From Thioalkalivibrio denitrificans (GTDB lineage Bacteria; Pseudomonadota; Gammaproteobacteria; Ectothiorhodospirales; Ectothiorhodospiraceae), in contig NZ_MVBK01000044.1 in the NCBI RefSeq assembly GCF_002000365.1, positions 29,724-72,158 of the forward strand: DNA of 42,435 nucleotides, in the 5' to 3' direction. The translations under genes were made by a program, and so were the position numbers. This document shows, piece by piece, positions 1 through 42,435 of this stretch. The notes below the pieces were generated by a model. That model did not search any database. It worked only from the letters and a program-made list of their open reading frames with translations, and was not told where the DNA came from. Numbering within the stretch: position 1 is the first letter of the stretch; the number at the start of each line of letters is the position of its first letter.

Positions 1-16
1 TGGTGAAATATGCGGG

Positions 17-283
17 TTAGTGGGCCTCCAGTTCTTCACGGAGGATCTTCCGCAGAGTTGCCTCATCAACTGGCCGGGTGCCCAAGGCTTCACGAAGGGC
101 ACGATTGATCAATGTTTGATAGCCGATTCCTTCCGCATCGGCTTTGGCACGGAATGCCATCAACACATCATTGTCCAGCATGATCGTGATGCGGCTCTTG
201 CCTTTGGCCTCCGCTTGCAGCTTGGCTAGATGCGGGACGTCCTTGGCCCGCTTGGCTTTTGAGAAATCGTAGTCATCGCGCAT
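17..283 (-). CDS. BrnA-type antitoxin (type II toxin-antitoxin), apparently orphan
   Basis: An 88-residue protein whose C-terminal half (from about residue 31, RITIMLDNDVLMAFRAKA onward) looks like the ribbon-helix-helix DNA-binding part of the BrnA antitoxin family; the N-terminal 30 residues are charged and probably form the toxin-neutralising arm. BrnA proteins bind the BrnT RNase toxin and repress their own operon. An AGAGG sequence lies 9 nt before the ATG. In known loci brnT precedes brnA, but here the upstream gene is a VOC protein, and only a 24-codon open stretch in another frame separates the two. The toxin is therefore missing, replaced, or beyond the window edge. The family call rests on motif recognition only. 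Confidence 0.72.
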   Translation of the reverse strand: MRDDYDFSKAKRAKDVPHLAKLQAEAKGKSRITIMLDNDVLMAFRAKADAEGIGYQTLINRALREALGTRPVDEATLRKILREELEAH

Positions 284-358
284 AGTATTCGGCCTCTTTA
301 CTTCACTGGCAGGACTTCATGAAACCCAACGACAGCCAATAACCGCCCGGTGCGAGGG

Positions 359-793
359 TCAGTTGAATGGCCTTGTTATACATCTTTCGTCTTTCGGACC
401 GACCCAAAAGAAGGGGTTATGCGCCACCTCCCACAGATAACCGTCCGGATCGGCGAAGTACCCGGAGTAACCACCCCAGAAGACCTTCTGAGCCGGTTTC
501 ACCAGCCTGGCGCCTGCTGAGACAGCCTGCCCCAGGAGTTCGTCGACAGCCGCTTCCGAATCCACGTTATGCGCGATCGTGAATCCGGCGAATCCGTTGC
601 CGTCGGCCGGCACCCCTGCATCTTCTGCCAATGACTCGCGGCCATAGAGTCCCAGCCAGCTGCCATTGAGCGTAAAGAACGCCACCTCCGGCGGTGAATC
701 CATCCTCGGCAGGCCAAGACCCTGCTCATAGAAGCGAACCGAAGCTGCCAGGTCTCTGACGCCCAAGGTGATCATACTGATCCTTGGTTTCAT
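359..793 (-). CDS. VOC family protein (glyoxalase/bleomycin-resistance-like)
   Basis: A 144-residue protein of the vicinal oxygen chelate superfamily. It opens with ITLGVRDLAASVRFYEQGLG, the usual first beta-alpha unit, and closes with GYSGYFADPDGYLWEVAHNP, where the E of WEV is a typical metal-ligand position. Length is normal for single-domain members. Such proteins include glyoxalases, dioxygenases and drug-binding proteins; the substrate cannot be read from sequence. A strong GGAGGA ribosome site lies about 6 nt before the ATG. It is co-directional with the antitoxin and the AadA-like gene, and the three form an accessory-looking patch. The last residues (from about 132) diverge from the usual family ending. 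Confidence 0.85.
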   Translation of the reverse strand: MKPRISMITLGVRDLAASVRFYEQGLGLPRMDSPPEVAFFTLNGSWLGLYGRESLAEDAGVPADGNGFAGFTIAHNVDSEAAVDELLGQAVSAGARLVKPAQKVFWGGYSGYFADPDGYLWEVAHNPFFWVGPKDERCITRPFN

Positions 794-907
794 GCGCAGT
801 CCTCCTCCGAGGCATCAGGGGAAGTTCTGCCGCAGCGAAGCTGTCGGCTGAAACTTCTGGTTAGATTCCTGTCATGTACTGGTGCTGACCTGAAGGACGC
901 CCCACCA

Positions 908-1714
908 CTATTTTGCCGCCAGACATGTCTCGATCGCCGTCCTCATCGTTCCGACAAGTTGCTCAAGCTCCGCCTCTTTCCCTGCCCAGTCGTCCTCGCA
1001 CTGTCCAAGGTAACCCTTCATCGCGAGCCCAAGCAGAGCTGCCTCGCCATCGTCAAGCCGAGTCATCGCCCATTCAGCCGCAACGTCCTTGGTTGCGATA
1101 TCACCCTCAGCCGCCGTTAACCACATACGGGCGAGAGTCAGCAGCACGTTACGCTCATCTCCGTGGATTCCCTCAATCAACCGCGGCAGCGAGTCTTGCA
1201 TCGCCCTTCGGACATCTGCCATGGGCACAGACTCAAGTGTCACTGAGGCAGGGGGCCCGACCAGCGGGATGCTGTTATCCCGGACCTTCTTCAGGACGAT
1301 CGCGAGATCGGGGTCGGCACTCGGGCCGGGAATGCGCCCATCTTCAAACTCCTCTCTGAGCCACTCCCCATAAACCAACTGGTTCTTCGGCGGATAACGC
1401 CAGGGGACGACGTCGGAATGGCGAATGATCGTAAGCTCAAGAGGCCGTTTTCCCTCATTATTCCCAACCCGACCTGAGACTTGCATGAGATCTTCAACGA
1501 GTCTGCTGCGTGCCTGCTCCGGCAGGTCGCGATCAACGATCACCAGGACATCGATATCGCTCTTGGCTCGCAGCCCCCCTGCGACGGCGGAACCGAACAA
1601 GTGAGCCGCCACCACCGATTGACCAAGAGCACCCTGCACAACTCGAAGCGCTTCATTGGCTTGTCCGGGGATGTCCTGTCTGACTGTCATGCGCTGTAGA
1701 GAGAGTGATTGCAT
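908..1714 (-). CDS. AadA-like aminoglycoside nucleotidyltransferase (ANT(3'')-type)
   Basis: A 268-residue protein resembling AadA along its whole length. The N-terminal nucleotidyltransferase domain carries the signature GSAVAGGLRAKSDIDVLV (residues 41-58), with metal-binding Asp53 and Asp55, and a likely catalytic Glu93 in RPLELTIIRH. The C-terminal helical domain has GDERNVLLTLARMWLTA and KDVAAEWAM, both close to AadA. Known family members adenylylate streptomycin and spectinomycin using ATP; whether this chromosomal homologue does so is not shown. The first ATG has AAAGG directly adjacent, so Met9 (position 1690) is an alternative start and would give 260 residues, closer to AadA. It is not in an integron-like context: no attC or integrase is visible. 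Confidence 0.8.
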   Translation of the reverse strand: MQSLSLQRMTVRQDIPGQANEALRVVQGALGQSVVAAHLFGSAVAGGLRAKSDIDVLVIVDRDLPEQARSRLVEDLMQVSGRVGNNEGKRPLELTIIRHSDVVPWRYPPKNQLVYGEWLREEFEDGRIPGPSADPDLAIVLKKVRDNSIPLVGPPASVTLESVPMADVRRAMQDSLPRLIEGIHGDERNVLLTLARMWLTAAEGDIATKDVAAEWAMTRLDDGEAALLGLAMKGYLGQCEDDWAGKEAELEQLVGTMRTAIETCLAAK

Positions 1715-1873
1715 CCTTTATGGTTCTGCGCCCTCTGCAGGGTCAGGCGAGGCACCATACTCAGGGGACGGTTCGCGGCGCGGTCGTCGCTCCTGCGGTG
1801 CGGCAGGCAGGGACACCCAAATTCTTTACAGGTCGGAGGGAGCAGAATCATCGGCGTCCTTTCTCACGCCCCC

Positions 1874-1954
1874 GTTGAAGTGTGAATGGTGAATTGGGAG
1901 GTGCGAAGTCAATGAAGTTTACTTCCCACTTCCAAATTCACCCTTCCAACTTCA
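1874..1954. repeat. Imperfect inverted repeat (GAAGTG family), overlaps lipB 3' end
   Basis: The left arm (about 1874-1909) and right arm (1921-1954) are imperfect reverse complements built from GAAGTG/GAATTGGG-type words, the same family as the element after apaG at 20.4 kb. The right arm extends into lipB, so the last five lipB codons and its stop lie in the arm. The rest of the gap from 1715 shows no gene or clear signal. Confidence 0.7.
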
Positions 1955-2549
1955 TCAAGAGTTTGTCAGCGATCGCCCTGCCCGCCGTCTCCATATCCAT
2001 ATCCACTCCGAGGCGTTTCAACGACGTGGCCGCCAGGCCCTCGAAGCCGCAGGGGTTGATGCGTTCGAAGGCGGACAGATCCGGATCCACGTTCAAGGCA
2101 ATGCCGTGATAGCTGGCGCCGCGGCGCACTCGCAGTCCAAGCGCCGCGATCTTGGCGCCGTCCACGTACACGCCCGGCGCGTCCGGGCGCGGCTCGCCGT
2201 GTATGCCGTGATCCGCCAGCAGCGACACGACCGCCTGTTCCAGATGGGTCACCAGGGCACGCACGCCCAGGCGACGACGGCGCAGATCCAGCAGCACGTA
2301 GAGCACCGCCTGTCCCGGGCCGTGATAGGTCACCTGGCCGCCGCGATCCACGTGGAGGACCGGGATCGGACCCGGATCGAGCAGGTGCTCACGTTTGCCG
2401 TTGAGCCCCAGGGTAAACACCGGCGGGTGCTCCACCAGCCAGAGTTCGTCCGCGGTGTGCTCGTCACGCGTGTCGGTGAACGCCTGCATGCGGCGCCACA
2501 CCGGCTCGTAGTCGGCAAGACCGAGATTCTTGAGGATGATTTTGGACAA
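1938..2549 (-). CDS. lipB: Octanoyltransferase LipB
   Basis: Transfers octanoate from acyl carrier protein to lipoyl domains, the first step of lipoic acid synthesis; cytoplasmic. The 203 residues match the family: [17 protein letters not shown] near the N terminus, the signature [12 protein letters not shown] at 69-80, the catalytic Lys133 in [10 protein letters not shown] and Cys167 in INPCGFEGL. The start is TTG (TTG TCC AAA), because no ATG or GTG lies close enough to the conserved DYEPVW region; it has no Shine-Dalgarno and its 5' side abuts a TTGAATC repeat. The lipA partner, often downstream, is absent; the next gene is the AadA-like one. The last codons and TGA stop lie inside a repeat arm. 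Confidence 0.95.
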
Positions 2550-2560
2550 GGGGCGATTGA

Positions 2561-2665
2561 TTCAAGATTCAATATTCAAGATTCAAAGGGGTGCGAAGCC
2601 ACGTCGGGCATCGTGGCCCGAGGTGCCGCCAGTGCCCCCTTGAATCTTAAATCTTAAATCTTGAA
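2561..2665. repeat. Inverted TTGAATC tandem repeat between ybeD and lipB
   Basis: The left arm 2561-2586 and right arm 2640-2665 are 26-nt reverse complements with 3 mismatches, each made of 7-nt TTGAATC units. Both arms are bordered on the inside by a run of G or C (AAAGGGG and CCCCCTT), which extends the pairing. The GC-rich spacer of about 53 nt contains a smaller hairpin. Lies in the transcribed gap of a likely operon. Confidence 0.85.
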
Positions 2666-2670
2666 CGCTC

Positions 2671-2726
2671 ATTGCTGATTGCTGAGTGCTGAGTGCTGAT
2701 TGCTGAATGCTGATCTCTGAAAGCTC
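2671..2726. repeat. Tandem 7-nt repeat (TGCTGAT type), 8 units
   Basis: Eight successive 7-nt units read attgctg, attgctg, agtgctg, agtgctg, attgctg, aatgctg, atctctg and aaagctc, decaying toward ybeD. The run ends 3 nt before the ybeD stop codon. No inverted partner arm is visible nearby. Confidence 0.85.
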
Positions 2727-2729
2727 TCT

Positions 2730-2993
2730 TCAAAGCACCATAGTCACCAGCTCACAGGCGTTCAGCTCCCGATACAGGGCATCCAGCTGTGCCTGGCTGC
2801 GCGCCTCCACCACCACGGTGATCGCCAGATAGCGCCCGCCGCTGGAGGGCCTCCGGCTGTAGGCGTCGTCGGGGGTGCCCGGTGCGTGACGCTCGACGAT
2901 TTCCGCCACCCGCTCGGAGAACTCCGGCACCGCCGGCCCCATGACCTTCAAGGGGAACCGGCAGGGGAACTGCATGATGCCTTCGTCACTCAC
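2730..2993 (-). CDS. ybeD: DUF493/YbeD family protein
   Basis: A small cytoplasmic protein of the YbeD family (DUF493), a ferredoxin-like fold of unknown exact role that commonly sits beside lipB. Matching features are FPLKVMGPAVPEF, VAEIVERHAPG and the C-terminal ELVTMVL. The GTG at 2993 is chosen as start because it gives 87 residues, the same as E. coli YbeD, and overlaps the stop of dat by 4 bp (GTGA), a translational-coupling arrangement. An upstream ATG at 3053 would add 20 residues that do not match the family and would overlap dat by 64 bp. Confidence 0.9.
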   Translation of the reverse strand: MSDEGIMQFPCRFPLKVMGPAVPEFSERVAEIVERHAPGTPDDAYSRRPSSGGRYLAITVVVEARSQAQLDALYRELNACELVTMVL

Positions 2994-3844
2994 ACCCGGC
3001 CTTCCCGCAATTGCTGCTTGTAGGTCTGATAGTGCTTCATCATGCGGGCCCACACGGGGCCCGGACGCCCGTCACCCACCGGCACGCCGTCGAGCCGCGT
3101 CACGGGCAGGATCTCCTTGGTGGAACTGGTCAACCAGATCTCCTCAGCGGCGCGCAGGTCGGCCTCGGTCACGGGTGCTTCCATCAGCGGAATCCCGTGG
3201 TCAGCGGCCAGCTCCACCACCAGGTCCCGGGTGATGCCCGGCAGCAGCGATTGGTCCTTGGGCGGTGTGACGATCACGCCGTCGCCCACCACGAACAGGT
3301 TGCTGGCAGCACCCTCGGTGGCGCGGCCGCCCCGCATGAGAATGGCCTCGGTGGCGCCTGCCTCCACCGCCTGCTGGCGCGCCAGGATATTCGCCAGCAG
3401 CGTGATGGCCTTGATGTCGCACCGGCTCCAGCGCGTGTCTGGCATCGTGACCGCGGCCACACCCGTCTCCCTCACGGCCGGGTCCGGTGGGGTGAGTGCA
3501 TTCACCATGGCAAACACTGTGGGGCTGGTGTCGGCGGGAAAGGCGTGGTCGCGGCGCGCAACGCCGCGGGTCACCTGCAAATAGACAGAGCGGTCCTCGC
3601 CGGGATTGTGTTCCAGCAACCGGGTGAGCATATCCCGCCAGCCTGCGCGGTCCAGGGGCGGCTCGATACGCACCGCCGCCAGACTTCGTTCCAGGCGGTC
3701 CAGATGCTCCTCCAGACGGAGGCATCGCCCCCCGTATACGGGCACCACCTCATAGACACCGTCCCCGAACAGGAAGCCACGGTCCAGCACCGAGACCCGG
3801 GCCTCGGATTCCGGAAGATACTCGCCATTGAGATAGACGGTCAT
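2990..3844 (-). CDS. dat: D-amino acid aminotransferase (fold-type IV PLP enzyme)
   Basis: Interconverts D-alanine and D-glutamate with their 2-oxo acids, using PLP. With the start at 3844 the protein has 284 residues. The PLP lysine is Lys145 (SRCDIKAITLLANILARQQA) and the cofactor-contacting Glu is Glu177 (RATEGAASNLF), the same numbering I recall for Bacillus D-AAT. The loop around Arg98 (RGVARRDHAFP) also fits D-AAT better than branched-chain aminotransferase. The ATG overlaps the dacA stop by 1 bp (TGATG); an upstream in-frame ATG (3871) would add nine residues inside dacA. Placement between a D-Ala carboxypeptidase and ybeD suggests reuse of released D-alanine, an inference. 4-amino-4-deoxychorismate lyase (PabC) is a less likely alternative. 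Confidence 0.88.
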   Translation of the reverse strand: MTVYLNGEYLPESEARVSVLDRGFLFGDGVYEVVPVYGGRCLRLEEHLDRLERSLAAVRIEPPLDRAGWRDMLTRLLEHNPGEDRSVYLQVTRGVARRDHAFPADTSPTVFAMVNALTPPDPAVRETGVAAVTMPDTRWSRCDIKAITLLANILARQQAVEAGATEAILMRGGRATEGAASNLFVVGDGVIVTPPKDQSLLPGITRDLVVELAADHGIPLMEAPVTEADLRAAEEIWLTSSTKEILPVTRLDGVPVGDGRPGPVWARMMKHYQTYKQQLREGRV

Positions 3845-5007
3845 CAGAACATCATCAGGACGGTATCCCACAGCCGGCGGAAGAGGCCGCCTTCCTCCAC
3901 GGACGACATGGCCACCAGGGGACGGGTGAGCAGCACCTCGCCGTCGAGAACGAGCTGTACTTCACCGTAAGTCTCGCCTTCGCGCACCGGCGCCTCCAGG
4001 CGCGCGTCCAGCTCCATGCGGGCCTGCAGGGCGTTGTAACGGCCGCTGGGTACGGAGACGTACAGGTCTTCCGCGAGCGCCAGGGGCACCTGGTCCGACT
4101 CGCCCTTCCAGACGCGGGCCTCGGTGATCACCTCGCCGGCGTCATACAGCTTGTGGGTCTCGAACTGCCGGAAACCCCAGCTGTACAACGCCTGGGACTC
4201 GTTGGCCCGGCGGATGCCGCCCTGCTGGTGATTCGGCGCGTCGATACCCATGACCACGGCGATCAGGCGCATGCCGTCCTGCTCCCGGGAAGAGACCAGG
4301 TTGTAGCCTGCCGCCCGCGTCCAGCCCGTCTTGAGGCCGTCCACGTGACTGTCACGCCAGAGCAGCAGGTTGCGGTTGGACTGGGTGATGTCGTTGAACG
4401 TGAAGCTGCGCTCCGAGTAGTACCGGTAGTATTCCGGAAAATCCCGAATCAGTGCCTGTGCGAGTTTGGCCATATCTCGCGCCGAGGTGTACTGGGACTC
4501 TTCCGACGGCAGACCGTGGGAGTTGGTGAACCGGGTGTTGGTCATGCCCAGCGCCCGGGCCTGGGCGTTCATCACGTCCACGAACGCGCCCTCCGTGCCC
4601 GCCACGTGTTCGGCCAGGGCCACGCAGGCGTCATTGCCGGACTGCACGATCATGCCGCGCAACAGATCCTCCACCTTCACGCGGTTGTTCACCTCGATGT
4701 ACATGCGCGAGGCCCCGGTCATCCCGGTGCGCCACGCCTGCTCGCTGATGCGCACCTCCTCTTCCAGGTCGATGTTGCCGCGCGCCAGTTCCTGGAACAC
4801 CAGGTAGGCGGTCATGATTTTGGTCAGGCTGGCCGGCTCCACGCGGGCGTCGGCATCGCTTTCGGCCAGCACCATGCCGCTCAGGTGATCCATGATCACG
4901 TAATTGCGCGCGGTCAGGTCCGAGGGCGGCGGCACCTGAAGGCTGGCCAGGGCTGCCGGAGCGAGAAGCGTCAAACAGGCAAGTGTCAGCAGGAATCTAT
5001 GGATCAT
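3844..5007 (-). CDS. dacA: D-alanyl-D-alanine carboxypeptidase (PBP5/6 family, DacA/DacC)
   Basis: Trims the terminal D-Ala from peptidoglycan pentapeptides in the periplasm. An N-terminal signal peptide (about 1-21) is followed by the serine peptidase S11 domain with SLTK at 60-63 (nucleophile Ser60), SGN at 123-125 and KTG at 226-228. A PBP5 C-terminal beta domain follows, ending in an amphipathic helix (LFRRLWDTVLMMF) that should anchor the protein to the inner membrane. The 387 residues are close to E. coli DacA. It is followed with 1-bp overlap by dat and preceded by a 173-bp gap after rlpA in which I see no clear promoter or repeat. Confidence 0.95.
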   Translation of the reverse strand: MIHRFLLTLACLTLLAPAALASLQVPPPSDLTARNYVIMDHLSGMVLAESDADARVEPASLTKIMTAYLVFQELARGNIDLEEEVRISEQAWRTGMTGASRMYIEVNNRVKVEDLLRGMIVQSGNDACVALAEHVAGTEGAFVDVMNAQARALGMTNTRFTNSHGLPSEESQYTSARDMAKLAQALIRDFPEYYRYYSERSFTFNDITQSNRNLLLWRDSHVDGLKTGWTRAAGYNLVSSREQDGMRLIAVVMGIDAPNHQQGGIRRANESQALYSWGFRQFETHKLYDAGEVITEARVWKGESDQVPLALAEDLYVSVPSGRYNALQARMELDARLEAPVREGETYGEVQLVLDGEVLLTRPLVAMSSVEEGGLFRRLWDTVLMMF

Positions 5008-5180
5008 GGTGTCGGGTCAATACACTTGAAATGGGAGGTCTGTCAGCTCGCCCGTAACGATCCGGGCAAGCAGGGGCACACTACCACAAACAGGGGACCG
5101 GAAAACGCCGCCGGCTTCGGAATACCGGGGATGACCCGGGCGGAACGGGAGAAGTTCCATTCGCCGGGGACGTCGGTCGA

Positions 5181-6005
5181 TCAGTCAACGATGATGTGGT
5201 AGTCGAACAGGCCGATGCGCTCCAGGTCCTGAACCGCACGATCCGCCAGATCGACGTTATCCAGCGGCCCGATGCGCACTCGATAGACGGTGCCGTCGGG
5301 ACGGCGCCCCTCGTGGATGCCCACCCCGCTCAGGCCCTGCCCGTTGAGGCGGCCCAGCAACTGCTCGGCATTGGTCCTGCTGGCGAACGCCCCCACCTGC
5401 ACGTACACGCCGGTGCCCACCGGCAACTGAGTGGGCACTTCACCACCGGCCACGCGCTGCACCGGCTCGCCCGGCGTGAGCGCGCGCACCTCCACAAGCG
5501 CGGTACCCTGCTCCACCATGCCCAGCCGGTGGGCTGCCGCGTAGGACAGATCGATGATCCTGTTCCGGGCGAAGGGGCCGCGGTCATTGACCCGTACCAC
5601 TACGGAGCGCCGGTTCTCCAGGTTGGTGACGCGCACGTAGGTGGGCAAGGGCAGGCGCGTGTGCGCAGCCGTCATGGCGTACATGTCGTAGGGCTCTCCG
5701 CTCGAGGTGCGGCGACCATGAAACTTGGTGCCGTACCAGGACGCCACACCGCGCTCCACATAACCGTCGGCGGAGTCCATCACGTGGTAGGTCTGCCCGA
5801 ACACTTCATAGGACGCCGGGTTACCATAGCGGCTGCGCGGCTCTGCCCGCGGCACGGCGTCGGGCACGCTGGAGAGATCGGGCGGATTGCGCGGCGCGGC
5901 ATCCTGCTCGCGGTCCGGCGCGGGACCCGGCCCGCGCGAGGTACCGCAGGCGGTGAGCGCCAGCACGAGTAACAGCAGGATCAGGTAATGAAAGCGCGAT
6001 TTCAT
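5181..6005 (-). CDS. rlpA: Septal ring lytic transglycosylase RlpA, lipoprotein
   Basis: An outer-membrane lipoprotein. Signal peptide with lipobox LTAC (Cys near residue 20), a double-psi beta-barrel RlpA domain (GVASWYGTKFHGRRTSSGEP through VRVNDRGPFARNRIIDLS), and a C-terminal SPOR domain (GVYVQVGAFASRTNAEQLL onward) that binds denuded peptidoglycan. RlpA of Pseudomonas cleaves glycan strands lacking stem peptides; activity here is inferred. The ATG at 6005 is chosen: a further in-frame ATG at 6026 would add seven residues translated from the TTGAATC repeat. No Shine-Dalgarno is visible because the repeat fills the leader. At 274 residues it is shorter than the E. coli protein. Confidence 0.93.
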   Translation of the reverse strand: MKSRFHYLILLLLVLALTACGTSRGPGPAPDREQDAAPRNPPDLSSVPDAVPRAEPRSRYGNPASYEVFGQTYHVMDSADGYVERGVASWYGTKFHGRRTSSGEPYDMYAMTAAHTRLPLPTYVRVTNLENRRSVVVRVNDRGPFARNRIIDLSYAAAHRLGMVEQGTALVEVRALTPGEPVQRVAGGEVPTQLPVGTGVYVQVGAFASRTNAEQLLGRLNGQGLSGVGIHEGRRPDGTVYRVRIGPLDNVDLADRAVQDLERIGLFDYHIIVD

Positions 6006-6013
6006 TAATCGAA

Positions 6014-6101
6014 ATTCAAGATTCAAGATTCAAGATTCAAGGCTCAGGAACGTCCCTTCCGTGGACTCCGGCCTTTGAATCTTGAATATTGAATCTTGAA
6101 T
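6014..6101. repeat. Inverted TTGAATC tandem repeat between mltB and rlpA
   Basis: The left arm 6014-6042 and right arm 6074-6101 consist of four 7-nt TTGAATC-type units each and are reverse complements with about 2 differences over 28 nt; the spacer is about 31 nt. It separates two co-directional cell-wall genes, so the hairpin would be in the shared mRNA, just before the rlpA start. Confidence 0.88.
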
Positions 6102-6111
6102 CATCTCCTTT

Positions 6112-7143
6112 TCAGTTGCTCTTCGCCCGGCTGATCTCCTCGGCCAGCAGGTACACGACCTTCGCATACAGCGGGCTTCGATTGTAGCGGGTGATGACGT
6201 AGAAATTCGGATAACCGAGCCACACTTCGCGGCCTTCCTCGGTCTGGAGTTCGATGAGCGAGAAGCGCCCGTCCTCCGGCACGGAATCCACCGGCGTGAC
6301 GCCGTGACGCGCCAGATCCTCCAGGCTGTGTCGGGCCTGGAAGCCGCCGCCCATGAGCTGGCGGTAGTCGTCACCCTCGGCCCGGGCACGTGCCACTACG
6401 GGTTCACCGTAGTTCCAGCCGTGGCGACGGAAGTAATTTGCCACACTGCCGATGGCATCCGCCCAGGAACCGATCAGGTCACGTCGGCCGTCGCCGCTGA
6501 AGTCCACCGCATACTCCCTGTAGCTGGAGGAGATGAACTGGCCCCGTCCCATGGCGCCCGCATAGGATCCGCGAGTCTCCTGGAGATCCAGGCCCTCCTC
6601 GCGCGCCAGACGCAGGAAGTGGGCAAGCTCCGAGCGGAAGAACCGCGAACGGGGCGGATAGTCGAATCCCAGCGTGACCAGTGAATCGAGCACCCGGAAA
6701 CCGCCCTGGTTGCGGCCGTAGAAGGTCTCCACGCCGATGATGGAGACGATGATTGACGCCTCGACGTCGAACTCCTCTTCTGCGCGCGCAAGCAGCGACT
6801 CGTTCTCGGCCCAGAAACGTGCGCCTCCCTCGATGCGCTGATCGGTGAGAAAGATGGGGTGATAGCGATACCAGGGTCGCGCCTCCGCCGGCGCGGAGAT
6901 CAGATCCAGCACCCGCTGCTGGGGCTGTACCTCCCGGAACAGCGCCTCAAGCTGCCGCCGCTCGAATCCTTCCGAGACCATCTCGTCGATGAACTGCTGC
7001 ACCGACTCCCGCTCCAGATAGGGCGGGTCGCCGGCGACGAAGGCGGGTCGGGCATGGGCGAGGCCCGCGAAGATACAGGCCAGTACAAGCGAGGCGAACA
7101 GGGTTCGCACAAGCCGCGCGAAGCGGCGGCGGTGGGGACTCAT
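6112..7143 (-). CDS. mltB: Membrane-bound lytic murein transglycosylase B
   Basis: Cleaves the glycan backbone of peptidoglycan to 1,6-anhydro ends. Signal peptide at about 1-31 ending LAHARPAF, without an obvious lipobox Cys at the usual place (Cys23 lies in LACIFAGL), so membrane attachment is uncertain. The family 103 catalytic domain has Glu139 in [14 protein letters not shown] and the conserved [19 protein letters not shown] segment. The 343 residues are close to E. coli MltB. The start overlaps the rodA stop by 4 bp (ATGA), supporting an mrdA-rodA-mltB operon. Confidence 0.94.
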
Positions 7144-8225
7144 CGGGCCAGCAACCTCCGATGGGAATTGATTGACATGAGAATACCGAATGCCGCCATC
7201 AGGGTCACCATGGACGTGCCACCGTAACTCACCAGCGGCAGGGGCACGCCCACCACCGGCAAGAGCCCGGTGACCATTCCCGTATTGACGAACAGGTACA
7301 CGAAGAACGTCAGCGCGATGGACCCCGCCAGCAGCCGGTCATAGGCCTCCTGGGCCCTCACGGCGATGTGGAGCCCGCGCAGGATCACCACCAGGTACAA
7401 CGTCAGCATGAGCAGCACGCCCAGCAGGCCGAACTCCTCGGCATAGACGGCGAAGATGAAGTCGGTGGAACGTTCCGGCAGAAATTCCAGCTGCGACTGC
7501 GTGCCGTTGAGCCACCCCTTGCCGTAGAGTCCGCCGGAGCCGATGGCGATCTTGGACTGGATGATGTGATAACCGGCCCCCAGTGGATCGCTCTCCGGGT
7601 TGAGCAGCGTCAGCACCCGCTGACGCTGGTACTCACGCATGAAGTGCCAGAGGATCGGCGCACCCACCAGCGCGAGCCCGCCAAGGCCCATGAGGATGCG
7701 CCAACGGAGCCCGGCCAGGAAGATCACCAGCAGACCCGCGCTGCCCACCAGCAGCGCCGTGCCGAGATCCGGCTGGCGGGCGATCAGCAGCACCGGGATC
7801 ACGGCCAGCACGCAGGCCACGATCACCTCGAACAACCTGGGCGGCAACGTGCGGTCGGCGAGATACCAGGCCACCATCATGGGCACCGCCAGCTTCATGA
7901 TCTCCGAAGGCTGGAAGCGGATGAATCCGAGGTCCAGCCAGCGCTGGGCGCCCTTGCCCATCTCGCCCGTCAACATGACCAGCACCAGCATGCCGATACC
8001 GGCCGCGTAAAGCCAGGGGCTCCAGCGCTGCAGGTTGCGGGCCGGGATCTGCGCCATGAACAAGAGCACCAGCAGCGCAAGCGCCAGCCGGGTGCCCTGC
8101 CGATACACAGTATCCAGGCTCTCGCCACTGGCGCTGTACAGCGCCACGAACCCCAGCGAGGCAAGCATCAGCAACCCGCCCAGCAGGGTCATGTCCAGAT
8201 GCAGGGCCCGCACCAGCGTACGCAT
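7140..8225 (-). CDS. rodA: Rod-shape peptidoglycan glycosyltransferase RodA
   Basis: SEDS-family integral membrane polymerase of lipid II for cell elongation, working with PBP2. The 361 residues are almost entirely hydrophobic helices. Recognisable family segments are [41 protein letters not shown] and the C-terminal [13 protein letters not shown]. The start overlaps the mrdA stop by 1 bp and the stop overlaps mltB by 4 bp, so mrdA, rodA and mltB should be translated in a coupled way. Confidence 0.97.
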
Positions 8226-10078
8226 CAGAGTTCCCGCTCCACCAGGAAGTAATCCATCACCTGACGGGCGATGGGGGCCGCCACGCGGCCGCCGCTGCCG
8301 CCGTGCTCGGCGATCACCGCCACGGCGATGCTGGGGTCCTCGGCCGGCGCGAAGGCGATGAACAGGGCGTGGTCACGCAGGTGCTTCTCCAGAGTCTCCT
8401 CGTCGTATTCCTCGTCTTCAGCGAGACCGAACACCTGGGATGTCCCGGTCTTGCCCGCCATGGTGTACTGCAGGCCCCGGCCGATGGACCAGTAAGCGGT
8501 GCCGTTGCTGCGATGGACACTGTTGATCATGGGCTGCACCACCTGATCCCAGTGGGCGGGATTGCGCAACTCGACGGTGGAATTCTCGGCCGGCTCGCGA
8601 TGCAGCAGTTCACCGCTGTCGCGGTCGATGATGCCGCGCAGCACATGGGGCTGCACCCGCTGACCGCGGGTCGCGAGTGTGCTCGCCACCGATGCCAGCT
8701 GCAGGGGTGTCGTCAGCATGTAGCCCTGCCCGATGGCGGTGATGAGCGTCTCGCCCGGGAACCAGGGCATGTTCTGGGTGGCCCGCTTCCATTCCCGGCT
8801 GGGCAGCAGCCCCGCGCGTTCCCCCGTGGTGTCGATGCCCGTCCGCTGCCCCAGCCCGAACTTGCCCAGGAACGGCGACATGCGGTCGATGCCGAGCCGG
8901 TAGCCCAGGTCATAGAAATACACGTCTGAGGACTGGGCGATGGCCCGGTCCAGATCCACCAGGCCGTGCCCCTCGCGCCGCCAGTCGCGGTAACGCCGGT
9001 CGTCGTTGGGCAGCATGTAGTAGCCCCTGGCGTACATGGTCCGGGCAGCGGTGGTGACATCGTTCTCGAGCCCGGCCAGCCCGACGACCGGCTTGAGCGT
9101 CGACCCCGGCGGATACTGCCCGGACAACGCCCGGTTGAACAGGGGCTGGTGGCGATGTTCGCGCAGGGCATTGAACACCGTTGCCGGAATCCCGTGCACG
9201 AACAGGTTCGGATCGTAGGCCGGCTTGCTGACCAGGGCCAGCACCTCGCCGCTCCTGGGGTCCATGACCACCACCGCGCCGTTGCGCCCGTCAAGCGCAT
9301 TCCAGGCCGCGGTCTGCAGGCCCGCGTCCAGGGTCAGGACCACGTCCTGTCCCGGCTCGGGCGGCTTGCGCTCCAGGACGCGCAGCACGCGACCCTGGGC
9401 ATTGACCTCCACCTGCTGATGGCCCACCTGGCCGTGCAGCACATCTTCATAGAAGCGTTCCACGCCCACCTTGCCGATGTGGGTGGTCCCGCTGTATCGG
9501 CGCCGGTCCAGGCGCGCCAGCTCCCGCTCGTCGATGCGCCCCACGTAACCCACCACGTGGGCAAACCACTCGCCCTGCGGATAGTGGCGCGCCAGACGCG
9601 CCTGGATGTCCACGCCGGGAAACCGGTGCCGGTTCACCGCGAACAGCGCCACTTCCTCGTCGCTGATGTTGAGCTTCAGGGGGACGGCCTGGAAAGGCCG
9701 CTTGCGGCGCAGCTCGCGGCGGAAGCGGGCGATGTCCGCTTCCTCCAGCGACACCAGTTCCGACACTTCCTCGAGGGTCGCCTCCAGGTCCGGGACCTGC
9801 TCGAGCGTCACCTCGAGCTGATAAGAAGGCCGGTTCTCGGCCAGCACGACGCCGTTGCGGTCGTAGATCAGGCCGCGCGGCGGCGGCACCGCCTCGATGC
9901 GCACGCGGTTGTTCTGGGACAGGGTGGTGAAATGCGAGTAACTGACGACCTGCAGGTAGACGAGACGGCTGACGAGCAAGCCGAACAACAGCACCAGCAT
10001 CACGAGGATGATGATGACCCGCACGAAAAACAGGCGTTGCTCCTGCTGGTGATTCTTGATCGCCTGTCGAACGGACAT
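8225..10078 (-). CDS. mrdA: Penicillin-binding protein 2 (elongasome transpeptidase)
   Basis: Cross-links peptidoglycan during rod elongation together with RodA. A short cytoplasmic N terminus and one transmembrane helix (about 19-43) precede the pedestal domain ([20 protein letters not shown]) and the transpeptidase domain: STLK at 326-329 (acylated Ser326), SSD at 383-385 and KTGT at 543-546. The 617 residues are near the 633 of E. coli. The usual upstream mreBCD genes are absent; the 181-bp gap to ppa shows only GC-rich sequence with no convincing promoter or terminator. The Shine-Dalgarno is weak (AGG about 16 nt upstream of ATG). Confidence 0.97.
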
Positions 10079-10259
10079 GAACGTCTACATACCTGTTAAA
10101 GCCCGTGGGGGCTCGCCGCCGGGGGCGGGGATCCACCTCAAGGGTCCGATCCCATCATGATCCGCCGCCTGTTTCAATGTGGCCACACCGGCCATCCGGG
10201 CCGCCGCACCGGCTGTCAGGGTTTGCGCACGGCGCCGTGCCCAAGGCCCCCGGGGCGTC

Positions 10260-10796
10260 TCAGACCTTGCTCTTCTGGTAACGCTTCTCACCCGCCACCA
10301 GTTCGGCCTTGGCCTCGTCTGCGCCGGCCCATTCCTCCACCCTGACCCACTTGTCGGGCTCGAGCTGCTTGTACTGCTCGAAGAAGTGGGTGATCTGGGC
10401 CAGCATGTCCATGGGCAGATCCGAGGGCGACTGCACGTTGCTGAAGCGGCTGTGCAACTTGTCCACGGGCACCGCCAGCACCTTGACGTCCGGACCGGCC
10501 TCGTCGGTCATCTTGAGCATCCCCACCGGGCGGCAGCGGATCACCGAGCCGGCGATCACCGGCACGGGGGTCACCACCAGCACGTCCACCGGATCCCCGT
10601 CCTCGGCCAGGGTATTGGGCACGAACCCGTAGTTACACGGGTAGAACATGGCGGTATTCATGAAGCGGTCCACGATCAGGGCGCCGCTCTCCTTGTCCAG
10701 CTCGTACTTGACGGGATAGTCGTGGGACGGGATTTCGATCACCACGTTGATGTCGTCTGGCAGGTTCTCGCCTGCCGTGATCTTGTCCAGGTTCAT
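10260..10796 (-). CDS. ppa: Inorganic pyrophosphatase (family I)
   Basis: Hydrolyses pyrophosphate from biosynthetic reactions; cytoplasmic. The 178 residues contain the family signature [10 protein letters not shown] with metal ligands Asp66, Asp68 and Asp71, and the conserved [12 protein letters not shown]. The C terminus is typical. Divergently transcribed from adk across a 265-bp gap that holds a perfect TATAAT on the ppa side. Pyrophosphatase and adenylate kinase are both energy-housekeeping enzymes, so a shared control region is plausible but not shown. Confidence 0.97.
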
Positions 10797-10920
10797 ACGG
10801 TTGTCGTTTCCCGGGGAAGTCGGTTTGCAGGGAAGCCACCCGGTTCAGAGGTGTGTGTCGATGCCGGGGGCGCATGGTTCGGCAGGCACCGGTACCTGCC
10901 GTACGGGGCCGGCACGGCGC

Positions 10921-10926
10921 ATTATA
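10921..10926 (-). promoter_or_regulatory. Candidate ppa promoter -10 element
   Basis: The minus strand reads TATAAT, a perfect sigma-70 -10 hexamer in otherwise GC-rich sequence, about 125 bp before the ppa start. No good -35 match lies 16-18 bp upstream (CTGTGC region). Confidence 0.45.
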
Positions 10927-10964
10927 GCGGCTTGACGCACGGCGCACAGCCGCTTCCGGCGCCC

Positions 10965-10993
10965 TTGCGCGGCAATGGGCAAGCAGGTATAAG
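10965..10993 (+). promoter_or_regulatory. Candidate adk promoter
   Basis: TTGCGC (10965-10970), a 17-bp spacer and TATAAG (10988-10993), about 69 bp before the adk ATG. The -10 matches 5 of 6 consensus bases, the -35 only 3 of 6. Confidence 0.4.
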
Positions 10994-11061
10994 ACTCGCC
11001 CAAACACATGAAAAAAATGTCTGAATTCAGGCCAATGACACCAATCCGGGGGATATGAGAC

Positions 11062-12402
11062 ATGCGTATCGTGCTGCTGGGTGCGCCGGGGTCCGGCAAG
11101 GGGACGCAGGCCAAACTGCTGGTCGAGCGCTACCGAATCCCCCAGATATCCACCGGCGACCTGCTGCGGGCCGCCGTTTCCACCGGGACGGCCCTGGGTC
11201 AGCAGGCCAAGGCCGCCATGGACTCGGGCCAGCTGGTACCCGACGAGATCGTCCTGGGCATGATCCGCGAACGCCTGTCCCTGCCTGACGCCGACAACGG
11301 CTTCATCCTCGACGGATTTCCCCGCAACCTCTCCCAGGCCGAAGCCCTGGACCGCATGCTCGAGGAGATGGGCAGGCCCCTGGACGGCGTACTGCTCATC
11401 GACGTGGATTTCGACATCCTCATGCAGCGCCTCAGCGGCCGCCTGACCTGCGAGTCCTGCGGGGCCGTATTCAACAGTTACACCAAGCCGCCCCGCCATG
11501 ACGGCGTGTGCGACATGTGCGGGGGCAACCTGCACCACCGTGCCGACGACAACGAGGAGACCATCAGCAACCGGCTCCGGGTGTACGAGGCCCAGACCAA
11601 GCCCGTGGCCGGCTATTATGAGTCCCGCGGGGCACTCCAGACGGTGGACGGCGAGGGGGAGATCGGGCGGATCTTCGACTCGGTGGTGGCATCCGCCGAG
11701 CGGCTGTTGGAAGGGGCCAAGACCCGCGCCGCAGCGGCCCCGCCACCGCCAAGGCGCCGAAGCGCCAGCGCCGTAAAACGGGCCGTGGAGGCCCACAAGG
11801 CCAAGGCCGCGGCAAAGAAGAAGGCCGCCGAGAAGGAAGCGAAGGCCGACAGCGCCAAGGCGGATGACGCAAAGAAAGCCGCGGCAGCCACGGGCAAGCA
11901 GGCCGCAACCGGGAAGAAGGCTGCCAAGAAGACGGCGAAGAAGGCCGCTCCCAAGAAGAAGGCCGCGGCAAAGAAGAAGGTCGCGGTGAAGAAGAAGGCC
12001 GGCGCCAAGAAAGAGGCCGTGAAGAAGACTGCGAAGAAGGCGGCCCCGAAGAAAAAGGCCGCGGTGAAGAAGAAAGCCGCCCCGAAGAAGAAGGTAGTCA
12101 GGAAAACCGCGAAGAAGGCTGGCCCGAAGAAAAAGGCCGCGGCGAAGAAGAAGGGCGCAGGGAAAGCGCCAGCTCGGAAGAAGGCTGCAGCAAAGAAGAA
12201 ACCCGCCCGCAAGGCTGCACCGAAGAAGAAGGCCGGTGCAGCGAGGAAACCGGCGAAGAAGACCGCACCGAAGAAGGCCGCGCCAAAGAAGAAGGCAGGC
12301 CCAGGGAAGAAGACCGCGAAGAAGGCGCCCAAGAAGGCCCCGGCCCGGAAGAAGACCGGAGGCGCGAAACGCGCACCTGCCCGGAAACGGGCCCGGCGCT
12401 GA
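11062..12402 (+). CDS. adk: Adenylate kinase with a histone H1-like lysine/alanine-rich C-terminal tail
   Basis: Residues 1 to about 217 are a complete adenylate kinase (ATP + AMP to 2 ADP): P-loop GAPGSGKGT at 7-15, FILDGFPRN at 81-89, and a zinc-type LID with Cys130, Cys133, Cys150 and Cys153. The same uninterrupted frame then runs about 229 more residues through a Pro/Arg linker (PPPPRRR) into repeats such as TAKKAAPKKKAAAKKK, closely resembling eukaryotic histone H1 tails and the bacterial AlgP family. Ordinary adenylate kinases stop at about 215 residues. The tail should be disordered, strongly basic and able to bind DNA, RNA or polyphosphate. The start has GGGGGAT 8 nt upstream. A perfect hairpin terminator follows. 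A sequencing join is unlikely but not excluded. Confidence 0.95.
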   Translation: MRIVLLGAPGSGKGTQAKLLVERYRIPQISTGDLLRAAVSTGTALGQQAKAAMDSGQLVPDEIVLGMIRERLSLPDADNGFILDGFPRNLSQAEALDRMLEEMGRPLDGVLLIDVDFDILMQRLSGRLTCESCGAVFNSYTKPPRHDGVCDMCGGNLHHRADDNEETISNRLRVYEAQTKPVAGYYESRGALQTVDGEGEIGRIFDSVVASAERLLEGAKTRAAAAPPPPRRRSASAVKRAVEAHKAKAAAKKKAAEKEAKADSAKADDAKKAAAATGKQAATGKKAAKKTAKKAAPKKKAAAKKKVAVKKKAGAKKEAVKKTAKKAAPKKKAAVKKKAAPKKKVVRKTAKKAGPKKKAAAKKKGAGKAPARKKAAAKKKPARKAAPKKKAGAARKPAKKTAPKKAAPKKKAGPGKKTAKKAPKKAPARKKTGGAKRAPARKRARR

Positions 12403-12425
12403 AGGCCCGGCACCGCGGACCGTGC

Positions 12426-12454
12426 ACGGCCCCTTCACCGGGGCCGTTGCTTTT
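12426..12454 (+). terminator. Rho-independent terminator of adk
   Basis: A perfect 8-bp stem, ACGGCCCC (12426-12433) with GGGGCCGT (12440-12447), loop of 6 nt, then TGC and TTTT. It lies 24 nt after the adk stop and ahead of lptD. Confidence 0.75.
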
Positions 12455-12554
12455 CCCGGACCGGATAGCGCGGCAGTGAAGCAGACCAGGGTCATCGACG
12501 CATTCTCGGCATGGCGCCGGGGAGCGGCCGCAACGATTCTCGGGAATCTGGCGC

Positions 12555-14765
12555 TTGAGCACGGTACTACGCACATTGTCCGGCTTTGCCCTTGCCGCGC
12601 TCGCCGGAGCCGCTGCGGCCTCCGACCCTGACCCCTGGGCCCTGTGCCGGCCGGACCCGACCCCCGCCCATACGCCTGCCAGCCCGGCAGGGGACCTGAG
12701 CATCCACCTGATCGCGGACGAGGCCCGGGTGGACAGGGCCGGCATGTCCGTATTCCGCGGCGACGCGGTGCTCTCCAGGGACGGCCGATCCCTGTTCGCG
12801 GACGAACTGCGCTTCCACGAAGTGCGCGGTTACGCCGAGGCCGAGGGCAACGTGGTTCTGGACGACGGCGAGCTGCGCATGGAGAGCCACCAGGGCCATC
12901 TGTACCTGGAATCCCAGGAAGGCGCCTTCGAGAGCGCCGTCTACCGGTACCGCCCCATGCACGCCCGGGGCGAGGCGAGCGAGGTGCTGCGCCTCGGGCC
13001 CGGCCAGATGCGCTTCACCGATGCCACCTACACCACCTGCGAACCGGACAGGGACGACTGGATACTGCGGGCCCGCCGCGTGGACCTGGACCAGGAGACC
13101 GGCCGGGGCAGCGCCCGCAACGTGTCGCTGCGCTTCAAGCGCGTGCCCCTGTTCTACACGCCCTACATCACCTTCCCGATCGACGACCGGCGCAAGTCCG
13201 GCTTCCTGTACCCGGAGTTCGGCAGTTCCGACGAGTCGGGGTTCGACCTGGCTGTGCCCTACTACTTGAACATCGCCCCCCACCGGGACGCCACCATCAC
13301 GCCGCGGTTCCTGGGCGATCGCGGCCTGCTGGCAGGCGGCGAGTTCCGTTACCTCAACCCCCGCAGCCACGGACAGGTGAACCTGGAGTACCTGGACGAC
13401 CGGGTCTACGGGGAGGAGCGCGGTGCGCTGTCATTCACCCACAGGGGCAATCCCTTCGAGCGCACCACGGTGGACGTCTCGGTGAACACCGTCTCCGATG
13501 CCGAGTACCTGTCGGACCTGGGCGGAACGCTGGACCTGTCCAGCACCACCCACCTGGAGAACCGCGCCGACCTGCGTTACAGGGGCGAGAACTGGAGCCT
13601 GTTGACCCGGCTGCAGGGTTACCAGACCGTCGATCCCGCCATCCCCTCGGAGTCCCGCCCCTACCAGCGCCTGCCCCAGGTGCTGTTGCGCACTGACCCG
13701 ACAACGATGCCCGGGGGCCTGGAGACGGACCTGCGGGCGGAATGGGTCGCCTTCGAGCGCAGCGACACGCTCACCGGGCAGCGCCTGGACCTGATGCCCG
13801 CCGTGCGTCTGCCCATGCGCCGCGCCTACGGATTTCTGGAACCGCAGATCAAGTACCGCTACACCGGCTACCAGCTCTCCGACACCGAGCCCGGGCAAGA
13901 CACCACGCCGGACCGGGCCGTGCCCATCGTGAGTCTGGACAGCGGGCTGTTCTTCGATCGCCCCATGGGGGGCGAACGCATGCAGACCCTGGAGCCGCGC
14001 CTGTACTACCTCTACGTGCCGCACCGGGACCAGGATGAACTGCCGCTGTTCGATACCGGCCGCGTGGACTTCAGCTTCGACCAGCTGTTTCGCGACACCC
14101 GCTTCACCGGGGCCGACCGGGTCGGTGACGCCAACCAGCTGACCCTGGCACTCACCAGCCGGGTGATCAATATGCAGAGCGGCGAGGAACGCTTCAGGGT
14201 CAGCGGCGGGCAGATTCTGTATTTCGACGACCGCCGGGTCACCCTCGCCCCGGGCGCCGACCCCGACACCCGGGGCAGCTCCAGCCTGGTGGCGGAGGCT
14301 GCGCTGCGCATGGCGCGCCACTGGTACACCAGCACGGCCGTGCAATGGGACCCCCACCGGGAACAAACGGAACTGGCCACGGCCCAATTGCAGTACCGCG
14401 GCCCGGGGCGTCGCATTGCCAACCTGGGCTATCGCCTGCGCGAGGACCCCCTGCGTCCGGACCGGGATCTGGAGCAGGTGGACGTCTCCGCCGCCTGGCC
14501 CCTGTCGACCCGCTGGGACGCCGTCGGACGCTACAACTACAGCCTGCGTGACAACCGGGATGTGGAAATCCTGGCGGGGCTGGAGTACGAAAGCTGCTGC
14601 TGGCGCGCCCGGGTGGTGGCGCGCCGATATCTGACGACGAGCGAGGATCGCGAGTACAATAACGCCATCCATTTCCAGCTGATCCTCAAGGGCCTGGCGG
14701 GCCTCGGCACCAACCTGGGGGATCTGCTGGGCGAAAGCATTCGAGGTTTCGAGAGCCATGACTGA
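12555..14765 (+). CDS. lptD: LPS-assembly protein LptD
   Basis: Outer-membrane beta-barrel that, with LptE, inserts lipopolysaccharide into the outer leaflet. Signal peptide at about 1-22 (ALAALAGAAAASD), an OstA/LptA-like periplasmic domain (about 50-150) and a C-terminal barrel. The four conserved cysteines are present: Cys31, Cys162 and the pair Cys681-Cys682 (YESCCWRARV), which form the rearranging disulfides. The start is TTG, chosen because it begins the signal peptide and no in-frame ATG fits. At 736 residues it is slightly shorter than E. coli. The stop overlaps the surA start by 8 bp. Confidence 0.96.
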   Translation: MSTVLRTLSGFALAALAGAAAASDPDPWALCRPDPTPAHTPASPAGDLSIHLIADEARVDRAGMSVFRGDAVLSRDGRSLFADELRFHEVRGYAEAEGNVVLDDGELRMESHQGHLYLESQEGAFESAVYRYRPMHARGEASEVLRLGPGQMRFTDATYTTCEPDRDDWILRARRVDLDQETGRGSARNVSLRFKRVPLFYTPYITFPIDDRRKSGFLYPEFGSSDESGFDLAVPYYLNIAPHRDATITPRFLGDRGLLAGGEFRYLNPRSHGQVNLEYLDDRVYGEERGALSFTHRGNPFERTTVDVSVNTVSDAEYLSDLGGTLDLSSTTHLENRADLRYRGENWSLLTRLQGYQTVDPAIPSESRPYQRLPQVLLRTDPTTMPGGLETDLRAEWVAFERSDTLTGQRLDLMPAVRLPMRRAYGFLEPQIKYRYTGYQLSDTEPGQDTTPDRAVPIVSLDSGLFFDRPMGGERMQTLEPRLYYLYVPHRDQDELPLFDTGRVDFSFDQLFRDTRFTGADRVGDANQLTLALTSRVINMQSGEERFRVSGGQILYFDDRRVTLAPGADPDTRGSSSLVAEAALRMARHWYTSTAVQWDPHREQTELATAQLQYRGPGRRIANLGYRLREDPLRPDRDLEQVDVSAAWPLSTRWDAVGRYNYSLRDNRDVEILAGLEYESCCWRARVVARRYLTTSEDREYNNAIHFQLILKGLAGLGTNLGDLLGESIRGFESHD

Positions 14766-16080
14766 ACTCCGTACGCTCCTCACCGGCCTGCTCCTGGGGC
14801 TTGCCCTGTGGCCCCTGGTGGGGGCTGCGCAAACCGTCGACGATATGGTGCTCGATCGCATCGTCGCCGTGGTGGAGAACGACGTGATCATGCGCAGCGA
14901 ACTGGATTACCGGCTGGACCAGGTGCACCAGCAGATCCGCGCCCGCGGCAACCAGCCGCCCCCGGACGACGTACTGGTCCCGCAGGTCATGGAACGGCTG
15001 GTGATCGAGCGCCTTCAGCTGCAGCGTGCATCCGAAATGGGGATCCGTATTGACGACATCACGCTCAACGAGGCGATGGAGAACATCGCCCGCGAGAACC
15101 GCATGAACCTGCCCCAGTTCCGCGAGGCCCTGGTGAGGGAAGGCATCGACTTCCAGCGTTTTCGCGAGCAGATCCGCGACGAGATGACCATCAGCCAGTT
15201 GCGCCGCCGCGTGGTGGACAACCGCATCCAGATCAGCGAGCAGGAGATCGACGACCTGATCGCCAGTGAGACCGGCGCCATCGACCGGGACGTGGAATAC
15301 CGCATCAGCCACATCCTGATTCCGCTGGCCGAGGGCGCCACACCCCCCGAGATCCAGGCGGCCCGCGAGCGGGCCGAGGCCGTGCGCAAGCAGGCGCTGG
15401 CCGAGGGTCAGGATTTCTCCGAACTGGCGCTGAGTGAATCCGGGGGCCAGCAGGCGCTGGAAGGCGGCGACCTGGGCTGGCGATCCGCCGCCCAGGTGCC
15501 CACCGTGTTCGCCCGCAGCGTGGTGCTCATGCGTGAAGGCGACGTGAGCGAGGTCATCCGGTCGCCGTCCGGCTTCCACATCGTCAAGCTCGAGGGCCGC
15601 CGTGGCGGCGAGCGGGCGCAGATCACCCAGACCCATGCACGGCACATCCTCGTGTCGCCCACGGCGGTGCTCAGTGACGAACGCGCCCGGGAACGCCTGG
15701 AGTCGCTGCGCCAGCGCATCCGCATGGGCGACGAGTTCGAGGATCTTGCCCGGGCGCACTCGGACGACCGGGGCAGCGCCATGCGTGGCGGCGATCTCGG
15801 GTGGGTTGACCCCGGCGACCTGGTACCCGCCTTCGAAGAGGTGATGGACAGGCTGCCTCCCGGGGAGGTGAGTGAGCCCTTCCGCACACAGTTCGGCTGG
15901 CACATCGTCGAGGTCCTGGACCGACGCCAGTACGACAGCTCCCGCCAGCTCATGCGTGCCCAGGCGCGCGAGATCATCCGCGACCGCAAGCGCGAGGACG
16001 AGACCGAGCTGTGGCTGCGCCGCCTGCGCGACGAGTCCTACGTGGAGATGCGCCTGGAGACCCGGATCAGCGGCCTGTAA
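14758..16080 (+). CDS. surA: Periplasmic chaperone/peptidyl-prolyl isomerase SurA
   Basis: Escorts outer-membrane proteins, including LptD, across the periplasm. Signal peptide cleaved near residue 24 (VGAAQT), N-terminal SurA chaperone domain, then two parvulin domains (about 180-280 and 292-390), both ending in the FHIVKLEGRR / WHIVEVLDRR motif, and a short C-terminal helix that completes the chaperone module. The 440 residues are close to E. coli (428). The 8-bp overlap with lptD couples the chaperone to one of its main clients. Confidence 0.97.
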   Translation: MTELRTLLTGLLLGLALWPLVGAAQTVDDMVLDRIVAVVENDVIMRSELDYRLDQVHQQIRARGNQPPPDDVLVPQVMERLVIERLQLQRASEMGIRIDDITLNEAMENIARENRMNLPQFREALVREGIDFQRFREQIRDEMTISQLRRRVVDNRIQISEQEIDDLIASETGAIDRDVEYRISHILIPLAEGATPPEIQAARERAEAVRKQALAEGQDFSELALSESGGQQALEGGDLGWRSAAQVPTVFARSVVLMREGDVSEVIRSPSGFHIVKLEGRRGGERAQITQTHARHILVSPTAVLSDERARERLESLRQRIRMGDEFEDLARAHSDDRGSAMRGGDLGWVDPGDLVPAFEEVMDRLPPGEVSEPFRTQFGWHIVEVLDRRQYDSSRQLMRAQAREIIRDRKREDETELWLRRLRDESYVEMRLETRISGL

Positions 16081-16117
16081 CAGGCACGGGCTCTGGTGGC
16101 GTTGGTCATCCGGTCTA

Positions 16118-16347
16118 TTAGCCACAGAGGGCACAGAGGTCACAGAGAAAAAAGAGTTTCTCTCGCAAAGAGCGCAAAGGACGCAAAGAAAACCGAACGA
16201 TTCACACGGCGCCCCGTGGGCGCCGCCGGACCGTCATCCGATCGATGTCGGCGGGCGCAGCCCGCCCTGTGGAATTTCTTGGCGTGCTTGGCGCTCTTTG
16301 CGAGAGAAAGATCCTTTCTCTGTGACCTCTGTGACCTCTGTGGCTAA
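16118..16347. repeat. Nested composite inverted repeat between surA and pdxA
   Basis: Fills most of a 323-bp gene-free gap. The outer arms 16118-16150 and 16315-16347 (33 nt, 1 mismatch) are made of 9-nt CCACAGAGG units; the inner arms 16157-16191 and 16275-16309 (35 nt, 3 mismatches) are 9-nt CGCAAAGGA units preceded by TCTCTCG. The core holds two smaller GC palindromes (around GGCGCC and GGGCGCAGCCC). The inner arm type recurs at 29.8 kb and 42.4 kb, the outer type at 36 kb. Confidence 0.92.
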
Positions 16348-16403
16348 AGAACACCAAAACCCCGGACCAGTGATCCCCATCCTGAAATCCTGAACTTCAT
16401 GCC

Positions 16404-17393
16404 ATGACCGCCACGTTTCGCATCGCCATCACGCCCGGTGAGCCGGCCGGTATCGGCCCTGACCTGGTGATCATGGCCGCGCAGACGGCGGGCGAGGCGC
16501 AACGGGTGGTGATTTCGGATCCGGAGTTGCTGACCTCGCGGGCGAGGATGCTCGGCCTGGACCTGTCGATCCGGGAATTCGATCCGGGCCTGCCGCCGCT
16601 GCCCGATCCGCCGGGTGTGCTGTCGGTCCTGCCCTGCCCGTTGCGCGCGCCGGTGCGTGCGGGTCACCTGGAGCCCACCAATGCGCGGCACGTGTTGTCC
16701 ATGCTGGAACAGGCCGTGGACGGCTGCCTGGACGGGCGGTTCGCGGCCATGGTCACCGGGCCGGTGCACAAGGGGGTCATCAACGACGCGGGCATACCGT
16801 TCACCGGACACACGGAGTTCCTGGCGGCACGCTCCGGGGCCGAACTGCCCGTCATGCTGCTGGCCGCCGGCGACCTGCGCGTGGCCCTGGCCACGACGCA
16901 CCTGCCGCTGCGCGCCGTGAGCGACGCCATTACCGGGCCGCTGCTGGAGCAGACCCTGCGCATACTGGACGCGGACCTGCGCCGGCGCTTCGGCATTCAG
17001 GCGCCCCGGATACTGGTCTGCGGTCTGAATCCGCACGCCGGAGAGGGCGGACATCTGGGCCGGGAGGAGATCGAGATCATCACCCCCGCCCTGGACCGCC
17101 TGCGTGCACAGGGACTTCGCCTTGAAGGCCCGCTGCCCGCCGATACCCTGTTCACACCCCGGCACCTGGAACACGCGGACGCCGTGCTGGCCATGTACCA
17201 TGATCAGGGACTGCCCGTGCTCAAGCACGCCGGCTTCGGCCGAGCGGTCAACATCACGCTGGGTCTGCCGCTGATCCGGACCTCGGTGGATCACGGTACG
17301 GCCCTGGATCTGGCGGGCACGGGACGGGCCGAGGCGGGCAGCCTCGCGCAGGCCGAGGCGCTGGCCGTTGCACTGGCAGCCGCGCAGCACTGA
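16404..17393 (+). CDS. pdxA: 4-hydroxythreonine-4-phosphate dehydrogenase PdxA
   Basis: Oxidises 4-phosphohydroxy-L-threonine with NAD in pyridoxal phosphate synthesis. The 329 residues begin [13 protein letters not shown]; the metal-binding histidines fall at His166 (TTHLPL), His211 ([13 protein letters not shown]) and His266 ([11 protein letters not shown]), the same numbers as in E. coli. The ATG at 16404 follows another ATG 6 nt upstream in a different register and has no Shine-Dalgarno. In E. coli surA-pdxA-rsmA-apaG-apaH are contiguous; here repeats and extra genes intervene. Confidence 0.97.
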
Positions 17394-17452
17394 GCACCTG
17401 CCCCGGGACACCTCGACTCACCCATTGTTCGACAACAACCAAGGAGAAGAAC

Positions 17453-17776
17453 ATGACAGCCACGCCTTTGCGTCTGACCGCCATTCTGGCCGGCAGCCTT
17501 GCCCTGGGGGCGTGCACGTTCGTGCCCGTCACCTCGGAGGGCGAGCAGGTGCGCGTCGCCACCAGCGCCGATGTCCAGGGCTGCGAGCGCCTGGGCCACA
17601 CCACGGTGACCATCCGCGAGCGCATCGGCGTCGTGCGCCGCCCGCCGGAGAAACTTGCCGAGGAGGCTGAAGCCACCGCGCGCAACGCTGCGGCCACCGA
17701 CTGGAACGCCAACGTCATTGTGCCCCGCGGCCCGCTACAGGACGGACGCCAGGTCTACGACGTCTATCGCTGCTGA
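17453..17776 (+). CDS. Small lipoprotein, DUF4156-like
   Basis: A 107-residue predicted lipoprotein: signal peptide with lipobox LGAC (Cys21), then a small domain with [23 protein letters not shown] and a C-terminal Cys (VYDVYRC). The two mature Cys residues could form a disulfide. It resembles the DUF4156 / YjeI group, whose function is unknown; that match is by eye. A strong AAGGAG lies 8 nt before the ATG, in contrast to the genes next to repeats. It sits between pdxA and rsmA, 14 bp before the latter, so is probably co-transcribed. Confidence 0.78.
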
Positions 17777-17790
17777 GAAGCGCCGTCCGC

Positions 17791-18582
17791 GTGCACGCAC
17801 ACCGGCCCCGCAAGCGCTTCGGGCAGCATTTCCTCCACGATGCCGCCGTCATCGCGAAGATGGTGTCGGCCATCGCGCCCCGGGCACAGGACACGCTGGT
17901 GGAGATCGGCCCGGGCCTCGGCGCCCTCACCCTGCCCCTGCTGGCCCGGGTCGGGCGGCTGCACGTGGTGGAACTGGATCGCGACGTCATCCCGCGACTG
18001 CAGGAACGCTGCCGCGAGGCGGGCGAACTGATTGTTCATTCCGCCGACGCCCTGCGCTTCGACTTCGCGGCGCTGGCGCCGCCGCGGGGCCGGCTGCGCG
18101 TGGTGGGCAACCTGCCCTACAACATCTCCACACCCCTGATCTTTCACCTGCTCGAGGCAAGTCACGCGATCGCGGACATGCATTTCCTGCTGCAGAAGGA
18201 GGTGGTCGACCGGCTGGTCGCCGCTCCGGGCAGCGGTGAGTACGGCAGGCTCAGCGTGATGGTCCAGTATCGCTGCCGCACCGAGGCACTGTTTCGAGTC
18301 GGCCCCGGTGCCTTCAACCCGCCGCCGAAGGTGGATTCCGCCTACGTGCGGCTGGTGCCCCTGGACACCCCGCCTCACCCGGCACGCGACGAGACACTGT
18401 TCGCCGCCCTGGTCAACCAGGCCTTCACGCAGCGGCGCAAGACCCTGCGCAATGCCGTGCGCCACCTGGCCGACGCAGACACGATCCGGGCCGCCGGCAT
18501 CAACCCCGGCGCCCGAGCCGAAACACTGGGCGTGAAGCAGTTCGCTGATCTTGCCAACCTCATCGCTGAGAGACACGCCTGA
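17791..18582 (+). CDS. rsmA: 16S rRNA (A1518/A1519) dimethyltransferase RsmA (KsgA)
   Basis: Dimethylates two adjacent adenosines in the 3' terminal hairpin of 16S rRNA late in 30S assembly, using SAM. The 263 residues have FGQHFLHD (10-17), SAM motif [12 protein letters not shown] (37-47), acidic VELD (60-63) and the catalytic NLPYNIST (107-114). The C-terminal helical domain is complete ([15 protein letters not shown]). The start is GTG, 14 bp after the lipoprotein stop. Name may also be given as ksgA. Confidence 0.97.
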
Positions 18583-18613
18583 CGCGGGTGGGTCCCGGGG
18601 TGCGGCGTGTGAG

Positions 18614-18728
18614 AAAGCGAACCGCGAAGGCCGCGAAGGTATGCGCGAAGGACACGAAGGTTTTTCCATCAAGAGCAGTTCCTTCGCGTACTTCGCGCAT
18701 ACCTTCGCGCACCTTCGCGGTTCGCTTT
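18614..18728. repeat. Long inverted repeat of CGCGAAGG units between rsmA and glk
   Basis: The left arm 18614-18660 and right arm 18681-18728 are reverse complements of about 47 nt with one 1-nt indel and a few mismatches, separated by only 20 nt. The arms consist of roughly 9-nt CGCGAAGG-type units and begin AAAGCGAACCGCGAAGG. It is the longest uninterrupted stem in the window. The spacer includes TTTTTCC, so it could act as a transcription terminator for rsmA. Confidence 0.9.
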
Positions 18729-18744
18729 TGCGGCAGTCGTCCGA

Positions 18745-18773
18745 TCACAAGAGAAAGGCTCGGGCGTTATACT
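18745..18773 (+). promoter_or_regulatory. Candidate glk promoter
   Basis: TATACT (18768-18773) matches 5 of 6 bases of the -10 consensus; the region 17 bp upstream, TCACAA, is a poor -35. A nearly identical GCG-Y-TATACTG context precedes rlmI at 38769. Confidence 0.38.
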
Positions 18774-18804
18774 GACCATACCCACCCCAACCGGGGGACT
18801 TCAC

Positions 18805-18858
18805 ATGAGTAACGACAACCGGATCAGGGCCCGGGAACGCCGGCTGGAGACCCCGTGA
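18805..18858 (+). CDS. Short upstream ORF (17 codons) coupled to glk
   Basis: ATG AGT AAC GAC encodes a 17-residue, arginine-rich peptide (MSNDNRIRARERRLETP). A GGGGGA ribosome site lies 6 nt before its ATG, and its TGA stop overlaps the glk GTG start by 4 bp (GTGA). glk itself has no other good ribosome site, so the small frame may deliver ribosomes to glk. It is not a recognised leader peptide and shows no attenuator hairpin or regulatory codon run. Confidence 0.45.
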   Translation: MSNDNRIRARERRLETP

Positions 18859-19868
18859 ACCTGCTGGCCGCTGATGTGGGTGGAACGAAGACGCTGTTCA
18901 TGCTGGCCACGCATGGGCCCGGGGGGTTTTCGTTCGGTGAACCGCTGCGCTTCGACAGTGGCACCTACCCGGACTTCGAGACCATGGCCGGCGCCTTTCT
19001 GGACCAATCCGGAGTGGCCGCCGGTCAATTGCGCGCCGCCTGCCTGGCTGTCGCCGGACCGGTGGAGCAGCTGGCGGATGGGCAACGGCGCGCACGGCTT
19101 ACCAACCTGCCCTGGACGCTGGACTCGGAACGGCTTTCCCGCCGTCTCGGGATTCCGGCGGTCGCGCTGATCAATGATTTCGAGGGGATCGCCCACAGTC
19201 TGCCCGTCCTGGCACCCGCCGCGCTGGCGACGCTTCAGGCGGGAGTACCCGACTCCGGGGCCCCCGTCCTGCTTGTGGGCGCGGGTACCGGCTTCGGGGT
19301 ATGCACGATCTGCCCGAGGGACGGGGCGGTATTGCCGGGCGAAGGCGGTCACGCAGGATTCGCGCCCAGCGACCCGCAACAGGCTCGGCTCTGGCAATTC
19401 GTTGCCGGGGAGACGGGGCGCTGTACCCGCGAGCACCTGCTCAGCGGCAGCGGCATCGGTCGCATCGCGGCATTCCTGCAGGCCGAGGGACAGACGCCGG
19501 GCGAGGCCCTGGCCGGGGCCATGCAGCGGGAGGATCCGGCGGCCGCGCTGACACGCTTCGCGCTCAATGGCGAGGATCCGTTCGCGCGACAGACCCTGAC
19601 CCTGTTCGTGCGCATCTATGGCGCCCAGACCGGCGACCTGGCGCTGGCCACACTGCCCGCCGGGGGCGTGTACGTGGCGGGCGGCATCGCCCCGCGTATC
19701 CTGCCGCTGATGCAGAACGGCGACTTCCTGACCGCCTTCATGCACAAGCCGCCCATGACACAGTTGATGCGGCGCTTTCCCGTGCATGTCATCACCGACA
19801 CCCACGCCGGCCTGCTGGGCGCCGCGCGCCACGCCGCGAGACAAGCCGGAGAGGCAGGTGCACCTTGA
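18855..19868 (+). CDS. glk: Glucokinase (Glk family)
   Basis: Phosphorylates glucose with ATP. The 337 residues have the phosphate-binding ADVGGTKT (6-13), catalytic Asp108 in LINDFEGIA, the second phosphate motif LLVGAGTGFGV (139-149) and EGGHAGFAP (163-171), which fits the bacterial Glk family rather than ROK (no zinc CxCGxxGC motif). The start is GTG, overlapping a short upstream frame. The TGA stop lies within the first unit of a TTGAATC tandem array. Insertion of glk between rsmA and apaG differs from the E. coli arrangement, and it is flanked on both sides by repeats. Confidence 0.92.
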   Translation: MNLLAADVGGTKTLFMLATHGPGGFSFGEPLRFDSGTYPDFETMAGAFLDQSGVAAGQLRAACLAVAGPVEQLADGQRRARLTNLPWTLDSERLSRRLGIPAVALINDFEGIAHSLPVLAPAALATLQAGVPDSGAPVLLVGAGTGFGVCTICPRDGAVLPGEGGHAGFAPSDPQQARLWQFVAGETGRCTREHLLSGSGIGRIAAFLQAEGQTPGEALAGAMQREDPAAALTRFALNGEDPFARQTLTLFVRIYGAQTGDLALATLPAGGVYVAGGIAPRILPLMQNGDFLTAFMHKPPMTQLMRRFPVHVITDTHAGLLGAARHAARQAGEAGAP

Positions 19869-19899
19869 ATCTTGAATCTTGAATCTTGAATCTTAAACC
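19865..19899. repeat. TTGAATC tandem array at the glk 3' end
   Basis: Four exact 7-nt TTGAATC copies (19865-19892) followed by a degenerate fifth (TTAAACC). The glk stop TGA is inside the first copy. There is no inverted partner arm within the 114-bp gap to apaG, so this is a one-armed copy. Confidence 0.92.
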
Positions 19900-19982
19900 T
19901 CGATTTTCCCTGTGCCCATTTTCCTCCGCCCTCCCGTTGCGGCAAGATAGTTGCCTCACCCCGGAAGGCCTCCCCGACCGAC

Positions 19983-20381
19983 ATGACCGACAACACACAC
20001 AGCCACAGTGAAGACCACGACATCCGCGTAGACGTGGAAACCGCCTACGTGCCGGAGCAGTCCGATCCGGATCAGTCGCGATACGTGTTCGCATACACCG
20101 TCACCATCCGGAACGAAGGCCGTGTCCCCGCGAAGCTGCTCACACGCCACTGGGTCATCAACGACTCCAACGGCAAGGTGCAGGAAGTGCGCGGCGAGGG
20201 CGTGGTGGGGGAGCAACCCCACCTCAAGCCCGGCGAGGGCTTCCAGTACACCAGCGGCACCATGATCGAAACCCCCGTGGGCACCATGCAGGGCAGCTAC
20301 CAGATGCGCGGCGACGACGGCGTGGACTTCGACGCGGAGATCCCGCCGTTCATGCTGTCCATGCCACGCGTTCTCCACTGA
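19983..20381 (+). CDS. apaG: ApaG (DUF525) protein
   Basis: A small cytoplasmic protein with a fibronectin-III-like beta fold, genetically tied to Ap4A hydrolase and magnesium/cobalt phenotypes; biochemical role unsettled. The 132 residues carry RYVFAYTVTIRNEG, LLTRHWVINDSNG, the glycine-rich VVGEQPHLKPGEGFQYTSG and GTMQGSYQMRGDDG, all typical. A histidine-rich start (HSHSEDHD) is extra to the E. coli protein. It is separated from apaH by an inserted methyltransferase. Confidence 0.96.
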   Translation: MTDNTHSHSEDHDIRVDVETAYVPEQSDPDQSRYVFAYTVTIRNEGRVPAKLLTRHWVINDSNGKVQEVRGEGVVGEQPHLKPGEGFQYTSGTMIETPVGTMQGSYQMRGDDGVDFDAEIPPFMLSMPRVLH

Positions 20382-20382
20382 C

Positions 20383-20554
20383 GTGAAGTGAGAAGTGTGA
20401 ATTGGGAAGTGAGAATCAGGAAGAGCGAAGACCCCTTGGTTACTCCCTCTCCCTCAGGGAGAGGGTTGGGGTGAGGGTGGTTTCCATTCGCACTTCCCAA
20501 TTCCAACTTCCCACTTCAATACGCACTTCCCAATTCACACTTCGCACTTCGCAC
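20383..20554. repeat. Composite inverted repeat (GAAGTG family) with central CCCTCTCCC palindrome
   Basis: The left arm about 20383-20415 pairs with two right arms, 20485-20519 and 20521-20554; a 20-nt word starting GAAGTGTGAATT is exactly inverted in the last. The centre holds a perfect 10-bp palindrome, CCCTCTCCCT/AGGGAGAGGG (20445-20465), followed by TTGGGGTGAGGG, a REP-like motif I recall from many bacteria. It begins 1 nt after the apaG stop. Confidence 0.88.
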
Positions 20555-20570
20555 CTGGCGCTCCCACGTC

Positions 20571-21179
20571 GTGTCCCTTAAACACACCTACACCCTCTGG
20601 TCCCCCATCTACGATCTGTTCGTGGATCGCGCCACGCGCGGTGCGCGCAGGCGAAGCATTGCGCGTCTGGGGGACGTGGGCGGACAGACGATCCTGCTTC
20701 CCGGGATCGGCTCCGGCCTCGACATCCCCTTTCTGCCCGGCGGTGCGCGTTATCACGGGCTGGACCTGACGCCGGCGATGCTCGAACGGGCCCGCCGTCG
20801 CGCCGACGCCGCAGACATGGAGATCGAACTGCGGGTCGGGGACGCCATGGACCTGCCCTACGAGGACGGGCGCTTCGACACGGTCATCCTGCACCTCATT
20901 CTGGCCGTGGTGCCACGACCACCCCATGCGCTCTCGGAATCCGTCCGCGTATTGCGCCCGGGAGGCCGCTTGCTCATCCTCGACAAGTTCCTGCGTCCCG
21001 GGCAACGCGCACCCCTGCGGCGCATGATCAACCCGCTCATCAGCCGCCTGGCCACACGCACGGACGTGGTGTTCGAGGACCTGCTCGCCCGGCACCCCGA
21101 CCTGCGCGTCATCGAGGACAGCCCCGCACTGGCCGGCGGGTGGTTCAGGCACATCGTGCTGCGCAAGGATGAAGGATGA
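20571..21179 (+). CDS. Class I SAM-dependent methyltransferase
   Basis: A 202-residue cytoplasmic methyltransferase. N-terminal YTLWSPIYDLFVDRATRGARR resembles the UbiE/phospholipid N-methyltransferase group. SAM motif I is LLPGIGSGLDIPFL (43-56), motif II YHGLDLTPAML, motif III DAMDLPYEDGRFDTVILHLILAV with the usual post-motif LRPGGRLLILDKF. Substrate unknown; quinone or phospholipid head-group methylation are the likeliest by resemblance. The start is GTG with no Shine-Dalgarno. The last residues KDEG and the TGA stop are encoded by AAGGATG repeat units, so the end of the protein has been set by the repeat. It interrupts apaG-apaH. Confidence 0.85.
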   Translation: MSLKHTYTLWSPIYDLFVDRATRGARRRSIARLGDVGGQTILLPGIGSGLDIPFLPGGARYHGLDLTPAMLERARRRADAADMEIELRVGDAMDLPYEDGRFDTVILHLILAVVPRPPHALSESVRVLRPGGRLLILDKFLRPGQRAPLRRMINPLISRLATRTDVVFEDLLARHPDLRVIEDSPALAGGWFRHIVLRKDEG

Positions 21180-21326
21180 AGGCTGAAGGCTGAAGGCTGA
21201 AGGCTGAAGGCTGAAGGCTGAAGGCAAGAGGATGATTCAATGCCGATGCCGGATCTCGCGGGTAGACACGACTTGCTGATGCCGTTCATCCTTCATCCTT
21301 CATCCTTCATCCTTCATCCTTGAATC
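21165..21326. repeat. Inverted AAGGMTG tandem repeat between methyltransferase and apaH
   Basis: Left: two AAGGATG then six exact AAGGCTG 7-nt units (21165-21220). Right: five exact TTCATCC units (21285-21319), the reverse complement of GGATGAA, then a single TTGAATC (21320-21326). The two arms pair through GGATGAA, while the AAGGCTG units appear expanded on one side only. The apaH ATG follows 2 nt after the last unit. Confidence 0.93.
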
Positions 21327-21328
21327 TC

Positions 21329-22141
21329 ATGCCTGTTTACGCCGTTGGAGACCTGCAGGGCTGCCTCGATCCGCTCAAGCGGTTGATGGAGCGGGTGCGT
21401 TTCGATCCCGCCGCGGACCGGTTGTGGTTGGTCGGAGACCTGGTCAACCGGGGTCTGCAGTCACTGGAGACACTGCGTTTCGTTCGCGATCTCGGGGATG
21501 TTGCCATCACGGTGCTGGGCAATCATGACCTGCATCTGCTGGCGATCCACAACGGCGTGCACAAGGTGCGGCGCCGGGACACGGTGGAACCGATCCTGAA
21601 CGCACCGGACCGCGATGCACTCATGGACTGGCTGCGTCACCGGCCCCTGATGCATCACGATCCGCAACTGCACTGGACCATGGTACACGCAGGGCTGCCG
21701 CCGCAGTGGGATCTCGAGACCGCGCGCGGCTGTGCCTCGGAAGTGGAGGCCGTGCTGCGCGGCGAGGAACACCGGCTGTTTCTGGAACGCATGTACGGCG
21801 ATGAACCGGACCTCTGGTCGCCGGCCCTGGAAGGCTGGGAGCGCCTGCGCTTCATCACCAACTGCTTCACGCGCCTGCGCTACTGCACCGCCGACGGCCA
21901 CGTGGACATGGAGTACAAAGGGGCACCCGGGGGCCAACTGCCGCACCTGATGCCCTGGTACGCGGTGCCCGGACGCAAGAGCGCCGGCCAACGCATCGTG
22001 TTCGGCCACTGGTCGACGCTGGGGCTCTACGAGGGCGATGATGTGCTGGCCCTGGATACCGGCTGCGTGTGGGGTCAGACGTTGACCCTGGCGCGGCTGG
22101 ACGCGGAGGATCCTGAAACGGTTCAGGTTCGGTGTGATTGA
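21329..22141 (+). CDS. apaH: Diadenosine tetraphosphatase (symmetrical Ap4A hydrolase)
   Basis: Splits Ap4A into two ADP; also acts on Np4-capped RNAs in E. coli. The 270 residues show the metallophosphatase motifs: YAVGDLQGC at the N terminus, VGDLVNRG, GNHDLHLLAIH, and later HAGLPPQW and FGHWSTLGL. The ATG at 21329 is chosen over an in-frame TTG nine nt upstream, which lies inside the repeat. No Shine-Dalgarno is present; the leader is a run of TTCATCC units. Convergent with the acyltransferase gene with a 12-bp gap. Confidence 0.97.
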   Translation: MPVYAVGDLQGCLDPLKRLMERVRFDPAADRLWLVGDLVNRGLQSLETLRFVRDLGDVAITVLGNHDLHLLAIHNGVHKVRRRDTVEPILNAPDRDALMDWLRHRPLMHHDPQLHWTMVHAGLPPQWDLETARGCASEVEAVLRGEEHRLFLERMYGDEPDLWSPALEGWERLRFITNCFTRLRYCTADGHVDMEYKGAPGGQLPHLMPWYAVPGRKSAGQRIVFGHWSTLGLYEGDDVLALDTGCVWGQTLTLARLDAEDPETVQVRCD

Positions 22142-22153
22142 AAGCGGCCGGTT

Positions 22154-22918
22154 TCATGCCCGCTCCGCGGATCGTTCGTCGCCCACCACCACCGCACGCA
22201 CCGCCGCTCGAGCATCGTCGGCCAGACCTCGGCGATCCCGCCCTTCCACACCAATGATCGGAAGAAAAGTCACCTCTACCTCAAGGCGCGGTTCGGCCAG
22301 CACACGCAAGGCATGATGCAAGAGCACCGCGTTGTCGATGAACGGCGCGGGACTGGGCCGTCCATCGGGAGTAGGCAGGTAGCGGATGGCAACGGGCTGC
22401 ACGGGACAACCCACTTCCTGGGCAGCAGCCAGCAGACGCGGATGAAAGCGGCGCACGTCGCTGCCGTCGCTGGTGGTGGCCTCGGCGAACACATGCACGC
22501 GGCGCCCCAGGCGCAGGTCCTGCTCTATGCGCCGAATCACCTCGGTAGTGCCGTGCGCGCCCCGCTCGATGTAGCGGGTGCCGCTCGCCGTCGCGAACCA
22601 GCCGACCACCGGCCAGCCTCGTACTTCCGCCTTGGAGAGGAAACCCATGGAGGCGATGCCGCCCAGGACCGGAATATCCAGCCAGGACACATGATTGGAC
22701 AGCAGCAGCACGGCACCGGGGGCCGGCGCACCGCGCACGTGTACGCGGACACCCGCGATGCGCGCCACGCGACCAAGCCACCACCGCACCGCGCGCTCAA
22801 ACCGCCCGACGGGCACACCGTCGCGGCGCTGTCGCCCGACGGCGAGCACAATCACGCAACCGGTCACGATATGGACCACGATGAGCAACAGTCTGAAACC
22901 GACCCGCAACCACTTCAT
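22154..22918 (-). CDS. 1-acyl-sn-glycerol-3-phosphate acyltransferase-like (PlsC family)
   Basis: A 254-residue lysophospholipid acyltransferase. One N-terminal membrane helix (about 8-28), then the PlsC domain with the catalytic NHVSWLD (His76, Asp81) and RYIERG. The substrate-binding block, normally FPEGT, reads FAEATT (144-149): the Glu is kept but the Pro and Gly are both Ala. The rest of the block (SDGSDVRRFHPRLLAAA) is normal for gammaproteobacterial homologues. Likely makes phosphatidic acid or acylates ornithine lipid; the specific substrate is not evident. Confidence 0.87.
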   Translation of the reverse strand: MKWLRVGFRLLLIVVHIVTGCVIVLAVGRQRRDGVPVGRFERAVRWWLGRVARIAGVRVHVRGAPAPGAVLLLSNHVSWLDIPVLGGIASMGFLSKAEVRGWPVVGWFATASGTRYIERGAHGTTEVIRRIEQDLRLGRRVHVFAEATTSDGSDVRRFHPRLLAAAQEVGCPVQPVAIRYLPTPDGRPSPAPFIDNAVLLHHALRVLAEPRLEVEVTFLPIIGVEGRDRRGLADDARAAVRAVVVGDERSAERA

Positions 22919-22927
22919 GTCCGCACC

Positions 22928-23037
22928 TCTGAAATACTGAAGGAGGAAGGGGGGAAGGAAACCACCCCTCCCCGGCCCTCCCCATGAGGGGAGGGGGATC
23001 AGAGGTTACACTCCGGCTTCTTCCTTCATTCTTCAGC
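22928..23037. repeat. Inverted repeat with CCCTCCCC palindrome
   Basis: Left arm words CTGAAATACTGAAGGAGGAAG (about 22930-22950, given here as the imperfect arm) pair with the right-hand region 23016-23036 (reverse complement begins CTGAAGAATGAAGGAAG). Between them lies a perfect 8-bp palindrome, CCCTCCCC/GGGGAGGG with a 4-nt loop (22976-22995), related to the REP-like palindrome at 20445. Confidence 0.7.
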
Positions 23038-23106
23038 CTTCAGCCTTCAGCCTTCAGCCTTCAGCTGTCTGCTATCTGCTGTCTGCTGTCTGCTGTCTGC
23101 ATTCAG
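23030..23106. repeat. Two adjoining 7-nt tandem arrays (CCTTCAG then CTGTCTG) ending in the rhodanese gene
   Basis: One partial and four exact CCTTCAG units run to 23064, followed without a break by CTGTCTG, CTATCTG and three more CTGTCTG units (23065-23099) and CATTCAG (23100-23106). The register of 7 nt is kept throughout. The rhodanese stop codon, TGA on the minus strand at 23103-23105, lies in the last unit. Confidence 0.9.
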
Positions 23107-23513
23107 GGAAGCGACCCCGCATACGCACCCTGTGCCACCGGGTATTCCTCGGCTTCCCACATCTTCATGCCGCCGGCGAGGCTGCGTACGTCCGAAAAGC
23201 CCAGTTGCTGCAGCGTGTCGGCTGCCATGGCGGAGCGTCCGCCGGTACCGCACACCAGCACCACCAGACGCTCGCGGGCCGAGTACAGGGCCTCGATGCG
23301 GTGCGGCGTGTTGGGATCCGAGGCCGCCTCCAGCAAACCGCGGGGCACCAGCACGCTGTCCGGAATGTGTCCCTTCTCGTACTCGTAGGGCTCGCGCACA
23401 TCGACAATCACTACGTCCTGCCCGCTTTCCAGGGATTCGTGAAGGTCATCGGCGCCGATCTCCCGGATTCGCTGGCGGGCCGTCTGTACGAGATCACTCA
23501 TGGTCTGGGTCAT
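23103..23513 (-). CDS. Single-domain rhodanese-like sulfurtransferase
   Basis: A 136-residue rhodanese-fold protein. VVIVDVREPYEYEKGHIPDSVLVPRG is the usual CH2A/B region and the active-site loop is CGTGGRS (catalytic Cys88), consistent with GlpE-type sulfane-sulfur transfer. The ATG at 23513 is chosen because GGAG sits 6 nt upstream; an in-frame start 72 nt further up is not preceded by a site and adds unrelated residues. It lies downstream of and co-directional with the molybdoenzyme pair, after 245 bp, so a link to sulfur oxidation or reduction is possible. The stop codon lies in a 7-nt repeat unit. Confidence 0.92.
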   Translation of the reverse strand: MTQTMSDLVQTARQRIREIGADDLHESLESGQDVVIVDVREPYEYEKGHIPDSVLVPRGLLEAASDPNTPHRIEALYSARERLVVLVCGTGGRSAMAADTLQQLGFSDVRSLAGGMKMWEAEEYPVAQGAYAGSLP

Positions 23514-23758
23514 GATTTCTCCGTCAATGCTTTGATCATGCAGGTCACGACTGATGGCCCCATGCACATCACGTGCGGGGCACACCGATCAATGGCGCAG
23601 GTATTGTACGGCAGGTGGCCCGGAGGGCCGAAGGCGGAGACAACCCGGGCACAGTCATTCGCGGCGAGGGCGCCGCTCCTGCCGTGTGCCAGAAGCCCCG
23701 CCTCAGCGGAAAATCGGCGGCCGAAGCAGTAGGCCCGTGAGACATGCGGGACACGACA

Positions 23759-26719
23759 CTACTTCGGCACCACCCGGCAGAGATAGGTCTTCAGGTTGGA
23801 ATGATCCGACACGGGATCCCGCTGTCGCGAGTCGGTCAGGAAATTCACGGACTTCCAGGGATGGAAGGGCTGGCTGGCGTCCCAGCCGATAGGCACGAAC
23901 ACCGCGTCCTCCCGGATGCCGGGATAGATCCAGGCCCTGGCCTGTACTCCGCCCCGGACCGTTTCCACCGTGACCTCCTGTCCATCCCGGATGCCCAGTC
24001 GCTTCGCCTTGGCGGGATGGATCTGAACGTAAAGGTCCGGCCACATCTCCTGCGCCTGCCAGGCGTAATGGGTCCAGGAATGGAAGTGGGGTGCGGGCGG
24101 GCGCCCCGTAATCAGTTCCGTGTCATACCCCTGCGCCGCGAGTGCCCGGGCCGGCGCTTCGCCATCCGGTGGCGCGATCTCCACGGGCATCGTGTAGACG
24201 TGGCCCTTTGCGAAGGGATTGCGCACAGGAGAGGCGTCTATGCCGCGTGGCCTGACATACGGCAGATCCACCAGTTGCTCGGCGTCGGTGTAGAACTCCG
24301 GCAACGCCGAAAGACCCAGCATCCCGAACCGGGCGTCCAGGGCCTCCGTCCAGAACTCCAGCTTTCCACTGGGTGTGGGGAAGCGATGGTCCTCCGGGTG
24401 TCCGGTTGCCGTGGTGCCCTCCAGATGCAGCGTCTCGATCTCCGGTGCACCCTCGTCCACCAGCGGCGTGCGTACCCAGCGCCATGGCACCGAGTGCAAC
24501 CGCTCCTGGGTGCAGCCGCGCATCCACACATGGTCGATGCACATCTCGTCCCAGAAGCGGCCGCTGTCCTTGTGTTCCTCCTTCAGCACATCATCGAAAC
24601 CAAAGCGCTTGCCCAGTTCGATCCAGATCCAGCCGTCCGGTTTCGCCTTGCCGGGCGGTTCGACCACCTTGTCGATCCAGATCACGCGACGATCCTCGCT
24701 GGCCCGTCCGATCTCGCCCTTCTCCACGCCGGTGGCCGCGGGCAGGATGTAGTCTGCGTAGGCGCTGGTCTCGTTCCGGAACAACTCGATGTGCACCAGC
24801 AGATCCAGTGCCTCGAAGGCCTCGCGTACCCCGGCCTGGTTCGGCCAGGCCGTGAGCGGATTGTTCGCGGTGATGAGCGCCCGCATGGGATAGGGATCAC
24901 CGCTGATCATGGCGTCCAGCCAGCCCGTCGGGTTTGTGGCGGCCATGGGCTTTTCCACGGCAGCCCGGCGTGCCTCCGGGGCGTTGGCGATGACCGGGGA
25001 CGGCGTGCCGTAGTTGAAGTATGTGCCCCCCTTGCGCCCCATGTTGCCGGTGATGGCCGCAAGGAACAGCAGCGTGCGGTTGGTCTGGGTGCCGTTGCTG
25101 TGCTGGTTGAGGCCGCGGGCGCCGAAGATCACGCAGCCGTCCGCCGCGGCGATCTCCTCGGCCAGATCCCGGATGGCCTGTTCCTCGATGCCCGTGATCG
25201 GTGCGGCCCAGGCGGGCGAGTAACCGCGCGCCAGGATGTGATCACGCCATTCGCGCCAGCCCAGCACCCAGTCGTCGCAGAACCTCCCGTCGTGCAGGTC
25301 GGCATCCAGAATGTGATACGCGAGCGCCAGGGCCAGCGCCATGTCCGTGCCCGTGCGAATGGGCAGCCAAAGATCGGCCTTGCTGGCGGTCACCGTGAGC
25401 CGGGGGTCGACGACGATCATGCGTGCGCCGTTTTTGAGCCGCCAGTCGTTGATCATGCCGAAATGCACCGGGCGCGATTCCGCCTGGTTGTCGCCCATGT
25501 ACACGTAGAGTTCCGCGCTGCCCAGATCGCCGGGCGTGTAGCTGTTGCCGCTGCCGGGGATGCCCACGGTGGCCTCGAAGGCCACGTTCTTGGACTCGGA
25601 GCAGAACGCCTCGGTGTCGGCAAAGTTGGGCGTGCCCCACATCTGCGCGAACAGCCGGATATAGCCCTTGCGCGTGAGCGTGCCCGTACGGGTGCCGGCA
25701 AAGATGCCCAGGGCCTCGGGGCCGTGCGCGGCACGGATGGCAGACAGCCGGGCGGCGATCTCGTCCAGGGCCTGGTCCCAACCGATGGGCTCGAAGCGCC
25801 CCTCGCCTCGCGCGCCCATCCGCTTCAGCGGCCGCGTCAGCCGATCCTTGCTGTTGTAGAGCTGAAGCAGAAACTGCGACTTGGGGCAGACCTTGCCCCG
25901 CCACAGCGGATCCGCCTCGTTGCCAGTCACGCGCACAACGCGGCCATCCTTCAGGTGATACTGCGTCGGGCAGCAGTTGAAGCAGATGTTGCAGCCGCCG
26001 GGCACCACCGCATCAGGCTGGCGATCGGACCGCTTCAGGCGAAACGGGAAGATCACCGACCCCGGCTCGAGCTTCGCCCTGCGCGCCGGATCGTCCACCA
26101 CGGCGGGGCGGCACCGGCCCGCAAGGGAGAAACCGTCCGCCTCCGCGTGCGGTTCGGCCCGCCGCGTGCTGTTCGGCCGGTCCCGCAGCCGTTCCAGGAA
26201 GATGTTGGAGGGTCCGAGCAGAAAGGCGTCGTGATCCACCCTGCGGCGGCCCTCCCCGGCCGCCCGCTCCAGGAGATCGTCGCGGGCTCCGAACGCGATG
26301 GCCTCGGCGGGGCAGACTGTGGCACAGGCCGGTCTCAATCCTTCAGCCCGACGCTCGCTGCACAGATCGCACTTGACCGCGTGATGGTCCACGGGATCGT
26401 AGCCCATGGCGCCGTAGGGGCAGGCCACCACGCATTCACCGCAGCCGGTGCAGCGGGATTCGTCCACGGTCACGACGCCAGTCTCCGGATCCTTGCGGAT
26501 AGCCTTGGGGTGGACCGGGCAGGCGCGCAGGCAGGCAGGGCGCTCACAGTGCTGGCAGGAGAGCGTCAGGAAATCCAGTCCCGGTTCGTTCTCGCGACCC
26601 AGCCACACGACCCGGTTGCGGTTCTCGCCCGGCCCCAGGCCGTGCTCGGCCTTGCAGGCCGCCTCGCAACTCTTGCAGCCGATACAACGCTCCAGGTCGA
26701 TCATCAATGCCAGTTGCAT
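23759..26719 (-). CDS. Fused four-cluster ferredoxin / molybdopterin oxidoreductase (DMSO reductase family)
   Basis: A 986-residue fusion of two subunits that are usually separate. Residues 1-145 are an NrfC/DmsB/PsrB-type protein with four cysteine groups for [4Fe-4S] clusters (Cys12/15/18/22, 55/58/63/67, 90/93/96/100, 117/120/132/136). After a linker, residues 238-986 are a molybdopterin bis-MGD catalytic subunit with its own cluster (Cys243/246/250/278) and a probable Mo ligand Cys373 (TEAFCSESKN). A Cys ligand is typical of polysulfide, thiosulfate, tetrathionate, sulfite and arsenic enzymes. No Tat or Sec signal is present, so it should act in the cytoplasm, as SoeA does. The ATG 2 bp after the upstream stop is chosen; a GTG 24 nt further up would overlap. 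Substrate unknown. Confidence 0.88.
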   Translation of the reverse strand: MQLALMIDLERCIGCKSCEAACKAEHGLGPGENRNRVVWLGRENEPGLDFLTLSCQHCERPACLRACPVHPKAIRKDPETGVVTVDESRCTGCGECVVACPYGAMGYDPVDHHAVKCDLCSERRAEGLRPACATVCPAEAIAFGARDDLLERAAGEGRRRVDHDAFLLGPSNIFLERLRDRPNSTRRAEPHAEADGFSLAGRCRPAVVDDPARRAKLEPGSVIFPFRLKRSDRQPDAVVPGGCNICFNCCPTQYHLKDGRVVRVTGNEADPLWRGKVCPKSQFLLQLYNSKDRLTRPLKRMGARGEGRFEPIGWDQALDEIAARLSAIRAAHGPEALGIFAGTRTGTLTRKGYIRLFAQMWGTPNFADTEAFCSESKNVAFEATVGIPGSGNSYTPGDLGSAELYVYMGDNQAESRPVHFGMINDWRLKNGARMIVVDPRLTVTASKADLWLPIRTGTDMALALALAYHILDADLHDGRFCDDWVLGWREWRDHILARGYSPAWAAPITGIEEQAIRDLAEEIAAADGCVIFGARGLNQHSNGTQTNRTLLFLAAITGNMGRKGGTYFNYGTPSPVIANAPEARRAAVEKPMAATNPTGWLDAMISGDPYPMRALITANNPLTAWPNQAGVREAFEALDLLVHIELFRNETSAYADYILPAATGVEKGEIGRASEDRRVIWIDKVVEPPGKAKPDGWIWIELGKRFGFDDVLKEEHKDSGRFWDEMCIDHVWMRGCTQERLHSVPWRWVRTPLVDEGAPEIETLHLEGTTATGHPEDHRFPTPSGKLEFWTEALDARFGMLGLSALPEFYTDAEQLVDLPYVRPRGIDASPVRNPFAKGHVYTMPVEIAPPDGEAPARALAAQGYDTELITGRPPAPHFHSWTHYAWQAQEMWPDLYVQIHPAKAKRLGIRDGQEVTVETVRGGVQARAWIYPGIREDAVFVPIGWDASQPFHPWKSVNFLTDSRQRDPVSDHSNLKTYLCRVVPK

Positions 26720-26721
26720 GA

Positions 26722-27558
26722 TCACGTACCGCCCAGGTGCCACCAGTAGACCTCGCCGTCACCGGCCACGTAACCGGGCAGAAAAGTCACCAGCGCCGCA
26801 TGGGTGAGCAGGGCGATCAGAAACGCCCAGGCAAGCAGGATATGCAGCAGGCGCCACCACGCCTGCACGGGCGGAACCGAGGCCCGCTGCCCGGTGAGTC
26901 TTGCCTCCTTGAGCGCCAGCCGCTGGTAGGCCAGAGACAAGCGGGGGGCGCGGATCCAGTGATGTAGTGTCACGGAAAACAGTGCCTCCTGCGCCTGCGG
27001 ATCGAGTCGTTGCAGGAGCGACGCCTTCTGCCGGATGATGTCCCGGATCTCCTCCTTCAGGTGGGCCGGAACAGGCCGGAAGGCCGCCGACTTGCTGCCG
27101 AAGGTGGCCGCCATGGGTGCGGACAGACGCACCCGCCCGATGAAACCCGTCACGACCAGCAGGACCAGACAGAACACGATGAACAGGGGCGGCCCCCGGA
27201 AGCCGGCGAAAGCATGGATGGCCACGAGGAAAATGCCTGCCGTACTTGCGATCACGTGAATCACGTACAGTCGGTTCGGCACCGCACTGAGACCGGTGCG
27301 CTTGCCCAGCCAGAAGGCGAATGGCGACAAGAGCATGAGGGAGCCAACGATCGCCGCCGACTGCAACATCGGCGACCCGGGTCGATGCCAGGCCTCCGGC
27401 AGGAACGGTTTGAGCAGCAGATAGGCCACCAGCCCTATGCACAGTCCGGCCACCAGCCGGATCAAGACGCGATCCGACAGGTCGGGCCGCTCGGGAGCGA
27501 GTTGATGACTGTCGCCTGCACTTGCCGGCAATGCGGTTTCCTTCAGGGGCATTCGCAA
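26722..27558 (-). CDS. Cytochrome b-type membrane subunit for the molybdoenzyme
   Basis: A 278-residue integral membrane protein with about five helices (roughly 33-50, 68-84, 97-117, 124-142, 235-258). Two helices each carry a His pair 14 residues apart, His101/His115 and His239/His253, the pattern expected for two b-type hemes as in ferric-reductase or b561-like proteins. A cytoplasmic loop of about 90 residues separates them. It ends 2 bp before the fused Fe-S/molybdopterin gene and so is its likely quinone-linked partner, in place of the usual NrfD-type subunit. Start is ambiguous: TTG at 27558 has GGAGG 5 nt upstream, ATG at 27552 has it 11 nt upstream. No close named family is recognised with confidence. 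Confidence 0.8.
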   Translation of the reverse strand: MRMPLKETALPASAGDSHQLAPERPDLSDRVLIRLVAGLCIGLVAYLLLKPFLPEAWHRPGSPMLQSAAIVGSLMLLSPFAFWLGKRTGLSAVPNRLYVIHVIASTAGIFLVAIHAFAGFRGPPLFIVFCLVLLVVTGFIGRVRLSAPMAATFGSKSAAFRPVPAHLKEEIRDIIRQKASLLQRLDPQAQEALFSVTLHHWIRAPRLSLAYQRLALKEARLTGQRASVPPVQAWWRLLHILLAWAFLIALLTHAALVTFLPGYVAGDGEVYWWHLGGT

Positions 27559-27610
27559 ACGAACCTCCGGGCGAGCCCCTCGAGTCTACATTGTAGGCTT
27601 ACGCGTCACC

Positions 27611-27803
27611 AACGTTCGGGTCTGATGGTTGAATTCGCCCTCGGTGGCCTCGCAGGGCGTCACAGCACTGTGTTCTCGCGAAGACGCGAAGCCCGCCAAG
27701 AACCCCAAAAGGATCTTTTTCCAGAAGACGTTTTACTTTGCGTACTTCGCGCCTTTGCGAGAGAAAACTGCGTTTGTCCTTACTTCGTGTGCTTCGTGGT
27801 TAG
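27611..27803. repeat. Composite repeat element, copy A (CTCTCGC/CCACGAAG family)
   Basis: Lies in a 348-bp gene-free gap downstream of ccp and upstream of the cytochrome b gene. It aligns colinearly, in the same orientation, with 29779-29980: shared spacer (GGTTGAATTCGCC versus CGTTGAATTTGCC, then CTCGGTGGCCTCG versus TTCGGTAGCTTCG), shared inner arms (CGCGAAG units; CTTTGCGAGAG) and a shared right outer arm ending CTTCGTGGTTAG. The left outer arm is missing in this copy. Confidence 0.85.
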
Positions 27804-27817
27804 ACAGCTTTCCGTGT

Positions 27818-27849
27818 AAAGAAAACGGGGCAGCACAAGGCTGCCCCGT
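27818..27849 (-). terminator. Rho-independent terminator of the peroxidase gene
   Basis: On the minus strand a perfect 10-bp stem, ACGGGGCAGC / GCTGCCCCGT (27825-27849, 5-nt loop), is followed by TTTCTTT. It lies 57 nt past the peroxidase stop codon. Confidence 0.88.
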
Positions 27850-27906
27850 CCTTGGACCCGGGAACCGGAAGCGTGCGACGCCCCGGGTCCCGGTCTGCGG
27901 CCTGTC

Positions 27907-28896
27907 TTACGGCAGGGCCGGGAAGGCAAACTCCGGCATGTCGCCCGTCAGTGCGTGCATGAAGGCCACCATGTCGGCCACCTCGTCGTCCGGCAGGTCC
28001 AGATTGAGCATCTCGCGGCCCATCACCCGGATTGCCTCGTCCAGCGTGGCCACCTGCCCGTTGTTGAAGTAGGGATAGGTCACTGCCACGTTGCGCAGGG
28101 TCGGGGTGCGGAATGCATGACGGTCATGTTCCTCGCCGGTCACCAGGTAGCGGCCGAGGTCCGTGGAACCCGGAACCTGGATGCGGTGGAACTGGCTGTC
28201 GCTGAGCGCCGGTCCACGGTGGCAGGCGACGCAGCCCCGGTCCACGAAGGCACGCATGCCGCGTTTTTGCTTGTCGGTCAGCGCCTGCTCGTCACCGGCC
28301 AGGTAGCGATCCAGCGGTGAGTTGGGGGTCAGCAGCGTGCGCTGGAAGGATGCCAGGGCCTTGGCCACGTTATCGGCCTTGATGGGGTCGTCACCGCCAA
28401 ACACCTCGGCGAACATCTCCTGGTACACATCGAATTCCTTCAGACGCTGCACGGCCTCGTCCAGGGGCATGGCCATCTCGATATCCGCTTCGATGGGCCC
28501 CAGGGCCTGCTCTTCCAGGGTGGCGGCACGACCGTCCCAGAACTGCGCCTCCAGCAGCGCGGCATTGAGCACCGTGGGGGTCTTGCGCTCGCCCACCTGT
28601 CCCATATGACCCACCGCCAGCGGGATACGATCGGCAAAACCCAGTGCCGGATTGTGGCAGGTGGCACAGCTGATGATGCCGCTCGCCGAGATGCGCGGCT
28701 CGAAGAACAGCATCTTGCCCAGCTCGATCTTTACCGGGGTCTGCGTATTGTCCGCCGGGATCGGGGCGATGGAGGGAATCGGCTCGAACATCTCCTTGTA
28801 ACGTGCCATATCATGGCTATCCGCCACGGCAGCGTTGCCAAAGGACAGGCCCAGTGCGAGGCCGGCTGCCAGTGTCAGGGATTGCTTGAGTTTCAT
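27907..28896 (-). CDS. ccpA: Di-heme cytochrome c peroxidase (CcpA/MauG family)
   Basis: Periplasmic reduction of hydrogen peroxide using electrons from small c-type cytochromes. Signal peptide at about 1-25 (ending NAAVADS). Two heme c sites: CATCH at 77-81 and CVACH at 222-226. Further family segments are LGKMLFFEPRISASG, NPALGFADR, FWDGRAATLEEQALGPI and HAFRTPTLRNVAVTYPYFNNG. The 329 residues match bacterial di-heme peroxidases rather than the longer MauG. AGGAG lies 8 nt before the ATG. A perfect FNR-type box 78 bp upstream indicates control by oxygen limitation, as for E. coli and Pseudomonas peroxidases. A perfect terminator follows. Confidence 0.94.
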   Translation of the reverse strand: MKLKQSLTLAAGLALGLSFGNAAVADSHDMARYKEMFEPIPSIAPIPADNTQTPVKIELGKMLFFEPRISASGIISCATCHNPALGFADRIPLAVGHMGQVGERKTPTVLNAALLEAQFWDGRAATLEEQALGPIEADIEMAMPLDEAVQRLKEFDVYQEMFAEVFGGDDPIKADNVAKALASFQRTLLTPNSPLDRYLAGDEQALTDKQKRGMRAFVDRGCVACHRGPALSDSQFHRIQVPGSTDLGRYLVTGEEHDRHAFRTPTLRNVAVTYPYFNNGQVATLDEAIRVMGREMLNLDLPDDEVADMVAFMHALTGDMPEFAFPALP

Positions 28897-28973
28897 GGGA
28901 GACTCCTGCGGGTTGATGGAAAAACATGGTTTGAAATCTGGACTTAGACTAGCTCCAGATTGCGGTCACCCAC

Positions 28974-28987
28974 TTGATCGAGATCAA
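28974..28987. promoter_or_regulatory. FNR/Anr-type box between ccpA and the TRIC gene
   Basis: TTGATCGAGATCAA is a perfect match to the FNR consensus (TTGAT, 4 nt, ATCAA). Its centre is 84 bp from the ccpA start and 63 bp from the TRIC gene start. For ccpA, placement at -41.5 would put the start site near 28939 with TAGTCT as a -10. Confidence 0.8.
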
Positions 28988-29043
28988 CCCAATTCCCTAA
29001 AACGCATACGGATTAATCCGCCCATTTTCCTCAGGAATCGCCC

Positions 29044-29709
29044 ATGCTGCCTCCCGCCGACACCTTCACCCTGCCCATGTACTTCGACCTCGGCGCCGTG
29101 TTCGTCTTTGCGCTGTCCGGGGTCGTTGTCGCCATTCGCAAGGGCTACGACATCGTGGGCATGTTCTTCCTGGCGCTGGCCACCGGGGCCGGCGGGGGGC
29201 TCATACGCGACGGGCTGTTCCTGCAGCAGGGCCCGCCTCTGTTCGCGACCAACCCGGAGTACCTGGGGGCGATCGCGGTGGCCACCGGAGTGGGCCTGTT
29301 GTTCGGGGATCACGCCTTTTTCAACCGGCGCGGCGTGGCCATCATCGATGCCGCCGGCATCGGCGGATTCGCGGTGGTGGGGATTGAGCTCTCGCTGGCC
29401 GCCGGACTGAGCATCCCGACAGCGCTGCTGGTGGGCGTCATCAACGGGGTCGGCGGCAGCGTGATCCGGGATGTGCTGGCCGGTGATCCGCCCCTGATCC
29501 TGAGACCGGGCCAGTTCTACGCGCTGGCCGTGCTCGGCGGCTGCGCCTGCTACATGGCCATGACCCAGTGGCTGGGCCTGGCCGTTGCGCTCGCCGGCTG
29601 GCTCACCGTGCTGATCACCTTCGCCATCCGCATGCTCTCCATCGAGTTCAACTGGAGCACCCGCCCGGTCAACCGCGAAGGCTGGATCCGGTTCCTCAAA
29701 CGCAGGTAG
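29044..29709 (+). CDS. TRIC-type cation channel / UPF0126 family membrane protein
   Basis: A 221-residue inner-membrane protein made of two similar halves of three helices. Each half holds the family motif: GAGGGLIRDGL (about 48-58) and GVGGSVIRDVL (about 136-146). Prokaryotic TRIC homologues form trimeric monovalent cation channels; the E. coli members YadS and YicG have been proposed as amino-acid transporters, so the substrate is open. AGGA lies 9 nt before the ATG. Divergent from ccpA across an FNR-type box that may also act on this gene. Confidence 0.9.
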   Translation: MLPPADTFTLPMYFDLGAVFVFALSGVVVAIRKGYDIVGMFFLALATGAGGGLIRDGLFLQQGPPLFATNPEYLGAIAVATGVGLLFGDHAFFNRRGVAIIDAAGIGGFAVVGIELSLAAGLSIPTALLVGVINGVGGSVIRDVLAGDPPLILRPGQFYALAVLGGCACYMAMTQWLGLAVALAGWLTVLITFAIRMLSIEFNWSTRPVNREGWIRFLKRR

Positions 29710-29722
29710 GAGGAAAAGGCGT

Positions 29723-29980
29723 CTTACCACGAAGCACACGAAGGGCACGAAGGAAACTCGGACTGTCGGCGCTGACGCCCCTTTTGGGCCGGTCGTTGAA
29801 TTTGCCTTCGGTAGCTTCGAGGGACGTAAAAAACCGGACTCTCGCAAAGCCGCGAAGCCCGCGAAGAATTCCTGAAGATCATTTTTCTTCAGAAAGATTT
29901 TTCCTTTGCGTGCTTCGCGGCTTTGCGAGAGGAATCTGTCTTTGTCTTTTCTTCGTGCCCTTCGTGTGCTTCGTGGTTAG
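29723..29980. repeat. Nested composite inverted repeat, copy B (CTCTCGC/CCACGAAG family)
   Basis: Fills the gap between the TRIC gene and cfa. The outer arms 29723-29752 and 29951-29980 are 30 nt with 1 mismatch (9-nt CACGAAGGG units). The inner arms 29839-29866 and 29904-29931 are 28 nt with 2 mismatches (CTCTCGCAAAG then CGCGAAG units). The spacer between left arms carries a conserved non-repeat segment shared with copy A at 27.6 kb. Confidence 0.93.
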
Positions 29981-29991
29981 AAATCTGGAAA

Positions 29992-31200
29992 TCAAATCGG
30001 CCGACGGTAGCCGCCGGGCACGCCGTTGGGGCTCAGGACAAGCTGCCAGACCTGGGTCTTGCGGGCGCGGAAGGCGCCGGCGCAGGCGTGCAGGTAGTAC
30101 TCCCACATGCGTTTGAAGCGTTCGTCATGCGTCTTTGACAGCTCCGGCCACGCGGCCTGGAAGTTGGCGTTCCAGGCCATGAGCGTCCTGTCGTAGTCCG
30201 CGCCGAAGTTGTGCACGTCCTCGATGACGAAGAGATCCTCCACTGCCTCCGAGATCTGGCCCAGTGAGGGCAGGTCCCCGTTGGGAAAGATATAGCGGTC
30301 GATCCACGGGTCCGGCGTACTGCCGCGGCGCAGCTTGCCGATGGTGTGCAGCAGGCACAGGCCGCCCTCCTTGAGACAACGGCGCGCCACCTCGAAAAAC
30401 GCCCTGTGATTGCGGTGCCCCACGTGTTCGAACATGCCGACGCTGACCACGTGATCAAAGGCCTCTTCCACCTCGCGGTAATCCACCAGCCGGAACTCCA
30501 CCGGCAGACCCTCGCAACGGGCACGTCCGTACTCCGCCTGTGCCTTGGAGATGGTGACGCCCACGCACTCTACGCCGTAGTGCTCGGCGGCGAACTGCAT
30601 GAAGCTGCCCCAGCCGCAGCCGATATCCAGTACGCGCTGGCCGGGCCTGAGACCCAGCTTGCGGCAGATCATGTCCAGCTTCGCTTCCTGCGCCTCGTCC
30701 AGACTGGACGCGTGCTCCCAGTAGCCGCAGGTGTAGGTCATGCGGCGATCGAGCATCTTCTCGTAGAAGGTGTTGCCCAGGTCGTAGTGAGCCTCTCCCA
30801 CCTGCCAGGCACGGCGCATGTTCTGCAGGTTCAGGAAACGGTGGCGCAGGTAATGCAGAGCCAGACGCATCGAGCGGGCCACCTCCCGATCGAGATCCGC
30901 CGACAGCACGCGCGTGAAGAACTCATCCAGGCGTTCCGCACTCCAGTGCCCGTCCATATAGGCCTCGCCCAGTCCGAGGCTGCCCTGGGCCAGCACCCGC
31001 TCCGGGACACTCTCATCATGCAGGATGATGTCCCACGGGCGGTCGCCATTGACGCGCACATCCGCCCTGGACAGCAACTTGACCATGGCGGCCAGCGCGC
31101 CGCGACCGGCCTCCACGTCAACGGGCATGGCATGGCCGTGACCTGATTTCAGCTGATCCGATTGCCGGTCATTCCGAAAATCTTGCCGGGAAACGGACAT
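29992..31200 (-). CDS. cfa: Cyclopropane-fatty-acyl-phospholipid synthase
   Basis: Adds a methylene from SAM to unsaturated acyl chains of membrane phospholipids, usually on entry into stationary phase or acid stress. The 402 residues have the N-terminal lipid-binding region, YTCGYW with Cys158, SAM motif VLDIGCGWGSF (190-200), HVVSVGMFEHVG, and KLRRGSTPDPWIDRYIFPNG. The ATG at 31200 is chosen because AAGGAG lies 6-7 nt upstream; an in-frame start 60 nt further up adds unrelated sequence. Slightly longer than E. coli Cfa (382). Confidence 0.95.
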   Translation of the reverse strand: MSVSRQDFRNDRQSDQLKSGHGHAMPVDVEAGRGALAAMVKLLSRADVRVNGDRPWDIILHDESVPERVLAQGSLGLGEAYMDGHWSAERLDEFFTRVLSADLDREVARSMRLALHYLRHRFLNLQNMRRAWQVGEAHYDLGNTFYEKMLDRRMTYTCGYWEHASSLDEAQEAKLDMICRKLGLRPGQRVLDIGCGWGSFMQFAAEHYGVECVGVTISKAQAEYGRARCEGLPVEFRLVDYREVEEAFDHVVSVGMFEHVGHRNHRAFFEVARRCLKEGGLCLLHTIGKLRRGSTPDPWIDRYIFPNGDLPSLGQISEAVEDLFVIEDVHNFGADYDRTLMAWNANFQAAWPELSKTHDERFKRMWEYYLHACAGAFRARKTQVWQLVLSPNGVPGGYRRPI

Positions 31201-31245
31201 ACAGGCTCCTTGCCGCAGCTTTCGGCGAACACCGTGACCCCAACC

Positions 31246-31252
31246 AATATAG
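31246..31252 (-). promoter_or_regulatory. Candidate cfa promoter -10 (sigma-S-like)
   Basis: The minus strand reads CTATATT, like the extended -10 favoured by stationary-phase sigma factor, 45 bp before the cfa start. No -35 is evident. E. coli cfa has a sigma-S promoter, which makes the reading reasonable but unproven. Confidence 0.33.
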
Positions 31253-31319
31253 ACGCTCACGACAGGATACGTGGATTGATATTGTCGAATAGGACGATAG
31301 CTTCACACTATCGGAGCGA

Positions 31320-31632
31320 TTAACCCGGATATTGCACCAAGGATCGCGAATGATTGTGGTCTCTGGGCCTGTCTCGCGCCGTCTCTGGAAGGAGAAGCGT
31401 ATCTGTAGGTCGCCCTTCAGGGCGACAGACGCGGCTGGCCAGGCATCGCCCATCGGGCTAAAGCCCGACCCACAGGCAAGCGAGACAGGCCCAGAGGCCG
31501 CAAGCATCGCGATAGGCCGGCGGCGGTGTACAAACTGTTACCGCGGCTTTGCGACCAGATGCGCTAATTTATGGCGCGATATCAGAAGGTTACACAAATC
31601 CGCCGGCCGCCTTGGTGCAATATCCGGGTTAA
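31320..31632. mobile_element. MITE-like palindromic element with 23-bp perfect inverted ends
   Basis: Part of a 572-bp gene-free gap between cfa and the RND pump. The ends TTAACCCGGATATTGCACCA(AGG) at 31320-31342 are perfectly inverted at 31610-31632. Inside are two more perfect inverted pairs: 17 bp (31361-31377 with 31480-31496, CTCTGGGCCTGTCTCGC) and 9 bp (31515-31523 with 31600-31608, GGCCGGCGG). The 17-bp pair encloses GTAGGTCGCCC and GGGCTAAAGCCC motifs. No coding capacity or target duplication is visible. Confidence 0.75.
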
Positions 31633-31776
31633 CAGGCTGTTGAAGAAGCCTCCGGTGGATGCCAGGCAAGGCGGAAAGCGGCGAAAAAGCGCAGTGTACA
31701 TGCAAGTACATGAGCATTTTGAGCCGCTTTCCAACGCAGCATGGCGCCGCCCGAGAGTTTTTCAACAGCCTGTTAA
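31629..31776. mobile_element. MITE-like element with 16-bp perfect inverted ends, overlapping the RND stop codon
   Basis: TTAACAGGCTGTTGAA (31629-31644) is exactly inverted as TTCAACAGCCTGTTAA (31761-31776). The 148-bp element has an inner pair (AAAGCGG / CCGCTTT) around two GTACATG words. It shares its left TTAA with the right end of the preceding 313-bp element. The TAA stop of the RND gene (31773-31775) is inside its right end. I recall very similar sequences in other gammaproteobacteria; it encodes nothing. Confidence 0.82.
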
Positions 31777-34700
31777 GGGCGCCTGTCCCCCCAGGCCAGC
31801 ATGACCGGCGTCACCAGCAGGGTCAGCGGCGTGGCCACAAGCAGGCCGCCGGAAATGGCTGTGGCCAGCTGCACCCAGTACTGGGTCGAGGGCGCGCCGA
31901 TACTGAAATCCCGGCCCGTGAAGTCCACGGTGAGCCCCAGGACCATGGGCAGTAGGCCCAGGATGGTGGTGATGCTGGTGAGCAGCACCGGGCGCAGGCG
32001 CTGGGCGCCGGTGCGCAATGCCGCCTCGACGCGATCCAGCCCCTGGCGGCGCAGCACGTTGTAGGTGTCGATCAACACGATATTGTTGTTCACCACAATG
32101 CCGGCCAGCGCGATCACTCCCACCCCGCTCATGACGATGCCGAAGGGTTCCTGTCGCAGAATGAGACCCAGCAGCACACCCGCGGTGGAGAACACGATGG
32201 CGGATAGCACCAGCACCGCCTGGTAGAGGCTGTTGAACTGGGTCACCAGGATCACGAACATCAGGAACACGGCCAGCACGAAGGCCAGTTCCAGAAAGCC
32301 GAGGGCCTCGGCCTGCTCCTCGGCCTGCCCCCGGAAACGGATTTCCACGCCCTCCGGCAGTCCGTCTTCGGCAATGGCGGCCTGCAGACGGCGCACCTGG
32401 TGGTCCACCAGAAGACCCGCGGCAGCATCGGCGGTGACCGTGAAGCTGCGCCGACCGTCCACCCGCTTGATGATCCCGGTCTTTGGCGCAGGCCGGAAGT
32501 CCACGAAGTTATTGATGGGCACCAGCCCGTAGGCGGTGGGCACCCGCAGGTTCACCAGCTGCGCCAGGTTGCGCTCGTCGAAGGGAAAGCGCACCCGGAT
32601 GTCCACCTCCTCGTCGGCGTCGTCGGGCCGATAGCCGCCGAGCCGTATCCCCTGGGTGAGCATCTGCACCGCGTTGCCCAGCAGACCGATGTCGGCGCCG
32701 TAGCGCGCCGCCTCCCGGTGGTCCACCTCCACCCGCAGTTCCACGCCCGGCAGGGAACGATCATCTTCCACATCCACGAAACCGCCCAGGCGGTCCATGT
32801 GGTCACGCAACCGGGCCACTGCCTCGGAAAGCTGAGACACGTCCCGCCCCGAGACCTCCACCTGGATGGGCTTGCCCTCCCGGGGTCCGCGCTCCTGCTC
32901 CCTGAACTGCAGGATCACGCCGGGCAGATCGTCAGTCTCCGCCCGCAGGCGGGACAGGATCTCGGCGGCCGGCGGGCGCAGGCGCCAGTCGATGAGTTCC
33001 AGCTGGATCACGCCGATCACGTCCTCGGCGTAGTCCGCAATCAGCCGTTCCCGGGGCGTGCCGATGGTGCGCGCATAGACGGTCTGGATCTCCGGCACGT
33101 CCAGCAGCCGCTGCTCCACCCGGCGCACCAGGGCGTCCGCCTCCCACACGGAGAGGTCGCCCCGGGCCTGGATCTGCACCTGGGCGAAGCGCGGCTCCAC
33201 GTGGGGGAAGAAGTCCACGCCGCGGCCGAACTGGCCGTAGACGGCATAGGCGGCCACCACCAGGATGGCCGCCACGGAGAAGGTCTGTCCCGGACGATTC
33301 ACCAGAACGCGCAGAAGGCGCACGTAACGGGCGGTGAAGCCATCGATATGCTCGAAATCGCCGCGCTCCGCCGCCTGAATGCGCGCCACCTGCGCCGGCC
33401 GGCTGGCGTCCCGGGCCCCCACCAGGCTGCCCAGGGTGGGGATGAAGATCAGCGCCATGAGCAGGGACGCGGTGAGGGTCACCAGCACGGTGGCGGGCAG
33501 AAAGAACATGAACTCCCCCACCATGCCGGGCCAGAACAACATGGGAAAGAACACCGCCAGCGTGGTGAGCGTGGAGGCAATGATGGGCCAGGACATGCGC
33601 ACCGCCGCGCCCCCGAACGCCTCGCGCCGGTCCATGCCCTCGGCAAGATAACGGTCCGCCTGTTCCACCACCACGATGGCGCCGTCCACCAGGATGCCCA
33701 CCACCAGGATGAGCGAGAACAGCACCACGATGTTGAGCGTAAAACCCAGGAGATAGATGACCAGTATCCCCCCCAGGAACGCGCCGGGGATGGCCAGCCC
33801 CACCAGCCAGGAGGAACGCCCCCCGAGCGCAGCGACGATGGTGAGCATCACCAGCACGATGGCCAGGATGACGTTGTTCTCCAGATCCCCGAGGAGATCG
33901 GCGATGTCGTCCGCCATGTTCTGCAGGTGATCCACCCGCAGCGCCTCGGGCCAGTCGGCCCGGGCCGCCTCGATGACGGCGAGCGCGTCGTCGACGGTGT
34001 GAATGATATTGGCGCCGGCCCGCTTGCGGATTTCCAGCGATACCGCCGGCTGGCCGTTGATGCGCGCGAAACCTTCCGGATCCTTGAAGGTGCGCCTTCC
34101 GGTGGCCACATCACCGAAGGTGACCACCGTGCCGGCATCGACCATCACCGGCAGATCGAGCACATCCTCCAGGGATTCGATGACCCCCGGTACCTTGAGC
34201 GTGACGCGGCCCGCGCCCGTATCCATGGCGCCGGCCGCCACCAGGCGATTGTTGCGCTCAATGGCCTCGATGAGCTGCTGGTAGGGGATGCGGTAAGTCT
34301 CCATCACCAGGGGATCGGCCATCACCTCCAGCACGTCCTCCCGATCACCGCCGATGTTCACCTCCAGTACGCCGGGCAGGGCCTCCAGCCGGTCGCGCAG
34401 ATCCCGGGCGATGCGCACCAGGGTACGTTCCGGCACCGGCCCCGAGAGCGTGGTGGTCAGCACCGGGAACATGGACAGATCCACTTCGACCACCTGCGGT
34501 TCGTCGGTACCCGGCGGCAGCTGACCACGCACCAGATCCACCTGCTCGCGCACATCGGCCAGCGCCTGGCGGTTGTCGTAACCCGGCTCAAAGTCCAGGC
34601 GGATGAGCGCGAAACCCTCGCCCGCCCGGGCCTGCAGTTCCTTGAGCCCCGCCAGGGGCAGAAGTTCGCGCTCCAGCGGACGCACCAGCAGACGCTCGCT

Positions 34701-34877
34701 GTCCTCGGGCGAAATACCCGAGTACGTCACCGAGACGAAGAAGATGGGGATATCGATGTCCGGCGCCGCCTCCTTGGGGATGGAGACATAGGCCATGCCG
34801 CCGGCGGTGAGGATCATCAGTAACAGGAGGAGGACCGTGCGGCTGCGGTCCAGGGCCGCCTGGATCAGTACGTTCAT
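31773..34877 (-). CDS. RND efflux transporter permease (AcrB/HAE1-like)
   Basis: Inner-membrane proton-driven pump of the resistance-nodulation-division superfamily, 1034 residues, twelve helices with two large periplasmic loops. The N terminus (MILTAGGMAYVSIPKEAAPDIDIP) and the central hydrophobic block are typical. In helix 4, where AcrB has the proton-relay pair Asp407-Asp408, this protein reads ILVDGAIVVVE, so only the first Asp is kept. It overlaps the adaptor gene by 4 bp (ATGA). No outer-membrane channel gene is adjacent. Substrates unknown; this clade often handles hydrophobic or organic compounds. The stop codon is provided by a MITE-like element. Confidence 0.93.
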   Translation of the reverse strand: MNVLIQAALDRSRTVLLLLLMILTAGGMAYVSIPKEAAPDIDIPIFFVSVTYSGISPEDSERLLVRPLERELLPLAGLKELQARAGEGFALIRLDFEPGYDNRQALADVREQVDLVRGQLPPGTDEPQVVEVDLSMFPVLTTTLSGPVPERTLVRIARDLRDRLEALPGVLEVNIGGDREDVLEVMADPLVMETYRIPYQQLIEAIERNNRLVAAGAMDTGAGRVTLKVPGVIESLEDVLDLPVMVDAGTVVTFGDVATGRRTFKDPEGFARINGQPAVSLEIRKRAGANIIHTVDDALAVIEAARADWPEALRVDHLQNMADDIADLLGDLENNVILAIVLVMLTIVAALGGRSSWLVGLAIPGAFLGGILVIYLLGFTLNIVVLFSLILVVGILVDGAIVVVEQADRYLAEGMDRREAFGGAAVRMSWPIIASTLTTLAVFFPMLFWPGMVGEFMFFLPATVLVTLTASLLMALIFIPTLGSLVGARDASRPAQVARIQAAERGDFEHIDGFTARYVRLLRVLVNRPGQTFSVAAILVVAAYAVYGQFGRGVDFFPHVEPRFAQVQIQARGDLSVWEADALVRRVEQRLLDVPEIQTVYARTIGTPRERLIADYAEDVIGVIQLELIDWRLRPPAAEILSRLRAETDDLPGVILQFREQERGPREGKPIQVEVSGRDVSQLSEAVARLRDHMDRLGGFVDVEDDRSLPGVELRVEVDHREAARYGADIGLLGNAVQMLTQGIRLGGYRPDDADEEVDIRVRFPFDERNLAQLVNLRVPTAYGLVPINNFVDFRPAPKTGIIKRVDGRRSFTVTADAAAGLLVDHQVRRLQAAIAEDGLPEGVEIRFRGQAEEQAEALGFLELAFVLAVFLMFVILVTQFNSLYQAVLVLSAIVFSTAGVLLGLILRQEPFGIVMSGVGVIALAGIVVNNNIVLIDTYNVLRRQGLDRVEAALRTGAQRLRPVLLTSITTILGLLPMVLGLTVDFTGRDFSIGAPSTQYWVQLATAISGGLLVATPLTLLVTPVMLAWGDRRP

Positions 34878-35947
34878 GACCCTGCGCCTTCCTCCACCAC
34901 CCGCACGGGCTCGCCCGCGTTCACGAAACCCTGACCGATGGTGATGATGCGCGCATCGTCCGGCAGGCCCGTCACCCAGACGCCTTCGGCGTCGGCGCGC
35001 ACCACGTCCACCTGGTGAAAGGCCACCCGGTCATCCGTGTCCACGGTCTTCACCCCCAGACGCCCGCGGTCGTCCAGGCTGATCAGGGCGGGCGAGATGC
35101 GCTGGGCGAGCACCTGCTCCACCGGGATGCGCACCTGCACACTCACCCCCGAGGGCAGCGTACGGTCCTCGTTGGGCACGGTGATTTCCACCCGGAAGGT
35201 GCGTGTGGTGGTGTCCGCCCGGGCGGAGATGTAGCGCACGGTGCCGGTGTGCTCGCTGCCGTCCACGAAACTCACATGGGCCGGGCCGTCCACGCGCACC
35301 CGGTGCACATTGTGCTGGGGCACCTGCACCACGGCGCGCAGCGGATGGTTCTCCAGCACCTCGGACACCGGGTCACCCCGGGCGACGAAATCCCCCACCT
35401 CCGCGAATCGGTGATTGACCACACCGGTGATGGGCGCACGGACATTCGTGTTGGCGATATCCAGACGCACCGCCTCCAGTTCCGCCCGGGCCGCCTCCAG
35501 CTCGGCCAGCGCCGTCTCGACGCGAAGCTGCGCCTGAAAGCCCTCCCGGGCCAGTTGTTGTGCCGCCCGGTAATCGGTCTCGCGCCCGGCGACCGCCGCC
35601 TCGGCCCGGCGCAAACGCGCCTCGCGATCGTCCATGCTGACGCGCGCAATCACCTCTCCCACGCTTACCCGCTGACCCAGCTCCACGGGCAACGCTGCAA
35701 TGCGTCCGGCCGTCTCCGCACGCACCGTCACCCGCTGGTCCGCCTGCACCTCACCCTGGAGCGTCAGCACGCGTTCCACCGGCTGCGCTGCGCTGCGCAT
35801 CACCGCCACGGTCATGGGCTGTGCCTCGGCACGCTCGTTGATCCTGGGCGGCTCGCGGGTGAGCACGCCGCTCAGGATCCACAGGCCCAGCAGCAGCGCG
35901 ACACCGGCGATGATCAGGGCCGAACGGTTGCGGGATATGAAGGACAT
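34874..35947 (-). CDS. RND efflux periplasmic adaptor (membrane fusion protein)
   Basis: A 357-residue adaptor that would bridge the inner-membrane pump and an outer-membrane channel. One N-terminal membrane anchor (about 10-28), then the split lipoyl domain (QADQRVTVRAETAGRIAAL ... RAPITGVVNHRFAEVGDFV), a coiled-coil hairpin between (about 105-165, Ala/Glu/Arg-rich), and beta-barrel and membrane-proximal domains. There is no lipobox. First gene of a two-gene operon with the permease; the upstream gap shows repeats but no clear promoter. Confidence 0.93.
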   Translation of the reverse strand: MSFISRNRSALIIAGVALLLGLWILSGVLTREPPRINERAEAQPMTVAVMRSAAQPVERVLTLQGEVQADQRVTVRAETAGRIAALPVELGQRVSVGEVIARVSMDDREARLRRAEAAVAGRETDYRAAQQLAREGFQAQLRVETALAELEAARAELEAVRLDIANTNVRAPITGVVNHRFAEVGDFVARGDPVSEVLENHPLRAVVQVPQHNVHRVRVDGPAHVSFVDGSEHTGTVRYISARADTTTRTFRVEITVPNEDRTLPSGVSVQVRIPVEQVLAQRISPALISLDDRGRLGVKTVDTDDRVAFHQVDVVRADAEGVWVTGLPDDARIITIGQGFVNAGEPVRVVEEGAGS

Positions 35948-36004
35948 ACGTGAGAGTCTAGCCGCTGGTGTTGACGGGGGTATTGATGCGCCTCAGCCAT
36001 GCAG

Positions 36005-36029
36005 GGCGGACAAGCGAAGCGCATCCGCC
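36005..36029. repeat. Short REP-like palindrome
   Basis: GGCGGA (36005-36010) is inverted as TCCGCC (36024-36029) around CAAGCGAAGCGCA, a motif resembling widespread REP-type palindromes. It is part of the 478-bp gene-free gap between the efflux adaptor and the DUF255 gene. Confidence 0.5.
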
Positions 36030-36061
36030 AGCCCCTTCCGATGATGTGCCGGCTGCTGAAT

Positions 36062-36416
36062 AGAGACAGGATTCTTAGCCACAGAGGACACAGAGGTCAC
36101 AGAGGTCACAGAGAAAAAAGACGAACCGTAGGTTGGAGTGATGAACGAACCCCGACGGGACGATCCCTGGCACCGTCTGACGTGGACGGGGTTAATGATG
36201 CGCCTTACGAGCCTCCAGCCTAGGATGAGCCGAAAGCGGCCGAACGGAGACAGGATTCTTAGCCACAGAGGGCACAAAGGTCACAGAGGGAAAAAGACGA
36301 ACCGTAGGTTGGGGTGAGGAACGAACCCCAACGGGTCGATCCCTGGCACCGTCATGTTGGACTTCGCTGCGCTCAGTCCAACCTACAAGAACTGCGACCT
36401 CTGTGCCCTCTGTGGC
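36062..36416. repeat. Tandemly duplicated composite repeat (CCACAGAGG and GTAGGTTGG motifs)
   Basis: The block 36062-36178 is repeated at 36246-36352: both run from GAGACAGGATTCTTAGCC through CCACAGAGG units, GACGAACCGTAGGTTGG and GATCCCTGGCACCGTC. Copy 1 has four 9-nt CCACAGAGG-type units, copy 2 has three. A closing inverted arm (36396-36416, reverse complement GCCACAGAGGGCACAGAGGTC, 21 nt) and CCAACCTAC (36378-36386) complete the hairpin with copy 2. No gene is seen in this 478-bp gap. Confidence 0.9.
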
Positions 36417-36425
36417 AAGCAGCCT

Positions 36426-38465
36426 TTATCCCAACTGTTCCAGCAACGCATCCGGATCCGTCACCGGCGCACTGCAGGTGGTGCCGGTGCACACGTAGGC
36501 CACCGCCTCGCCCTTGGGCGCCTTGGCGGCCAGGGCCTCGGGGAGATCCGGTGCGTCGGCCGGGATCGCAAACACAAGCCGCCGCGGGGCGTAGTCTACC
36601 GACAGCCGCTCATGCCAGGACGTGATCGCCGGCGGATCGCCCCGCAGGATGACGAGCTTCGGCAGATAAAGCTGCTCCTCGAAGGCGGTGATCAGGCTGG
36701 TGTGCGCCATCGGCGCCTGATCCATGAGCCCGGCGGCCAGGCGCACCGTGCGCTCGGCGGCCTCCAGGTAGCGGGGCTCGCCCAGCAGGTGGCCAAGCCG
36801 CCCGAGGGCCAACGCGGCCACGCCGTTGCCCGAGGGCATGGACTCGTCGGCAAAGGTCTTGGGGCGCTGAATAAGGGATTCGTGGTCGTCGGCCGTGAAA
36901 TAGAACCCGCCCTCCTCGTGGTCCTCGAAGTGTGCCAACAGGATCTCCGCGATCTCCCTGGCAAAGGTGAGGTCTGCACTGCGCCAACGCACCTGCAGAA
37001 GTTCAAGGATGGCGTCCAGCAGGTAGGCATGATCGTCCAGGTAGGCGGGCAGGCGAGCCGTGCCGTTCTTGTACGCGGCCAGCAGGCGCCCGTCGCGCCA
37101 CAGGTGCTGCCGGATGAAATCCAGCGCCCGGGTCGCCGCCGCGGCCCAGTCGGGCCCACCCAGGTGCCGTGCCGCCACGGCAAGCCCGCGGATCATGAGC
37201 GCGTTCCAGCTGGTCAGAATCTTGTCGTCCAGCCCCGGCGGAACGCGCTTGCCGCGCACCGCCAGGAGCGGCTCACGCGCGGCCTCAAGCATCGCCTCCA
37301 CGGTGGCAGGGTCAGTCTGCGTCTCACCGGCCAGTTCATCGGGGGTCACGAAGGTGTGCAGATGCCACTTGCCCTCGAAGTTGGGCGGGCGGTCCAGGCC
37401 GTAGACGCGGGCGAACACCGGATAGAGTTCGGGCGCCAGCAGGTCGCGCACTTCCTGGGCATCCCAGACGTAGTAACGCCCCTCCTCGCCCTCGGAGTCG
37501 GCATCCAGCGCAGAGTAAAAGCCGCCCTCGTCCGATTGCATGGTCTCCACTGCCCAGTGCGCCGTGCGTTCGGCCACCCGCGCGAAATACGCATCGCCGG
37601 TGGCGGCGTATGCCTGTGCGTAGAGGGCCAGCAGCGGCCCGTTGTCGTAGAGCATCTTCTCGAAGTGGGGGATCATCCACTGGCCGTCCACCGAGTAACG
37701 GCAGAACCCGCCGGCCAGCTGGTCATGAAGGCCCCCGCGCGCCATCTTCTCCAGGGTGAAGCAGGCCATGTAACGGGCCTTGTCATCGTCCGTGTGTGCG
37801 TGGTGGCGCAACAGCCGCTCCAGGGTTGTCGGATGAGGGAATTTGGGGGGCGTTCCGAAGCCGCCGTCCCGCGCGTCGAACTGCTGAGCGATCTGCGCCC
37901 GCACCGTATCCAGCACGGCACTGCTCGGCGCATCCTGGCCGCGGGGCGAAAACAGTGTGGAGAGCGCGCTCTGAAGTGATTCATTCTGACGATCGATCTC
38001 GTCGCGGCGCTCGTGGTAGAAACCGGCAATGCGCTCCAGCAGGTCCCGGAACGCGGGCAGACCGTGACGCGGTGTGTCGGGGAAATAGGTCCCGCCGAAG
38101 AACGGCACCTGATCCGGGGTGAGAAACATGGTAAGCGGCCAGCCGCCGCTGCGCTGACTGAGCATGAAGTGGGCGGTCTGGTAGATCTTGTCCAGATCGG
38201 GCCGCTCCTCCCGGTCCACCTTGATGTTCACGTAAAGCCGGTTCATCACCTCGGCCGTGGCCTTGTCCTCGAAGGATTCGTGAGCCATCACGTGGCACCA
38301 ATGACACGCCGAGTAGCCAATGGACAGCAGAATCGGCTTGTCCTCTGCCTTCGCCTTCTCCAGTGCCTCCGTTCCCCACGGATACCAGTCTACGGGATTG
38401 TCCGCATGCTGCAGCAGGTAGGGACTGGTCTCGTGGGCGAGGCGATTGTTTTTCTGCTCTGGCAT
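36426..38465 (-). CDS. DUF255 thioredoxin-domain protein (YyaL/SPATA20-like)
   Basis: A 679-residue cytoplasmic protein. The N terminus is a thioredoxin-like DUF255 domain with SACHWCHVM (Cys54, Cys57) and the family opening [23 protein letters not shown]. The rest is an alpha/alpha barrel like N-acylglucosamine 2-epimerase or family-88/76 glycosidases ([47 protein letters not shown]). Members occur from bacteria to mammals, and the enzymatic role is not established. Length is normal. It stands alone between two repeat-filled gaps; the Shine-Dalgarno is weak. Confidence 0.92.
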
Positions 38466-38498
38466 GGGTGGTTCACCGGGCTTGGGTTTGGAGGGATT

Positions 38499-38679
38499 GC
38501 CGCAGAGACGCGGAGGCGCAGAGAAGAAGAAATAATGGACAGGATTAACAGGATTATTTCTGGATTGACAGGATAAAGACTTGAGCTTGAAAACCCTTAA
38601 CTCTTTCGATCCTGTTCATCCTTGAAAATCCTGTTAATCCTGTCCATTGCATTCCTCTGCGCCTCCGCGTCTCTGCGGC
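38499..38679. repeat. Nested composite inverted repeat between DUF255 gene and rlmI
   Basis: Occupies most of a 341-bp gap between divergent genes. The outer arms 38499-38523 and 38655-38679 are 25 nt and perfectly inverted (GCCGCAGAGACGCGGAGG...). The inner arms 38534-38574 and 38609-38648 begin with 22 identical nt (AATGGACAGGATTAACAGGA...) and are made of 9-nt ACAGGATTA units. Same design as at 16.1 and 29.7 kb with different arm words. Confidence 0.93.
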
Positions 38680-38768
38680 TGATGTTGCAGAAGTCGAAGA
38701 ACAAACTATACGCCCGCGACCCGGCAAGGTCCTGTAACCCCAACAGCCATCGGGTATGCCCGGCGCGC

Positions 38769-38774
38769 TATACT
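38769..38774 (+). promoter_or_regulatory. Candidate rlmI promoter -10
   Basis: TATACT in the context GCGCTATACTGCC, 33 bp before the rlmI ATG and very like the element before glk. No -35 is recognisable at 17 bp. Confidence 0.35.
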
Positions 38775-38806
38775 GCCCACCCGCTCCACCGTACCGGAAC
38801 CGCCCC

Positions 38807-40009
38807 ATGGACAGCCTCGACTACACCCCCCTGCGCCTGAAGAAGCACGAGGAGCGGCGTCTGCTGGCCGGGCATGCCTGGGTGTTCAGCAACGAGGTGG
38901 ACACCGCCGCCACGCCCATCCGGGATCTGGCGCCGGGCCAGCCGGTGCTGATCGAGGACCATCGCGGCAAGGCCATCGGCACCGGCTATGCCAACCCCCG
39001 ATCGCTCATCTGTGCGCGCCTGATGAGCCGGGACAAGGCACACCCCTTCAGCGCCTCCCTGCTGGTGCATCGGCTGAAAGTGGCCCTGTCGCTGCGCGAG
39101 CGGCTGTTTCCCGAGCCCTTCTACCGTCTCGCCTACGCCGAGAGCGACGGCCTGCCCGGGCTGGTGGTGGATCGCTACGGCGACGTGCTGGCGGCGCAGG
39201 TCACCACCGCGGGCATGGAAGTCATGCAGGATGCGATCCTGGAAGCACTGTCCAAGGTGGTGCACCCGAAGGCGGTGCTCTGGCGCAACGACAGCCCGGT
39301 GCGGGAACTGGAGGGGCTGGACCTGTACGTCAGGCCCGCCCTGGGCGAGGTGCCCGAGCACGTCATCGTATCGGAGCACGGCGCCCGCTTCCACGCGCCC
39401 CTGCACTCCGGTCAGAAGACCGGCTGGTTCTTCGACCAGCGGGACAACCGGGCCTGGCTCGCCCGGATCTCCAAAGGCATGCGCGTGCTGGATCTGTTCA
39501 GCTACGTGGGTGCCTGGGGCGTGCAGGCGGCACTCAACGGCGCGGAGGCGGTGACCTGCGTGGATGCCTCCGGCGATGCCCTGGACGGCGTGGCCGCCAA
39601 CGCGCAGGCCAACGGCGTGTCCGATCGGGTGAGCGGCGTGAAGGGTGATGTCTTCGAGGTGCTCAGGCAACTGCGCGAGGACCAGGCCCGCTTCGACGTG
39701 GTGATCACCGACCCGCCCGCCTTCATCAAGCGCCGCAAGGACGTCAAGGAAGGCACCGCCGCCTACCGGCGCCTGAACCAGATGGCCCTGCAGGTGATGG
39801 CGAAGGACGGCATCCTGATCGCCTGTTCGTGTTCTCAGCACATGGAGGCCGGATCGCTCGAGGCGCAGATCCACGGCGCCGCCCGCCACGTTGACCGCAA
39901 TCTCCAGATCCTCGCCCGCGGCGGCCAGGCCCCGGACCACCCCGTTCACCCGGCCATGCCGGAGACCGCGTACCTGAAGGCGGTGCTGTGCCGGGCGATG
40001 CAGGGATGA
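38807..40009 (+). CDS. rlmI: 23S rRNA (cytosine(1962)-C5)-methyltransferase RlmI
   Basis: SAM-dependent m5C methyltransferase acting on 23S rRNA. An N-terminal PUA domain (LRLKKHEERRLLAGHAWVFSNEV, about 1-80) is followed by the catalytic domain with VLDLFSYVGAWGVQAAL, DASGDALDG, VITDPPAFIKRRKD and SCSQHM. The 400 residues compare with 396 in E. coli. The ATG at 38807 is preferred to an in-frame start 51 nt upstream that would add a non-homologous Pro-rich stretch. Divergent from the DUF255 gene and followed by a repeat, then lgt. Confidence 0.94.
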   Translation: MDSLDYTPLRLKKHEERRLLAGHAWVFSNEVDTAATPIRDLAPGQPVLIEDHRGKAIGTGYANPRSLICARLMSRDKAHPFSASLLVHRLKVALSLRERLFPEPFYRLAYAESDGLPGLVVDRYGDVLAAQVTTAGMEVMQDAILEALSKVVHPKAVLWRNDSPVRELEGLDLYVRPALGEVPEHVIVSEHGARFHAPLHSGQKTGWFFDQRDNRAWLARISKGMRVLDLFSYVGAWGVQAALNGAEAVTCVDASGDALDGVAANAQANGVSDRVSGVKGDVFEVLRQLREDQARFDVVITDPPAFIKRRKDVKEGTAAYRRLNQMALQVMAKDGILIACSCSQHMEAGSLEAQIHGAARHVDRNLQILARGGQAPDHPVHPAMPETAYLKAVLCRAMQG

Positions 40010-40016
40010 GTAAGGA

Positions 40017-40086
40017 TTCAAGATTCAAGATTCAAAGGGGTGGTTTGGGGTATTCTCTGGCCTCACCTTGAATCTTGAATCTTGAA
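40017..40086. repeat. Inverted TTGAATC tandem repeat between rlmI and lgt
   Basis: The arms 40017-40035 and 40068-40086 are 19 nt and perfectly inverted, about 2.7 units of TTGAATC each. As in the copy at 2.6 kb, the left arm runs into AAAGGGG. It starts 7 nt after the rlmI stop. Confidence 0.93.
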
Positions 40087-40106
40087 CATTCAACTTCGGT
40101 TTCCCC

Positions 40107-40892
40107 GTGTATCCCACGCACCCCTTCATCGACCCCATCGCCATCAGCATCGGCCCCCTCAGCATCCACTGGTACGGGCTCATGTACCTGGTGGGCTTCG
40201 CCGGGTTCTGGTGGGTTGGGCGCATCCACGCCCGCAAGCCCTGGAGCGCCGTCAAGCCCGACCAGGTGGGCGACATGCTGTTCTACGGGGTGATCGGCAT
40301 CATCATCGGCGGACGCCTGGGCTACGCGCTGTTCTACAATTTCGCCGACTTCCTCTCTAACCCGCTGATGCTAATACGCATCTGGGAAGGCGGAATGAGC
40401 TTTCACGGCGGGCTGATAGGCGCCCTGGCGGCCTCCTGGCTGTACGGGCGCCGGCTCGGCGTGGGCTTCTTCCGGATCACGGACTTCATCGCACCCCTGA
40501 CCTGTATCGGGCTCGGCGCCGGGCGCATCGGCAACTGGATCAACGGCGAACTGTGGGGCAAGCCCACGGATGTCCCCTGGGCCATGGTCTTCCCGGCCGC
40601 CGACATGCTGCCGCGCCACCCGTCCCAGCTTTATCAGGCGGCCCTGGAAGGTCTGGCCCTGTTCCTGATCCTGTGGCTGTTCGCCCGTCAGCCGCGCCCT
40701 GTGGGGGCCATTTCGGGCCTGTTTCTGGTGGGCTATGGCGTCTTCCGCTTCATGGTGGAGTTCGTGCGTGAGCCCGATGCGCACATCGGCTACATCGCCT
40801 TCGGCTGGCTGACCATGGGGCAGGTGCTGACGGTCCCCATGGTACTCGCCGGAGCCGCTATCATGGTCTGGGCTTATCGCCGCCCCACATAG
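40107..40892 (+). CDS. lgt: Prolipoprotein diacylglyceryl transferase
   Basis: Transfers diacylglycerol from phosphatidylglycerol to the lipobox Cys of prolipoproteins in the inner membrane. The 261 residues hold about seven helices and the Lgt signature [17 protein letters not shown], plus [11 protein letters not shown] and FHGGLIGA. The C-terminal [23 protein letters not shown] is typical. The start is GTG without a Shine-Dalgarno, 20 nt after a repeat. Its substrates include RlpA and the small lipoprotein in this window. lgt-thyA adjacency is common in gammaproteobacteria. Confidence 0.97.
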
Positions 40893-40913
40893 GGCGGCCC
40901 GTGGCCGCCTTAC

Positions 40914-40950
40914 AGGACCCTTGCCCCTTGTACCTTTACCCTTGTACCTG
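40914..40950. repeat. One-armed CCCTTGTACC repeat before thyA
   Basis: Tandem CCCTTGTACCTTTA-type 14-nt units (two 7-nt halves, CCCTTGT and ACCTTTA) reach to 5 nt before the thyA ATG. It is the same word family as the element before folA but lacks a left arm; the lgt stop is followed instead by a small GGGCGGCC/GGCCGCC hairpin. Confidence 0.75.
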
Positions 40951-40955
40951 CCCTC

Positions 40956-41789
40956 ATGAAACAGTACCTCGATCTCATGCGCCTGCTGCTGGAACACGGC
41001 ACGGAGAAGTCTGACCGTACCGGCACAGGCACCCGCTCCCTGTTCGGTCACCAGATGCGTTTCGACCTGTCGCAGGGCTTCCCCCTGGTGACCACCAAGA
41101 AAGTGCATCTCAAGTCCATCATCCACGAACTGCTGTGGTTCCTGCGCGGCGAGACCAACATCGCCTACCTGAAGGAGCACGGCGTGCGCATCTGGGATGA
41201 GTGGGCCACCGAGGAGGGCGAACTGGGCCCTGTCTACGGCAGGCAGTGGCGCGCCTGGCCGACGCCGGACGGACGCCATGTGGACCAGATCAGCCAGGTG
41301 GTGGAGCAAATACGCACACGCCCCGATTCGCGGCGCCTGATCGTCAGCGCCTGGAACGTGGCCGACCTGCCGGACGAGGGCATCCCGCCTCAGGAGAATG
41401 CGCGCGCCGGCCGCATGGCGCTCGCCCCCTGCCACACCTTCTTCCAGTTCTACGTGGCCGAAGGCAGACTCTCCTGCCAGCTCTACCAGCGCAGCGCCGA
41501 CGTGTTCCTGGGCGTGCCCTTCAACATCGCCTCCTACGCCCTGCTCACGCTCATGGTGGCCCAGGTCACGGATCTCGACCCCGGCGATTTCGTGCACACC
41601 TTCGGCGACGTGCATCTGTATTCCAATCACGTGGACCAGGCGCGGGAGCAGCTCAGCCGCGAACCCTACCCATTGCCGAAGATGCATCTGAACCCCGAGG
41701 TGAAGTCCCTATTCGACTTCAAGTTCGAGGACTTCAGGCTGGAGAACTACCAGGCCCATCCGCATATCAAGGCACCGGTAGCGATATGA
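40956..41789 (+). CDS. thyA: Thymidylate synthase
   Basis: Makes dTMP from dUMP and methylenetetrahydrofolate. The 277 residues include [20 protein letters not shown], the nucleophile Cys159 in [34 protein letters not shown] and [15 protein letters not shown]. Compared with E. coli (264), a loop of about 13 residues ([16 protein letters not shown]) precedes the active-site Cys. No Shine-Dalgarno is present; the leader is a CCCTTGTACC repeat. folA follows, and DHFR regenerates the folate this enzyme consumes. Confidence 0.98.
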
Positions 41790-41793
41790 AAGC

Positions 41794-41864
41794 AGGTACA
41801 AAGTACGAGGGCCAAGGTGCAAGGGGACCAGCCCTTTTACCCTTGTACCTTGGCCCTTGTACCT
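41794..41864. repeat. Inverted AAGGTACAAGGG repeat between thyA and folA
   Basis: The left arm 41794-41826 and right arm 41837-41864 pair through AGGTACAA and GGGCCAAGGTGCAAGGG, the left arm holding one extra 7-nt stretch (AGTACGA). The spacer is only 10 nt. It begins right after the thyA stop and ends 7 nt before the folA ATG. Confidence 0.88.
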
Positions 41865-41871
41865 TTACACA

Positions 41872-42366
41872 ATGAAACTCTCCCTCATCGTCGCCGTCGA
41901 CCGTAACAACCTCATCGGCCGGAACAACCAGTTGCCGTGGCACCTGCCGGCGGACCTGGCGTTTTTCAAGCGCACCACCATGGGCGCGCCCATGCTCATG
42001 GGGCGCAAGACCTGGGAGTCCATTGGCCGGCCGCTTCCCGGGCGCACCAGCATCGTCATCACCCGCGATCCGGATTACCGGGCCGAAGGAGCGATCGTGG
42101 TGCATTCCATCGATGAGGCCCTGCGCGCGGCGGGGGAGGCGTCGGAGCTTTTCGTGATCGGCGGCGCGAAGCTGTACAAGGACGCCCTGCAGCGGGCCGA
42201 CCGGATCTACCTCACGCGCATCGACCACGCCTTCGAGGGCGACACCTGGTTCCCGGAGATCGGACCGGAATGGAAGGAAGTGCACCGCGAGGAACACGCC
42301 CCTGACGAGAAAAACCCCTACCCCTACGCCTTCATCACCCTGGATCGGAATCGGCGGAAACCCTGA
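41872..42366 (+). CDS. folA: Dihydrofolate reductase
   Basis: Reduces dihydrofolate to tetrahydrofolate with NADPH. The 164 residues show the family pattern: LIVAVDRNNLIGRNNQLPWHLPADLAFFK, MGRKTWESIGRPLPGR, VIGGAKLY and EGDTWFPEI. Asp30-type acid is in LPADLAFF. The ATG at 41872 is used; an in-frame start 15 nt upstream lies in the repeat and adds MYLYT. There is no Shine-Dalgarno. Length is close to the 159 of E. coli. Confidence 0.97.
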   Translation: MKLSLIVAVDRNNLIGRNNQLPWHLPADLAFFKRTTMGAPMLMGRKTWESIGRPLPGRTSIVITRDPDYRAEGAIVVHSIDEALRAAGEASELFVIGGAKLYKDALQRADRIYLTRIDHAFEGDTWFPEIGPEWKEVHREEHAPDEKNPYPYAFITLDRNRRKP

Positions 42367-42377
42367 TAGGCGTCTCC

Positions 42378-42435
42378 AACCACGAAGCTCACGAAGAACA
42401 CGAAGGGAATGAAAAACATTTCTCTCGCAAAGACG
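42378..42435. repeat. Left half of a CCACGAAG / CTCTCGC composite repeat, cut by the window end
   Basis: AACCACGAAGCTCACGAAG and further 9-nt CACGAAG units (42378-42407) are followed by TTTCTCTCGCAAAGACG. These are the outer and inner left arms of the family seen at 29.7 kb and (inner arm) 16.2 kb; the right arms should lie just beyond the window. Confidence 0.85.

Follow-up and report, generated by a model that had tools for sequence, protein, structure and literature searches.

An adenylate kinase fused to a lysine-rich, histone H1-like tail in Thioalkalivibrio denitrificans and other Gammaproteobacteria

In textbooks, adenylate kinase (Adk) appears as a soluble enzyme with some 215 residues. 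In the stretch of Thioalkalivibrio denitrificans DNA analyzed here (the window, 42,435 nucleotides), the open reading frame at 11062-12402 on the plus strand encodes an Adk of 446 residues in a single unbroken frame. The gene and its surroundings have the following features.

10260..10796, minus strand: ppa, inorganic pyrophosphatase, divergent neighbor (conserved context outside the fusion)
11048..11053, plus strand: ribosome-binding-like GGGGGA, 8 nt before the ATG (found by eye)
11062..11700, plus strand: zinc-LID (long-type) adenylate kinase domain, residues 1-213 (Pfam, NCBIfam, residues, AlphaFold2)
within 11062..11700, plus strand: P-loop GAPGSGKGT, AMP site TGDLLR, DGFPRN, LID Cys130/133/150/153
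11701..12399, plus strand: Lys/Ala/Pro-rich histone H1-like tail, predicted disordered, residues 214-446, imperfect DNA repeats
12400..12402, plus strand: stop codon of the one open reading frame
12426..12447, plus strand: terminator-like stem–loop of 8 pairs followed by TGCTTTT (terminator scan)
12555..14765, plus strand: lptD, conserved downstream neighbor (context)

An earlier note on this DNA had described a complete zinc-LID kinase which runs in frame into a Lys/Ala/Pro tail. The description holds, as there is a single frame with matches to Pfam and NCBIfam and a tail of 233 residues. Pfam places ADK at residues 5-190 (E = 2.2e-56) and ADK_lid at 127-162 (E = 3.8e-14), and the NCBIfam adk equivalog NF001380 is matched with 297.5 bits (cut-off 251). 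All four LID cysteines are present and every position checked in the P-loop (Lys), in the AMP site (TGD..R), at R88 and among the Arg and Asp residues of the LID is intact; we take these positions to have the roles assigned to them in the Adk literature. AlphaFold2 yields block pLDDT values of 85-95 up to residue 220. P-loop, AMP site and Cys4 LID are as in the known zinc (long-type) enzymes (e.g., PDB 1zin, NF001380), and alignments with the best solved relatives run from residue 1 to residue 208-218. The solved relatives listed, however, comprise 203-245 residues, fewer than the 446 residues found here. From these sequence features the protein is presumably a working zinc-type adenylate kinase.

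The tail consists of 34.3% Lys, 32.2% Ala, 7.7% Pro and 6.9% Arg, carries a net charge of +88 and has no aromatic residue, Cys or Met. The calculated pI is 4.9 for the kinase part and 10.6 for the whole protein. Block pLDDT falls to 65-76 at residues 221-260 and to 42-54 beyond 260; helices are predicted up to residue 225 and at 235-263 with nothing confident further on, and the tail is predicted to be disordered. Being rich in Lys, Ala and Pro, of low complexity, free of aromatic residues and predicted disordered after residue 260, it has the characteristics of H1-like tails of the AlgP/PhaF kind. The Pfam domain HC2 (PF07382) does not match the protein at E values up to 1. The PASK polyphosphate-binding motif is defined (PMC12345225) as a 20-residue window with at least 75% D/E/S/K; the best such window of the tail reaches 65%. 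At the DNA level the tail is a patchwork of diverged repeats with periods of 15-96 nt and 67-83% matches. The suggestion of the earlier note that the tail DNA is repetitive and may vary in length by slippage is in part supported, by these diverged repeats and by length differences between the species of the genus. On the minus strand, an open frame of 647 codons (10633-12576) overlies adk; it is without sign of being a gene and is probably a by-product of the AAG/GCC codon bias.

The gene had also been credited with its own candidate promoter and a perfect terminator. The terminator part agrees with the stem–loop, which starts 24 bases past the adk stop codon and is the sole plus-strand match of the terminator scan in 10700-12700, although on both strands together 6 sites were found against a shuffle mean of 3.4, so that by number alone the sites are not significant. 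The promoter was not recovered, as a scan of 10700-12700 for promoters of the sigma-70 type only returned no site. The gene order PBP2-ppa-adk-lptD-surA is common to the window locus and to tail-less Ectothiorhodospira; the tailed gene thus occupies the place of an ordinary adk and is its positional orthologue. Not foreseen in the earlier note is a second adk gene in the window genome (G000), coding for a canonical, tail-less protein of 219 residues without LID cysteines. The same genome encodes, some 52 kb away from the tailed gene and beyond the window (locus L119, contig C44, at about 93.2-93.7 kb), a free Lys/Ala protein of 137 residues with a weak similarity to HC2 (E = 0.0023, 18.5 bits, cut-off 40).

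Two possible sources of the tail were considered and rejected. Fusion with a former H1-like gene downstream finds no donor at that place, since in Ectothiorhodospira the lptD match starts only about 150-250 bases after the match to the tail-less kinase. A genome-wide habit of adding such tails is not apparent either, as groups of the pattern KKxxKK (at least four hits) occur at two places each in G000 and in its congener G004. In G000 these are the Adk tail and a free H1-like open reading frame; in G004 they are the Adk tail and a place about 56 kb from adk, known there from the DNA pattern alone. This is a weak test because the pattern misses some tails, for example that of G038; in total G000 has 24 hits compared with 22 for a backward-pattern control.

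All five genomes of the genus carry the tailed Adk (G001 is counted via a locus identical to its contig, L038, and the tail of G003 consists partly of N). Beyond the genus the architecture is widespread, which the earlier note likewise could not have seen. A Lys-rich tail is present in 15 of 80 loci of named relatives; one of the 15 tails is truncated by the end of its contig. In a sample of 369 gammaproteobacterial genomes, 83 of the 126 zinc-type Adk loci listed (28 + 98, drawn from the higher-scoring matches) have a tail of at least 50 residues, nine of these being cut by contig ends; this is not a class frequency because the query contained the tail and the loci are the best-scoring matches listed. 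The 83 loci belong to 39 families. L309 and L310, which lack a tail and belong to the window's own family, were left out of the 126 (the genome of L310 lies within the class sample). The two surveys overlap, as some kinase rows are identical (L044/L184, L046/L218, L053/L210). On a tree of 167 rows the tail label requires 8 changes, compared with 51.6 in shuffles. Well-supported branches force only a single change, so one gain of the tail with later losses may account for the distribution. Many relatives, including Ectothiorhodospira, are without a tail; there its function must be dispensable or performed otherwise.

Some tails deviate at their ends. In one clade (L041, L049, L051-L055, L060, L210, L235, L271) the C-terminal 60 or so residues of the Lys-rich tail form a helical-looking module with the consensus ..LKxLxxELK...KDxxRKQFSxxLxxDxxKALKxI[KR], kept best in L053-L055, L060, L210 and L235; the three members scanned gave no Pfam match to this module over cut-off. 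Another helical-looking end is seen in L186, L214 and L227. In L194, the sole Adk found in G462 (a genome with a completeness rating of 100%), the Lys-rich frame is left for a GC-rich one, by either an assembly error or a true frameshift. This locus was omitted from the tail compositions but is retained among the 83 and among the sole-Adk genomes below.

The 82 tails compared are alike in composition, with means of 0.33 for Lys, 0.23 for Ala and 0.002 for F/W/Y/C and a median net charge of +59. The Lys share stays at about 0.3 throughout kinase GC contents of 36-70%; its mean is 0.30 in the 30 high-GC loci and 0.33 in the 10 low-GC loci (rho = −0.32, p = 0.004), whereas the share of AAG versus AAA rises with GC (rho = 0.70). 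Such a pattern, with Lys varying little while the codon follows GC, is expected if the charge is selected. Within the genus, the tail has a pN/pS of 0.28-0.45, compared with 0.09-0.26 in the kinase and 0.91-1.11 when the tail codons are re-paired; these figures are rough owing to repeat alignments and saturation, the closest pair (0.28 at pS 0.16) being the most reliable. Judged by these comparisons, the fusion is conserved and under purifying selection.

Copy number was determined by two Pfam counts, which together cover 85 genomes with a tailed Adk from outside the genus. The tailed protein is the sole ADK match in 36 of them, 31 of which are at least 90% complete. There it should act as the housekeeping kinase, and the tail would then be compatible with catalysis. 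Further ADK copies, some being fragments, are present in the other 49. Tail-less genomes have one ADK each, both in 6 controls and in all 8 tail-less genomes of another count, in which 6 of the 21 tailed gammaproteobacterial genomes also have a single ADK. Residues of the AMP site, P-loop or LID are altered in the tailed copy of 14 of the 49 multi-copy genomes but in none of the 36 sole-Adk genomes (T31S with C153D in G601, one of the 36, was left uncounted, and L306, with an incomplete start, was omitted here and from the tree). The difference has a Fisher p of 2e-4, or 0.002 with the 11 stronger cases alone, and by family of 0.003 (0/16 vs. 10/25) or 0.007 with the window's own family added (10/26), kinship being ignored throughout. 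In these 11 of the 14 copies at least two scored sites are changed, in the other three (L203, L261, L271) a single one; examples are K13R with R36N or R36S (L302, L307), R88E (L281, L285) and R127C (L283). In another of the 11, a tailed paralogue with more than 300 residues after the kinase (L035, 4812-6428, genome G034), TGDLLR is gone and the LID Asp is replaced by Glu while the zinc cysteines are kept. Only one of 65 tail-less rows (L294) has altered AMP-site residues, compared with 14 altered among 102 tailed rows (p = 0.01). Well-supported branches of the tree require the altered label to change at least four times, several altered rows being long branches whose position is unsure according to a warning of the tree program.

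In the 14 genomes, the P-loop Lys, TGD..R and the Arg residues are intact in all 21 tail-less partner copies. D163E occurs in 12 of the 21 and thus looks tolerated; in 12 loci examined (L370-L374, L376-L382) the tailed copy is accompanied by a second Adk of the zinc type that has no tail and uniformly carries D163E. The tails of the altered copies are 69-326 residues long, three being cut by contig ends (L283, L305, L308), and so far as seen the charge is weak in L283 (net +5) and L305 (net +12). The altered residues may signify another substrate and not lost activity. As the tail stays when the active site goes, either the tail has a second function or the altered kinase has a new one, and the function of the tail is probably separable from catalysis. 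A bifunctional nucleoid protein had been proposed in the earlier note; the tails kept while the kinase part decays support this proposal indirectly.

Both halves of the fusion are of known kinds, and the combination has a precedent in NCBIfam. NF010381 (PRK13808) of alphaproteobacteria describes an Adk with a Lys/Ala-rich tail of about 100 residues, thus a similar architecture; 7 of 299 genomes of the phylum exceed its cut-off, all seven with Lys/Ala-rich tails. Its Adk, however, is of the LID-less short type and far from the window Adk in the tree, and the window protein scores 203.5 bits where the cut-off is 426. The alphaproteobacterial tail is apparently of separate origin. AlgP (AlgR3) and PhaF of Pseudomonas are reported to carry, as does the window protein, a disordered C-terminal Lys/Ala/Pro tail behind a different domain, and these tails are connected with DNA binding and with the placing of polyphosphate or PHA granules. 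In AlgP and PhaF the N-terminal part is helical or a phasin and not an enzyme, and their tails contain KPAA units, which are absent from the window tail. Repeated Lys/Ala-rich units, as in the window tail, and length polymorphism by repeat units are also reported for H1-like proteins of the Hc2/HctB type (Chlamydia, Bordetella). These are stand-alone proteins, whereas the window tail is fused to Adk and without the Pfam HC2 match. In the open-licence literature searched we found no paper describing an Adk with an H1-like tail; PMC3574117 names adenylate kinase once, in its reference list, and among the papers listed by a broader search that did not require the kinase no title deals with the subject.

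We suggest, as a reading that we hold to be rather probable, that a working zinc-type kinase is anchored at a polyanion by its cationic disordered tail, in the manner of AlgP and PhaF, and that the tail has in addition a job independent of the kinase. The tail would bind a polyanion, most likely nucleic acid of the nucleoid and possibly polyphosphate or ribosomal RNA, and hold the kinase there. Its own job could be the packing or positioning of this polyanion, which would not need kinase activity. The analogy with AlgP and PhaF makes polyanion binding the most likely function of the tail, with the nucleoid as our first choice of polyanion and polyphosphate as the second. We infer the kinase activity, the polyanion binding, the choice of polyanion, the localization and the gain from anchoring, and likewise the tethering, be it to nucleoid, ribosome or polyphosphate.

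Could the fusion be an artefact or without function? To an assembly or frame error joining adk to a separate H1-like gene we give practically no credence: although the related locus L194 does depart from the Lys-rich frame, the same in-frame fusion is found in all five genomes of the genus, including G004 (one contig) and G002 (three contigs). The same tail on the same gene five times is neither chance nor an assembly slip, absence of the tail from independent assemblies, named in the earlier note as a refutation, finds no support among these genomes of the genus, and at the DNA level an error is refuted for the fusion. A neutral repeat tract, grown by slippage and tolerated at the C-terminus, would fit the repetitive DNA, the differing lengths among species, the many relatives without a tail and a pN/pS that is higher for the tail than for the kinase in 10 of 10 pairs. 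This we consider very improbable, however, since the tail pN/pS is far below 1, the Lys share holds over the whole GC range, and tails are present in 39 families and also on altered kinases.

Other polyanions than the nucleoid could be the main target. The tail might put the kinase on polyphosphate granules, where with polyphosphate kinase (PPK) it would form a couple for phosphotransfer from polyphosphate to AMP; a PPK–Adk couple of this kind is known from work in E. coli. AlgP is reported to reside on polyphosphate granules whose spacing needs its H1-like tail, and lysine-rich sequences are reported to bind polyphosphate; moreover, G000 has ppk1, as have all 9 genomes in the ppk1 search with a completeness rating of 90% or more. 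Yet a search covering ppk1 did not find it in 7 of 21 tailed gammaproteobacterial genomes (G005, G335, G337, G338, G339, G341, G344; one is 81% complete) but did find it in 7 of the 8 genomes without a tail; the presence of ppk1 therefore does not track that of the tail. Unless these genomes are incomplete or other kinases step in, polyphosphate made by PPK1 is not the whole story. Furthermore, just 8 of the 82 tails, and not that of the window, have a PASK window, and the altered kinases with tails would be left unexplained. We have dropped polyphosphate as the single explanation and regard this reading as possible but rather doubtful. Alternatively, the tail could hold Adk at the ribosome or RNA near the aminoacyl-tRNA synthetases, where AMP would be cleared beside the pyrophosphatase encoded next door. 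In line with this, adk and ppa are no more than about 2.4 kb apart in all 11 tailed named loci whose upstream sequence extends for 3.6 kb or more, and E. coli YihI and RNase R have lysine-rich segments that are reported to bind polyphosphate and to be important for functions of the ribosome and of translation. But ppa also adjoins the tail-less adk genes of Ectothiorhodospira and Thiolinea, and in the tailed G038 the distance is 4.5 kb. It does not predict the tail, and we think a ribosomal anchor unlikely.

We thus prefer the anchored kinase whose tail has a job of its own. A bolder version, which we put forward tentatively and do not expect to be correct, is that Adk-H1 proteins are an overlooked class of nucleoid proteins coupling the adenylate state to the organization of the chromosome (or of polyphosphate). 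The active or degenerate kinase would be a nucleotide-responsive head, the tail a compactor of the polyanion and the degenerate copies pseudo-kinase sensors.

In summary, many Gammaproteobacteria have an Adk, often the sole one found, that is fused to an H1-like tail, and a similar tail stands on another Adk type in alphaproteobacteria. Repeatedly, the active site has changed while the tail was kept; these natural cases allow the roles of bacterial H1-like tails to be tested, and they bear on whether a physical link joins energy metabolism to the nucleoid or to polyphosphate.
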